This document shows, one piece after another, positions 1 through 64,000 of a stretch of 64,000 bases of DNA. Position numbers and translations under genes: made by a program. The DNA lies in contig JAJEKV010000004.1 in NCBI GenBank assembly GCA_021234155.1, positions 7,380,109-7,444,108 on the forward strand, given 5' to 3'. The notes beneath the pieces were generated by a model. It worked only from the letters and a program-made list of their open reading frames with translations, was not told where the DNA came from and ran no database searches. Within the stretch, counting starts at the first letter, position 1. Each line of letters starts with the position of its first letter. The DNA is from Isoetes taiwanensis (lineage: Eukaryota; Streptophyta; Lycopodiopsida; Isoetales; Isoetaceae).

Positions 1-1120
1 AACAATTGGGCACAAATAAAAGCAGCCTTTCTGGCCCACTGGCTCTCTCGCTGATGATCAACAGATCCTCATGCAACTGGATGAGATGCAACAACTTCCC
101 ATGGAAATTGCCTGTGACTTTGCTGATCATTTGCAGATTCAAGCATGATTCAAGTTGATAAACTTAGAAAATACTCCACGAAGAGAAAATTCTTATTTAG
201 CTCATAAAGCTTCCACCTGCCATGCGTATCATGACAAAGTTACAACATCCCACTGCCTTGTAAAAGGCGAGTCATCTTGCGAATCACTCAATCAACATTT
301 CTTCCCCTGGTGTTCCTTTTTCTGATCTTCACTTTATGGCACCTATTCTTGTAGCCCATAACCCATGTAACCATATCTCTGATTCAATCTCAACACAATC
401 AAAATTGGTGCTATATTTGTAAGTATCAAGGACACTTAGCCAATGAATGCTATTTCACGCTGGGCGCCCCACATTGCAAATGTCACATGTATCATTCCAC
501 GGAAAATGCACAGAGTCGCATTCCACTCCCTTTCGGCAAAAATAGTTTATCAAATTTATACCACGCAAGTTATCAATGCTTCAGCACAACCTTCTTTTCA
601 CCAACAATCTTATCAACAATTTCCTCCACAACATAAAACTCTCAGCGACTACCTCAACAGTCTTATGAATCACTCCTTAGCAAAATCATTAACAATCTTC
701 TCAATAAGCATTTTGATCGTCTCAACATTGCAACAATTTTGATCCGTCAAAAGTGCACAATGTGTATCAATCAATGGGTCACACCCACTATGATATGCCA
801 TGCACCTCAAGTTTTGGTACAAATTACAGGTACAAATCAGATAATTTTGGTTCATTTTGCTGCAAGCTTCCAAAGTTCTTTGGACTTGGCAATGTGCGCA
901 CACAGGAGACTTTCAGGTGAATGACCTCAAAGGTCTTCCTCCACAACTTAAGAAACTATTAGCTTACCATCTAGTTAGACTGAAGCCTATCACAATGCAA
1001 ATGGAAAGCAAGGGTACCCACACTCCTGCTTTTAGAGGAAGAGGAAGAAGTTTGAGCCGCTATAGAAGAAGACTTAGAGGTAGAGCATATCAACGGAAAG
1101 AGGTAGACCCCAAGAAGACG
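1..1120 (+). pseudogene. Degenerate retroelement gag-like relic with a CCHC zinc knuckle
   Basis: No long reading frame survives here. At 409-450 one frame encodes a retroviral-type zinc knuckle, CYICKYQGHLANEC, with exact Cys-X2-Cys-X4-His-X4-Cys spacing, which is the nucleic-acid-binding motif of Gag in LTR retrotransposons. Flanking frames are interrupted by stops. An Arg/Gly-rich open stretch lies at about 1030-1120. No protease, reverse transcriptase or LTR is visible nearby, so the clade cannot be named. The knuckle is seen directly; assignment of the rest of the interval to the same element is inference. Confidence 0.45.
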
Positions 1121-2022
1121 TGACAAGGTATTTTGCTTCAGCCTTCCATCCTAAGGACATTTACTTCGTAACGAAGTATCTTTCTCCAGAAGGACAAGCA
1201 TCACATGTGGGGTTGTAGGCGCTCAGAAGGCTGGCATGACTAAAGAGGATCAAGCACAATAGTGTACCAGCCATTCTAGTAAAGAGGAATCTCATCCTAA
1301 CCTACTACAAACCACAGAAAGGGGCATGGACAGACCTCAATCTCCTCTTGATGGCTGGAAATAAGAGACGAGACACCACTCGCAATAGAGGCCGCTGGTC
1401 ATTCGACAACTTCAATTATGACACTAAGGGGGCTTGGAGTCATAGAATCGGGCAAATCTGATAAGAAAATCTAATGGAACTTGGCGGGATTGCATTATAG
1501 CAATTGGGAACCTTTGCTGTAGGTCTAATCAGAGCTAACATATTCAATTATCTTCTATTTGCCAACGGAATTTGCCCTATTACTTAAATTTCTGGTTCAG
1601 TTGGATGGATCAATTATTGTGCCAGAGCTTTAATACTTTCAACTTGGTTGAGTAATTGTTATAGTTTGTTGTGATTTATCATGAAAAAGTATGGTTCTTA
1701 ACATCTTCTTTGACATTTCTAAGTGTGTTTACATACCGCTAGTAGCACATACTCATGGTTAAGTCGGGCTATGGTCCAAGTTCATAATATGAAGCATGTT
1801 GTGTAAGCATTGAAATCCTTAGCAATAAATGATTCATATTGGAAGGTGGTGTCTCTACAATTTCAGTATTCCGATGATCATAGTAACTTCAACTCATGAA
1901 CTAGACTACTTTTCCTTTGCAGCAGTACATTTCCTTGTGATGGGCAAGATGTATAGGTTCATGATACTCATTTCCTTGTGTTGCCAGTTCTTTTTTGCCT
2001 TTTTTATTTTTTTTTCCCCAAC

Positions 2023-2056
<34 letters not shown>

Positions 2057-4397
2057 ATCTCCTCCCATAACACATCCATAACAAAATATAGTTAGTTATT
2101 TTTTTCCCAGAAAAACAAATATCTTGAGGGCAGTTATGGCCCTCACTCTAATATCCAACACTAGGAAAAAGGAAGGAAGCTTCTGAAATCGGCCATGGCT
2201 ACTTAATCGGAAGAGGGCAGCTTCCGAAAGCTAGAGATCCGCTCCACCCACTACTTGCTTGCTGTAGTTTGCTGGCCCTTTTTCCACATTCCAATTTGAT
2301 GTCTCGCCATAAACAATTCGCGCACAAATAAGTCATCAACTATAACAATCAACAATATGAAGCTTTCACCCAAAACTAGTAACTAGCAATATAGAATGGG
2401 CACAATCATTAGCAATCCAGTTATGTCTATTTTTAAATTTCTTTCTTTTTATATAGAAGATAAGAACATAGTAGTCACATCCTCTATTTGTAGGCATAAT
2501 TTTTTCTTAAAAGAATACTCTCAACTTTCACACAAGGATGCCACTGCTTGGAATATTCTTGTTAAATATAATAAGCTTAAATCTATGTGGTGAACCAAAG
2601 CTATCTATTGTAAGGACCATTCTTGCATGCATTTCCTATATTACACACAGTGAGGAGAACAAGTTGCCTGATTTAAGGCTATGTCCCCCAATACAATATT
2701 TATTCTCAACTAGTTTAGGAAATAACTGACCTATTTTTTGCCATGGCATAAAACACTACAAATTTTTCTGATCATTGTACTATTGTACTGCAAGTTTCGG
2801 CCTCTGAGATACAATTTTACAACAAAATAGACTGCTTCACTCCCATCGGCTTTCATTTTTAGAGTGGCAACAAGCATTCTGTAGCCAAATAGTCTATAGC
2901 TACCCAAAATCTCCAAATTTGAATTTATATAGCCATTAACATAGCAAATGGCATGTCCGAAACTGCATTTTTTTAGCTGGTAACACCAAATTCGACAGCT
3001 TCAATCGTGATTGTGGCCTCAAATCCTGTTGCGACTGCTGTGGTCACATGGTGCCAAGATATTGGCCTTGATATATTTTCAAAAAATAGGGTTTGTAAGC
3101 ATTGCCACTATAATAGGATCTTTAACCCTAAATCAACGATATTGCATTACATTAACCATAAGCACATAAGAAGCAACTACCTGTCTCTGCCAGATGAGCC
3201 ATAAAACACAAAAAATAACAAGATTTCTAATCTGCTCAAATGCAGGAGGGATTGGTCATTACAGAGCATTTTTAAACAAAGAAAGCTCCACAGGATTTGC
3301 ATAGTTTCCAGTTCCAAGAAACCCTAGGAAGCAGAAGCAATGATTATGGCATGGAAATTTTCGGTCCCATCCCGATTCTGCTCAGAAAAGGTCGTTGCCT
3401 TTTCTTAATGAGACTTACATTGTTTATACAATGGTTTGGGACCCAATTCTTGCAAAGCGAATCATACAAGTCTAAAAGAAGGAAACCCCAAATGACCTAA
3501 TCCTAGATTGTGAGAATCAGCAAGTATTGCATCTAGTCCAACAACTTGTGATAGGAGGAAGACAACGATGAGGTTAAGGGGCCGGGGTGGGGATCTTACG
3601 TAGTTGTCAGTGCATGTTAATTGCTTTCTATCCTCATGCCAAAGGCATTAGGAAGAAAGCCCAAAAGTTCGAAGCATCTATACTTCGAAAAAGATGGTAG
3701 GCAATGAGAACAAACGAACCTAAACATATTGATGAGAAGTGACATGTGGGGGTCCGTCTAGAACATGGATGGATGTGCGCATTATCCCTTTGAATATGTA
3801 GAGATGGGTATTAGACTATGGCCCAGCAACAAGAATTGTGCACGTTATTATTATCCACGACTTTGAATAGTTTGAAGCAAAATGGTCATGACGTGCACGC
3901 ACCAGTGGCTTGGTGACATGTAGGAAAAGACCTTGTACAAACATTTAACGTTGCAGTAGTGTTGTTCACATGATAGAAAGCATTACTGTCGTAGCTTCAC
4001 ATGACCAAGCGATTACCCACCATGCACGAAGTCGTCGGGAGGGAACCTGGAGAAGAGGCGACGACTTCCTTGCGTGAGGAGCCCATTCTTCCTTTCCTTC
4101 GACGCGGGGTTTTGGGCGGCAAAGGGCCATCACGCATCCGTATTGTTGCCAAGAACAACAGGTTTTCCCTTAGCCGGCACCTAGGAATTGCAAGTGATCT
4201 GTAATCCTCTTTGATTTGGCTTCAATCAAACCTATTTCTGTTGCAAATCCGCCTCTCTTGAACCTTTCGCAGCTGGATTTCTACGACGCTAACAATAAGT
4301 TTCTTTCCATTCGTTTCAATCGCCTATTTGGCTGCTTAAAATCATGAGATTTTGTCAAATTTCCTAAAGATCCGTGCATTTTGGGCGTTTTTGAGAC
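1121..4397. other. Unassigned sequence upstream of the receptor gene
   Basis: About 3.3 kb with no gene I can recognise on either strand; the open frames are short and resemble no known protein. It holds a 32-base A run at 2024-2055. The last several hundred bases before 4398 must contain the promoter and 5' leader of the downstream receptor gene, but I cannot pick out a convincing TATA box. Confidence 0.5.
2024..2055 (+). repeat. Poly(A) tract, 32 bases
   Basis: Uninterrupted run of 32 A following T-rich sequence. It could be the tail of an old retroposed copy or a simple mononucleotide repeat; no recognisable retroposon body precedes it. Confidence 0.8.
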
Positions 4398-7300
4398 ATG
4401 GGTCGGAAGAATTGGGATTCTAGGAGCGGAGTAATCACTGGATTCTTATTCTTCCTCCTTGCTCTGAGTCCTGTTGTGAAGGCCAAGTTCCTAGTCGAGA
4501 AGAATAGCATCAGTGTGACTTCTCCGAGTTCTCTTAAGGGGACCTATGATAGTGCAATAGGCAATTTTGGTGTGCCCCAGTATGGAGGAACCATGGCGGG
4601 AACCGTTTTCTATCCAAAAACGGATGCTACTGGATGCAAGCCTTTTAGCGATGATGGCATATCATTTACTAGGAAGGCAGGCACCCTTCCTACAATTGTT
4701 CTAATTGATCGTGGAGGTATGTTTTTTGCATGAGAAGATTGGGTTCTTAAGCAATGATTTGTTAGGTTTTAAGTTTTTGACTGACACCAAATTGGAAGCA
4801 GATTGCTACTTTGCTTTGAAGGTTTGGAATGCACAGCTTGCTGGAGCCTCTGCAGTTCTAGTTGCCGATGATCGCACTGAAAATCTTATCACCATGGATT
4901 CTCCTGAGGAAGACAACACAGCAGCAGATTATATTCAAAACATAACCATTCCCTCTGCTTTAATTGAGAAGAGCTTTGGGGATTCTCTTCGGAAAGCTTT
5001 AAAAGATGGAGAAATGGTCAACATCAACTTGGACTGGAGGGAGTCTCTTCCACATCCAGATGAACGGGTAGAATACGAATTCTGGACAAATAGTAATGAT
5101 GAATGTGGTGCCAAGTGTGAGAGCCAGGTGAATTTTGTGAAGAATTTCAAGGGTGCTGCACAAATTCTCGAGCGAGGTGGTTATACATTGTTTACTCCAC
5201 ATTATATTACATGGTACTGCCCACAAGCATTCATCTTAAGCAAACAATGCCAATCACAATGCATAAACCATGGAAGATATTGTGCACCAGATCCTGAGCA
5301 GGATTTTACCCAAGGCTATGATGGGAAGGATGTGGTCACTGAAAATTTGAGGCAGCTCTGTGTTTTTAAAGTTGCCACTGACCTTAAAAAACCATGGATT
5401 TGGTGGGACTATGTTACAGACTTTCAGATAAGGTGTCCCATGAAGGAGAAGAAATACAATCAAGCATGTGCAGAAGAGGTTATCAGTTCACTAGGTTTGT
5501 ATTTTTACAGTCAAGGAAAAGTGATGTTGCAAATTAGACCTTGGGGATAAAAATTGTGTCCTGACATCTGAGTTTTTGGTTAGGGCTATCATTAAGCAAA
5601 ATACAAGACTGCATGGGAGATCCAGAAGCTGATAAAGAGAACCCTGTTCTCAAAGGGGAGCAAGATGCACAGGTATTTATTTTCTGATATGCAGTGTGGT
5701 AAAATGCCAAGAAGGCTATCTAAGTCATTTATTTCAGAATAATAGCATTTTTGCCCTTGGGTATAGGTTGGACATGGTTCACGAGGAGATGTTACAATTT
5801 TGCCCACTTTAGTTATAAATAACAGACAGTACAGAGGTCAGTGGCATATTTTTGGTTATTATTCTTGGTAGCTAGCTACAATTTTGTTGTGCTCTTATAA
5901 GTGTGGTTCTTTAATACCTAAGGAAAGCTCGACAAAGGAGCAGTGTTAAAGGCGATCTGCTCAGGATTTGAAGAAACAACAGAACCTACAGTTTGCTTAG
6001 GTGCAGGTAAATATGATAATAACGTTGCTAGTACTACATTCTCGAAGGCGAGAAAAGTAGCATGTATCTCGACACATGCAGAGTATATACCAATTCTTCA
6101 TGGTGTGGAACAGTTGGCATTTTTGCAAAAAATGCAGTCTCTTGTGTTAGTTCATAATATTACTAGTAAAAGCTTGTGTTCCCATATATAGAGCATATCA
6201 GGATTGGGCAGTCATCTTTTTCTATAATCTTGTTGAAGTTGGATGGCTGATTAATGTCATGAAGCCTTTTCCAGATATGGAGACAAATGAATGTCTCACA
6301 AATAATGGAGGTTGTTGGGAAGACAAAAAGGCCAATATAACTGCTTGCAAGGTAATCAGTTTTTTTGCTGATAGTATTTTGTCTGGCTTTTACTGTATAA
6401 TTGTAGTTAATAGGGCCTTACAATGTTGCTCAAGATTCTTAACGGTTAAACCAAATGAAATTTTAAAACTGCAAATTTCCAGGATACATTCCGTGGCCGG
6501 GTGTGCCAGTGCCCTTTAGTTGAGGGTGTCCAGTTTTCAGGTGATGGATACACGAAGTGTGAAGGTAAAGCCTGCCCTTTCTGTTATCTAATCCATGATG
6601 GTAGATGTTTAACTGGCAATGTTAATTCATTTTGACCACCTTGTTTTTCTTGCGTCGGCCATCTAAACAAACATAAGTCCACAAAATATTGCTCTCAACT
6701 TCACTCTTCTACCTTGTGATTTGTGGTCTTATTTCTTTATGTTAGCTTCATAGGCATTATAACAAGCTCATAGATACTTATGGCCCAAATGTCCTCCAAT
6801 ATTTATGGCCGAAAGCCCTTTTTAATGTCAGCTGTTGGCGTTGGACGGTGCAAATTACAAAATGGAGGATGCTGGGAGACCAAGCAAAATGGAGCTTACT
6901 TTACTGCATGCTGGGTAATATTCGATTTTGTGCCATTTTTGCCTTCATATTATTATTGGGATACATCATGACAATATGATTCCCTCTTGCCAGGATGGAC
7001 CTGAAAATGGATGCAAGTGTCCTTTAGGATTCAGAGGGAACGGCATAGATAGCTGTGAAGGTATGCCATTAATGAAGCAGTAACAATTGTCACGTACTGC
7101 ATTTTCAGAGTCATAAATCGATGGTACCCTGTTGCAGATATTGACGAGTGTAAAGAAAAACTTGCGTGCCAATGCCCTGAATGCAATTGCAAAAACACGT
7201 TTGGTGGTTATGACTGCACATGCAATGGCAATCTGTTATACATGCACGAACATGATACTTGCATCAGTAAGTTATATAACTTGCTTTCACTGTTTGATTG

Positions 7301-7628
7301 GGATGCAATCTCAATTTAGCATTTATATAATTTTAAATAAAATATTTTTTAGGTAACAAGGTTACAGCAGCTAGAATTGGGTGGGCAGTTGTGCTGGTTC
7401 TTCTAGGCGGTTTATCTGCTGCTGGAGTTGCTGCCTATATTGTATACAAGTACAGGATCCGAGTATGTTACTTATCTGTTTCCATATCTGCTTTCTGTGT
7501 TTGCTGGTCACTGATCAAATTAAATATGACAGTCATACATGGATTCTGAAATTCGGGCCATTATGGCCCAATATATGCCATTGGATAGCCAAAATGACAT
7601 CCATCATCATTTACAAGACGACATTTGA
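4398..7628 (+). CDS. VSR: Vacuolar sorting receptor (VSR/BP-80 family), 12 exons, 632 aa
   Basis: Type I membrane receptor that sorts soluble cargo to the plant vacuole between trans-Golgi and prevacuolar compartments. Exons joined by eye with GT/AG borders and consistent phase: 4398-4716, 4802-5494, 5584-5672, 5767-5836, 5923-6006, 6275-6351, 6483-6564, 6832-6914, 6994-7060, 7138-7266, 7353-7462, 7533-7628; total 1899 nt including TGA. Signal peptide residues 1-29 (cleavage after VVKA); protease-associated cargo-binding domain about 60-170; Cys-rich central domain about 180-410; two EGF-like repeats about 419-521; a calcium-binding-type EGF beginning DIDEC in exon 10; one membrane span about 573-596; short cytosolic tail with the tyrosine sorting motif YMPL (615-618). 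Length and exon phases fit the family, and no frameshift or premature stop is seen, so the gene appears intact. The start is the first ATG giving a signal peptide. The exact paralogue is not assignable. Confidence 0.96.
6030..6137 (+). pseudogene. Ty1/copia RNase H-like relic inside receptor intron 5
   Basis: Intron 5 of the receptor gene (6007-6274) contains an open stretch whose translation has the layout of the C-terminal RNase H region of plant copia polyproteins: a Ser/Thr-rich start, a KVACIST motif, then HAEYI and a downstream HGVEQL segment. In intact copia elements the equivalent block reads approximately V-A-x-S-T/S-x-A-E-Y. It is only about 36 residues, with nothing recognisable around it, so it is an old fragment carried in the intron. 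Recognition is by motif memory only. Confidence 0.45.
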
Positions 7629-9182
7629 TTTTTGTGAGGTATTAGGGTAACTTTTTTGCTTATATATTCTATATCATGAGATGCCAAATTTTAACACTTG
7701 GCGCTGCAGCTGAAGGTCGAATTTGGAGTTACTCTTGCCAAGATGGACAAATGGGTGATGACTGTAAATCTTTCCATTATGATTAGCCGATTTGTTCCAC
7801 AAACAGCTTATTGTAAATGCATGTAGATTTGATTCATAGCCGTTGGCCTCTAGTTGGATGGGCGTATTTGCTAATCCTTGTTGATAATTTTCAATCTGAA
7901 AACATGGCCTTCTTTTGTGTAGCATTATTATTATAAAAATAAAGACAGAAATTATATTTTTACTTTATGCATTAAGTTTCTCCATCGTACATGTCCTTAC
8001 TTATGCTGCGAAATAAAATACAGTTTAAACTGTGCCATTGAGCATTTTGGATAACCTTTAGTTGGTCTTTCTTACTTCTCTATTCTTACTTAATGGGATG
8101 TTTATATCTTGTTTTCTGGACCATTGATCTGGGGAATATTCTCAGATCAAGGGCCCTTAATTTTTTGCACGGGTACCCCCACAAAACAGACTATGGACTG
8201 CCGGAATGAATACTCAGACTAACAGCAAGAGCTAATAGCTGAGCTTGACCCCATCGGCCACCTAATGCGGCGAACCCATATGCCCTCTTCTTCCCGAGCA
8301 TCAAAAAACCATCCCTAACTCGCCCCGCATTCAATACCCAAAAATCATAAAATACATGCACTGTTACAACATCAGCTTCCGGATCTGAGACATTGCGAGC
8401 AACAATATAAATAACACCCACATTATGCCTCTGATTCTATTGCCTTGCCCCGCGTGTGACAGTTTAGCAGTTTCTGTCTCCGTCAATTCTGCATCCCACA
8501 TTTCAGTGCAAATCGGCCTCAGTGGCTTCAGGGCAAATCAGCCTCAGGGCAAGGTGGGTTCAAGGAAAATCGCCTTCAGTGGCTTCAGGGTATTCTTCCG
8601 GGCATTCCTCAGCTCCAAATCAAAGCATACCTCAACTCCATTTCTCGCACAGAGCAGATTCATATGCCAGAAACTTTGGCCCGCTACCAGCTTCCGAGTC
8701 TGGCATGCCCACGCCCAGGAGGTCCTCTCGTGTCCGCTGCCCAGCCGCCTGCACATGCATTCTTTGAAAACAGACCGAAATATTCTCTAAAAAACCCACC
8801 CAAATTTAGAACAATTCCCCTTAAGCCAATTAAGCTCCTCAAGTTGGCCTAAATATACCTTTTTCTATACAATACCATACCGAAATCATAATCCCCACCA
8901 TTGCCAAAATACCTTCCCCCAATACCAAATGAATTGGGCAAACATAATTGGGTTAGACAATATTACCCTAAATTGGCCCACTTGGTAACTTCAATGCGTA
9001 GAATTAAATTTGAAAAATTAGGGTTTGGTCGCCATACAGTTCTAACAAATAGCCTGATTTAATCGGTAAATTTATCTTTAACGTCCTTCTTTTTGCCCTA
9101 AAATTCTACATAAAAAGTTATTAATGGTCAAAGTATAGGGCTGCCAATTGCTTTGTTGTGTGGCACGCAAGGCTTGGGCATG
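7629..9182. other. 3' UTR of the receptor gene and unassigned sequence
   Basis: The first few hundred bases after the stop codon are AT-rich and are the likely 3' untranslated region, with an AATAAA at 7938-7943. After about 8170 composition changes and frames open on the minus strand at 8191-8421 and the plus strand at 8425-8790, but neither resembles a known protein. Short direct repeats containing GTGGCTTCAGGG occur at about 8520-8590. No gene can be supported. Confidence 0.5.
7938..7943 (+). promoter_or_regulatory. Candidate poly(A) signal of the receptor gene
   Basis: AATAAA about 310 bases downstream of the receptor stop codon in an AT-rich stretch. Plant poly(A) signals are loose, so this is only a candidate. 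Confidence 0.35.
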
Positions 9183-9328
9183 CGAGGTCTAGGGCCCCTT
9201 GACCGCACATCAAAAGGGCCTCCTCACGCTGCGCACCGTCCCCTCAAGGCAGGCGAGGTCTAAGCCCCTTGACTGCACACCAGAAGGGCCTGCTCACGCT
9301 GCACACCATCCCCTAACTGTGCGGCAAG
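9183..9328 (+). repeat. Tandem duplication, two 71-bp units
   Basis: The segment beginning GCGAGGTCTAGGG at 9183 is repeated from 9254 with several substitutions. Both units contain a CCCCTTGAC element, an AAGGGCCT element and a CTCACGCTG element in the same order. No coding content is apparent. Confidence 0.8.
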
Positions 9329-9430
9329 CAATGTTCACTGCTCAGAACCATATAACCATTCGCTTCACGGCATTTTCGTGGTCGTGAGGTCCGGAGGCTA
9401 CCTCCATCGTACCTCCACCCACCCACCGCG

Positions 9431-9900
9431 GCATCTTCAACGGCTCCTAGTAGGCAGTCCTTTGCCAAAATATCAGCTTTGACCTCTTTTCTGTTACAAA
9501 CAAAGGTTAGCTACAAATAATGACCAATCTTCCAATAGCTCAATGCAAATGATCATACATAGAATTTTTTACTAGTCCTTTAGGCCAAAGCTCACCACAG
9601 AAAGGAATTTGGAAGGATTAACCCTTAGAGAATCCTCTCAGAAAGAAACTCATAATTCAAGAAGGTATGGAAGAAAGTTAACAAACAAGGATTTGGAAAC
9701 GTAGAATGAGAAAAACCTGAATCACAATAACCGTATTTCTTCCCCTTATATGGAGATAAGGGAGCCTTTTTTCATAAAAGGTAAATGTACACATGCCATT
9801 TTAGGATCTCAACATTTTCCAAGGTTCCATATATAAGTCCCATGCAAATATCTCTTTTCTGCTTTCCGAACGATTCCCTCGAGCACCACCATATCCATTC
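9431..9900 (+). repeat. Paralogous flank block, copy A
   Basis: This block aligns by eye with the sequence left of the R LTR in unit 1 (scattered from about 12881 and continuous from about 13769 to 14267) and partly with 21888-22238. It shares the phrase CCTTTGCCAAAATATCA and ends in CATTC directly before the LTR start TGATAC. It is shorter than the 12881-14267 copy, consistent with internal deletion. It shows that the R LTR insertion site was duplicated at least three times in this window. Confidence 0.7.
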
Positions 9901-10695
9901 TGATACGATGCAAGCATGGGGGAGTGGTCCACGGCAAATGGATTATGGAAATATGGCAAACGTATGGCAAATAATATATGAATATTAATCCTAATGTTTC
10001 CCTAAGTGTATATAAAGAAGGGACATAGAATAATATAATATTGATATTTATGTAAGGGGTCGAGGCACTATCATTGGGATGATTATTAATTTGGATCAAG
10101 CTCGAGGAAAAGGCCATAGATAATATCCCATATGATAAGTCATGTCTAATCAAAAGCAAGGAGATATTTTGATATAAAAGGCAACTGCCTGCTAAAAAAG
10201 GCTAAAGTCGTGGAGAGGTCTATAAATAGAACCTAAATTTCAGTTAGAGATATCTCATCTCCACAACCGAAGCTCCGATTGAGGCAACTTTTACATCTTG
10301 GAACCGGCTTGGAGTCTAGTTTCCGAATTAGGATGGCACGTCTCATACTTCATCCGTATGAGGGAGTAATGACCGAAAATGTAACAAGGGGTCACCAATT
10401 TCTGTTACAGCGACATTACAGACTTGCAATTACTTTCTGATCTGTGGCTACCTGGAATAGCAAGATTAGCCTGGAGGGCCAATAAGCCAGATGCCAGAGC
10501 TTTGTATTTGCCATAGGGCTTGTGTTTTGTCATAACTCAATGGATCCGGTTGGCTGGTTAATTGTGCTCCTATATTCTTTGTATCTGGAAGACTATCTCT
10601 TTCTTGATCTTGTTCATCAGTGGTGATGATGTTGTGATGTTGTGATGTTGTGAATTCAAGTTGATCTTATGTATCTACTAAAATATTATTTCAAG
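9901..10695 (+). mobile_element. R element, LTR copy R1 (3' end deleted)
   Basis: LTR beginning TGATACGATGC, almost full length, uninterrupted by the chromovirus that splits its relatives in units 1 and 2. The sequence around 9995-10010 (CCTAAGTGTATATAAAG) is the intact form of the AAGTG target site used by that chromovirus. The LTR end and primer-binding site, still present in copy R2, are missing by a small deletion at about 10695. It is preceded by CATTC, matching the target duplication seen at the sibling copies. Confidence 0.75.
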
Positions 10696-11040
10696 AGTCT
10701 TCAATTCGTGAGAGAAATTTAAGAAGTCAGAAACGATGGTGCTAGGAATTTCCCAGAGGGCCTTAAAGATCAGTGTTTTTGTACGTGCTACAAGGACTAC
10801 TATTAGTTCTTATTTTGTTGGATCTTGGCAAGAGCATAAACAAGCATAAACAATCTATGTGAATTGTTTAAAAGCATTTATGGCAATTGTGGGGAAGCCT
10901 AAGCAAAAAGGCAAAGCAAAAATTTATTTTCCTGGAGATTAAATTTCAATGAGATTAAACAAGTTACTACTTGTTGATGATAAGATTACTCCAATATTGC
11001 AGAGACAAAAGGAGCTGAGCAGAATCGAAGATAGTTGCTG
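10696..11040 (+). pseudogene. R element internal region, gag start relic (copy 1)
   Basis: Aligns by eye to 12540-12870 downstream of copy R2, for example the shared stretch around GATGGTGCTAGGAATTTCC. By position it is the beginning of the internal region after the primer-binding site, where gag would lie. Reading frames are interrupted and no conserved domain can be recognised, so the clade of element R (copia or Ty3) stays open. Confidence 0.5.
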
Positions 11041-12090
11041 CAAGGGACGGAGCTTTTAAGGAGCCAGAAGCACGAAGTATCTGCTTCTTGCTTCTGGCTT
11101 GTCGTGGAGGCGAGTTGTCATGGAAACAAATAGCTTGTCATGGAGACAAGTAACATTTGCTATATTCTTAATCAAATTTCATTGAGCTCTGGTTTATCAT
11201 AATAGCCGAACTACCTACCATAACCTCATGCAAACTCTGAAAGACTATTTTGATCATTTGAGCCTATACAACTTCCTAGCCTGAGGAGGAAAACCGTAAA
11301 GAAGCATCCTTGCTTAAGCTCGTGGAGATCCAGATTGTGGTGATTTGAGAGGCCGGTTGGCCGTGCGGGTTGTCCATATTAATATCTGACTTTGGAAGTC
11401 ATCTATATTAATACTTGACTTTATTTGCAGGTGCTTAGCGTTAAGCATTGAGAAGAACTCTACAGATAAGCTATTGGATGTGGATGCGAAATTTGGATTA
11501 GGAATCTCAAATTGCTTCATATGAGACAGCCTTATGGGTAAAGTTCGTAAGTTCAATTTCTTTATTTGGAATAAAGAATAGATACTTTTGTTGTGTATAC
11601 CCATGGTAGACTAGCAAGTACGATTACAACGTAGTAGGCTTGAACATGGTATACTAGATAGGGAATGCCTCTTGGTAGATTAGTAATTGTGTCTGCAGCA
11701 TAATCGACTTGAACAAGAGTGCATAAGAGTATACTTTTAAAGACTAGTAACTGTGATTGCAACACAATTGGCTTGACAAAAGTTGCATCTGTATCTTGGA
11801 GATACACTGTGTCGTGGTGGCGATACAATCAAGTAGTACTCTGGAGGTACGAAAGATAATGATGTACTGTGGTAGTACAAAGGATATATCGTACTTTGGA
11901 AGTACGGGGGTATCCGTAACCAAGGGATATATCGTACTTTGGAAGTACGCGGATACCCATAACCATTGCTGGATTGTGCAGGATTGTGAAACTTCTAGGT
12001 TAGAATGGTTGCGTGTGATCCTTCTTGTGCGGCTTGAAATGGAGTGTATCTTGGACGATCGCAGACGATCTGTCTTGAGAAGGGATGGAT
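11041..12090. other. Unassigned sequence with a short hairpin-repeat cluster
   Basis: No gene recognised. The segment 11560-11970 is rich in short dyads of the form GTAC(T)...(A)GTAC, described separately. Open frames on both strands here result from these repeats and show no similarity to proteins I know. Confidence 0.5.
11836..11948 (+). repeat. Four short hairpin motifs, GTACTnTGGnnGTAC
   Basis: Near-identical 15-base dyads lie at 11836-11850, 11864-11878, 11891-11905 and 11934-11948. Each has arms GTACT/AGTAC or GTACT/GGTAC around a TGG-containing centre. The last two sit in a longer direct repeat of about 43 bp containing GGATATATC. Diverged relatives with GATAC arms occur just upstream (about 11795-11825). 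Confidence 0.75.
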
Positions 12091-12463
12091 TGATCACACA
12101 AGCATGGGAGAGTGGTCCATGGCAAATAGATTATGGAAATATGGCAAAAGTATGGCAAATAATATGTGAATATCAATCCTAATGTTTTCCCAAGTGTATA
12201 TAAAGAAGGGCATAGGATAATATAATATCGATATTTATGTAAGGGGTCAAGGCACTGTTTTTGGGATGATTATTAGTTTGGATCGAGCTCAAGGATCCGG
12301 TTGGGTGGTTAATTGTGCTCCTATATTCTTTGTATCTCTTTCTTGATCTTGTTCATCAGTGGTGATGATATTGTGATGTTGTGAATTCAAGTTGATCTTA
12401 TTTATCTACTAAAATATTATTTCAAGATCATATAAGCATCCCAGAAAGTCAAGAATCGGATCA
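12091..12463 (+). mobile_element. R element, LTR copy R2 (internally deleted 5' LTR)
   Basis: Begins TGATCACACAAGC and ends GAATCGGATCA, so it has TG...CA ends. Relative to copy R1 it lacks about 440 bp between the GAGCTC region and the TCCGGTTGG region. It is followed directly by a primer-binding site, which fixes it as a 5' LTR on the plus strand. Confidence 0.75.
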
Positions 12464-12465
12464 AT

Positions 12466-12477
12466 TGGTATCAGAGC
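12466..12477 (+). other. Primer-binding site, initiator-Met tRNA type
   Basis: TGGTATCAGAGC, the standard complement of the 3' end of plant initiator methionine tRNA, two bases after the R2 LTR end. This is the start point of minus-strand DNA synthesis in plant LTR retrotransposons. Confidence 0.85.
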
Positions 12478-12880
12478 GAAGGTTTGCGATTCTTTTGGGA
12501 ACTATCGGCAATGGGATCACCAGTGGATTTTGAACTCTCTAATCTGTGAGAGGAATTAGAGAAGTCAGAAATGATGGTGCTAGGAATTTCCTAGAGGGCC
12601 TTAAAGATCAGTGTTTTTGTACGTGCTGCAAGGACTACTCTTAGTTCTTATTTTGTTGGATCTTGGCAAGAGCGTAAACAAGAATAAACAATCTATGTGA
12701 ATCATTTGAACGCATTTATGGCAATTGTGGGGAAGCCTAAGCAAAAAGGCAAAGCAGAAATTTATTTTCCTGGAAATTAAATTTCAACGAGATTAAACAA
12801 GTTACTACTTCTTGATGATAAGATTACTCCAATATTGAAGAGATAAAAGGAGCTGAGCAGAATTAAAGATAGTTGTTGTG
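12478..12880 (+). pseudogene. R element internal region, gag start relic (copy 2)
   Basis: Follows the primer-binding site. An ATG in ATGGGATCACCAGTGG at about 12511 has the position of a gag start, but the frame meets a stop after about a dozen codons. The homologous relic at 10696-11040 is similarly broken. No domain recognised. Confidence 0.5.
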
Positions 12881-13931
12881 GCATCTTCAATGGCTCTTGC
12901 ACCAAAAATAGGCGGCAGGGTAGCCCTTAAGCCCAAATTTTCATAGGTGTAATTTAGAATATGAGGCGAATCTTAGCTTTTTTCGATTAGTTATGTTGGC
13001 GATTTTGTTTCGGGCTTCAATATGAGTTGTAGCAACCTTGGCGAATCTTTCATCCATCAAGCGATGGAATATATACTTTTTTCTCAAGATATCTAGGTGC
13101 CTAAACCCTAGATTTCTACCACGATATTTAACATCATTCGTCACAATTTGAAGAGTTTGATCATGTCATAAGGATGTTTGTGCAACAATTGAACTGAGCA
13201 GTTGATGATTAAAATACAAGAGATAGATAATCATATACATCATGTATTACCTAGATTGGTTGCACGTACATAGAAATAATCATGATATCAAAAAATAGAA
13301 AAAATTAATAGCCAAGATAAGGTACGGTTGCTAAATCATATTCTATTCTATTCTATTCTAAAATGTAAGACAAGAGGGCAAGTGTTATGATAAAATGAGT
13401 AAGCAAACCAACTAGGCATAATTGCATATTATGGTGGGCAAGCACAAACTAATTTGATTTCAGTCATCTTTTTAAGATTGGATAAACAACAGACCAAAAG
13501 CAAAAATACTCCAAGATTGCATATCTGGATGTTGGAGCCGGATCATGAAATCCATGTAACATGCATGGTTTTCCCCCTTCCACCCTTTTTTTTTTTCCTG
13601 GAGGTAAACGACAATTCAAAAAACTCACCAAGAATAGAATTCGTATTAATTTTACATGATTTTTGGGTTAAGGGGCGATTTTAGAATAATTACCAAGAAT
13701 AAAATTCACATGGGGGCGAATCCAAGAATCCATCATTTAGTGATATAGGCTAACTTATGAGTGGAAGGTCCTTTGCCAAAATATCAACTTTGGCCTCTTT
13801 TGCATTACAAACAAAGGTTAGCTACAAATAATGACCAATCTTTTAATAGCTCAATGCAAATAATCATACATAGATTTTTTTTACTAGTCCTTTAGGCCAA
13901 AGCTCACCACCAACTGAGCTCGCAAAAGTAA
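12881..13931. other. Unassigned sequence left of the segmental duplication
   Basis: AT-rich, no recognised gene. It begins with GGCATCTTCAATGGCTC, matching the start of the paralogous block at 9431, and contains a CTATT microsatellite at about 13340-13360. From about 13769 it aligns with 9459 onward. Confidence 0.5.
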
Positions 13932-14267
13932 GAAATTCGAGGATAGTCCATGTAAAGTTTAAGTTATGGAAGCAAAAAGGAATTTGGAGGATTAACCCTT
14001 AGAGAATCCTCTAAGAAAGAAACTCATAATTCAAGAAGGTATGGAAGAACCGAGAGAAATGTTAACAAACAAGGATTTGGAAAAGTAGAATGAGAAAAAA
14101 CTAAATCACAATAACCATATTTCTTCCCCTTATATGGAGATCAAGGAGCCTTTTCATAAAAGGTAAATGTACACATGCCATATGTCCACGGTTCCATATA
14201 TAAGTCCCATGCAAATATCTCTTTACTGCTTTTCGAACAATTCCCTCGAGCACCACCATATCCATTT

Positions 14268-14308
14268 TGATACGGCGCAAGCACGGGGGAGTGGTCCACG
14301 GGGGAGTA
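14268..14308 (+). mobile_element. R element LTR copy R3, left part
   Basis: Left end of the solo R LTR of unit 1, starting TGATACGGCGC after CATTT. It breaks off in a GGTCCACG phrase where a deletion joins it to the interior of chromovirus B, removing the rest of this LTR half and the chromovirus 3' LTR. Confidence 0.7.
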
Positions 14309-17300
14309 GTCAGATTCGCAGCAGGCTCCTTTTAGGTTCTATCACTTGGTGACTAACCTTCCCAATCGACCAAATAATAAAGATGACGTCGTAGGAGTCC
14401 AAAATTTCTCGAACTTCAAATTCCTCATGATCATCCATCTCGACTGGTGGTGGAAGTGGAGGTACTCGATCTGGAAATGGATTCGTCATATAGGGTTCCA
14501 ACGAAGACACATGGAACACTGGGTGAAGTCGAACTGATGGCGGAAGCTCAAGACGGAAAGCAGCATCACCAACTCGTTCAATGATCCGATAGGCATCTAA
14601 GTGCCGGTAATCAAGCTTGTTACAAGGGCGAGCTGTCGGCAAACCTTGACGCAAGAGCCAAACAAGATCACCAACTGCAAAATGAGGAGCATCTTGACGG
14701 TGCTGATCTGCATGATAACAATAACGTGCTTGGGCCTGGAGGAGATGGTGCTGGAGATCCTCCTGGAGCCTGCGAAGTTTCTCTAGCCTGTCCTCAGCAT
14801 TGGAATTGACTGAGTCATATCCAGGAGCAATGAAAGACCACAGGAGATGCATGCCGAAATTAATAAAGAATGGAGTCTTGCCTGTAGAAGCATGGACAAA
14901 ATTATTGTAAGCAAATTTTGCCAGGGGTAGCCAATTAACCCAGTCATTCTGCTGATAATTGATGAAGCATCACAAATACTGCTCAAGTGTTTCATTAGTG
15001 CGCTCCACCTGCCCATTGGTCTCTGAGTGATGTCCGGAAGAGAGTGAACGTTCCACATGCAAGAGTTGCAAAAGACGCTTCCAAAAGCTGGCAACAAACT
15101 GGGGCCCGGGTCATTGACAATATTATCTGGTAAGCCATGGAGTTGAACCACCTCTCGAAGCAAGAGAACCGTCGTGGCTTCACTGGAGATAGAAGTGCTG
15201 CAAGGAATGAAATGCGCCATCTTGGAAAAATGGTATGGGAGCATCGTATGGATTCGAGGAGCGTCACACTTCATGCCGATTCTGAGCATAAACCATTCAC
15301 TGAAGAAGCTATTTCATAAAAGCATCACTAGTTAGAACATCATCTATCTAAATCTGCAATAAAAAGAAACTGAAAGGAATAAATGAATGAACACTCACAA
15401 AGGTCAGTTGTTTTTCCTTGGACGAAGCATGAAACAAATTGTTACATGCATGTCATCATATGTAAACCACAACTCTAGCCATCCTTTTATTTCAGAACTT
15501 TTGTCCACTGAATCTTAAACAAGGATGGCATCATGGCCCTGGGAGAATGGAAGCTCAACAATAAAATCCACCGAGATATTCTTCCAAGGACTGGCTGGAA
15601 CTGGTAAAGCTGAAGCAGGCCATGTGAATAGTGCTTGGGAGCTTTTGCACGACAACAAATATCACATGAGTGTACAAAAGTCTCAACAGTGCGGCGGAGA
15701 CCTGGCCACCAATAATCTCGAACAATAAATTCCAGAGTCTTGGCAATGGAAAATGGCCGGCGAGAGGAGAACCATGACAGGACTGCAGAACTTGAAGTCA
15801 AGGGGCAACATCCGGAACATACAGAAATCCATCACGAAATAGAAGTCCATCTCGAACCTCAAAATGATCATAGTCCGGCCTCATTTGCCGGGAAGATGAT
15901 GCTCAGTCAAGATGTGATATTACATCCAGCGCCAATGGATCAGAAGGAAGAGATGGTCGAGCAGACTCCAACAAGGATGTATCATGAGGCCTCTCGAACA
16001 AAGTGATGGCTATAAGCTGTAAACGATCAGGTCCTAGAATAACCTGTGATTGTTGATCAAATGTTGGCTCCCCTGCCTTAGGTTTGAAATAAGATCTCCG
16101 AGAAAGAGCATCTGGTTTCCCTTCAAGCGTGCCATCTAGCCTGACGACAATTCAGAACTCGAACAGACTGAAAATATTCCAGATTGCGATGGTCCGTATA
16201 TACAGTTACCTTATGAGGAGAAACTTCAAGAAATTGTCGCTACTCCTGCAAAGAGTCAACGGTCGCCAAAAGTTCCTTATCGAAAATAGGATGATTGATC
16301 TCTGCAGCCTGGAACTTTCGAGAATGATAGGCGATCGGCAGCTCATGATCATCCCCCTCTTGCGACAAGATGCTGCCAAAAGCAAAATCTGATGCATTAG
16401 CTTCGAGAATATAGGGACGCGCAGGATCTTGGTGTGCAAGAACAGGTGCTGCTGTAAAATCATGCTTCAGAGTGATGAATGCTAATTCTGCTTCAATTGT
16501 CTACTCAAAGGGAACATCCTTCCTGGTGAGATGTGTCAAAGGCAAGATGATCTCCGAATAATCCTTGATGAAGCGGCGATAAAAATTGGCAAACCCCAAG
16601 AAGCACTGTACATCTTTAACCGAGGAAGTTGTTTCCCAATCAAGAAATTTCCTGACCTTCTCCAGATCCAGAGATCTAAAAACTCCCGAAAAACATCGTT
16701 AGCCATGTGTTGAAAGACCATCAGAGCATTGATAAGGCCGAAAGGCATGATGGTATACTCAAAATGACCATACCGAGTTTGAAATATTGTCTTCCACTCA
16801 TCACCTTCCCTGATCCGGATAAGATTATAGGCACCTCAAAGATCGATTTTCGTGAAGTATTGTGCACTTTGTAGCTACTTAAGTACCATCCTTCTTGGAA
16901 ACAAAGAAGATGACAGCTTCTGCAGGTGACCGAGAATGTTGGATAAACCCAGTTGCAAGATTCTCCTCGATATAGGTCCGCAAAGTCTCCAATTCTATTG
17001 GCAATAAGCCATAGATAGGGCCAAATGGCAGGGTTGTCCCAGGCTGAAGATCAATGGGGCAGTCATAGGGCTCCGGAAGCTTACTAGCTTTGACCTTATA
17101 AAAAACATCGCTAAAATTCTTGTATTTATCAGAAAGAACAGGAGCAAACGTTTCTGAAGCAGAGCTAGTCGAAGGATGAACTTGGATTGCAAATGCTGAA
17201 CTGGGATCTTGCCTACCAGATTTGATAAACTTGTGAAGAGAGATCTTCGAGATATGGAGGTGAGGGCGTGAAGAAGCCTCTACAGAAGCAAGAGCAAGAG

Positions 17301-17922
17301 CAAGAGCAAGAGCGAGAGCAAGAACAGGAGCAGAAGTAGGAGCAACTGGAACAGGAACTGGAGCAGGAACTAGAGCAGGAACTGGAACTAGAACTGGAGC
17401 TGGGACATCATCTAGAACATGGTCAGAATATGAGACATGAATTGGAGTAGAGACAAGAGCCGAATCGGGACATGGAGCAGAAACAGAAATAGCAATGACA
17501 GAATCAGAGGCCCACGGTACTGTATGGACTGAAGTAGATATTGTTGCAGAGGTCTAAACTGCAGATGAATTGGAACTAGAGCTCAAACTAGCAAACCGAA
17601 AGGATCTAGTGCACCAATCAATCTGTGGATTATGTAGCTCGAGCCAGGGCAGACCCGAGACTACTGACGCATGTGGGCTAGCGATGAAATTGAAGGAAAT
17701 GCTACAAGAAGCCCTCTCGAACAAAACGTGAAGAGGTGCAGTACATTCTGTGACTGCGCCTGAAGCGATCTCACGCCCATCAATCACATTAATAGAGCTA
17801 GAATGCTCGACCCTGCTTCTAGGAATGGCGTGCTTAGTAGCAAATATACTATCCATGAAGCAGGCATTCGCACCACAATTAAGTTGCATCAGCGTTTCTA
17901 TCCTCCCAACCTCCGATTCCAA
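14309..17922 (-). pseudogene. Element B pol relic: protease, RT, RNase H, integrase, chromodomain stub
   Basis: Minus-strand Ty3/gypsy chromovirus polyprotein, read right to left. Protease (about 17554-17922) has the retropepsin motif changed to NCGA, losing the catalytic Asp still present in its sibling C. A Pro/Val/Ala-rich linker encoded by hexanucleotide repeats follows (about 17280-17420). The RT (about 16530-17060) has lost the YLDD catalytic box by a deletion of about 260 bp near 16680. RNase H (about 16010-16470) and integrase (HHCC region about 15490-15870, catalytic core about 14860-15290) are frameshifted. The integrase C-terminus (14310-14852) is the longest clean frame, with the GPY/F-like block and VFHVSSLEPY. 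Only the first part of the chromodomain survives before the deletion. Non-functional; descends from the same insertion as element C. Confidence 0.85.
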
Positions 17923-19010
17923 TGAAATAGAGATAAAAAATTCTTTACTGACCTTGTCCGAAGGAATAAAACCTTCGTCACATGTGGCAGGAATTGAAGG
18001 AATGTCAGGCTAACCCTCGAGAGACTCCTACTACTCGGACGGGGCTCGAACGATTTGATCGCTTAATAGGACATCCATAAGTAATATGGCCACTCCCTCT
18101 ATAATAGAGGCAGAGATTAGCCTCTCTTCGGTGTTGCTTCTCAGATGTAGACAAGGGCCCTCGAGCCACACCATCAATTTTTATAGGCACTAGGCCAACT
18201 GATTTCGGGGACGTGGGCAGTGCAAAAACTGTTGTGATAGCTGGAGCTTGGGGAAGTAAAAAAATATGTTGATTTCGTTTTTCTTGCCTATGCTGAAAAA
18301 GACGGTTATCACAACGAACCACAAACTTTATAGCTTCATCCAAGGTTCTGGGATCCTCCATAGTCAGCAATATATCCTTTATATCCTCGCGGAGCCCTCT
18401 TCTAAAACAGTTCCGAAGAGCCGCATTTTCCCAGGCTGTGTCTATGGCAATCTATCGGAACTCAGAAGCATGAACTGAAGCCGGACGAGAACCTTGCCTG
18501 AGGTTGCCAAGCTTTGTTACTGCAGTGCATTGCCGATCAGTGTCTCCAAAACACGCCAAGTTCAGCAGTAAATAAAGCAAAAGTTTGCAACTCGGGAGCC
18601 CCTTTCTCCAGTAGGGGGGCAAACCAACTCAAGGCTGACCCAGAAAGAAGAGAGCCAACTAGTCCGACCTGTTCCCGATCTGTAGGATATCTGTGAGGAT
18701 GGAGCCGAATAATAAGCCGAATCTGATTCAAAAAACCTTGGAGCTTGGATCTAGTGCCATCAAATTTTTTTGGCAGGCTGATTTTAGGTTTTGATGACCT
18801 CCGCTCGCAGTTAAAGGCTGACTCATGAGAAGCTACCCGTTCCTGAAGCTCTTTATTGTCCAACTGCAACTGCTGGCATACTTGAACAACTTGCTGGACC
18901 TGCTGTAATAAGGATGAAACCTCCTCCATAGAGACAGGAATTGTCCAATATGGATAAAGAATCCGTAGGATCAGAGCAGGCAAGAAACAGTAAAGGATTC
19001 CAGTTCAAAC
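17923..19010 (-). pseudogene. Element B gag relic with altered zinc knuckle
   Basis: Encodes the plant chromovirus gag domain in pieces: the KPKISLPKKFDGTRSK motif region, the LSGSALSWFAPLLEKG block (18537-18983), and the MLTMEDPRTLDEAIKF block leading to the zinc knuckle at 18071-18112. The knuckle reads CLYYRGSGHITYGC, so the second zinc-binding Cys is Tyr. The same change is present in element C, indicating that it predates the segmental duplication. Frames are interrupted, so no full Gag can be made. Confidence 0.8.
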
Positions 19011-19457
19011 TGTTCTGACCTACGCGAGAACAAGCAAAATACGTGGAAAATATGCAAGAAATACGGAAGAAATACGCTAAGATTGGCAAAGAATCTGATA
19101 TATGAACATGAATCAAGAGTACAATGGCCCGAAGGCAAACAGGAACACGAGACAGATGCTTAGAAGGCTCAAGACTGGCGTTGGACTGGAATGGTTCGAC
19201 AAGAAGGAGGTGCCTGCATATATATCTAGGCCGACGGTCAGGATCGCGCCACTCCAATGGATGAGATCACGCCAAATGTTATGCGTGCATTTGGCAGAGG
19301 TGCTTGACTTGGTAACGCACTTGGCAGAGATGCTTGACTCCCAACTAGAAGGCTGTGAGTTCAAACTCTGCTCTATGCAACTATTTTTTTGCATTCGTGT
19401 GACGACCATATACGAATATAATGCTCGTATGATACGAATACCCATATGGTCGTCACA
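19011..19457 (-). mobile_element. Element B 5' LTR
   Basis: About 447 bp, starting TGTTCTGACC and ending GTCGTCACA on the plus strand; aligned to the C LTRs. It lies at the gag end, so it is the 5' LTR of the minus-strand element. It is followed by AAGTT, a one-base variant of the AAGTG target duplication flanking C. The 3' partner on the left has been deleted. It contains a tRNA-like segment at about 19304-19376. Confidence 0.85.
19304..19376 (+). repeat. tRNA-like segment in element B LTR
   Basis: Has an A-box-like TTGGCAGAGATGC, an anticodon-arm-like TTGACTCCCAA and a B-box-like GAGTTCAAACTC in tRNA order, on the strand opposite to the retroelement. The same segment occurs in both C LTRs (about 22665-22735 and 28000-28070). 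It does not fold into a complete tRNA by eye. Confidence 0.4.
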
Positions 19458-20175
19458 AAGTTTATATAAAGAAAGGGCATATGATAATATAATATTGATA
19501 TTTATATAAGGGGTCGAGGCACTGTCATTGGGATGATTATTAGTTTGGATCAAGCTTGAAGAAAAGGCCATAGATAATATCCCATATGATAAGTCATGTA
19601 TTCTAATCAAAGGCAAGGAGATATTCTGATATAAAAGGCAACTGCCTGCTAAAAAAGGCTAAAGTCGTGGAGAGATCTATAAATAGAAACTAAATTTCGA
19701 TTAGAGATATCTCCACACCAGAGCTCCGATTGAGGCGACTTTTACATCCTTGGAACTGATTCGGAGTCTAGTTTTCGAATTAGGATGGCACATCTCGTAG
19801 CCATTCGTATGAGGGAGTAATGACCGAAAAGGTGACAAGGGGTCGCCAATTTCTGCTACAGCGACATTACAGACTTGCAATTACTTTCTGATCTGTGGCT
19901 ACTTGGAAGAACAAGATTAGCCTGGAGGTCCAATAAGCCAGATGCCAAAGCTTTGTATTTGCTATAGGGCGTGTGTTTTGTCATAACTCAGTGGATCCGA
20001 TTGGGTGGTTAATTGTGCTCCTATATTCTTTGTATCTGGAAGACTATCTCTTTCTTGATCTTGTTCATCAGTGGTGATGATGTTGTGCTATTGTGAATTC
20101 AAGTTGGTCTTATTTATCTACTAAAATATTATTTCAAGATCATATAAGCATCACAGAAAGTCAAGAATCATATCA
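19458..20175 (+). mobile_element. R element LTR copy R3, right part
   Basis: Continues the R LTR after the element B insertion and ends GAATCATATCA at 20175. The flank CATTC that follows matches CATTT left of the LTR start with one mismatch. With no internal R sequence to the right, R3 is a solo LTR, the usual product of recombination between the two LTRs of a full element. Confidence 0.75.
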
Positions 20176-20369
20176 CATTCTTTCCCTCGTCGGGATTGAT
20201 TGTCCTTGATCAAGGAATTACTGGTAAAACAACATGACCAAGTTCATGATTACAACCCTAGTTGAGTCCACAACTAGAGACACTCAAGTCCAGCCCTTAA
20301 GGTTAATTTTTTATATAAAAATGATATAATTACCAAAACCAAGTATTATGTTGCATCCATGGTACCTGA

Positions 20370-20440
20370 AGACGAAGTTTTGTTTTCGTGTACATTGCTT
20401 TTGATTAACTTTTTGTCCCTTAAAAAAGAAAAAAAAAAAG
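20370..20440 (+). mobile_element. LINE 3' tail fragment (unit 1)
   Basis: The phrase around TTTTTGTCCCTTAAAAAAG followed by an A-rich run resembles the 3' ends of plant L1 LINEs and aligns with 29455-29530 in unit 2. About 390 bp present upstream in unit 2 is missing here, so this copy is a deleted remnant. Confidence 0.5.
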
Positions 20441-20479
20441 GACTTTTTTTTGGAGGGGGAGGAGGAGGGACTACTGCAT

Positions 20480-20820
20480 TTTAATCAAGGTATCAACTTT
20501 AGTTAACCGAGCATAGTACACAAATTTTATCAAAAACCCCAAAAGGAATTACCAAACAATTATTTGATGTAGCCAGAGATATGGTTCCGGCTTGAACATC
20601 CTTCATAAATAAGAGTTGCCCATTCCTTGTATCCATTACATGGATTGCACTTTAATCAAGGTATCAATTCTAATTAACCGAGCATAGTACAAATTTTTTG
20701 TCAAAAACCTCAGAACCGATTTAACAATTACCTGAGGAGCTAAAAGATATGGTTTTGACTTGAACAACATCCATAAATAAGACTTACCCATCTCTTAGAT
20801 TTATTTCTACTGTCAGTGCC
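20480..20820 (+). repeat. Diverged tandem pair of about 170 bp (unit 1)
   Basis: The phrase TTAATCAAGGTATCAA...ACCGAGCATAGTACA...CATAAATAAGA...CCCAT occurs twice in succession (about 20480-20650 and 20651-20820), well diverged. The homologous pair in unit 2 lies at about 29585-29760 and 30841-30955, its second half split by the inverted-repeat insertion. Confidence 0.65.
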
Positions 20821-20854
20821 CTTCGTTTGATATTTATGGACGATTTCTGTAGTT

Positions 20855-21115
20855 TTGCATCCTGTTATTTGGATATATGTTACTTGGTTTTTGGTGATAT
20901 GGCCTTGGCCAATGGCTATAATGAGTGGAATTACAGCTCTTGTAAGTGCTTACAGAGCATATCATAAGAAAGCTAACCAATTGTGTTCTATTAACTGCAT
21001 TGGCATGGCTTATTTTGGTTTCTTTTTGACATCATCAAGGCTATGCAGATGGTTATCCTTTAGTTTTGTACTTTACTTAACTACTTTTCCTCCTTATCAG
21101 TCCCTGGCTGCATAA
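20855..21115 (+). pseudogene. Hydrophobic open frame relic, unit 1 copy
   Basis: Paralogue of 30929-31270. It shares the LHPVIWIYVTWFLVIWPWP block, but a 5-bp deletion upstream and several indels break the frame. It carries nine extra bases creating a GTAAGT just before AGTGCTTACAG. The protein family is not recognised. By nucleotide comparison it decays in parallel with the unit-2 copy. Confidence 0.4.
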
Positions 21116-22238
21116 GGAAATGTATTTATCATTGGTCCGAAGTCTAGAGGAAAAGGATTGGGTAACTCCATCTTGGCCAGTAAAGGCACTATAGTTGTGT
21201 CAAAATAAAGGCACAATTTTAATGATCAAAAGGAAAATTAACCTTAAAAATTCTAAAGGAAATTCCAAATATAATATCTCAAAGCTACCATGGGGTTACA
21301 AAACAATAGCTTTCTAGGGCTCTATAAACTATATTATCCAGTAAAGGTCAAATCCAATATATGACAAAGATAGTCAAAAGAAATTAATTAAGCTTCGAGA
21401 TTCTATGAGATGTCGATTTTTAGGGCACATCAAGCTTTTTAGGTTTTGAACAATAGATAGATTTTTAACATTCACGGAGATATTTTCACACTCTTTTTTC
21501 TATCTCTGGCTGTAATGGACATGATCTAGCCATGGGAAAGGGCAACATGTAAGTTCATTACTAGTAATGTAAGGTAGAGCTAAATCCAGACTTATTGAAA
21601 TGTTTTTTGAAGTTGTGGTATTCAGATCTTGGCTATGGCAGAGCATTAAGGAGATATGTTATTGCTGAATCACAATTCTGGCAGATTTTGCAAACTAGAA
21701 GATCCTTCTTTGATTGATTCTTCTCTCATTAACTCTTCATTGCTGCCTTCAACATATCAAATATGACAACTTGGATTTGTATTAATTAGTCATTGTTACA
21801 GGTCCACTTGCTCATACTTCATCATATTATCACCTGCACATACTTGCTGGCCTATTTCTTCATGAAAACCTTTGCTTCATTGTCATTGAAATTCGAGGAT
21901 AGTCCATGCAAAGTTTAAGTTATGGAAGCAAAAAGGAATTTGGAGGATTAACCCTTAGAGAATCCTCTAAGAAAGAAACTCATAATTCAAGAAGGTATAG
22001 AAGAACCGAGAGACATGTTAATAAACAAGGATTTGGAAAAGTAGAATGAGAAAAACCTAAATCACAATAACCATATTTCTTCCCCTTATATGGAGATCAA
22101 GGAGCCTTTTCATAAAAGGTAAATGTACACATGCCATTTTAGGATCTCAACCTTTTCCACGGTTCCATATATAAGTCCCATGCAAATATCTCTTTCCTGA
22201 TTTTCGAACGATTCCCTCGAGCACCACCATATCCATTT

Positions 22239-22348
22239 TGATACGGCGCAAGTACGGGGGAGTGGTCCACGGCAAATGGATTATGGAAATATGGAAAAAA
22301 AGTATGGCAAATAATATGTGAATATTAATCCTAATGTTTCCCCAAGTG
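22239..22348 (+). mobile_element. R element LTR copy R4, left part
   Basis: Solo R LTR of unit 2, starting TGATACGGCGC after CATTT. It is cut at 22348 by the insertion of element C. Its last five bases, AAGTG (22344-22348), are the left target duplication of C. Confidence 0.8.
22344..22348 (+). repeat. Element C target-site duplication, left
   Basis: AAGTG, identical to 28149-28153 on the other side of element C. The uninterrupted site is visible in LTR copy R1 near 10000. Confidence 0.9.
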
Positions 22349-22816
22349 TGTCATGAACCTACGCGAGAAAAAAAAATACGTGAAAAATATGCAAGAAATA
22401 CGCCAAGATCGGCAAAGAATCTGATATATGAACTGGAATCAAGAGTACAATGGCCCGAAGGCAAGTAGGAAGACGAAACAGATGCCTAGAAGGCTCAAGA
22501 CTGGCGTTGAACCGGAATGGTTCGACATGAAGGAGGTGCCTCCTTATATGTCTAGGCCGACGGTCAGGATCGCGCCTCCAATGGATGAGATCACGCCAAG
22601 TGCATGCATATAGGTTGTAGAATATCTCCATATGAGAAAGACGTGAGGGAATGTCTTCAATATGTATTGATAGCACACTTGGCAAAAGATGCTTGACTTT
22701 CAATTAGAAGGTTGCGCGTTCAAACCCTTCTTTGTGCAACTATTTTTTTGCATTCATGTGACAACCATATACAAGTAAAATGCTCGTATGATATGAATAC
22801 CCATATGGTCGTCACA
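22349..22816 (-). mobile_element. Element C 3' LTR
   Basis: 468 bp, beginning TGTCATGAACC and ending GGTCGTCACA on the plus strand, hence TGT...ACA ends in either orientation. Preceded by target duplication AAGTG (22344-22348). It lies next to the purine tract and chromodomain, so it is the 3' LTR of the minus-strand element. Somewhat shorter than its 5' partner because of an indel. Confidence 0.9.
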
Positions 22817-22829
22817 TCATCCCCCTCCT
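22817..22829 (-). other. Element C polypurine tract
   Basis: On the minus strand AGGAGGGGGATGA lies immediately upstream of the 3' LTR, the expected place for the plus-strand priming tract. Confidence 0.8.
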
Positions 22830-25800
22830 ATGCCAGCGACGAGTCCTCGGAGCTGGAGCTAGAACTGGAGTACTCAATCTTAGCTTATCCTGGTAACGTC
22901 GATGAAACTCCGCAACTTTATCAGGAGCATTAGTCAGATTCACAGTAGGCTCCCAGGTTCTATCACTTGATGACTAACCTTCCCAATCGACCAAATAATA
23001 AAGACGACATCGTAGAAACTTGGAGTCCAAAATTTCTTGAACTTCAAATTCCTCATGATTATCCATCTCGACTGGTGGTGGAGGTGGAGGTACTCAATCT
23101 AGAAATGGATTCGCCATATAGGGTTCCAACAAAGACACAGAGAACACCGGGTGAAGTCGAACTGATGGCAGAAGCTCAAGACAGAAAGTAGCATTACCAA
23201 CTCGTTCAATGATTCGATAGGGACCTAAGCGCCGGCAGTCGAGCTTGTTACAAGGGCGAGCTGTCGGCAAATCTCGACGCAAGAGCCAAACAAGATCACC
23301 AACTGCGAAATGAGGAGCATCTTGATGGTGCTGATCTGCATGATAATGATAACATGCTTGGGCCTGGAGGAGATGGTGCTGAAGATTGTCCTGGAGCTTG
23401 CGAAGTTTCTCGAGCCTGTCCTCGGCACTGGGATTGACTGAGTCATATCCAGGAGCAATGAAAGACTACTGGGGATGCATGCCGAAATTAATAAAGAATA
23501 GAGTCTGGCCTGTAGAAGCATGGACAGAATTATTGTAAGCAAATTCTGCCAGGGGTAGCCAATCAACCCAGTCATCCTGCTGATAATTGATGAAACATCG
23601 CAAATACTGCTCAAGTATTTGATTAGTGCACTCTACCTGCCCATTGGTCTCTGGGTGATGTCCGGAAGAGAGCGAACATTCCACATGCAAGAGTTGCAAA
23701 AGGCGCTTCCAAAAGTTGGCAATAAACTGGGGCCGCGGTCACTGACAATGTTATCTGGTAAGCCATGGAGTCAAACCACCTCCGAAGCAAGAGAACCGTC
23801 GTGGCTTCACTGGAGATAGAAGTGCTGCAAGGAATGAAATGCGCCATCTTGGAAAAACGGTCAACAACAACAAGGATGGCGTCATGGCCCTGGGAGGATG
23901 GAAGCTCAACAATAAAATCCACCGAAATACTCTTCCAAGGACCGACTGGAACTGGTAAAGGCTGAAGTAGGCCATGTGGACGGTGCTTGGGAGCTTTTGC
24001 ACGCAACAAATATCACATGAGCGTACAAAAGTCTCAATAGTGCGGCGGAGACCTGGCCACCAACAATCTCGAGCAATAAGTTCCAGAGTCTTGGCAATGC
24101 CAAAATGTCCGGCGAGAGGAGAATCATGACAAGACTGCAGAACTTGAAGTCGAGGGGCAACATCCGGCATATACAGAAGTCCATCACAAAAAAAGTCCAT
24201 CTCGAATCTCAAAATGATCATAGTCCGACCTCATTTGCTGGGAAGATGATGTTGAGTCAAGATGTGATATTACATCCTGCGCCAATGGATCAGAAGGAAG
24301 AGATGGTCGAGCAGACTCCAACAATGATGTATCATGAGGCCTCTCGAATAAAGCGGTGGCTATAAGCTGTAAACGACCAGGTCCTAGAATAACCTGTGAT
24401 TGTTGATCAAATGCTGGCCCCCCCGCCTTACGTTCGAAATAAGATCTGTGAGAAAGAGCATCTAATTTCCCTTTAAGCGTGCCAGGCCAAAATTTGATGA
24501 TGAAATCAAAGCGGGATAGCACCTGTATATGCCATCGAGCCTGACGACGATTAAGAACTCGAACAGACTGAAAATATTCCAGATTGCAATGGTCCGAATA
24601 CACAGTTACCTTATGAGAAGAACCTTCAAGAAATCGTCGCCACTCCCGCAAAGAGTCAACAATCGCCAAAAGTTGCTTATCGAAAATAGGATGATTGATC
24701 TCTGCAGCCTGGAACTTTCGAGAATGATAGGCAACTGGGTACAACTCATGATCATCCCCCTCTTGCGAAAAGATGCTGCCAAGAGCAAAATCTGATGCAT
24801 TAGCTTCGAGAATATAGGGACGGGCAGGATCTCAGTGTGCAAGAACAGGTGCTGCTATAAAAGCATGTTTCAGAGTGATGAATGTTGATTCTGCTTCAAT
24901 TATCCACTCAAAGGGAACATCCTTCCTGATGAGACGTGTCAAAGGCAAGACGATCTCCGAATAATCCTTGATGAAGCGGCGATAAAAATTGGCAAACCCC
25001 AAGAAGCACTGTACATCTTTAACTGAGGAAGATGTTTTCCAATCAAGAACTGTGCTAATCTTCTCTAGATCCATAGAAACACCCTGAGATGTGATGCGAT
25101 AGCCAAGAAGCTCGACATTGTCTCGCTCGAACTGACGCTTCTCCAACTTGGCATAAAGCCCATGTTCCCATAGCTTCTGAAGGACCTTCCTGACATGTTC
25201 TTCATGCTCCTCCAAAGTCTTCGAATAAACTAGAATATCATCTAGATAGATGATAACAAAAAGATCAAAAAACTTCCAAAAAACATCGTTAGGCATGTGC
25301 TGAAAGACCGCCGGAGGATTGGTAAGGCCGAAAGGCATAATGCTATACTCAAAATGACCATACCGAGTTCGAAATGCTATCTTCTACTCATCACCTTTCC
25401 CTGATCTGGATAATATTATAGGCACCTCGAAGATCGATTTTCATAAAGTATTGTGCACCTTGTAGCTGCTCAAGTAACTCTGGAATCAGAGGGAGAGGAT
25501 ATCAATTATGCACAATGATCTTGTTGAGGCCATGATAATCCACAACCAGCTGCAAAGAACCATCCTTCTTGGAAACAAAGAAGATGGCAGCTTCTGCGGG
25601 TGACTAAGAATGTCGGATAAACCCAGTTTGCAAGATTCTCCTCGATATAGGTCCGCAAAGTCTCCAATTCTGTCGGCGATAAGCCATAGATAGGGCCAAA
25701 TGGCAGGGTTGTCCCTGGTTGAAGATCAATGGGGCAGTCATAGGGACGATGCTCCAGAAGCTTACTAGCTTTGACCTTATAAAAAATATCGCTAAAATCC

Positions 25801-26640
25801 TTGTACTTATCAGGAAGGACAGGAGCAGACGTTTCTGAAGCAGAGCTAGTCAAAGGATGGACTTGGATTGCAAATGCTGAACTGGGATCTTGCCTACCAG
25901 ATCTGATAAACTTGTGAAGAGAGATCTTCGAGATACAGAGCTGAGGGCGTGAAGAAGCCTCAACAGAAGCAGGAGTAAGAACAGGAGCGAGAGTAAGAAC
26001 AAGAGCAGAAGTAGGAGCAACTGGAATAGGAACTAGAGCAGGAACTGGAACTAGAAGTGGAGCTGGGACATCATAGAACATGGTCATAATCTGAGACATG
26101 AACTGGAGTAGAGACAAGAGCCAAATCAGGACGTGGAGCAGAAACAAGAATAGCAATGACATAATTAGGGACCCACGGTACTGTATGGACTGAAGTAGAT
26201 ATTGGTGCAGAGGCCTAAACTGCAGATGAACTAGAACTAGAGCTCAAACCAGCAAACCGAAAGGATCTAGTACACCAATCAATCTGTGGGTTATGTAGCT
26301 CGAGCCAGGGCAGACCCAAGACTACTGGCGCATGTGGGCTAGCGATGAGATTGAAGGAAATGCTACAGGAAGCTCCCTCGAACAAAACATGAAGAGGCGC
26401 AGTACATTCTGTGACTGCGCTTGAAGCGATCTCACTCCCATCAATCACATTAACAAAGCTAGGATGCTCGATTCTGCTTCTAGGAACAACGTGCTTAGTA
26501 GCAAACATACTATCCATGAAGCAGGCATTTGCACCACAATCAAACAGCATCTTTATCCTCCCAACCTCTGACTCCAATAAAATAGAGATAAAAAATTCTT
26601 TACTGACCTTGTCTGAAGGAATACAATCTTCGTCACATGT
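22830..26640 (-). pseudogene. Element C pol: protease, RT, RNase H, integrase, chromodomain (frameshifted)
   Basis: Minus-strand chromovirus polyprotein, better preserved than B. Protease (about 26215-26640) has the DCGA motif where active retropepsins have DS/TGA, and the VLGLPWL block. A Pro/Val/Ala-rich linker lies at about 25960-26110. RT (about 24860-25700) keeps YLDD at 25237-25248 and the LLGYRIT and [12 protein letters not shown] blocks. RNase H (about 24184-24842) has YSDH and the terminal DALS block. Integrase has the HHCC finger (about 24000-24221), VDF and VVVDRFSKM of the core, and a catalytic-Glu region reading TNGQVECTN (about 23620). The C-terminal domain lies at 23094-23282. 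The chromodomain (about 22850-23065) is recognisable, with an in-frame TAG after WEG. Several frameshifts and stops make it non-autonomous. Confidence 0.88.
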
Positions 26641-27639
26641 GGGAGGAGTTGAAGGAATGTCAGGCAACTGTCCAGAGACTCCTACTACTCGTACGGGGCT
26701 CGAACGGTTTGATCGCTTAATAGGACATCCACAAGCAATATGGCCACTCCCTCCATAATAGAGGCAGAGATTAGCCTCTCTTCGGCGTTGCTTCTCAGCT
26801 GCAGACAAGGGCCCTCGAACCACACCATCAATTTGTATAGGCACTAGGCCAACTGATTTCGGGGACGTGGGCAGTGCAAAAACTGTTGTGATAGCTGGAG
26901 CTTGGGGAAGTAAAGAAACATGCTGATTTCGTTTTTCTTGCCTATGCTAAAAAATACGGTTATCACAATGAACCGAGTACTTATAGCTTCATCCAAGGTT
27001 CTGGGGTCCTCCATAGTCAGCAACATATCCTTTATATCCTCGCAGAGCCCTCTTCGAAAACAGTGCCGAGGAGCCGCATCTTTCCATGCTGTGTCTATGG
27101 CAATCTGTCGAAACTCAGAAGCATAAACTGAAGCTGGACGAGAACCTTGCCTGAGGTTGCCAAGCTTGATTATTGTAGTGCGTTGCCGATCAGTGTCTCC
27201 AAAACATGCCTCAAGTTCAGCAATTAATAAAGCAAAATGTTGCAACTCGGGAGCCCCTTTCTCCAGTAGGGAGGCAAACCAACTCAAGGCTGACCCAGAA
27301 AGAACAGAGCCAACTAGTCTGACCTGTTCCTGATCTATAGGATATTTGTGAGGGTGGAGCCGAATAACAAGCCGAATCTGATTTAAAAAACCTCGGAGCT
27401 TGGTTCTAGTGCCATCAAATTTTTCTGGCAGGCTGATCTTAGGTTTCGAGGACCTCCTCCCATAGTCAGAGTCTAGAAGCTCCTTATTATCCAACTGCAA
27501 CTACTGGCATACTTGAAAGTTGCTGGACCTACTGTAATAAGGATGAAACCTCCTCCATAGAGACAGGAATCACCCAACATGGGTAAAGAATCCTTAGGAA
27601 CAGAGAAGGCAAGAACCAGTAAGGGATCCCAGTTCAAAC
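26641..27639 (-). pseudogene. Element C gag with altered zinc knuckle
   Basis: Plant chromovirus Gag. A long clean frame (26844-27500) carries KPKISLPEKFDGTRTK, LSGSALSWFASLLEKG and MLLTMEDPRTLDEAIS; a frameshift near 26980 then separates it from the knuckle frame. The knuckle at 26725-26766 reads CLYYGGSGHIACGC, with Tyr in place of the second Cys of the usual CX2CX4HX4C. Upstream of the gag frame is a region adjoining the 5' LTR; the bases next to the LTR do not match an initiator-Met primer site, so the primer tRNA is unresolved. Confidence 0.85.
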
Positions 27640-28148
27640 TGTCATGAATCTACGCGAGAACAAGGAAAATACGTGGGAATACGCAAGAAATACGAAAGAA
27701 ATATGCCAAGATTGGCAAAGAATCTGATATATGAACAGAAATCAAGAGTACAATGGCTCAAAGGCAAGCAGGAACACGAGACAGATGCTTAAAGGGTTCA
27801 AGACTGCCGTTGAACTGAAATGGTTCGACAAGAAGGAGGTGCCTGCATATATATTTAGGCCAACGGTCAGGATCGCGCCACTCCAATGGATGAGATCACG
27901 CCAAGTGTCGTGCATGCATGTAGGTTCTAGAATGTTCTAGAACCTCCTGGGAATAGCCCTGTATATGAAGAAGATGTGAGGGAATGTCTTCAATAAGTAT
28001 TGGTAGCGCACTTGGCAAAGGTGATTGACTCCCAACTAGAAGGTTGTGAGTTCAAAGTTTGCTTTGTGCAACTACCCTTTTGCATTCGTGTGATGACCAT
28101 ATACGAATATAATGCTCGTATGATAAGAATACTCGTATGGTCATCACA
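27640..28148 (-). mobile_element. Element C 5' LTR
   Basis: 509 bp, beginning TGTCATGAATC and ending GGTCATCACA on the plus strand, followed by the exact target duplication AAGTG (28149-28153). It has about 40 bp not in the 3' LTR, around a TTCTAGAATGTTCTAGAA dyad at about 27924. It contains the tRNA-like segment at about 28000-28070. Confidence 0.9.
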
Positions 28149-28866
28149 AAGTGTATATAAAGAAGGGGCATAGGATAATATAATATTGATATTTATATAA
28201 GGGGTCGAGGCACTGTCATTGGGATGATTATTAGTTTGGATCAAGCGTGAGGAAAAGGCCATAGATAATATCCCATGTAATAAGTCATGTATTATAATCA
28301 AAGGCAAGGAGATATTTTTATATAAACGGCAATTGCCTGCTAAAAAAGGCTAAAGTCGTGGAGAGATCTATAAATAGAACCTAAATTTCGGTTAGAGATA
28401 CCTCCACATTAGAGCTCCGATTGAGGCGACTTTTACATCCTTGGAACTGGCTCGGCGTTTAGTTTTCGAATTAGAATGGCACATCTCGTAGTCATCCGTA
28501 TGAGGGAGTAATGACCAAAAACGTGACAAGGGGTCACCAATTTCTGCTACAACGACATTACAGACTTGCAATTACTTTCTGATCTGTGGCTTCGTGGAAT
28601 AGCAAGATTAGTCTGGAGGTCCAATAAGCCAGATGCCAGAGCTTTGTATTTGCCATAGGACTTGTGTGTTGTCATAACTCAGTGGATCCGGTTGGGTGGT
28701 TAATTGTGCTCCTATATTCGTTGTATCTGGAAGACTATCTCTTTCTTGATCTTGTTCATCAGTGGTGATGATGTTGTGATGTTGTGAATTCAAGTTGATC
28801 TTATTTATCTACTGAAATATTATTTCAAGATCATATAAGCATCCCAGAAAGTCAAGAATCATATCA
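28149..28866 (+). mobile_element. R element LTR copy R4, right part
   Basis: Begins with the right AAGTG target duplication of C and continues the R LTR to GAATCATATCA. It is followed by CATTC (28867-28871), pairing with CATTT left of the LTR at 22234-22238. Together with the left part the LTR is about 828 bp. A solo LTR, paralogous to R3. Confidence 0.8.
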
Positions 28867-29055
28867 CATTCTTTCCCTCGTTGGGATTGATTGTCCTTGA
28901 TCAAGAAATTACTGGTAAAATAACATGACCAAGTTCATGATTACAACCCTAGTTAAGTCCACAACTAGAGACACTCAAGTCCAGCCCTTAAGGCTAATTT
29001 TTTTTATAAAAATGATATAATTACCAAAAACAACTATTATGCTGCATCCATAATA

Positions 29056-29530
29056 CCTGTCTCAAAATGTTCTTTATAATAGGCTTAACAATAATCTGAA
29101 TCAAAATGCATCACAATTCCTTGAGAATCAAAGTTTTTGGCTAGGCAGAAAGGAAAAGAATAAAGAAAATTCAAAATTTCAAGGTCTGATTATGGTTTAT
29201 TGGAAGGAAAGATTCGGGAGAAGAAAAGATTATCTACAACTATTGCACGTTATTCTCTTGTTCATGGTCTTGCGCCTCGTGCCCAAACCAGAATAGTGAT
29301 GGCTTATAATTGCTCTCCTATTGAGCTAGTGGTCAGGGATCATATTTGGGTCCAATATCTCCAAATTACTTCATATCCATAGGCTTCTCTTGTGGGGCAA
29401 ATGCATTGTGCTTGAGGTTCTAGTTCTGATGGCAAATGCTTGCGCTTCTACTGCAAGACGAAGTTTTGTTTTCATGTACATTGCTTTTGATTAATAAACT
29501 TTTTGTCCCTCAAAAAAGAAAAAAAAATGA
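29056..29530 (+). mobile_element. LINE 3' end fragment (unit 2)
   Basis: Contains a short open frame (29200-29382), then the phrase TTTTTGTCCCTCAAAAAAG and an A-rich tail, matching the 3'-end style of the LINEs elsewhere in this window (for example the reverse complement at about 35020-35060). No RT is present; it is a 5'-truncated copy. A T run and a G run follow at 29530-29570. Confidence 0.5.
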
Positions 29531-29787
29531 TTTTTTTTTTTTTTTTTTTTGGGGGGGGAGGAGGAGGGAGGAGGGACTACTGCACTTTAATCAAAATATC
29601 AACTTTAGTTAACCGAGCATAGTACACAAATGTTATCAGAAACCCCAAAAGCAATTACCAAACAATTATTTGATGTAGCTAAACATATAGTTCCGGCTTG
29701 AACATCCTTCATAAATAAGAGTTGCCCATTCCTTGTATCCATTACATGGATTGCACTTATCAAGGTATCAGATTCTAATTAACTAAG

Positions 29788-30841
29788 CATTCTAGAATGG
29801 GACTCGCAAGAAACCAACAAACCGCCCGATAGATAGGCTTCTCATTCATCTTAGCAGATTTTCTACAATGGTGGACAGTGGGTAGCCGCACACATGCGAA
29901 CTACCACGAAAAATAAAGGGAAAATCCAATTATATCATTTGGACCCCAAAACAAATACAATGCTAATAGATGAGTGGCTGATGTACCTGCCGAAAGCTTA
30001 TCACCGAGATTAAAAAACCCCGCCCTTTCGGGTTTTCGAGGAAAAACCCTAGTGATAAGCCTTCGGCAAGGGGCTTAGACAAACGTAAGGCATAGAATCG
30101 CTCCCAAAAACCCCTGCATGGAGAAGTCGAAACGGATGCCGCTCGCCAACCTGTACCTGCACATCACCAACACAACAAACGAGAAACATACCAGAGAATA
30201 GCATCACCCATCGGGTGGAAAAAAAGCATCACCCAACGGGTGGAAAAACATGATAAACAGAACTTGTACAAAATATAATAAACAAAGAAGGGGGGGAGGG
30301 TGGGTTCAAAGAGAATAAGGTACTGCTGAGAGAAGAGGAAGCGCCGATGAGACGTGGATGCAGAAACGCGCCTGAAATAGCGAACTCCCAACCAAAAACG
30401 GGCATGCGCCGCCCGCATGCATGCATGACATGCATGCTCGTCCCATTCTAGAATGGCGATCCGATGTCTCGGATCGATGCGATTCTAGAATGGGACTCGC
30501 AAGAAACCAACAAACCGCCCGACTACCAGAGAACTTCCTTACAAACTAGGATCGAGGACGAAGGTCACAGGACGAGGCCAAAGGCCGGTAAAGGATAGCA
30601 AGAAAGATACGCCAAATTGGCTAAACCAGGCAGAAAGACGCCCCTCCCCTGACTGGAAACAATTCAAAGAGAATAAGGTACTGCTGAGAGAAGAGGAAGC
30701 GCCGATGAGACGTGGATGCAGAAACGCGCCTGAAATAGCGAACTCCCAACCAAAAACGGGCATGCGCCGCCCGCATGCATGCATGACATGCATGCTCGTC
30801 CCATTCTAGAATGGCAATCCGATGTCTCGGATCGATGCGAT
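29788..30841 (+). mobile_element. Inverted-repeat element, two head-to-tail copies, present only in unit 2
   Basis: Copy 1 spans 29789-30454 and copy 2 30482-30812. Each begins ATTCTAGAATGGGAC and ends with its reverse complement GTCCCATTCTAGAAT, followed by a hairpin tail around TCCGATGTCTCGGA and GATCGATGCGA. The last about 175 bp of the two copies are nearly identical, and so are the first about 40 bp; the middles differ. Unit 1 has the uninterrupted site (ACCGAGCATAGTACA, about 20690). No transposase frame is visible, so this is a non-autonomous, MITE-like element of unknown superfamily. Confidence 0.65.
29988..30068 (+). repeat. 81-bp inverted repeat within the inverted-repeat element
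   Basis: Arms 29988-30004 and 30052-30068 are complementary at 16 of 17 positions (TGCCGAAAGCTTATCAC against GTGATAAGCCTTCGGCA). A second, inner dyad lies around AAAACCC and GGGTTTT. It could be a small nested element or a structural part of the host element. Confidence 0.7.
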
Positions 30842-30928
30842 AGTACAAATTTTTTGTCAAAAACCCCAGAATTGATTTAACAATTACTTGCGGAGCTAAA
30901 AGATATGGTTTTGACTTGATCAACATCC

Positions 30929-31270
30929 ATGAATAAGACTTACCCATCTCTTAGATTCATTACTACTGTCAGTGCCCTTCGTTTGATATTTGGATTATGG
31001 ACGATTTCTGTAGTTTTGCATCCTATTATTTGGATATATGTTACTTGGTTTTTGGTGATATGGCCTTGGCCAATGGCTATAATGAGTGGAATTAGTGCTT
31101 ACAGAGCATATCATAAGAAAGCTAACCAATATGAGTAGTTTTGTGTTCTATTGACTGCATTGACATGGCTTATTTTGGTTTCTCTTCGACATCATCAAGA
31201 ATATGCAGATGGTTATCCTTTAGTTTTGTACTTAACTACTTTTCCTCCTTATCAGTCCCTGGCTGCATAA
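30929..31270 (+). pseudogene. Hydrophobic open frame, unit 2 copy, one in-frame stop
   Basis: A single frame runs from ATG at 30929 to TAA at 31268-31270, interrupted only by TAG at 31136-31138. The product, about 113 residues, is strongly hydrophobic: LHPIIWIYVTWFLVIWPWP near residue 30, a basic YRAYHKK segment, then VLLTALTWLILVSL and a tail ending YQSLAA. Two or three membrane segments are predicted by eye. The family is not recognised. A diverged relative lies at the same position in unit 1 (20855-21115). It may be a relic of a captured gene exon or of a repeat; function not claimed. Confidence 0.4.
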
Positions 31271-31602
31271 GGAAATGTATTTATCATTGGTCCCAAGTCT
31301 AGACGAAAAGGATTGGGTAACTCCATCTTGGCCAGCAAAGGCACTATAGTTGTGTCAAAATAAAGGCACAATTTTAATAATCAAAAGGAAAATTAACCTT
31401 AAAAATAATAAAGGAAATTCCAAGTATAATATCTCAAAGTTACCATGGGGTTACAGAACAATAGCTTTCTAGGGCTTTATAAACTATATTATCCAGTAAA
31501 GGTCAAATCCAATACATGACAAAGATAGTCAAAAGAAATTAATAAGCTTCGAGGTTCTATGAGATGTCGATTAGGGCACATCAAGCTTTTTAGGTTTTGA
31601 AC

Positions 31603-31789
<187 letters not shown>

Positions 31790-32214
31790 TTTTAACATTC
31801 ACGGAGATATTTTCACACTCTTTTTTCTATCTCTGGCTGTAATGGACATGATCTAGCCATGGGAGAGGGCAGCATGTAAGTTCACTACTGGTAATGTAAG
31901 GTAGAGCTAAATCCAGACTTATTGAAAGGTTTTTAGAAGTTGTGGTATTCAGATATTGGCTATGGCAGAGCATTAAGGAGATATGCTATTGCTGAATCAC
32001 GATTCTGGCAGATTTTGCAAACTAGAAGATCCTTCTTTGATTGATTCTTCATTCAGTAACTCTTCATTGCTGCCTTCAATATATCAAATATGACAACTTG
32101 GATTTGTATTAATTAGTCATTGTTACAGGTCCACTTGCTCATACTTCATCATATTATCACCTGCACATACTTGCTGGCCTATTTCTTCATGAAAACCTTT
32201 GCTTCATTGTCATT

Positions 32215-33685
32215 TTATCTCACCCTTATCATGTTGGATAAACCATGTTTCAGATTTACAAGGAAATTGGTTGAGAGGAACAACCAATTATTTTCTTTTG
32301 GGCATCATGTTGCCGGGGTTTGGTGACATCTAAAGCATTCACAATGTGCAGGAACATTCATTGTTAAATCACAATTTTTGTTGCAGCACATCCACAAGAT
32401 ATGAGAAAGATAGATCATTAATTGCAGTTTTGATCACTTGAGCAGTTTTTACAAGATAAAGTTCCCCTCTCTTGATCTTTCAGCAGTTAATGAAACTTTG
32501 AGTTTTAGGCTTTATATGTACTTGGTCCCCTTTTTGCTACAGGACTGTGGGATAAATGGAGCTTCAAGAAAATTTTCGACTTCATGCCAAGAAAAAGTCC
32601 CAAACAAAAAATTTGACATTTCTTTTAGAGTGGTTCACGAAGTAGGAACCCTTATCAACATAATGACTACAAATTTCAACTGATTTTACATTTTTTTTTT
32701 TTTTTTTTTTTGTTCTGAGATCAAATTATAAGAAGAAAAATCCAAATTTGCAAAATTCGGAGACCACAAGCACATTCAGACCGTATTTTTTACATCTTTT
32801 GTGATCAAGAATGACTTCGTGCATCACCTTGTGATCTCTCACTATCTTGAAAATAACCTTTTGGCAATCGAGTCCTTACCATTTTGAAGATTGTCCACTA
32901 AAAATGTTGAAGACGATGAAAATCTCAAAGTTTTTCTTGATGTGCAGTGTTGTGAGCACTATTTTCGACTTATATTGCCTTCTTATTGAAGGATAATGAT
33001 GACTCGTGATGTTGATTCCTCTTGACTTTCCATTTTCAACAAAGGTTGCTCTGTTTTACAGAATGTCTTTATAAAAAATCTATTTTTTTAGAAAAGTATC
33101 TTTTTAGACTTTTCTAATCTATTTTTTTTTTAGAAAAAAAGTCTTGAATGCCCCTCCCCTCGAAGTAATTTTGAGCATGTTCACAGTTTACAAAATTTAA
33201 AAAGGTATCCAAAATCTCAAGATCCATATTCAAAACCCTTGTTCTTGAGAAAGCAGTCTATTTTCTCAAAGAACTCGTGCAAATCCGAAAATACACTAAA
33301 AAATAAATTGTCCCTCTTATCTGCAAGTTTTTGAAAAACATTCTAGTTGATCAAAATCCAGAAAAAATCATCCATCTCTATTTTCTGATCACTGTTACAT
33401 AGTTGACTACTCATTGACTTGTTTTGCCTGACTTTGATCCTATTTTTGACCCGCCAAATCTACTCCAACTTGCCTGAGAATTTGTCCAGTCTTTTGCACC
33501 ACTTTTCTTTGCACATCCCTAAAATATTTACTCAAAGATTCCATCTCTAGCTCCCATTGTCGTAGTTTGAGCATTATCCTATCATTTTTCTCCAAGAAAA
33601 AGCAGTTTGTGTCAATGTCTCTATCTTGGATTGATCACCCTAAGTGATTTGGAGGTCCTGATCACACATGTGATAGGTTCCCTTC
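32215..33685. other. Unassigned AT-rich sequence
   Basis: No gene recognised. Contains a T run of about 22 bases at 32690-32712. Some of the stretch 33440-33685 may belong to the degenerate retroelement whose RNase H lies just to the right, but I cannot show it. Confidence 0.5.
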
Positions 33686-33689
33686 AATG

Positions 33690-34000
33690 AGGTTGGCTTG
33701 GAAGCCAGGAGTCCAGTCAAGAAAGGGCATCGACCACAGCATTGAGCTTGCTTGATTTATATTTTAGACTATCTGCATTGCGTCATGTTGAGCAATGCTT
33801 GAGTTAGAAACTATTTCAATCCCTTATGATCCGTATAAATGCAGAATGGAGTGTTCAAGGCATAATGTTTTGAATGCTCAAAGTTCCTTCGCGTGCTGGA
33901 ATACCTAGATTCTTATCTGTTGAAGTTCTTTGAGTCATTATGACTGGCATCTTGCATCAAGACTTCTCCCATTCCATAATAAACTAGGGGACAAGACCCC
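33690..34000 (-). pseudogene. Degenerate Ty3/gypsy RNase H
   Basis: Read on the minus strand, the segments follow RNase H order: MGEVLMQD (the GxVLMQ block), a later short block ending in the catalytic-region motif FCIYTDHKGL, then FLTQ and a broken counterpart of the terminal NxVxDALS motif near 33720-33750. Stops and frameshifts interrupt it. No RT or integrase could be recognised on either side. It is a solitary relic of a third Ty3 lineage. Confidence 0.6.
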
Positions 34001-34998
34001 GCTATAGTATATGAAGTAAAATAAAATAAAAGAAGAACAAGAACAAATCCAAGAAATAAATGAGCAAGAAGACAAAGGTACATATAACCAGTCCAAGGAT
34101 CAAAAGGCCACTGATCCCAAATTAAAGCTATTATGTCTCCTCTGCCATTGTCTTTGTTGTCTTGCTTCTTGCATCTTGCTCTTTCCCTCTTTTGCAGAGC
34201 TGAAATGGAGTGAAGTCTTCTTGTCCCTTTTAAGTGACACATAACATGTAGCCGAGAAAGTACGTTTCTAAAGTGCCTTAAAAAAAGCCGCTGGTCGGAC
34301 TGCTCCTACTCTAGTAACAAATATAATGTTGTCAGCTCGTATATGCATGATTTTTGTGAAGAAATGTGTGACCTTTGTTTCTAAGCAATTCCCCCACTCT
34401 GCGGCACCAACAATGTGCAGATTCAAGGCTCATGACGAAATGTCATTTGCGTATATGGCAATCTGTGAATTGTCATCACCTTGGAAATTCCCCTTCTTTA
34501 ATAATGTGCTATTATGTTAAAAAAAAAAAAAAAAAAGGGCTCTCTATCTAAATGGAACCACTTGTGATGGCTAAGTGTTCGAGCAAAGGATACGAACAGG
34601 GTTGTCGTTAAGGCCGAAATTTTGCCGAAAGGCTATTTTTTACTAGTATTAAGTTTTTTTGACACCATGGTTTAGTAGGATCCATTGTATATGGGAAAAA
34701 TAAAATTAGCCAAGTTTTCAACAAAAACTCTCACATCACTTAGATATTCCTCATGTCCTTTATGTGACACAACCATGGTTCACATTATCTTCCGGAATCG
34801 CCTAATAGTCTAGGTTTACTTCATAACCTAACCTACTCACCATATGTTCATCTAGATACATTTGAGACTTTTTAGAGTTGTTTTGAGGATATTGTAATAC
34901 ATTTCATTTCTAAGGATAGAATAGGCTTTATCTACAAGGATAATGCCGTATTCGTTTAGGCAATGGCAAAATGGCATGTAACCATTTTTAGTTCTTCA
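34001..34998. other. Unassigned sequence
   Basis: No gene recognised. An 18-base A run at 34519-34536 ends a roughly 250-bp segment that could be a retroposed transcript, but no body is recognised. Confidence 0.45.
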
Positions 34999-37209
34999 TT
35001 TTTTTTTTAACTTTTTTTTGAGGGATAAAAAATAGACTTTATTTACTTTAGGAGAATGATACAAAGCCACATGGCAGGGGTGCATTCATCTGCGAATATG
35101 AGATGAGGATAGCTTGCGCTATTCACTTTTATGACCTTGAATAGATTTGAATAGATGCCCCATATTTCCACATTTACATCTTCTTCACTGTCAAATACTA
35201 GCCTGAACTTTTGCCCTGGCAATTGAAAGGCCTTCTTCTTCATGGGGCACTATTCCAAGGGGAGAATTCCCAATAGCAATTCCTTAGTTTCTAGAGGATA
35301 TTCGAAGCTATCGAGACTCCATATCCATACTGCTTGCAGCATCTCACATTCCACCAGACAATGTTCTATGGACTCCTCTTTCAGCCTCACACGTGGGGCA
35401 TAGTGGGCTGACGTTATTGTCCCATTTTGAGACTAGTTGACTGACCCTTGGAACCCTGTAGATCACTTGCCAAAGGAAAGCGTTAATGCGTGGGGAGAGA
35501 TATTTCAGCCAAGCATTACTCCAGATGTTTTTAAGGTTTTCCTCTGCGATCACTAATTCCCACTTGGTAGATACAGGAAGTAAGCCCTTAGTTCTCAATC
35601 TTTTGTAACAAGAATTCACGAACCTATTTGGTGCAAAATCCATGGGTTTTGATCTCCTCGACTTATAACGTTTGGAGCACCATAGTCACACATTCTCAAA
35701 TTATCTTATCTGCCTCTTTTAGAGCAAAACGGGCGTGAAATTCTGCCCAGTTGGCTAATTGCTCTCCCCTATACCATTGGGTACAAAAATTTATTCCGCA
35801 GTTTTTCCATCTCTTTACTATCCTTGCGTCAATCACGATACTTAAGGCGCCTTGTCTGTTGTGCAATTCCACTGGTATCCACCATGAGGGGAGGTCTTTG
35901 CTTCAAACTTATTGTCAAGCGTGAATAATTTTTTATAGTATTCCAAGCCAAAATCAGTCCCTCCAGGAATGGAGAACCTTCTCTACATGGCTTAAGATCA
36001 AAAGAGAGAGATTATTGGAGCTAGACTTAGATAGAGGGCTTACTATGCTTACATGATGCTAATAGAGTCTGGTTGATAAGCTGCATACCTGAAGACTTCA
36101 CATTTTTCTATAAGATCATCCATATAAATTTGGCTATCTGTCTCCATAAAGCTGTTATCCTCTACTAACTTACATCATTGAAGTTTCTCAAACCCATGCA
36201 CAATTTCAGATGACATCCCTTGTCTATCCTCGGCTGCCTCCACTATATTAAAGTCTTCTGCCATGAGCCAACCTATCTGGTGTCCAAAGCCTTTCAATCT
36301 ATGTCTAAGGGTGGCCCATAGAGCTCCTCTGCCTCTGGGGTTGTTGTGGGCGTATATATTTACTAGGCCAAATTTGTCTACCTGTGAGTCACATACTTTA
36401 ACTTCTTTTTTCCTAAACGATGAGAGTGCCTGCACTAGACGTATTTTTCATTGCACCAATACCCACATATTCTTTACCTAAGGTTTTGAACAACTCATGT
36501 ATCTCTCCCTATTTACATGTATGCTCCTGCAAGCATATCACATCTGGGTTTATCTCCTTGATTGCGTTTGTTAACCTGCTTTTCTTGTATTTCAAGGATT
36601 TTACTTCCCTAATATTCCAGCTAAGGAACTTATAATTCGTAGAGAGATCTTTAAAGATCCTTTCTTCCTTTTCATGTTATCCATCCCTTTTGTGACTAGT
36701 TCTTCTGCCATTTTGTTTTTTTTCCCTATTAGACTAAGAGGATCTTCGTCCTCCAGTCTCTTCTTCCATTGAAAGGTCAGCCTACATATTGTTGTCTGAT
36801 GGGAGAACACATTCTATAGCGAGCAACTCTCCATAAACTATGATATCCCCTCAATTTCCTCTTTCTTTTTCTGGCAATGCCTCCTTCTCTGAATTTGTTA
36901 CTTCTTTAATGTACTGAGAGAAAGGGTTATTTATCCCCGAGACAATGTGAGCATTGAGAGGTACCTGGAGGGCGTTTTTTGGGGGGATTTTGGGCAAGGC
37001 CCTCCATTCTTTCGAGCAATATTTCTAGTTCTTCCTTTTTGCCTAGCCCCTACCACTTCCCAAGTCAAGTCATCTGTATGCGACAAGTCCTCCCCTGTTG
37101 CGGAGATGATAGGCTCTGCTATCGGTCCAATGGTTGGATTAATAGCATTGCTGGAGATGAGGGTTTTTCCTCCTCGGCTAGAAGCGCTTGAAATGCTAGT
37201 TGTAGGAGT
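34999..37209 (-). mobile_element. LINE (L1-type), minus strand, 3' part
   Basis: Minus-strand non-LTR retrotransposon. The T runs at 34999-35008 and 35012-35019 are the poly(A) tail of the minus strand. At 35344-35643 is the C-terminal zf-RVT domain typical of plant L1 ORF2 (NAFLWQV and the CPTCEAE region). At 36175-36435 is the middle of the apurinic endonuclease domain (GLVNIYAHNN, then GRGALWATL). Only about 500 bp separates endonuclease from zf-RVT, so the reverse transcriptase domain is deleted. At 36931-37209 is the end of ORF1 with the LTWEVVG block. The element is split by element D at 37209/37215 and continues at 50585. Confidence 0.75.
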
Positions 37210-37214
37210 AGTGG
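37210..37214 (+). repeat. Element D target-site duplication, left
   Basis: AGTGG immediately before the LTR start TGTGACGTTCC; the identical AGTGG occurs at 50580-50584 after the other LTR. Confidence 0.92.
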
Positions 37215-38883
37215 TGTGACGTTCCAGCACAGTATACGCTCCCAGGACGTATACTGTACTGCCTCGTCACGCGTACACGCCACCCCGACTGACGTGTACG
37301 CCAACGTGTAGCTAGGCTAGTAGCCCTAGGGGGCAACGTGCAAGGAGTGTGCATTTATTAATGTGCACATTAAACAATGTGCACATTCACTTAGGTGCAC
37401 ATTTTCCCATATGGCCACTTCATGCCAAGTGGGCCACACCCATAGGTGCAATTAATGTGCACATTTTCCAATGTACACATTAATGTGGGCACACATTTCC
37501 ATGTGGGCACATTTTGCCACCTAGCCATTAAAGGCAAGTGGGCCCATTCCCAATTATCCCACATGCCTAAAGGGGATAATTGGAAACCCTAGCCAACCCC
37601 CTTGTCTATTAAGGGAGGGAAACCCTAACTTGCCCAATTTTCGTTTCTAGGGGTTTAGAACTCTGTTTTGGCTGCCTCAACAGCCAAAACCGCCTCCCAG
37701 ACTCTGCCTGAGAGAATTGCACCGTTAGTTCCCCCTGATTCGAGCGTTTCAGCAGGATGGTCGAGCTCAGGTCAGGAGGAGCCACTCAAGGATCAGGTAT
37801 TTGGCCAATTAGATAGTCTAAACCCTAATGCAGTCATAGAATCAGTAGGTTTAGCCTATTAAATTGCCCATAGCAGCCTTCTAGATCTCTAGATACCAGC
37901 CTCTAACTAAAGAACCTAACTCTATGCTGTAGATTAGATATAGTTCTTTAGTTCTTCTGTGATGTATATGGATGATGTATCTCTATGAACTCCTTGTATT
38001 GGGAAGGGGGGTAGAGACCTAAAGCTTGGTAGTAGATGCTCCTAGAGTAGCCTCTCTAGCACACTATAGATTCGGCCTGTGTACAAGAACCACACCTGGT
38101 TGTGGGTGAAGGGGCCAGACTGGCTGAGAAGGAGGTTCATGTCCTGACTCTTGAACGATCCCTCTGGTGTGTAAGGCCTACCAGGGATCATTGTGACTAG
38201 GTCTAATGGCTCACCACTGAGTGCGGGTGAGGCATGGACTCGACACCCGTGAAGTGGTGTACACTTTCCAGTGGGTTCAGTCGAATACGGGCAGTGGCCC
38301 TCTAGTCGCCTTGAGTCAGCATGTAGATCTCTGGAGGGGGTGATCCCTTCCTGCCCCATCGGAACTGGGAGGATGAAACCCAGGAATAGCCCTTTTGGCT
38401 ATGCATCCCGTGGCTCTGATGGGTCCCGACACTTTTCAGCCTACTCTCAAAGTGTGCAATGGGAGGGGCGGATGGAGTGGACAACCCTATGCCATGTTCA
38501 TATGCCGCCCAAATCCATTGCCATGAATTACATGCGCAATGAACTCACGGAGACCCAAGCCGTCAGTCATCCCCTTGAGTCTGAGCCTTGGGTAGAACTT
38601 CCCTTATGTATTGGCTCACCTTGTTTATGCAGATGTGATGGACCACCCTTCGAGGTGGATATGTGCTTATGTTGTGTACTGACATGTATGTTACGCTTCC
38701 GCAGCTAGGTAGACCCTGAGGGAGGCGGGGTAAAATGACCCCTTCACTCTTCCCCTTTGGAACCCGGCCACGGTTCGCAGATTATGTGGAGGGCCCATGT
38801 ATCGGCATGGAGCGGGTATGGGGATGAACTCTGTTTGTATACACGGTGAGTGCACCGTATGCGCGTAGTAGGGGACGCGTCCA
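37215..38883 (+). mobile_element. Element D 5' LTR
   Basis: About 1669 bp, starting TGTGACGTTCC. The end, ACGCGTCCA, is altered relative to the 3' LTR end ACGTCACA. Near its start is a cluster of palindromic TGTGCACA-type motifs (about 37358-37510). The LTR has no convincing gene; the longest minus-strand frame (38042-38359) recurs in the 3' LTR simply because the LTRs are copies. Confidence 0.92.
37358..37510 (+). repeat. Cluster of palindromic TGTGCACA-type motifs in LTR
   Basis: AATGTGCACATT, a perfect 12-base palindrome, and close variants (GGTGCACATTTT, AATGTACACATT, TGGGCACATTTT) recur about seven times over about 150 bp in the likely U3 region. The 3' LTR has the same array at about 49067-49220. 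Arrays like this often bind transcription factors; which one is unknown. Confidence 0.7.
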
Positions 38884-38886
38884 CGG

Positions 38887-38898
38887 TGGTATCGAGCA
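38887..38898 (+). other. Element D primer-binding site, initiator-Met type, one base short
   Basis: TGGTATCGAGCA, matching the usual TGGTATCAGAGCA except for one missing A, three bases after the LTR end. Confidence 0.75.
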
Positions 38899-39085
38899 AT
38901 GTTCTTGGAGACCAAGAGCAAAAAGCGCCATGTTCCCGATAGTACTAACGATAGGGTCCTTAAACCTCGAAAAATGGGAAATTTTTTTTCTCATTTTTGT
39001 AGTTTATGCTAAGCTAGTAATGATTAAAATGAATGAAAACATAAAAGATTAAGAATTGGTGAGCCAACATCCAAAAAGTAGGGTG

Positions 39086-39147
39086 GTCTCACACGCCGCG
39101 CCAGACGGAAATGAGATTTTCATTTTCGGCTGGCAGCAACGTGAGAC
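39086..39147 (+). repeat. Hairpin repeat H1
   Basis: First of four related 62-67 base inverted repeats. Outer arms GTCTCACAC...GTGAGAC, GC-rich shoulders CGCGCC, inner arms GAAAATGAGA...TCTCATTTTC in the best copies. H1 is diverged in the outer right arm. Lies 386 bp upstream of the MARTK start codon. Confidence 0.8.
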
Positions 39148-39281
39148 ATTCAATTTAAACACACCAAAAGTTGTAAATTACTTAAAATAGCTTGATAATT
39201 CTAAATTAGAGCTAAGAATCAAGTAGAATTAGCATGTTACTTGTTTAAAAAGTACAAAAAGTTAGTAGTGGGTCCCACCAT

Positions 39282-39346
39282 GTCTCACACGTCCGCGCCG
39301 GGACAGGAAATGACTTTTTCATTTTGGGCTGGGAATAGCGTGAGAC
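39282..39346 (+). repeat. Hairpin repeat H2
   Basis: Second copy, starting 196 bp after H1. Outer arms GTCTCACACG and CGTGAGAC; inner arms more diverged (GGAAATGA / TCATTTT). Confidence 0.8.
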
Positions 39347-39532
39347 CTTGCTTAATTAGGTGTTTTAGATGTTTTAAGCACCCTAAAAAAGGTAGTTTAA
39401 AAGTTGACCTAAAATTGACACTGTAAATAGACCTAGACCCCTCCCATTTTTAAGCTCTTCCTTAGAAGTTTGTTCAGATTCGCCCGAGGCGATCTTCCGG
39501 GCGCTTTAGTTCCGTCGACGAACCATCAAATG
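39347..39532 (+). promoter_or_regulatory. Candidate promoter and leader of the H3-fold gene
   Basis: Between H2 and the first ATG lies a TATA-like TGTAAATAGACC (about 39423), then a pyrimidine/C-rich stretch CCCCTCCCATTTTT, then the leader motif GGCGATCTTCC at 39488-39498, 35 bases before ATG. The same order occurs before the second accessory frame (TATAAATA, CCCCCCATTT, GGCGATCTTCC at 41440-41450), suggesting a duplicated promoter module. Confidence 0.5.
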
Positions 39533-40789
39533 ATGGCCCGCACAAAAGCGATGCGCAAGGAAGCCTAGCGAAGCGGATCCTCCAGCGCCCGGCAGTTCTC
39601 CGCCTCTTTTCGAGGGTCCTTCAAGAACGCCTTTCCGAGAAGGCTAATCTTCTTCGGCTTAAGATGCAGGATCGTGATCGGAGCGACCATACGGAGATCA
39701 TAGAGGGCTAACCGACCCGGATATCATGCATCAAACTCGGAGGAGATCGCACAGAGGAAGGAGGGAGCAGGAGCAACGGGAGCGGCGCAGGCAAATAATC
39801 AACGAAGAGCAACACCAGACTGAGACCCACCTGCAGGAGGAGCAAGGAAGGGAAGAGCAGCGACCGCCGACTCTTAGCCCCGCAGAAGAAGCAGATCTTG
39901 CGCGCTTCATCAGCAAGTATGAAGCCAAAGAGCGACGCCGGGAGCAGAGGACGAAGAATCGGGAGGACGACCCAACCACTGCCAGCGAGCCAAAGAAGAG
40001 GAAGGCCAAAGCCATTAAAGCAGGCAAGAGAAAAGTTGTGAAGGTCGGGAAGCGAGCGGTAGGGCCCGTCATCAACGAACCATCAGGCGAAGAGACCCCG
40101 CCTTCTACCGATGATTCGGACGAGGATTACGTCCCCAACACAGAGGGGGCGAGTTCTTCAAAACCCCCGCCCGTGGAGAAGGAAGTGCCCCAGCAAGAGG
40201 CACCTGAGCAGGTAGCACAGGAGCAGGAGGAGGCCGGACAGGCGGTGAAGCCCCCACCATTCCCGACGTGGGATAGAGTTAAGGCCCCGCGACCCCAACG
40301 GGAGACCCTGTCAAGGTCTATCAGAAGAGGATCAAGGAGCACAACACCTACATGGAGAAGTGGGAGGCATACACTGCCTACTACCAGGAGCACAGGGTGA
40401 GAACGATTGAAGGTGGACATCCGACAAGAAGCCAGACCTTGAAGCCGCCGCCACCCAGGCCCAAGCCTCCAAGAGCACCAGGGAAGAAGCGGTCCAACAG
40501 GAAAAAGTTGGAGGACAGAGCCCTCAAGGAGATCCGGCATTTCCAGAAGAGTTACGGACTCTTGATCCCCCGGGCACCGTTCCAACGCTTGGTCCGCGAA
40601 GTCATGCAGGAGTACAACACAGACATGCGCGTGACAGATGAGATGCTGTTGTGCTTGCAGGAGGCAGCAGAAGCAAAAATAGTGCAGCATTTTGAAGATT
40701 CAACGGCCTGCACAGTGCACGCGAAGAGGGTCACCCTCATGAGGCAGGATATGTATCTTGCTAGGCACATCAAGGGAGAGCGCCCTTGA
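39533..40789 (+). pseudogene. Histone H3/CENH3-like gene inside element D (one stop and at least one frameshift)
   Basis: The C-terminal part (40520-40786) is a histone H3 fold ending in a stop at 40787-40789. It has [10 protein letters not shown] and LLIP (the CENH3 style of the alpha-N helix), PFQRLVRE (40577-40600, canonical H3), a loop 1 of canonical H3 length, [18 protein letters not shown] (TLMR as in plant CENH3) and an [10 protein letters not shown] end. By-eye comparison with remembered plant H3 gives about 50 of 89 identical positions. Upstream, ATG at 39533 begins MARTKAMRKEA, the H3 amino terminus, then TAG at 39566-39568. An open frame 39726-40400 encodes a long charged tail with a bipartite-type basic nuclear signal (39990-40055) and an acidic DDSDED patch; a frameshift near 40290-40310 separates it from the fold. 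The tail is far longer than in host H3 or CENH3. No intron is evident. Whether the frame breaks are real or sequence errors is open. Confidence 0.88.
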
Positions 40790-40935
40790 AACCTTTTTGT
40801 AAATAAGAAACATTTTTGTCAATATAAAGAATTTTTGTGTAATTAATGTGTCTGATCTAGCTTAATTAAGTTAAGTTAGAGAATTCTAGTCTTTATTTTG
40901 GTTAAATTGGAAGCTTTTGAGCAAATTGAGACGAT
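40790..40935 (+). terminator. Likely 3' end region of the H3-fold transcript
   Basis: The AT-rich stretch right after the stop contains TTTTTGTAAATAAGAAA and AATATAAAGAATTTTTGTG, resembling plant far-upstream and near-upstream poly(A) elements. Inferred from composition and position only. Confidence 0.35.
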
Positions 40936-41002
40936 GTCTCACACGTCGCGCCAGGACAGAAAATGAGATTCTCATTTTCGGGCTGGGCGCAACGTGTGAG
41001 AC
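40936..41002 (+). repeat. Hairpin repeat H3
   Basis: Best-preserved copy. The outer stem GTCTCACACGTCGCGCC pairs with GGCGCAACGTGTGAGAC at 16 of 17 positions, and the inner stem GAAAATGAGA pairs perfectly with TCTCATTTTC. Lies 150 bp after the H3-fold gene and upstream of the second accessory frame. Confidence 0.88.
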
Positions 41003-41134
41003 CATGGCCAAAAATGCCCAAAACAGCCCCAAATCGACCAAATAAGGGGTCAATTCTGCCTAACTCGACGAGTTTAGTGGAATTGCAGCCTTAGATCACC
41101 CAAATTGGTCAAGTTTAACCCATTTAGAGCCCAT

Positions 41135-41201
41135 GTCTCACACGTCGCGCCAGGACAGAAAATGAACTTCTCATTATCGGTCTGGGCGCAACATGTGAGA
41201 C
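41135..41201 (+). repeat. Hairpin repeat H4
   Basis: Fourth copy, starting 199 bp after H3, nearly the same spacing as H1-H2. Outer arms GTCTCACACGTCGCGCC and GGCGCAACATGTGAGAC. Confidence 0.85.
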
Positions 41202-41381
41202 CTCGTACCATTTTCTTCACCAAATGATCTCCAACTTGTTGCAATAGGTTCATTAGTTATTCTTAACATGCTCAAACCCTAGAAGTAGTCTTCAAACTCG
41301 CAATTGCACCCTTTAATAGATCAGAATCACCTAATCTCAGTAAATTCTAGGTCATCCGAAAATTAGGGCTTCCCCCTTTTC

Positions 41382-41389
41382 TATAAATA
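41382..41389 (+). promoter_or_regulatory. TATA box of the second accessory gene
   Basis: TATAAATA in a CTATAAATAAGCCCCCC context, 122 bases before the first ATG (41504) and after hairpins H3 and H4. Its context matches the degenerate TGTAAATAGACC at about 39423 before the H3-fold gene. Confidence 0.55.
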
Positions 41390-41540
41390 AGCCCCCCATT
41401 TCTCATTTAGCACCCTGCAAGTTTGCTCTCCACTGCTTAGGCGATCTTCCAGCTCCCTGAGGCGCTTCTGCATCCGTCTGTTACTCCCTTCTTCGCTAGA
41501 TCAATGGCCACTGCTGACTTCAGGCGATGGTACAGCGCCA

Positions 41541-42224
41541 GTGTCCATGCTGCCGAGGGCGGATGTCGACGACATCTTCCAAGTCTTTGGGAAAGAAATT
41601 GATATCCAAGCCACGCTAAATGCAACCCCAGCATATAGGCAAGTGCTAGCAGAGTTTCAAGCTAGGGTAGGACCCTCCCTTGTTCAGGTCCCCCCTTGCA
41701 TAGGGTATTTCGTTCCCCGGCCATCCCTTCAAGCAGCCTTGGGCGATGTCCCCAACATCGCCAAGTACCTAACTAACAAGGCGCAGAGGCTGCCAGACTA
41801 CATGGTCCTGACAGCCAACAGAACTAAGTATTTCTCGTACACTGCTGCCCTAGCTATGTTCTTAACCCACCACGCCGAAAACCCATTGGGGGCAACCTCT
41901 ATCCCTCCGATGGAGGTGGACCCCATAGCAGCCCAAGCAGAAGAGCAGATGCTTTTGCAGTATTAGCAGGAGCAAGAAGCAAGAGAAGAAGAAGAGGAGT
42001 CGGACGACGAGGAGTACACGGAGCTCGACTCAGACGAAGAACGGCGCCAAGCGGAGCAAGAGCTGATCAACTTCGAGCAGAGCCGGCAGAACATCAGAGT
42101 TGCTCCCCCACTTGGGCTAGGCATCACAAGCCTAGCCCCTATCATCATCAGCGGAGAGGAGTATCTACTCCTCAGTGACATCCGAACCTTCCCAAATGCG
42201 AGGAGAGGGAGCTCCATTGGATGA
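41541..42224 (+). pseudogene. Second accessory frame of element D, acidic C-terminal region
   Basis: Open frame with one in-frame TAG (41964-41966). Before it are 141 codons with no recognised domain (starts MSMLPRADVDDIFQVF; blocks VPPCIGYFVPRP and NRTKYFSYTAAL). After it the frame continues to TGA at 42222-42224 with a strongly acidic run (about 41970-42060, rich in Glu/Asp with only scattered basic residues). The first ATG of the transcript, 41504, is in another frame whose codons run sensibly up to about 41560, suggesting a one-base indel near there. It is preceded by the hairpin/TATA/leader module. The acidic run resembles those of histone-binding proteins, but such runs are common, so function is not assigned. 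Confidence 0.5.
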
Positions 42225-42625
42225 AGCTTCCACCAACCGCTGCAGAACCGACATGGACGACTTCATCATCAGGGGAGTCTCGTGACTTCCCGCTTCAAGT
42301 CGGGGAAGCCGACACCTACAGGGGGAAGGCGACTCCCGACATCCGGGCATACAAAGAAGATAAGGCGTGTCATGGAGACAGGAGACCGCCATCCGGGAAG
42401 AAGAGTTCCTCGCCATTCAGAACGGTTGGGGATCGAGGCAAGACCACTAACATCCCGATGCCGAAGTCCCTCAACACCACCTCCAACAAGAGGAGGTGAA
42501 TTGACCTCGTGAGAGTCGACTCCACAATTGAAGATTACCGGAGCCGACGGAGATAGAGGTCGATGAATACGGACCTGCACGGCAGCCTGGAGGCCAATCA
42601 AGTGGGGAATCATCCATGACGCACA
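42225..42625 (+). other. Broken coding-like stretch between accessory frames
   Basis: GC-rich, with short overlapping open frames rich in Pro, Arg, Lys and Ser, none with a recognised domain. Composition matches the neighbouring accessory frames, so it is probably a frameshifted part of the same or next gene. Confidence 0.35.
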
Positions 42626-43024
42626 ATGACAGGTAAAGCTCGGTACTACCCGCCACCGCCGCTAGATGGGAGAATAGCGGTAGTACACCACAAATTCAGC
42701 CCCCGTGGGCGAGGAAGGAGTGTTCATGCTGATTGCACTCGGGCTTGGCAGCATGCTCGAATAGCAGCAAATGTCGACTATGTTGTCCTAGTCAAGAGGG
42801 CAATGGCACTCGACCTCTTCGACTTCGCCATACCTCATCGACGTCAGGCGAGATTAGCGGTGGCCGCGGCTCTCACATCTGACCGCAGAGTGGAAGACTT
42901 GGCGAGAGCCTTGCAGGGTGGCTCGTCAGCAAGCGTCTTCAGGAACTTGGGTCATTCGGTAGGAACGGCCCAAGTTAAGAAGTTCCTTGAGGACAACCCG
43001 TCTTACCGGCGATTTCAAGACTAG
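42626..43024 (+). CDS. Third accessory frame of element D, unknown function
   Basis: 132-codon frame, MTGKARYYPPPP..., ending at TAG 43022-43024. It has a basic, Gly/Arg-rich patch near residues 25-30 and an Ala-rich helix-like second half (about residues 65-130, including VEDLARALQGG and VKKFLEDNP). No homology recognised. It may be the 3' end of the second accessory gene if the intervening stretch is frameshifted. It is followed by an AT-rich region (43030-43110) that could end a transcript. Confidence 0.4.
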   Translation: MTGKARYYPPPPLDGRIAVVHHKFSPRGRGRSVHADCTRAWQHARIAANVDYVVLVKRAMALDLFDFAIPHRRQARLAVAAALTSDRRVEDLARALQGGSSASVFRNLGHSVGTAQVKKFLEDNPSYRRFQD

Positions 43025-43195
43025 TTAGACTCTTGATCCCGGAGACTTTTTGTACTAAAATATTATATAATATATGAATATAATCTCTGTTGCACTTTAA
43101 ATGTTTTGTTGATGTATTTTGCCCCACAACTATACCAACAAACATAAACAATGCAAGAGAACAAGGAAAACTAACCATATAGCCATGAATTACTT

Positions 43196-44417
43196 GTGTA
43201 TGCAGTTAGAGGCCTAGGCTCAGGGGAACGACAACGCCAAGACCTTAGGGAAGAACAGACCCCGCCCAGACCACCCCCGGCAAGGAACCTATTTGAAGAT
43301 ATGGAACCCATGACCCCAGAGGAGGAGATATCCCAGATGAGGACGGACCTTGAGCAGATAAAGGCTCTGTTAGCCGCACAAGCAGGAGCGGGTTCGGTGG
43401 GCAATGCTCAATTGCCACAAGCATCAGCTCGGAAAACAGGAAGGGACAAGAAGAGGAGCAAGAGAAGAAGATCCCCCAGCTCGGATTCCTCCGACTCAAG
43501 CTCGAACTTCGTTTCGGACTCAGGAGGAAGAAAGAAGCAGGCCCAGGACCGAACAGCCGCAAGGCAAAGGAACACTGAAGAGGGAAGGCAGAGGAACACC
43601 CCAGATGGACGACAAAGAGACACCAGGGCCTCTGACTACCAGAAGAAGGTAGATTCCGCGTTGGGCAATGTATGGAAGGCCCGGAAACTGGAACAGTTCT
43701 CGGGGGAGAACAGGTCAGGATTAGAAGCAGAAGCATGGCTGGACGAAATGAGTGAGTACGGCAATGCTTATGGCATGAAGGATAAAGACAAAGGAAGAGT
43801 GGCAAACACCAACTTGAAAGGAGCCGCGACGGATTTGGTGGAAGGGTTATGCAAAGGCACATGGCTTAAGCAGGGATGCTTGTAAGTTCAGAAAGTTTGC
43901 TAAAGCCTTCGCGCCATTACGCCCCGAGGGGAACATAAGTCTAGTATGATGCGCTAGCTTCTAATGAGGTTGCAAAGAAGGCAACAAATCTGTCCGTATA
44001 TACAGAGGAATTCATGAGGTCGAGGTCAGATATGTGCCAAAATTGGGTGAGAAGCATGCAGTAGAAAGCTATATTGAGGGGCTGAATGAGGAGATCCGCA
44101 AGCTTGTGAGGGCAATAAACCCTAAGACAGTATTAGAAGCAGAGTCCAAGGCTATAAGCTTGCAAGGGACGGGACCTCAGAATAGCGGGCAGAGGCAGCA
44201 GTATTTCCAGGATAAAGGCAAGGCGACAGGAAGCTATAGCCCTAGGGCAGCCAGTCCAGGTCCAGCTAGAGCCCCATATGGTGGCAAACTGTGGGGAAAC
44301 AAAGCAGAGAAGAAGCGTGTGTCCTTCAAGGACAAGCAGGGAGGGATCAAACTACTCCAAAGCAAAGGCGATCCTTTTGCAAAAGCGATGCCCAAGGAAA
44401 AGAGACAGAGTGCATAG
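43196..44417 (+). pseudogene. Element D gag (frameshifted)
   Basis: Two frames, 43196-43885 and 44034-44417. The first in-frame ATG is at about 43301 (MEPMTPEEEISQM), followed by a coiled-coil-like segment, a basic/Ser-rich stretch (KKRSKRRRSPSSDSS), and the start of the capsid-like domain (KLEQFSGENRSGLEAEAWL). The second frame holds the end of the domain (YIEGLNEEIRKLV). A clean CCHC knuckle is not visible; the region before the protease frame (44418-44482) has Cys and His codons in broken frames. Frame loss occurs around 43885-44030. Confidence 0.75.
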
Positions 44418-44482
44418 AAAAGCAGCTTTGCTTCAGTGTGCTTCCAGCCGTGCCATAGGGACGGCGAACCGTCCCTACGCCC

Positions 44483-45142
44483 ATGAGTGCAGCTACTAAT
44501 GAGTTGGGAGATTGGGACACTTTGTCTGACGACGACGGCGAGGAAGCCCGCGACTTCATTCAGGGTGAGTGTCATATCTTTGCCGCAATAGATACAGAGC
44601 AAGCAGAGAGCCAGTATAAAGTAATCTCCACAGTAGGGAAGGCCAAGGCCAAGTCCTTCATAGTCTTGATAGACTCGGGAAGTAGCCATAACTTTGCATC
44701 CCCCAGAATGGTTCAAATGTTGAAGTTGAAACCACTAAAGTCAAAGCCAAGGCCCGTTGTCTTAGCAAGTGGTGCAGTAAGACAGACGGCAGGCAAGACA
44801 ATTAACTTCGACATCGACTTGCCAGGGATTAAGATCCAGATGGGGGCAGAAGTAATGGGCATTGGCAAGTACGACTTGATCATAGGAATGGAGTACCTTG
44901 GACAAGCAGGGGCCATTATCGATTGTGGAAAGCGGAAGGTGACCTTCCCAACACCCGACGGCAAGATCATTGAGATCACAGGTAAAGAAGATATTCCCAT
45001 CATGCAGTGCATGTCTTCTAAGCGGCTGTTCAAGTGCATCAAGGGCGAGCAGGTGGCATACATCTTCAAGCTTGAGATTGATGAGCGTAATCGAGAGACA
45101 AGCAAGGAAGGCGGGGTGCTCGCCAAGTTGCCGGGCAAATAG
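44483..45142 (+). CDS. Element D protease (retropepsin-like aspartic protease)
   Basis: 219-codon open frame. The catalytic motif LIDSGSSHNF lies at about residues 61-70, and the second conserved block is IIGMEYLGQ. An Asp/Glu-rich start (DTLSDDDGEEARDF) links it to gag. In Ty3 elements it cleaves the Gag-Pol polyprotein. The frame is intact through the domain, then ends at TAG 45140-45142, before the RT, by an apparent frameshift. Confidence 0.85.
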   Translation: MSAATNELGDWDTLSDDDGEEARDFIQGECHIFAAIDTEQAESQYKVISTVGKAKAKSFIVLIDSGSSHNFASPRMVQMLKLKPLKSKPRPVVLASGAVRQTAGKTINFDIDLPGIKIQMGAEVMGIGKYDLIIGMEYLGQAGAIIDCGKRKVTFPTPDGKIIEITGKEDIPIMQCMSSKRLFKCIKGEQVAYIFKLEIDERNRETSKEGGVLAKLPGK

Positions 45143-46043
45143 CTTCGGTGATCCACGGAGTTCCATGATCTCTTCCCGGATGAGATCAAGCAGCTTCCTC
45201 CTTATAGGGAGTCGGTGTGAGATAGCACTTTCGAACCGAGGGAGCAAGCCGACAAGCAAGGCTCCATACGTAATGACGACGCAGAGTTGACGGAGCTGAA
45301 GAAGCAGTGCGAGGAGTTGCTCGACCTAGGCTTCATTAGACCTAGTGTCTCGCCATTTGGAGCGCCCATTCTCTTTGTAAAGAAGAAGGATGGCGGTTTA
45401 AGAATGTGCATAGACTATAGGCGGTTGAACAAGCACACCATTAAGAACAAGTATGCGCCCCGGATCGGGCGACTTGATGGATCAACTCCAAGGTGCAAAG
45501 GTCTTCTCCAAAATCGAACTTAAGGTCGCTATCATGGATCGGGATAAAGGAAGAAGATATCCATAAGACCGCCCTTGAACACCGGTATGGGCATTATATG
45601 AGTTCACGGTAATGCCTTTCGGCTTATCAAATGCCCCCCGACGTTCATGAGGCTCATGAACGACATCTTCGAGGAGTTTTTAGACACCTTTGTGATTGTA
45701 TTCTTTGATGACATTTTGGTGTATAGCAGATCCCTTGAAGAGCACGCATACAACACTTGAGAAGAGTGCTAGAGAAGTTGAAGAGGCACCAATTATGCGC
45801 CAAGTTGTCGGGTGTCACCAAGAACGGAGAAGGTAGAATACCTTGGTCATGTGATCTCGCCAGAAGGAATCTCGGCCAGATCCCCGCCAAGATTGAAGCC
45901 GTCATTCAAATGGCGGGCCACCAAGAATGTGCATGAAGTCAAGCTTTCTCGGCCTAGAGGATACTACAGTGAAGTTCGTGAAGAACTTTGCTAAGATAGC
46001 GCCCGATTAAACGTGACTTGACGAGGGCGGAGAAAGTGAAAGA
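45143..46043 (+). pseudogene. Element D reverse transcriptase (multiply frameshifted)
   Basis: Conserved Ty3 RT blocks in order but in changing frames: [33 protein letters not shown] (45287-45470), the MPFGLSNAP region (about 45615), the catalytic FFDDILVYS (about 45702-45730, FFDD in place of the common YxDD), then YLGHVISPEG (about 45838). At least four indels break the frame over 900 bp, far denser than in the adjacent RNase H/integrase, which is open for 1.3 kb. Confidence 0.85.
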
Positions 46044-47390
46044 TTGGGCAGAAGAGCATTGGCACAAGAAAGCCCGCTGTGGTTTGAATTGTTGAAGGAA
46101 GCTTTAACAACCGCCTTGATCTTAACCCCGCCGGACCCGGAGAAAGACAAGCTTGTAGCGACAGATGCGAGTAAGATAGCTACAGGTGCAGTGCTCATGC
46201 AAGAAGAGCGTGTGATAGCGTATGATTCCAGGAAGATGAACGACGCCGAAACGCGCTACCCCACCCACGATCAGGAATTGCTTGCGGTTGTCAGGGCACT
46301 AAGAATTTGGAGGCACTATCTTTTGGGAAGGAAGTTCCAGTTGGATACAGACCATCAGAGCCTCCAGTATGTATTCACGCAACCACACCTCAACCTGAGG
46401 CAGAGAAGGTGGATGGAGTTCCTTGAAGAGTATGACTTTGATATAGTCTACAAGCCAGGGAAGCTCAATGTGGTAGCGGATGCGCTTTCAAGGCATCCCT
46501 TGACAACTAGAGTGCATTGCAATGCAATTTCGACGCTCTCCAGCAACTTTGGTAAGAAGATTGAAGAATCCTTGCCAACGGATGTGGATTTCAGGGAAGT
46601 ATGGGCAAGCCTCTCTAGGGAGGCTAGAACAGATAAGGAGCGGGAAGCCTTTAAGCATTATAAGAAGGAAGGCAACCTGTTATACCATAAGAACAAGTTG
46701 TGCGTACCCGAATCAGCAGGTGTAAGGAAATTGATCCTCCATGACACGCACAACAGCCCAATAGCTGGCCATGCGGGATTCATGAAAACATATTTCAAAG
46801 TGCGCAGCAGCTATTATTGGCCAGGAATGAAGAAGCAAGTAGCTCGCTACATCAAGGAATGCCAGCTATGTCAGCAGACAAAGGCGGAACAGCTTCGAAT
46901 TCCGGGGGTCTTAGAGCCATTAGCGGTGTCAAACGCTAAGTGGGAGGTGATCAGCATGGATTTCATCACAGGGCTTCCAAGAACAGTGAGAGGAAAGGAT
47001 GCCTTGATGGTAGTGGTCGACAAGTTGTCGAAAATGGCACATTTTGTGTCTTGCAGGACCACAGACACGGCTATGGATACAGCAAAGCTCTTCACCAAAG
47101 AGATCTTCAGGCTTCATGGCATGCCAAGGGAGATTATCTCCGACAGAGATCCGAAGTTCATGAGTGCCTTCTGGCAAGACCTCTTTACGACGATTCAGAC
47201 CAAGTTATCCATGAGCACGGCATATCATCCCCAGACGGATGGCCAAACGGAGCGGACCAACAGGATTTTAGAGACATGCTACGAAACTATGTCTGGAATA
47301 AGCAAGGTATGTGGGAAGAATTTATTCACTTGGTGGAGTTTGCATACAATAGCACCAAGCAGGAATCATCCCAAATGTCGCCGTTTATGA
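46044..47390 (+). CDS. Element D RNase H and integrase (open frame)
   Basis: 448-codon frame. RNase H: LVATDASKIATGAVLMQ, then DTDHQSL and VVADALSRHP. Integrase: HHCC zinc finger (HNSPIAGHAGF ... CQLCQQ), core Asp in SMDFITGLP, second Asp in SDRDPKF and catalytic Glu in TDGQTERTN, so the D,D,E triad is complete. A frameshift at about 47280 moves the end of the core (VEFAYNST) into another frame that stops at 47413. It integrates the element DNA and removes the RNA strand during reverse transcription. Confidence 0.92.
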   Translation: MGRRALAQESPLWFELLKEALTTALILTPPDPEKDKLVATDASKIATGAVLMQEERVIAYDSRKMNDAETRYPTHDQELLAVVRALRIWRHYLLGRKFQLDTDHQSLQYVFTQPHLNLRQRRWMEFLEEYDFDIVYKPGKLNVVADALSRHPLTTRVHCNAISTLSSNFGKKIEESLPTDVDFREVWASLSREARTDKEREAFKHYKKEGNLLYHKNKLCVPESAGVRKLILHDTHNSPIAGHAGFMKTYFKVRSSYYWPGMKKQVARYIKECQLCQQTKAEQLRIPGVLEPLAVSNAKWEVISMDFITGLPRTVRGKDALMVVVDKLSKMAHFVSCRTTDTAMDTAKLFTKEIFRLHGMPREIISDRDPKFMSAFWQDLFTTIQTKLSMSTAYHPQTDGQTERTNRILETCYETMSGISKVCGKNLFTWWSLHTIAPSRNHPKCRRL

Positions 47391-47436
47391 TCATTACGGC
47401 TACCAGTGCCTAACTTCAGATACTTGGCACAATCCC

Positions 47437-48050
47437 GTGTCAAAAGTAGAGGTTTCGCAGCAGATGTTGGCCGACATGCAGCAGCTCGTGGAAGAAGTTC
47501 GAGGGTATTTGCTAGCAGCAAGAAGTCGACAGAAGAGCATCGCCGACAAGCATCGAACAGTTAGAGAGTTCAAAGTTGGAGATGATGTTTGGCTCAAGAT
47601 CAAGGTGAAGCAGGCGAAGCTCAGAATCGGGAATTGCAAGAAGCTTGCTCCAAGGTGGGCTGGACCCTTCAGAATAGTCAAGAGAGTAGGTAATCAATCC
47701 TACAAGCTAGACTTGCCAGCACACCTAAAGATTCATAAGGTCTTCCACGTGAGTTTGTTGAAGAAGCACACTCCAAATCCAGACGAAGTCTTGGACTCTC
47801 CAACGTTGTTGGAAATGACGGAGGAGCAGCTGGAAATAGTTCCAAAAGTGATTCTTGATAAAGCTTTCAAGAAAACGAGGAGATCTGAGTTTCTCCAATA
47901 TTTGGTCAAGTGGAAACACTTGCCAGTGGAAGACGCGACATAGGTACTTAAGAAAGAATTAGTAAAGCAGTACCCACAATTCATGGAGCAATGGGACGGC
48001 AAGGTCATCTCCGAAGAAATCGGCTCAGGCATGTCGATTTGTGTAGATTA
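47437..48050 (+). pseudogene. Element D integrase C-terminal domain and chromodomain (one in-frame stop)
   Basis: The frame contains the GPY/F-type module (WAGPFRIVKRVGNQSYKLDLP, then VFHVSLLKKH) followed by a chromodomain at about 47842-47990 (VILDKAF, then FLQYLVKWKHLPVEDAT). TAG at 47941-47943 replaces the position where chromovirus chromodomains have Trp; the frame then continues (ELVKQYPQF) to a stop near 48048. Chromodomains of this class are known to help target integration to marked chromatin, often by binding histone H3 tails. Confidence 0.88.
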
Positions 48051-48910
48051 ATTCTATGTATAGTTAAGATTAATCTACGCATGCAACCTATGCTAGGTAT
48101 GGGTCGCATGCGTTGTGACCGATGATGAGACCACTACGGTGATCTCTAGGGCGTGGTGTAATGTCAATGTAGGCATGACCGCGTTTCCGCTTGGGCGAGT
48201 AGAAGGTAGATTAGAAAGTCTACTTCTGTCCCACGGAAGTAGACGACCTCGAGAGAAAGGAGGTCATGAAGGAATGCACTGGTAGGAAAAGCACCTCTAG
48301 CCCCATATATGCTTTGATAGGAGGAATCAGGCCTTCACGCCCCATATACGGGAAGGACCTATCCTCCACGCTGGGCAACTAGGGTGTAGGCATGAGCGGC
48401 ATATAGGCATATAGGTGCTGTCTCCACGGCCATAATGGAAGATTCACCCTCTTCCTATGCCGGGAGATTAGCCATGCATCCATGTAGATAGGTGGGGTGG
48501 TCACCATATAACCAAAATTTTAGTAATAATTATAATGGTACTAACGTAGTGTCGACCTGCAAGCCAATAGAGCGCTCCGGAGGGCAAGGAGGTCGAGCTA
48601 CGAAGACTTGCAACACAAATTTTGTTGGAATGTGTTGCAAGGAATGAAGAGTACCTCGGACGCTAACTTTAATTTTGATAAACTTAATTGTCATGTTAAG
48701 TGAATTATTGAATAACCTGTTTTAATGATGCTATGAATTGATAAGTTATTTCATAATATAATGGCGTGATAATGTCCTAAAAATATTACCTTAAGGTAAT
48801 CGTAATAAATGTGTAAGTATTAGAGTAGCTTATCGTATGTATCAGGTTGATTGCAGGTTAGGATGATCCCAAGGTGGGGAGACCCACGATGCTGCGGACA
48901 GCATCATTTC
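48051..48910 (+). other. Element D 3' noncoding region
   Basis: 860 bp between the pol end and the polypurine tract with no credible open frame. It contains repeated CCCCATATA(T/C) phrases (about 48300-48360) and a second purine tract, AAGGTGGGGAGA, at about 48870-48881, nearly identical to the tract next to the LTR. Confidence 0.7.
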
Positions 48911-48923
48911 AAGGTGGGGAGAA
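48911..48923 (+). other. Element D polypurine tract
   Basis: AAGGTGGGGAGAA immediately before the 3' LTR, apart from one T all purine; primer for plus-strand DNA. Confidence 0.85.
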
Positions 48924-50579
48924 TGTGACGTTCCAGCACAGTATACGCTCCCAGGACGTATACTGTACTGCCTCGTCACGCGTACACGCCACCCCGACTG
49001 ACGTGTACGCCAACGTGTAGCTAGGCTAGTAGCCCTAGGGGGCAACGTGCAAGGAGTGTGCATTTATTAATGTGCACATTAAACAATGTGCACATTCACT
49101 TAGGTGCACATTTTCCCATATGGCCACTTCATGCCAAGTGGGCCACACCCATAGGTGCAATTAATGTGCACATTTTCCAATGTACACATTAATGTGGGCA
49201 CACATTTCCATGTGGGCACATTTTGCCACCTAGCCATTAAAGGCAAGTGGGCCCATTCCCAATTATCCCACATGCCTAAAGGGGATAATTGGAAACCCTA
49301 GCCAACCCCCTTGTCTATTAAGGGAGGGAAACCCTAACTTGCCCAATTTTCGTTTCTAGGGGTTTAGAACTCTGTTTTGGCTGCCTCAACAGCCAAAACC
49401 GCCTCCTTCTGCACTCGAGAGAATTGCAGATTAGTTCCCCCGATTGGCGTTTCAGCAGGATGGTCGAGCTCAGGTCAGGAGGAGCCACTCAAGGATCAGG
49501 TATTTGGCCAATTAGATAGTCTAAACCCTAATGCAGTCATAGAATCAGTAGGTTTAGCCTATTAAATTGCCCATAGCAGCCTTCTAGATCTCTAGATACC
49601 AGCCTCTAACTAAAGAACCTAACTCTATGCTGTAGATTAGATATAGTTCTTTAGTTCTTCTGTGATGTATATGGATGATGTATCTCTATGAACTCCTTGT
49701 ATTGGGAAGGGGGGTAGAGACTAAAGCTTGGTAGTAGATGCTCCTAGAGTAGCCTCTCTAGCACACTATAGATTCGGCCTGTGTACAAGAACCACACCTG
49801 GTTGTGGGTGAAGGGGCCAGACTGGCTGAGAAGGAGGTTCATGTCCTGACTCTTGAACGATCCCTCTGGTGTGTAAGGCCTACCAGGGATCATTGTGACT
49901 AGGTCTAATGGCTCACCACTGAGTGCGGGTGAGGCATGGACTCGACACCCGTGAAGTGGTGTACACTTTCCAGTGGGTTCAGTCGAATACGGGCAGTGGC
50001 CCTCTAGTCGCCTTGAGTCAGCATGTAGATCTCTGGAGGGGGTGATCCCTTCCTGCCCCATCGGAACTGGGAGGATGAAACCCAGGAATAGCCCTTTTGG
50101 CTATGCATCCGGCGGGCTACAGTCAGGTCCCGACACTTTTCAGTCTACTCTGCAAAGTGTGCACAGGAGGGGCGGATGGAGTGGACAACCCTATGCCATG
50201 TTCATATGCCAGCCAAATCCATTGCCATGAATTCTGTCTGCAATGAACTCTGGAGACCCAAGCCGTCAGTCATCCCCTTGAGTCTGAGCCTTGGGTAGAA
50301 CTTCCCTTATGTATTGGCTCACCTTGTTTATGCAGATGTGATGGACCACCCTTCGAGGTGGATATGTGCTTATGTTGTGTACTGACATGTATGTTACGCT
50401 TCCGCAGCTAGGTAGACCCTGAGGGAGACGGGGTAAAATAACCCCTTCACTCTTCCCACTGGAACCCGTCACGGTTGCAGTGTTATGTGGAGGGCCCTGT
50501 ATCGGCATGGAGCTGGTATGGGGGATGAACTCCTATTTGTATACGGTGAGTGCACCGTATGCGAGTAGGGGACGTCACA
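48924..50579 (+). mobile_element. Element D 3' LTR
   Basis: 1656 bp, TGTGACGTTCC to GGGGACGTCACA, with perfect 8-base inverted termini TGTGACGT/ACGTCACA. The first about 470 bp appear identical to the 5' LTR. Differences cluster at 49405-49450, 50105-50250 and 50450-50575. Confidence 0.93.
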
Positions 50580-50584
50580 AGTGG
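50580..50584 (+). repeat. Element D target-site duplication, right
   Basis: AGTGG immediately after the LTR end GACGTCACA, matching 37210-37214. It confirms a single complete insertion into the LINE. Confidence 0.92.
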
Positions 50585-51093
50585 GATGGCTTACTGGAGC
50601 ATCGACAGTTGTGGATAGATCATTAGAGACGCTCTGTGCTCGATGGCTTACTGGAGCACTGACGGTTGTGGGTGGATCCCTAGGAAAGCTCTGTGCTTGA
50701 TGGTGAGGACCCTATGTTCTTTAGGTATTGCCTGGGGGTTCTCTTCCAGCCCTTCAATTTTTAGACCAGGAAACATTCTGTATATTTTCCATCTGTTGGT
50801 CCATTTCAGGGGGGCTTGAAAGAGCAGTTCCCACTCTTAACTATCACGCTTTTGGGTATGCCCGCACTTGCTGGAATGGCCACATATATCTTTGGCCCTA
50901 TGGTGATGGAATGTGAGATATATGCACCCATTGTGTTAGCAATGACTTTCAAGAACTCTGGTATGAGCTTTACCTGCAGGACAACATGTAAAGAGCATCT
51001 AATCAAGTGGAAGTTTACAAATATAGAATAAACTACTTGGAAAAAGGAACGGACTTGAAAAGGTACTATCCCTCTTTTTGAGTTCCTAAACAA
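50580..51093 (-). mobile_element. LINE minus strand, 5' part (ORF1), displaced by element D
   Basis: Continuation of the LINE at 34999-37209 across the 13.4-kb insertion. The frame 50806-51093 encodes the plant LINE ORF1 N-terminal fold (DUF4283-like) with IPEFLKVIANTMG, PKIYVAIPASAG and PKSVIVKSGN. The related plus-strand LINE at 55367 has the same blocks. A 57-bp tandem duplication lies at about 50586-50700. The 5' end of this LINE is not defined. Confidence 0.75.
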
Positions 51094-51164
51094 AGCAAGC
51101 GTGCTATCTAGAGGCTTGTAGATCTAAGCTATGGGATGTATGTGAACCTCTTAGACCTCATGTT

Positions 51165-51740
51165 TTGAGTAGAAGTTTGATAGCGATCAATTATCACTTT
51201 TGGTTAATTTTTCTGCTCCAGTTCCTGTTCCAGTTGCTCCTCTCCTGCTCTTGCTCATATTCATGCTCCTGCTCCTGTATCTGCTCTTGCTCCTGCTTCC
51301 GTAGAGGTTTCTTCACGCCCTCAGCTCCGTATCTCGAAGATCTCTCTTCACAAGTTTACCAGATCTAGTAGGCAAGATCCCAGTTCAGCATTTGAAATCC
51401 AAGCTCATCCATCGACTAGCTTTGCTTCAATAAGGTCTGTCCCTTGTCCTTCCTGATAAATACAAGGATTTTGGCAACGCTTTTGATAAGGTCAAAGCCA
51501 GTAAGCTTCCAGAGCATCGCCCCTATGACTGCCCCATTGAACTTCAGCCAGGGACAATTTTGCCATATGGCCGTATCTATGGCTTGTCGCCAACAGAATT
51601 GGAGACTTTGCGAACCTATATCGAGGAGAATCTTGCAACTGGATTTATCTGACATTCTCAGTCACTCGCTGGAGCTGCTATCTTTTTTGTTTCCAAGAAG
51701 GACGGTTCTTTGCGGTTGGTTGGGGATTATCACGGCCTCA
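51165..51740 (+). pseudogene. Fragment of the element B/C chromovirus family, plus strand
   Basis: Aligns with the protease-RT linker and RT start of element C (reverse complement of about 25530-26140). It includes the Pro/Val/Ala linker coded by CTCCTG-type hexamers (51225-51305), the SLHKFTRSSRQDPSSAF segment, the HRPYDCPIDLQ block in a shifted frame and the RT motif SKKDGS. Both ends are broken; no LTR nearby. Confidence 0.7.
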
Positions 51741-51960
51741 ACAAGATCACTGTTCGTAATATACCAAAAGAGCTCAACAATGAGGCTGATGCTTTATATA
51801 GAAGTGTTTTCCTTGAGCATTTGGCTGAAGGAGCAATTAAGGAAGAAGAGCTTGAAGAAAAGGACTTACATCCAATCTTTATAATCAATGCAAGTGATGA
51901 GAAGCAAGTTAAGGAGGTAACAATTGAAAAAAATGGTCAAAGTAAGGCTCCTCTATGGTG
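51741..51960 (+). pseudogene. Junction to another Ty3 element, end of RNase H-like frame
   Basis: In the frame 51710-51964, [19 protein letters not shown] passes directly from an RT block (VxDYxxLNKITVxN) to NNEADAL, which resembles the end of an RNase H, then to a Glu/Lys-rich stretch. The jump from RT to RNase H end with nothing between them suggests a deletion or recombination between related elements. Confidence 0.4.
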
Positions 51961-52561
51961 GTGATGATATGGTTAAGGTTAATAACTAATAATGGTGCTC
52001 GGGGGAGTGGCCTTGCATGGAGTAATATTTATTGATATGATCAAGTAGGAAAGCTATTCAGTATGTCTAAGCCTTGATATTATCAAAGAGAGAGCTAAAA
52101 ATAAACCTTGACCTTTATTTAGAAGCAAAAAGGCCAAAAAAACGGTGTTGTTACCTATACATAGAAGGACAACTTTGAGACGTGATATCTCCACGAAGAA
52201 ATCAGCGATTCTTACCGTGTTGGAAAGCCCTTGAAGTCTAGTTTCCAGATTGGGCTTGGTTGTCCATAGATTCCTTACCGTCTGAAAGTTATGCCCAGAA
52301 AGGTGCATAGGGGTCTAAGTTGACTGCACAACTAGATCTGCTTCTTCCTATGTTGATGATGTGCCTAGCCTTACCTTCTAGTATCTTCTCTTGTTCCTTG
52401 CTTGATCATATCATTAGAAGGAGTTCATGTAACACCAGTGGTTGGTGGCTAGAAAGAGTTTGTTCTTATACAGTCTTGCGGAGTAGCTTGACTTGGTGAT
52501 ATCTCTTCTAGTTGGTCCTACAACGAGTATCTTGTGGTATTTTGTTTTCTAATAAGTTGAT
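51961..52561. other. Unassigned sequence
   Basis: No gene recognised. AT-rich with short frames only. By position it may be noncoding retroelement sequence. Confidence 0.4.
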
Positions 52562-53035
52562 GAATTTGCAGGAAGGTTAGAGCATTCGTAACAGGTGATA
52601 TGTTTAGAAAGGAAGATGAGTGTAAGGTCATGGAATTCTTTAATGAATGGAAGGATGTGTTTGCTTGGGACTATAATGAGCTGATTGGTGTTGATAAATG
52701 TGTATGGGAGTTTGAGATAAAAATCAAAAAGGGAATGAAGTCTGTTATGCAAAAACTTATAAGGATAAATGTGGCATTACTTGATCTTATTAAGGATGAA
52801 TTGTATACCCTGCTTGCATTGTGCCTATTGAGAAGAAAAATAAAACTATTAGGATATGCATTGACTACAAGGCAACTATCAAGGATTGCTATCCTTTGCC
52901 TTTCTTGGAGGAAGTTTTACATGCTGTTGCAGGTAAGGAGATGTACTCTTTCTTGGATATTTTTTCAGGATTCAATCAAATCAGCATCAAGGAGGAAGAT
53001 CAGCCCAAAACAGCCTTCATCACACCTCTTTTTCT
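52562..53035 (+). pseudogene. Degenerate Ty3/gypsy reverse transcriptase (different lineage)
   Basis: Frame 52600-52790 has the region before RT (FFNEWKDVFAWDYNELIGVD). After a frameshift, 52821-53030 contains RT blocks IRICIDYK, YPLPFLEEVL, GKEMYSFLDIFSGFNQI and PKTAFIT. It stops before the catalytic YxDD. The sequence differs from elements B, C and D, so it is a further Ty3 lineage. Confidence 0.75.
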
Positions 53036-54652
53036 CGTCACCTCTTCACACAGTCCTTTGAAAGTTAAAGACTGCAGCCACCCTCGATAAACCACTAGGG
53101 TACATAAATTCCCTAAGTCTGGCAGTGTTGGCTTCAAGAGCAGCATCTGCCTTCCTCTTATACTCTCTTTCTTCTCTATTTTGTTGTGCTCTCTTAGTAG
53201 CCTCCACCCTTTCCACTTTCTTTCTAGCAATACAAAAACTATACAATCAAGTCCTACCATGCATTAAAAAGAATACATTAGCTTCCAACAATTATGATTC
53301 AGTTTCCTATGAATAAACATACATAATACATTCTCCAAGTTTTAAATCACATAAAAAATCTTATAGATATATCTTCGAAATATTACAATTTAACATCTTA
53401 TACCAAATGTAACACATTCATACACAATGCATTACTGTCCTAGTCTTCATATACAACCACATGGTGCCCACCGAAGGTGGGCAATTTTTTAGTAAAGAAA
53501 TTAAGAAAAAGAAAAACGTAAACAAGAAAGGAACGAGCTCTTGTCAGAGCCTTGAGCCAGCTTGTAATCTGTCCTGAAGCCAATTCTCAACCTATAATCT
53601 GCCATGTGAACAGTTGGATCCTTCATTCTGGTTCCATGCTATAGGAAATTCGACCTCTGATAAGGATTTCGGCCAACATCTGCAATTCCAAGCTCTTCCT
53701 GTCGCATTTATTCTGTCTGCCAATCGACCCCCTTTGGCTTGCTCTATGCTCGAGTTTAAATTGAGATTATGGCTTGGGCTAAAATCTGAATCCATCCTGC
53801 CATTCTGAGTCTTGTGTAATCCACTAAATGAGCCTTTGTAGAATTGGCCTCCTTGGGCAAATACTATGTACAGCCTTGCTTCTAAAATTTGGACTTCTGT
53901 GTGCTAGAAATTGGCCTTGATAGAACTCCCGTGTGCTTGCTGGAGCAGAGTCCTTGAACCCCGCCACTCACTTTTGATCGCTTCGTCTGATATGGTTTTA
54001 TGATTGTAAGGGGATGTCAGGGTCGGGTATCCCGGATACTTTAATGAATATTATAATCCTAAGGTTTCATCTCTACATGAATACATATATAGGTTCTTAG
54101 GCATTGACCCATTTCCAAGAGCCAATAAAGGGACAAAGAAGAAAACATCCAACTGGCTGCTCCACATGACATCGACAAGCCTCATAGCTAATCTGCATCA
54201 CTAGTATCCAAAATGGTAAAAAGTTAACATGTCCTGATAATTGAGTGTCCTGAGCCAGCCGCAGATGCATTAGTATGGAAAAGTTGGAGATAAGCGTCGA
54301 ATTCCTAATGGTTTTGGGCACATATTTTTTTACATTTTCTATTGTGAGAAACAATTTTGCCTAAAATCATACGTTATTTTTGCCTTTGTATTTAGAGTAG
54401 TAGACTACCCTTTGTTATTTTCATTTTAGAGCAAGCAATGCATCAAGGGATTTTGTGTGTTTTTTTTTTCTATGGTTGAGTGCATGGCGTGGCTGCAGAC
54501 TCGCTTCTCTTGAAAGCGATCCCTTGCATGCTTCGTTGCGTGTTTCTAAATTCGCCTAGTACCTTAGAGCTAGACCAACCTTATTTGCTTTTGCTCCTGG
54601 GGTTTTGGAGCTGACGACCTTGATGGCTTTGGTTCCTGGGGTTTTTGGAGCT
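53036..54652. other. Unassigned sequence left of the TRIM element
   Basis: No gene recognised with confidence. A minus-strand frame at 53046-53246 encodes a charged, helix-like stretch (QQNREEREYKRKADAALEAN) of unknown origin. GGGGTTTTTGGAGCT-type phrases repeat at about 54598-54650. Otherwise nothing stands out. Confidence 0.45.
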
Positions 54653-54657
54653 ATGCC
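54653..54657 (+). repeat. TRIM target-site duplication, left
   Basis: ATGCC, repeated exactly at 55112-55116. Confidence 0.92.
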
Positions 54658-55111
54658 TGTAACGGGCCCATGGTAGACCGCTCGAGTATTCGAACCTTGA
54701 ATGTGCTTGTGGGGCGTTCCCGAGACATCGGCATAAATGGGTAGAAGTGACTACTCATAAACGTCTAGACGGTTTTGCCCAGTTGGCTAAGGGCATGTCG
54801 GTTAGGAACGTTACAGTTGGTATCAGAGCAGGTCTCGAGTTCGAGTCTCCATGGGTGCCTATATGCATGGGTAATTTGCAAAGACTTGGTAATTATTGCG
54901 ACATGGTATAGCCTTGGATGCTCGAGGACGAGCATAGTTCTAGTGGGAGAGACTGTAACGGGCCCATGGTAGACCGCTCGAGTATTCGAACCTTGAATGT
55001 GCCTGTGGGGCGTTCCCGAGACACCGGCATAAATGGGTAGAAGCGACTACTCATAAGCGTCTAGACGGTTTTGCCTAGTTGGCTAAGGGCATGTCGGTTA
55101 GGAACGTTACA
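54658..55111 (+). mobile_element. Complete TRIM (terminal-repeat retrotransposon in miniature), 454 bp
   Basis: Two 158-bp LTRs (54658-54815 and 54954-55111), both TGTAACGGGCC...GGAACGTTACA, with only a few substitutions between them. Primer-binding site TGGTATCAGAGCA (initiator-Met tRNA) at 54818-54830, purine tract TAGTGGGAGAGAC at 54941-54953, internal region of 138 bp with no coding capacity, and exact ATGCC target duplications. TRIMs move using enzymes of other elements. The LTR contains no 5S rRNA, so it is not Cassandra. Confidence 0.95.
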
Positions 55112-55116
55112 ATGCC
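55112..55116 (+). repeat. TRIM target-site duplication, right
   Basis: ATGCC, matching 54653-54657. Confidence 0.92.
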
Positions 55117-55279
55117 TATGCCATTGCCTGGCACTTTGGCCTGCTTTCTAATCTTTGATTCTTCTTTGTTTTTGCTATAATTGCAATGAGATTCCTTCTA
55201 GTGTGCTAGAGAGTGTTGTTACTGTTGATGATTCTAAGATATCGTCAAATACTTAACAGAGGTATTTGACTAAAAAGTT

Positions 55280-56074
55280 TCCTAGAATCGAACTCCAAAA
55301 CGGGAGCCAATATTTCCCTCCATAAAAATTAGATCCCTGACACTCAAACATAATTTTCCTATTGAGTTGCAAGTTCCAGAGTTCATGATGGCTATTGCTA
55401 GTGGCTTGGGTCTCCATCTTGCGCATTCTATTGTAAATGGTCCTCGTATTTGTGTCTCTCTTCCAGCTGACGCACCTCTCCCAAAATCCGTTGTTGTCAA
55501 AAGTGGTCTGCTGTTCTTCAAATATGGTTTGTCATTACTTAATGGTCCTGAGCTTGCAGACATGTTTCCTAATGTTGAGGCATTCTCTAGTTTTCGCGTT
55601 AGGAGAATACCTCCCTTTGTTGCTGCAGCATCTGTAGCCCATGGCCAAGTGTCTCCATCTTCCTCTGATCCCTCTCTTGGCAGCTTCGGGTTCTAGCCAG
55701 CCTGCTCCTGCTTCTGTGCCCATTCCTGCTCCTCTTCCTCCCTCTCCTCCCTCCTCCTTTGCGCCCCAAGCTACTCTTTTTGATGAGCAATGTGAAAGGC
55801 TTGCAGTCATTGCTCGCAAATAGGAACGACTGGAAGCATCTCGTGGTGAGTGGTCCATCCCTCATATAAAAAGAGTTGCCCGTCGGAGAACTGCTATTGC
55901 ACCACAATTTCTTATGTTGAGTGTACTACTCCAGCTGAACCAGCAGTGGCTACCATTGTTACAACCCTTCCTGCATTATCTCGACTCATCTGGGCTGATC
56001 AGGTGGAAGCATCATGTGCTAATAGTGACTCCATGGATTTGGAACATCGGCCACCAAACCCCTCTGCATTATGA
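55280..56074 (+). pseudogene. LINE ORF1 (plus-strand LINE)
   Basis: N-terminally incomplete LINE ORF1. The frame 55367-55696 has PEFMMAIASGLG, PRICVSLPADAPLPKSVVVKSG and a GPELADMFPNVEAF segment, the nucleic-acid-binding fold also seen at 50806-51093. A frameshift at about 55690 leads to a Pro/Ala/Ser-rich linker (55641-55823), and the ORF ends near the ORF2 start at 56071, with a 4-base overlap of the last open segment. Confidence 0.65.
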
Positions 56075-59000
56075 AGCTGGTTTCTTGTAGTGTTCGGGGT
56101 GTTGCTTCTTTCCCAACCAAAAGGAGCAGATTTTTTATGGCTCTTGCTAGGTTGAATTCAGATTTCTATTGTCTACAAGAGCACAAGTGCAAAAAAGAGG
56201 ATGTGCAAAAGTTAGCTTGTGTAGTAGGTACGCAATATAAAATCTTGGTGGCTGCAGCAAACTCGGCACAAGCGGGGGTCCTTACAGCATGGAGACATGA
56301 TATAGCACATTTACTCATGCTGACAGATTTGGTCGCTAGAACATTATCAAGTGGTTTGATAAGGGACAAGAGTGGGATCTAGTGAATGTATATGCGCACA
56401 ATAGATCTCATCAGAGAGGTGCACTCTGGGCTGCTTTGAGATCCAAACTAGTTCGACTGGAGGCTCATGTTGCATGGTTGTAGTCATATATGGTGGAGTT
56501 GGAAGTTGATCGATGCGGCAGAGGATCAGAAAGCATCCAAGGCTTTGAACGTGAACATTGGCAGCGCTTGATGCATGACTGTGGTTTGGTAGAGGTGGAT
56601 GGCGATGGAGCCTTCACTTGATGCAATGGTTGGCTTGGAGCTGGTAGAGCATATGCACGTCATGACTGGGGATATTATAATGCATTGGCAGCTACATATT
56701 TGCATAATTTCTCTCGCCAAAACATGCTTGACAGCTTTATTTCAGATCACAATCCGCAGTATTTCTCTTGTTCTCAGGATGAGGCGTATAGCAGGTCCAA
56801 GGCTTATTTCAAGTTAAACACTTCATATTTGAAGGATGAGGAGTTTAAGAATGGATGCAAGCAAGCCTAGTTCTAGCATTTGTGAGAAGGAAAGGAATGG
56901 CTGGGATTGTTGATGCTCTAGCTGTCGTGAAGTCCTTTGCTAAGAATTGGGGTCGTCAGCGAGTTGCTGCTAATCGAGGGGTTTTGATTGCTTTGTACCA
57001 ACAATTAGTGGCTTGCAGGTTTGTTGTACCATCAGATGCCCAGGAGGAGAAGTAGATTCTGGCCAGCATTAGACAGATGAAAGCTGAGCAAGTCCATCAT
57101 GCTCGAGGTAAAGTGGGTCTGCAATGGTCCCGCAGCACATGCTTCTTTTTTAGAGCTGCAAAAATTCGGAGACAAGCTTCTGCAATGATGTCTCTCCAAG
57201 TTCAAGATGGGCCTCTCATCTTTGATCCTGAGCAACTTAAGTTCTTTTTGCATGGCCACTTTTCTTCCTTTTTTGCTTCTCGTCGCCTTCCCATCCAATC
57301 AGATTTTCAGGAGGCATTACTTGCAAAGATACATCCTATTATATCTGCGGAGCAAAGGGCTACTTTAGAAGCAGAGATTATGGTGAATGATTTAGCAGAT
57401 GCTACCTTTCTTTTGAAGAAAGAAAAGCGTCCTGGAATTGATGGTATTCCTATGGAGTTCTTTCAAGAGTTATGGGATTGGGTTGGTGATGATGTGTACG
57501 ATGCGTTTCAGGATTTCAAGAGGCAAAGGCGTCTAGACAAAATTCTTAACTCGGGCTGCATTTCTCTCATTCCGAGGAGCCTTCATCAATTTCGGAATGT
57601 ATAAGATCTTTGCCAAAGCTTATGCACAAAAGCTTCTCTTACTGATTCCATATCCTCTACACAGGCAGGATTTCTGCCACAAGGATGCATATTAAACAAT
57701 GTAGCTGCTGCTTATGAAGGTATTTATTGGGCTCGACTTCAGAGCCATGAGATTGTATATTTGAAGCTGGACTTTGGCAAAAGCATACGACAGTGTTAAA
57801 TGGTCTCTTACGCTTTGATTTTGGTGTACAATTCACATCTGATGTCATGAGATTTCATTATTTTGCTCGCTCTTTTATTCTCTTTCGGAGAACCCTCAGC
57901 ATTTTTTCAGGTGGGTCGTGGTATCCGTCAGGGCTGCCCATTAGCTCCTTTGTTATTTACAGTTGTGGCAAAGGTCCTTGCCCAGATCTTCTCTCTTGAG
58001 GCTCAAAAGAGAATCTTGCACGGACTTCCTATGAATAATGGGTCGCAAGAGATCTGTAATCAATATGCAGATGACACTTTTCTTTTTTTGAGGGCAGATG
58101 AGCAAAATTTGCAGAAGGTCATTTCCTTGCTAGATTCTTTTTCCCCAATATCTGGTATTTTTGTGGGTTGGCAGAAGTGCACAATATTATGGGTATTGGA
58201 CTCTCCAGTTCCACCATGCGTAACTGCCTATCCATGGAGGATCCTTCCCCATGGTAAAGCGACCAAACTTCTTGGTATATCTGTAGGTGTTCATATCTCA
58301 TCAGGAGACGCTTGGGAGATGCTTGGGAGGCAGTGATTAAGGGCTTGGAAAACCACCTTTTCTGGTAGTCCACAGCTAAGCTTTCCATGGTGGGATGAAT
58401 CGTTGTGGCTAAGTCAGTTTTAAATAGCACCCATGTGTATATGGCTTCGTTCATGTTGGCCCCACAGTCAAAAGTACAAGTTATCATCAGGGTTGTCAGG
58501 AACTTCATTTTTGAGGGGGGCAGAGGTGGGTGCTGTTGTCAAAGTCAGTTGGAAAAAGTGCATGTTGCCAAAGCATTTTGGCGGCCTTGGGATGATCAAA
58601 TTTCTTTTGCAGAGCAAGGTGATGATTTCTAAGTTTATTTGGAGAATTTTGAATAATGTGGATGAGTCCCTGGGCTCCCATCTAGTTTATCAGCCTTTGC
58701 AAATGTGCATTTCTTTTGGGTCTCCATCTATTAGACCACTTCTCCCCTGTGCTCTATTTTATCCACTGACCGCATACTCTAATGCCTCTCCATTTCTTAA
58801 AGGATTGCTAGTTGCATGGGAGACTGTACAATCTCTGTCTCATTTTCACCATCCTGCGCACACTAGCACTACTGCAAGTTGTTGGTGGATTCCATTGGAC
58901 GGTGGTCCTCTGGTATCTTCAGTCCACCCATTGATGCAGCGTCGATGGAGATCAGTTGGTGTAGCAGTTGCTGATATGGGAAGAGTTTAGAGCTAAATTC

Positions 59001-59440
59001 CTCCATTTAAGATGGGATCGGGCTATTTGGCAGAAAGTGTCTTCAGTTCTTCCTCCAATAGCACAAGTGGATGACCCCCAGCCTTGGGTAGTTCATATAA
59101 GTTAGTGAATTCCATGTACAAGGTCTTGCTTGCCGCGGACGTCTTGCCTCCTTCATCCAAGTGGCCTTTGGTCATTCCTAGGGACCGGCAGAAAGCAGTA
59201 TGGAAATGGGTATGGGATAAATTACTCCATCCCAAAGTGTCTGTTTTATGGTGGCAAGTCATTCATCGTTGTCTGCGCGTTAATATTCTGGTGCACAGAT
59301 TTCGTCCAGAGATATCTGCACTTTGTCTCTTATGTGCACAAAGGAACGAGACAATTGAGCATTGCTTCTTCCTGTGTAGACATGTCAGGCATGCTTGTTT
59401 CTGGCTTCAAGGGCTGTTTCGTTGCAATTTGAATAGCTAG
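56071..59440 (+). pseudogene. LINE ORF2: endonuclease, reverse transcriptase, zf-RVT (broken)
   Basis: L1-type ORF2. Endonuclease (56071-56640) starts MKLVSCSVRGVASFPTKR, with catalytic-region CLQEHK and a later VNVYAHN block in another frame. Pre-RT 57077-57604 has KKEKRPGIDGIPMEFFQEL. RT has GRGIRQGCPLAPLLF and the catalytic YADD at 58064-58075. The C-terminal zf-RVT domain lies at 59084-59440 (KVSVLWWQVIHRCL, then LCLLCAQRNETIEHCFF). Stops and frameshifts occur between every block, so it is inactive. Confidence 0.85.
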
Positions 59441-59842
59441 CAAGTGTTATTAGCAGTCTATCCAAGTTGGATGGGAAAATTTGGCAAAAAGAGCGTTTCA
59501 TTTAGCTTATGCATGGATCATTTGGTCCATTTGAAAAAGAAGGAATCTTCTCATATTCAAAGGTCTTGCTTGTTCAGATGCACAAGTCCTCCTTGATGCC
59601 TAACGTATTGTAAAAGCATCCAGGTGCTCATCAATCGCTAATGAGGTGAAGAGCCATATTTGGGAGCACTATCTTCAGATTCACACTTACTCATAAGATT
59701 TTACTTCCTCCTTATGCTGTCTAGATGTTGTATTTGAGTGGGGTGGATTTGCTTTGGTGGACATTCTCTTCACTGAGTTTTTAGTCCATTGTACTTTGTA
59801 ACCTTCTCAGGATAATAAAGGCTCAAGTCCTTAAAAAAAAAG
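59441..59842 (+). mobile_element. LINE 3' untranslated region and tail
   Basis: Continues the LINE past ORF2, ending AGGATAATAAAGGCTCAAGTCCTT and an A run at 59833-59841. An AATAAA lies about 20 bases before the tail. Confidence 0.6.
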
Positions 59843-60148
59843 GGCGTTGAGGTTATTTTGTGTAACATTTTGATTTACTACAAATAATTTGAAAGGTTGG
59901 GACAAGAGAAAGATCTCAAAACGACTCTTTAAGCATCAAATGGGCATAGCTTGCATGTGTACCAACACTATGAATGCACGTAAAACAGTACCAAGAAAAG
60001 GAGTATTATAAATACACTAGGCAATATAATAATAACCCAGGACTTAATGCTACCATACACCCAATATATTTTAATATAATTCAAAGCTTTCACATGATTT
60101 ACATGCAACATTTACCTAAAGAAATAGGCTATACCTACAAGAAACTTA

Positions 60149-60172
60149 TCGCGGCGGCCAAGGCCGCCGCGA
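60149..60172 (+). repeat. GC-rich palindrome in AT-rich sequence
   Basis: TCGCGGCGGCC, AA, GGCCGCCGCGA: perfect 11-base arms with a two-base centre. Surrounding sequence is strongly AT-rich. Confidence 0.95.
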
Positions 60173-60348
60173 ACGTTTCTCTCGTTCTTAACCTGTTCAA
60201 TTGGATCTGTTATAATGTCCTAACGGTCACAAATTCCCCGCTAAGCAACTAACTTTTGGACCACATTTTGACCCTATGCTAGAAGGCTTAGAGCTATGTT
60301 GAATTGGAAATAACTTGGTTCCTAGGTCATGAACGTTTCTAAGGCCGT

Positions 60349-60365
60349 GCGGGGTCTGAACCCGC
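60349..60365 (-). repeat. tRNA T-arm-like dyad (possible SINE or tRNA relic)
   Basis: On the minus strand, GCGGGTTCAGACCCCGC forms a five-base stem with a seven-base loop, like a tRNA T-arm and Pol III B box. No complete cloverleaf is found, so it is not called a tRNA gene. Confidence 0.3.
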
Positions 60366-61451
60366 GCTATTGCCTTGCATTCCTGAGCCCATGCGACACA
60401 TGGATGTTGTGGTCGACAACCATGAGATTCCCACTATTAAGGATAAATGTGAAAGTATGAACCAAGTATTATAAGGTGCAACAACATACGATTGAGTAAG
60501 CTAAGGCCAATGTGAAAAGCACATTGAACATGTGAACAAATTCAAGAAGAGCTCCAATACCAATCCAATACCAGTATGCTTCACCACGATTTTTTAGCAC
60601 TACGTAACCAGTACTTCCATTGCCCTGTGCCTTCAGAAAGAAGAAGGAAATGACTCAAGAAAGTAAAGAAGAAGGAAATGACTCAAGGAGCAACTCAACA
60701 TTAGTTTACTTCAACAAGTTTAACCTATCTAAATAACTACAATAAAATTATCTTATGATGCAATAAAATTATGCAAGCTTTCTATAAATATCAACCTACT
60801 GAGAACATTTCTTGTAAATATTAATTAAGTTCCATAATATACATATTCCTAACTCGTGGTCCTAATTCCTTGATTTCTTTGATTTCTGATAGTACCAAAC
60901 ATGTTAAGCTAACTTCGTATTGTAACCAAAAAGTCTCATCCTTAGTGAGCCCTACGTCTCCATATGCCTCAGTTATTCCTCCCTCTCGGGGATGCTTGCT
61001 CTCGAGCATTGGCAATCCAAAAGCCTTAAACTCCATGGCTACGCTAATCTCCAATCCTTGAGTTGTTCATCTAATAAATGCTTCAAATATCAAATCAATG
61101 TGGGGCATATATCTATAAGCTCATTCAATTAGCCTTGTTCATTAATATTTGCTAGAGAACCTTTGAATCACCACTAAAACTCCTCCAATAGCAACTTGAT
61201 TTTCCAAATATTAGCAACATCTTACATCTTGCTACCAAATTGTCAAAACCAACCCGGCCCATCAAATCCATAGATTAGACTCTAAAATTAGTGATAGCTT
61301 GCCCCATCTCTATTCGGGTATCCTCCTTTTGATTTCTAGACGTGAACAACTTCTTGGCATCAGCGATCCATTACACAAAAAAAAACGTTTTATTTTTTGG
61401 TACTCAGACTGATAATAGAATGATAAATATGTTAGCCTCGTTACCAGTATC

Positions 61452-61495
61452 GGGAAGGCGACAGGAAGGCGACGGGAAGGCGACGGGAAGGCGAC
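61452..61495 (+). repeat. 11-bp tandem repeat, four units
   Basis: GGGAAGGCGAC repeated four times with one substitution, followed by a diverged unit (GAGGAAGGCGATG). Confidence 0.9.
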
Positions 61496-62243
61496 TTGAG
61501 GAAGGCGATGACCAGATAAGTGCAATACCTCAGACTTACTCATGCTTCCGGATATTAACATGATTCTTTACAAAGTAATAGATTAGAGTATGTCATATTT
61601 CTTAGAAATAACTTAGAAATAATTCATCGGTAGAGAAGTAAAAGGTATGATTTCAACCCGAACCAGCATCAATGGAGCAGAATAGGAAGATGAGTGTTCA
61701 CAGATGGGAATACGGAGAAGAGGGGAGCTCAAGATTCCGGCGTTGGGCGATTCAAAATTTTAATATTTCCGAGCCGTTGAAAATAGCCGTATGAATGAAA
61801 TATAGAGAAATAACATAAAGTAAGATAAGATAAAATGTAATTTGAAAATAAAAGGGACGGAACGTGGAAATAATAGGGAGAGAACACCAGTCGGCAGAGT
61901 AGCGACGAAGGATGTGACACGTGGCGGGGACGGGATACAAAACGTGTGGATAATACTAAAATATCTAAAATATATAAAAAATATATAACGTCGGGAATTA
62001 GCGTCTATAAGTGGACGTGACGGATAATAATAATCATGGTAATCACGGTAGCCATAATAATGAAAATGCGGAGGAGATATGAGAAGGTACACATGTCAGA
62101 GTACGAGCTGGGGATATGTGGCGGGGATTAGCAGACGAAAACTCTTGTGACAGGGTAGGACAAGACTGGCGTTAAGGGAGACGGCCGGAATTAATAAGGC
62201 GGGAAAGCTGACAGTTTTCGTATACCCTAATTACCCTAAAATC

Positions 62244-62250
62244 TATATAA
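62244..62250 (+). promoter_or_regulatory. Candidate TATA box
   Basis: TATATAA in the context ATCTATATAACAG, 141 bases upstream of the first ATG (62391) of an open frame, with no ATG between. Confidence 0.5.
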
Positions 62251-62390
62251 CAGTGGTGACAAGGGAAAGAGTGAGTGCGAAGATCGTCTCTGGCTGCTCG
62301 AGCGCCTCAGTGCCTGAAGTTCGGGATATTAGGCCTAACAGGGGAAGCGCCATCACGTCTCAGACTCCGGCCCAGCTCCGAAGCGAAGGG

Positions 62391-62939
62391 ATGGACAAGG
62401 GTAAGAAAGCTCTGAGTGATTTTGGTGGGGAGGAAAAGGTCAGCAAGAAGCGCCCCGGCTCTGGCACTCCAGGCAATCTCACGGTGCCATTCAACCCAGA
62501 TTTAGAAGAGCTTAATCCCTGGTGCATCTGCTTTGACAGTTGTAGATGCTTATGCAGAGGTCTGCCGTCGTGCATCAGTTGCGGCCGCGTTCATTGCTTA
62601 TACTGTGACAGAATTCATCATGCACAGTCCATGAGAGATAGTGGCTACACCCTAGGATTGCTGGAAGTTCTCGGAGTATTGGGCGATAAGAACGACACTG
62701 TGAGACGCCAAGACCTGGATCGAACCATGCAATGCTTCAACAGATTACAGGTCCATGCTGCTATACAAAGATGTGCTAATTTCCAACACAATCTTTTGGT
62801 ATGTGATTTCGGGAAAGTTTGTATCTACTGTTGTGAAAAGAATCCCGTGGATTTTCTGTGCCGGGCATACATAGGGAGAAACCTTGAAAAAGTTAAGAAG
62901 ATCGGGGAACCATCTTCGGAAAAGAAACCAAAAAATTAG
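62391..62939 (+). CDS. Unrecognised cysteine-rich protein, 182 aa
   Basis: First ATG after a TATA-like box; TAG at 62937-62939. The first 40 residues are basic and Gly/Ser/Pro-rich (KKRPGSGTPG). Residues 45-77 are very Cys-rich: CxC, CxCxC, then CISCGRVHCLYCDRIHH with two CxxC pairs and two His, consistent with zinc binding. A second Cys cluster (CDFGKVCIYCCEKN) lies near the end, and the tail is Lys-rich. The spacing does not match RING, PHD, B-box or retroviral knuckles that I know. The open frame also extends upstream to 62253 without an ATG. It could be an orphan gene, an exon of a longer gene or an accessory frame of an unrecognised mobile element. Confidence 0.45.
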   Translation: MDKGKKALSDFGGEEKVSKKRPGSGTPGNLTVPFNPDLEELNPWCICFDSCRCLCRGLPSCISCGRVHCLYCDRIHHAQSMRDSGYTLGLLEVLGVLGDKNDTVRRQDLDRTMQCFNRLQVHAAIQRCANFQHNLLVCDFGKVCIYCCEKNPVDFLCRAYIGRNLEKVKKIGEPSSEKKPKN

Positions 62940-64000
62940 TCTTTCTCCCCAAGAAAAGGGATGCATGCCAGGGCTTTTCGGTCCCATCTTTTTCTTTTTT
63001 GTTTTTAATCTAATCTACTCTATTCGGTTCTGTCTTTCTTCTGTTTAAGATAAACCTATGATCGGATTATTCAGAGCCAGCAACGATATCAACATTCGGG
63101 AGATCGCCAAGAATATATAATAGGTACCGGCTTTCGACTGTAAACAGGCTCAGTGCAGATAATCCTGATCAGAAGGGGTCTAATTTCTGGTAGGACAAAA
63201 ATCGATTAAAGATTTTTGGATAAGAAAGGTTGTAAAGGCCAGGAAGGGCGAATGTAACAAATTTTGGACAGACTTGTTTGATAGTTGAATGCATAGATGA
63301 AGAAGGAAGATCTAGACATAGTCGAATGCTGGAACACGATCTCAATGTAATGTGTTTGAATATGTAATATCTCCGTATGGAGAAATTTTTGAATGAAGGT
63401 AATATTGAAGTAATAGTTGTCGATGGTAAAGCGTCCCAATAAAATCAATAAAATCAGTAAAATCTAAATTAATATATGTTACTGATAGATTGGTTCCACT
63501 GTCTTAAAAAACCGCCTTATTGATGAAATGATCCCGATTCATAGTATGCGGAGACAAGGCACGAACATATGGGAAGATATATATACAAATAGGGAAACAG
63601 GACAGGAGACACCGGGCTACGTTGGGCAATAGAACATAAAAGATAACATGCGAAATTAGACAAAAATGGACCATACCGTGGGAGATATCGGCTCGGAGCG
63701 AAAAAGGTGACGAACACGTCGACAATGGAAGAACAGGACGAGGGGCGACATATAAGGGACATATAGGCAAGGAACACGAACATGAACAATTTGCCATGCA
63801 GACTCCTTACCAGGCACACAGAGCACAAAGGAACCTCAGAGTAAAAGGCGGACGGGGCAAGCTACGGGACAGAGAGGCTATGCCTCTGCCGTACACCAGG
63901 ATAGCGAGGGCTAGACCCACCAACTGGTAACCCGGACCACCAAAAACTCATTAGCACCTGAGGGACGGCATATGACTTATTTGGAGAGGTATGGAGAATA
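62940..64000. other. Unassigned sequence to window end
   Basis: No gene recognised. Minus-strand frames at 63504-63828 encode Cys/Leu/Pro-rich peptides with no known relative. No repeats or LTR ends identified. Confidence 0.5.

Follow-up and report, generated by a model that had tools for sequence, protein, structure and literature searches.

A captured histone H3 as the first gene of a Ty3/Gypsy chromovirus group in the plant Isoetes taiwanensis

Introduction

Histone H3 genes carried by transposons are known from fungi. One case is H3L, a gene resembling H3 that is borne by a hAT DNA transposon of Pyrenophora tritici-repentis; 26 H3L genes, with inserted segments in their N-terminal tails, and transcripts were reported. 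H3L matches neither H3 nor CenH3 completely, and its copies are thought possibly to be drifting (PMC3538342; here and below, papers are cited for selected passages). In Pseudocercospora fijiensis and its relatives (Pseudocercospora, Cercospora and Sphaerulina), hAT elements hold hundreds of inactivated H3-like pieces (PMC6710886). The element from Isoetes taiwanensis described here is likewise a transposon with an H3-like gene, and the long form of P. tritici-repentis also includes an ORF of unknown function. The fungal carriers, however, are DNA transposons with very similar recent or RIP-inactivated copies, whereas the Isoetes element has LTRs, a reverse transcriptase and an integrase, resides in a plant, comprises several diverged clades, adds long element-specific N-terminal parts to the histone and displays dN/dS ratios of 0.015–0.027. 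With the fungal copies inactivated or possibly drifting, capture of H3 alone need not mean function. That an element class unrelated to hAT has also captured H3 in a plant and rebuilt its tail lends added plausibility to the idea that the gene is useful to mobile elements.

Bracovirus H4 and other single viral histones are also captured host histones whose fold is conserved and whose tail is changed and extended, and they are said to enter host nucleosomes, but their carriers are DNA viruses or a polydnavirus, and the words retrotransposon and retrovirus are absent from the main text of the review concerned (PMC9145170). Within Ty3/Gypsy, a host-derived functional domain has become fixed in a group of orchid elements, although the cargo there is an m6A RNA demethylase (2-ODD) domain and the passages of that paper considered here hold no element-encoded histone (PMC9289625). 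Retrosat2, RIRE3 and RIRE8 are large elements with an extra ORF (ORF0) upstream of gag-pol, but ORF0 evolves faster than pol, whereas the Isoetes H3 core evolves no faster than RNase H-integrase; the word histone is absent from the main text on these ORF0 genes (PMC3485330).

The Isoetes element shares with plant Ty3/Gypsy chromoviruses of group II the LTRs, the target-site duplication (TSD), the primer-binding site (PBS), the gag-PR-RT-RH-IN order and the chromodomain at the integrase end, but the region separating its 5' LTR from gag holds two additional genes, of which the first encodes an H3. VANDAL elements are DNA transposons and their protein VANC is not known to be a histone. The likeness to VANDAL lies in an element-encoded protein, which counters silencing in the case of VANC, and in motifs within non-coding parts (PMC5735166, PMC10398659, PMC13317346). 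By analogy, the Isoetes element may work like VANC, as an anti-silencing factor, or like bracovirus H4, as a viral histone.

The first-pass annotation of this locus knew of no plant retrotransposon family encoding a histone. Likewise, the literature searched (titles and abstract starts, preprints and most subscription papers lying outside it) contained no histone encoded by a retrotransposon or a plant element, and the word histone is absent from the main text of the Isoetes genome papers (including PMC8566536) and from the consulted text of a 2026 review of plant gene capture (PMC13317346). Transposon-borne H3, on the other hand, was already in print for fungal hAT DNA transposons; what is new within the literature searched is the retrotransposon and plant carrier. 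Transposons are usually seen as targets of chromatin silencing, and a retrotransposon-made histone, if true, would be a heritable counter-move. Histone variants could then arise as selfish genes, and, together with the fungal cases, very different kinds of mobile element would have acquired H3 on separate occasions.

Structure of the window copy

The window is a 64,000-nt stretch of contig JAJEKV010000004.1 (assembly GCA_021234155.1, positions 7,380,109 to 7,444,108, forward strand), and the element within it is termed element D (Table 1). Its LTR pair, TSD, gag-PR-RT-RH-IN order and integrase-end chromodomain identify it as a Ty3/Gypsy chromovirus. The LTRs are 96.7% identical (blastn, 1673 columns), the outer termini read TGTGACG...CGTCACA, and the PBS is one that we take to be of the Met-tRNA type. 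The earlier placement of the H3 frame inside an LTR element with exact AGTGG duplications was borne out, both LTRs and both TSD copies having been read, but the stretch 39533–40789 is not a single open frame in this copy: the ATG at 39533 leads into MARTKAMRKEA and then an in-frame TAG. The very long charged tail that had been described is present in open relatives, at about 330–350 aa, but in the window copy it occupies a frame separate from that of the H3 core.

Table 1. Features of element D, in positions of the window
Feature	Position	Strand	Basis or remark
Left target-site duplication AGTGG	37210-37214	.	Read directly
Element D (whole)	37215-50579	+	13.4-kb Ty3/Gypsy chromovirus
5' LTR, starts TGTGACG, right end eroded	37215 to about 38877	+	blastn against 3' LTR
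Primer-binding-site-like TGGTATCGAGC	38887-38897	+	Letters read after LTR
Hairpin repeat 1	39078-39155	+	Fold z -4.9
Hairpin repeat 2	39270-39352	+	Fold z only -1.4
ORF1 start remnant MARTKAMRKEA, then in-frame TAG	39533-39568	+	Translation
ORF1 long charged tail, separate frame in window copy	39678-40400	+	Same stretch is the tail in open relatives
ORF1 3' part, H3 histone fold	40283-40789; core 40520-40786; stop 40787-40789	+	Pfam, PDB
Hairpin repeat 3 (repeat family D6)	40928-41003	+	Fold z -7.4
Hairpin repeat 4	41127-41202	+	Fold z -6.1
TATAAATA ahead of ORF2, possible internal promoter	41382-41389	+	Sequence scan
ORF2, broken in window copy	41504-43021	+	Comparison with open relatives
gag, fragmented	43175-44417	+	Ty3_capsid 0.0027 (below cut-off)
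Aspartic protease	44459-45142	+	RVP_2 2.5e-11
RT, RNase H, integrase, fragmented	45221-47390	+	RT_RNaseH 8.3e-35, Integrase_H2C2 2.1e-20, rve 1e-9
Integrase C-terminus and chromodomain, group II type	47353-47943	+	SH3_Tf2-1 1.5e-22
3' LTR	48924-50579	+	blastn, direct reading
Right target-site duplication AGTGG	50580-50584	.	Read directly

Several coding parts are recognised more readily in relatives. The gag of one relative (L018) matched Ty3_capsid at 1.9e-16 and Retrotrans_gag at 1.5e-15 in Pfam, and the chromodomain of another (L010) matched Chromo at 6.3e-8, the partial one of the window copy reaching 7.7e-5 and 23.0 bits, just below the cut-off of 25.1. The RT call rests on a sequence match, at about 70% to relatives, and not on Pfam. 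The gag-pol of the window copy is divided among several frames as well; the copy seems to be defunct, unless noise in the long-read assembly has corrupted its frames. The assembly is nanopore-based (PMC8566536), so some indels within repeats may be sequencing noise.

Histone identity of ORF1

The frame at 40283–40789 (+) matched PF00125 at 1.9e-28, with 99.6 bits against a curated cut-off of 26.4, and a search of solved structures with the window H3 found H3.3 as the best match at 7.3e-30, all of the best 60 chains listed being named H3 forms. The H3 fold first recognised in the frame ending at 40787 is thus confirmed, a better score as a non-histone is refuted within Pfam, and a non-histone fold is rejected on the Pfam and solved-structure matches. 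A chance frame is also rejected.

The core of the window type (hereafter W) shares 54% of its residues with host H3 and 52% with Arabidopsis CENH3. About 42% of its 86 positions differ from host H3, including R63P, L65A, Y99K, L103H and L109A, and such changes might hinder a normal nucleosome. At D106, C110, H113, R116, D123 and L126, which we take to be H3 interface positions, the majority residue equals that of the host in every clade. AlphaFold, run on the window H3 with an alignment holding 32 database histones, gave a poor model (pLDDT 58.7).

The same core had been read as a mixture of H3 and CENH3 features, and part of this reading stands. Loop 1 is not lengthened, the core aligning to H3 without gaps in the same 86-residue register as host H3, and the PFQRLVRE of ordinary H3 is present. 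The MARTK start, a 13-residue motif and TLMR are presumably shared with plant CENH3, the latter two with that of Arabidopsis. In a tree from which the host CENH3 is absent, W stands on a long branch inside no starred group; it joins two plant CENH3 sequences at 89/88, a value below the starred threshold, and the long branches make this placement unsure. A CENH3 origin of the W histone is unproven.

These features bear on the notion that the W H3 is a CENH3 descendant that mimics the centromere or kinetochore, driving centromeric chromatin or exploiting it. The two motifs and the position in the tree would agree with it, but the unlengthened loop 1, the near-equal identities to host H3 and CENH3 and the long branches speak against it, as do the fetched cores of the other clades, which are ordinary H3 although their RNase H-integrase is 77–79% identical to that of the window; a role of this kind is judged improbable.

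Copies and gene order in the genome

The I. taiwanensis assembly (1,658,258,908 bases in 1110 contigs) was searched with the window H3, and the best 150 of 11,164 first-look candidates were all 86–100% identical, the window included. By hand count, 135 of these 150 lacked a stop in the matched stretch, and open frames reached 488 aa. At least 150 W copies in the genome refute the idea that the fold occurs in one copy only, and a one-off capture of H3 is rejected on the same ground. A Pfam histone search of the genome placed the best 150 of 8705 candidates all above the cut-off, 145 of them stop-free by hand count. The top 15 spanned profile positions 2–122 and resembled host H3, and the seven of them that were translated (L001–L007) read as ordinary H3; the other 135 were non-canonical H3 in open frames of 108–494 aa and are only in part classified. 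All 20 loci fetched from this non-canonical set (L009–L028) had the H3 at the end of a 428–494-aa frame, with L012 running 22 residues further, and they fall into clades A (n = 11), B (n = 7) and C (n = 2). These loci and 14 loci of the W type (L035–L048) were selected for long frames, and related copies of the window element do keep unbroken frames. Candidate counts differ from copy counts: the demonstrated copy number is hundreds at most, and thousands are possible.

The order of the element is LTR, ORF1 (H3), ORF2, gag-PR-RT-RH-IN-chromodomain, LTR, with L010 lacking a recognisable ORF2. In the genome match lists, a W H3 lay 5.1–5.8 kb upstream, on the same strand, of at least 16 of 93 pol matches, against 0.045 expected from shifted positions, and no pol match had an H3 on the opposite strand or downstream. 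The worry that the locus is a misassembly joining a host gene to a transposon is accordingly unlikely to apply. ORF2 was compared in the same way, after setting aside 8 of its 92 stretches as fragmentary and, among 150 H3 rows, the 15 that are canonical: an H3 match was found 204–651 bp upstream of 19 of the 84 ORF2 matches, and within 3 kb the two were never arranged otherwise. In clades A–C, 18 of the 20 fetched 10-kb loci had gag or pol matches downstream of the H3 and on its strand; L011 and L015 had none within the fetched 10 kb, and L013 had an additional protease match further on, on the other strand.

LTR pairs with 91–97% identity surrounded all six other copies checked, and the TSD was exact in all three copies readable at both ends (GTGGC in L018, TTATC in L027 and GTGACC in L026). 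Directly after the LTR end, TGGTATCAGAGCC was present in five of the six, and L024 has TGGTATCAGAGCA adjoining the LTR in its place. The RNase H-integrase-chromodomain piece of L010 was at most 49% identical to the best 120 proteins. Together, these copies form a diversified Ty3/Gypsy chromovirus group that carries a captured histone H3 as its first gene.

The repeat pipeline used for the I. taiwanensis genome discarded repeats matching plant proteins (PMC8566536), and pipelines of this kind could conceal elements like this one and lead to too many H3 genes being counted for the host.

Two builds of the ORF1 protein

W proteins mostly start as MARTKQTARKP and continue through a charged stretch into the H3 core, with 328–350 residues ahead of ALKEIR in the two frames measured. 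Among the 14 W loci, the first residues were exactly MARTKQTARK in nine and MARTKQTTRK in two, and variant or not found in three. The tail carries S10P and a charged spacer of about 330–350 aa, and K4 and K9 are kept in a near-native context.

The ORF1 of clades A–C begins with a domain of about 200 aa, from which a linker and then a short tail lead to an H3 core that is near-canonical, the cores of the 20 fetched frames being 82–88% identical to host H3. The N-terminal domain (residues 1–270 of L027) had no relative among 5.8 billion proteins, and Pfam scans of four frames returned only the histone and weak chance rows; within the genome, it gave 3025 first-look candidates. ARKS was kept in none of the 20 frames within the 52 residues before TVALREIR, its site being mostly HP-x-TGGK or HP-x-TAGK, and K36 was replaced by R in 19 of 20. 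An ARKS string does occur just upstream of the counted stretch in L026 (clade C), as does RKS in some clade B frames. The ARTKQTARK start is missing from the fetched frames of clades A and B, and L027 (clade C) has a partial H3-like start, MARTKGTK. So many natural variants in one genome would make it testable which parts of H3 (K4, K9, K27, K36 or tail length) matter for silencing.

The RNase H-integrase of clades A, B and C is about 87–91% identical within and between clades and 77–79% identical to that of the window, while the H3 cores, 86–91% identical between these clades, fall to 52–55% against W. From this disparity, the W histone appears to be much more diverged than the cores of clades A–C, or to come from another source.

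The altered tails also bear on a possible marking of landing sites, in which element H3 on older copies would tether the integration complex and direct new copies into safe, element-rich chromatin. Both the H3 and a chromodomain are encoded by the element, and the integrase chromodomain of chromoviruses can steer integration, as in MAGGY (PMC3350952). ARKS, however, is missing from most clade A–C tails, and the group II chromodomain, examined by eye, keeps the tryptophan of KWK but lacks the first aromatic residue and has L as the third. With these cage residues missing, K9me binding is not expected, and the full H3K9me cage belongs to group I chromodomains only (PMC3350952). Self-targeting through the element's own chromodomain reading H3K9me is weakened by these residues, and the marking of landing sites is considered quite unlikely.

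Selection on the histone core

Nei-Gojobori dN/dS within clades A and B was 0.027 for the H3 core (59 of 60 pairs), 0.10 for the N-terminal domain (42 pairs), 0.137 for the tail (53 pairs) and 0.243 for the linker (47 pairs). Two of the 20 loci (L016 and L022) were dropped, and of the 60 pairs those whose dS was undefined or saturated were omitted. Between clades, the few values available were 0.042 for the core, 0.316 for the N-terminal domain, 0.280 for the tail and 0.508 for the linker. For W, with two of 14 loci (L039 and L043) dropped, the core gave 0.015 at a mean dS of 0.51 (66 pairs), the charged linker 0.203 (66 pairs) and the N-terminus 0.136 (56 of 66 pairs, 10 dropped). The yardstick, RNase H-integrase, came to 0.108 within (9 pairs) and 0.047 between clades (17 pairs), from the nine of 20 loci with a long enough stop-free piece. 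As the copies compared are the best-scoring, open ones, the ratios are biased downwards. With the ratios thus somewhat low, the pattern indicates that the H3 of the element is kept intact by purifying selection, which in turn suggests that the element uses its histone to act on host chromatin.

This constraint weighs on three other accounts. The captured H3 piece might be a passenger multiplied without function, as proposed for the decayed or drifting fungal hAT copies. Fragments of captured genes are common in plant LTR elements (PMC13317346), and the hAT-borne H3 copies of P. fijiensis are inactivated (PMC6710886). The dN/dS of 0.015–0.027 at dS of 0.5–0.7, albeit from chosen copies, and the open frames that recur, identically arranged, across several clades argue the other way, and the passenger account is disfavoured as highly improbable.

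The H3 might instead recruit host H4 into the particle, to compact the cDNA or aid its nuclear import. A nucleosome requires other core histones besides H3, which counts against such packaging, and no link to Gag was seen. In its favour, the H3 gene is the 5'-most of the element and is constrained at least as strongly as RNase H-integrase, and viral histones forming nucleosome-like particles exist (PMC9145170). On balance, packaging is regarded as decidedly improbable.

A histone mimic or decoy is the third account. The W N-terminus, equal to H3 residues 1–9 (ARTKQTARK), would bait writers or readers of H3K4 and H3K9 and blunt silencing at a distance, the fold being kept for stability or nuclear import. 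The exact or nearly exact H3 start of most W frames, the constraint on this stretch and the partial start surviving in L027, from another clade, are in keeping with a bait, but the core is far more constrained than the N-terminus and a bait needs no core, and the clade A and B frames lack the start. A decoy is considered unlikely.

A replacement histone as the proposed explanation

The best explanation, advanced tentatively and held at somewhat less than even probability, is that a replacement H3 alters the chromatin on the element's copies and resists silencing. Through its conserved H3 fold, the ORF1 protein would pair with host H4 and enter nucleosomes, and its element-specific N-terminal part would steer its deposition preferentially onto or near element DNA, with ORF2 perhaps helping in the manner of an acidic histone chaperone. 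There it would replace host H3, and its altered tail would lack the silencing marks in their normal context; element chromatin altered in this way would keep the copies transcribable and promote their spread. The proposed loss of marks is read from the absence of ARKS and the K36R exchange in clades A–C, and from S10P with the charged spacer in W. Two findings run counter to it: the surroundings of K4 and K9 in W are nearly native, although a simple 'unmarkable H3' should show the reverse, and the ARKS of L026 and the RKS of clade B, upstream of the counted stretch, argue against a clean loss.

ORF2 and control signals

In six open relatives, ORF2 encodes a protein of 443–469 aa with a pI of 4.4–4.7 and a net charge of -33 to -46, and two frames scanned matched no Pfam family. 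A more elaborate form of the replacement-H3 explanation would combine a replacement H3 bearing an element-specific or H3-mimic tail, ORF2 as an acidic chaperone and internal promoters into a two-gene chromatin module, a selfish system of histone variants that would write nucleosomes specific to the element across the genome; this larger proposal is rather doubtful.

The four hairpin repeats of the window are palindromic and about 70 nt long; one pair precedes ORF1 and the other lies in the gap from ORF1 to ORF2. A match to the repeat was found upstream of ORF1 in all 14 W loci, although it is weak in L044, at 70%, and truncated in L047 where the fetched stretch ends. The 20 clade A–C loci gave no match by blastn, the method on which this absence rests, as a simple hairpin scan recovers only one of the four window hairpins.

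TATAAATA stood at -109 to -111 in all 13 W frames with a recognisable start. From this placement, ORF1 and ORF2 in W probably have TATA promoters of their own inside the element. Before ORF1 in clades A–C, nothing like TATAAATA was found, and a TATA-like string occurred in 2 of 19, at about -238, with 0.12 expected per shuffled stretch. Ahead of ORF2, TATAAA was present at -85 to -87 in eight of the ten clade A copies whose ORF2 start could be identified.

Accessory proteins of the histone-carrying elements

ORF1 is the element gene that ends in the histone H3 core, and in the 20 fetched copies of clades A–C (L009–L028), chosen for long frames, its first ~200 aa form a new domain with the pattern RIPYPIFHFNERFL...YRYLGxG. 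No relatives of this N-terminal domain were found among 5.8 billion proteins with one query. Downstream, the ORF1 linker of L026 carries the string ARKSGSQYK ~50 residues upstream of KPHRYRPG in the H3 core, and some clade B linkers contain an RKSGAQYK-type string at the same distance from this motif. These strings may be a displaced fragment of the old H3 tail.

ORF2, the second accessory gene, precedes gag-pol and encodes a strongly acidic protein of 443–469 aa (pI 4.4–4.7), with no Pfam match in either of the two frames scanned. Preliminary matching across the genome gave 7160 ORF2 candidates, a figure that is not a copy count.

Putative control sequences

A TATAAATA box was located ~110 nt upstream of ORF1 in all 13 frames with a recognisable start among the fetched window-type copies (L035–L048), which share the H3 type of element D, and a further box precedes ORF2 in the window. 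These boxes are signs of internal promoters of the accessory genes within an LTR element. A match to the hairpin repeats was found upstream of ORF1 in 14/14 fetched window-type copies and before ORF1 in 0/20 of the other fetched copies (L009–L028). The hairpins are possibly a common control element, an RNA structure or a binding site for an element protein.

Features of element D in the window
Feature	Position	Remark
5' LTR	37215–38877	
Long palindromic hairpin repeats (n = 4)	39078–39155, 39270–39352, 40928–41003, 41127–41202	flanking the H3 gene
TATAAATA box	41382–41389	~120 nt upstream of ORF2
ORF2	41504–43021	open frames in L013, L016, L018, L023, L024, L028
3' LTR	48924–50579	

LTR differences, repeat annotation and neighbouring repeats

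The differences between the two LTRs of element D are indel-rich and clustered rather than scattered, as if assembly or polishing errors had affected one copy; LTR-based ages would be unreliable. According to the repeat-annotation passage of the genome paper, repeats with BLASTx matches to plant proteins were dropped before masking (PMC8566536); histone-carrying repeats could thereby have been lost, staying as H3 genes or unmasked sequence.

Upstream of element D, several kilobase-scale segments at 9457–32214 share ~85–97% mutual identity and look like nested or duplicated elements. A short tandem repeat at 31489–31791 translates in frame as repeated SIYL.
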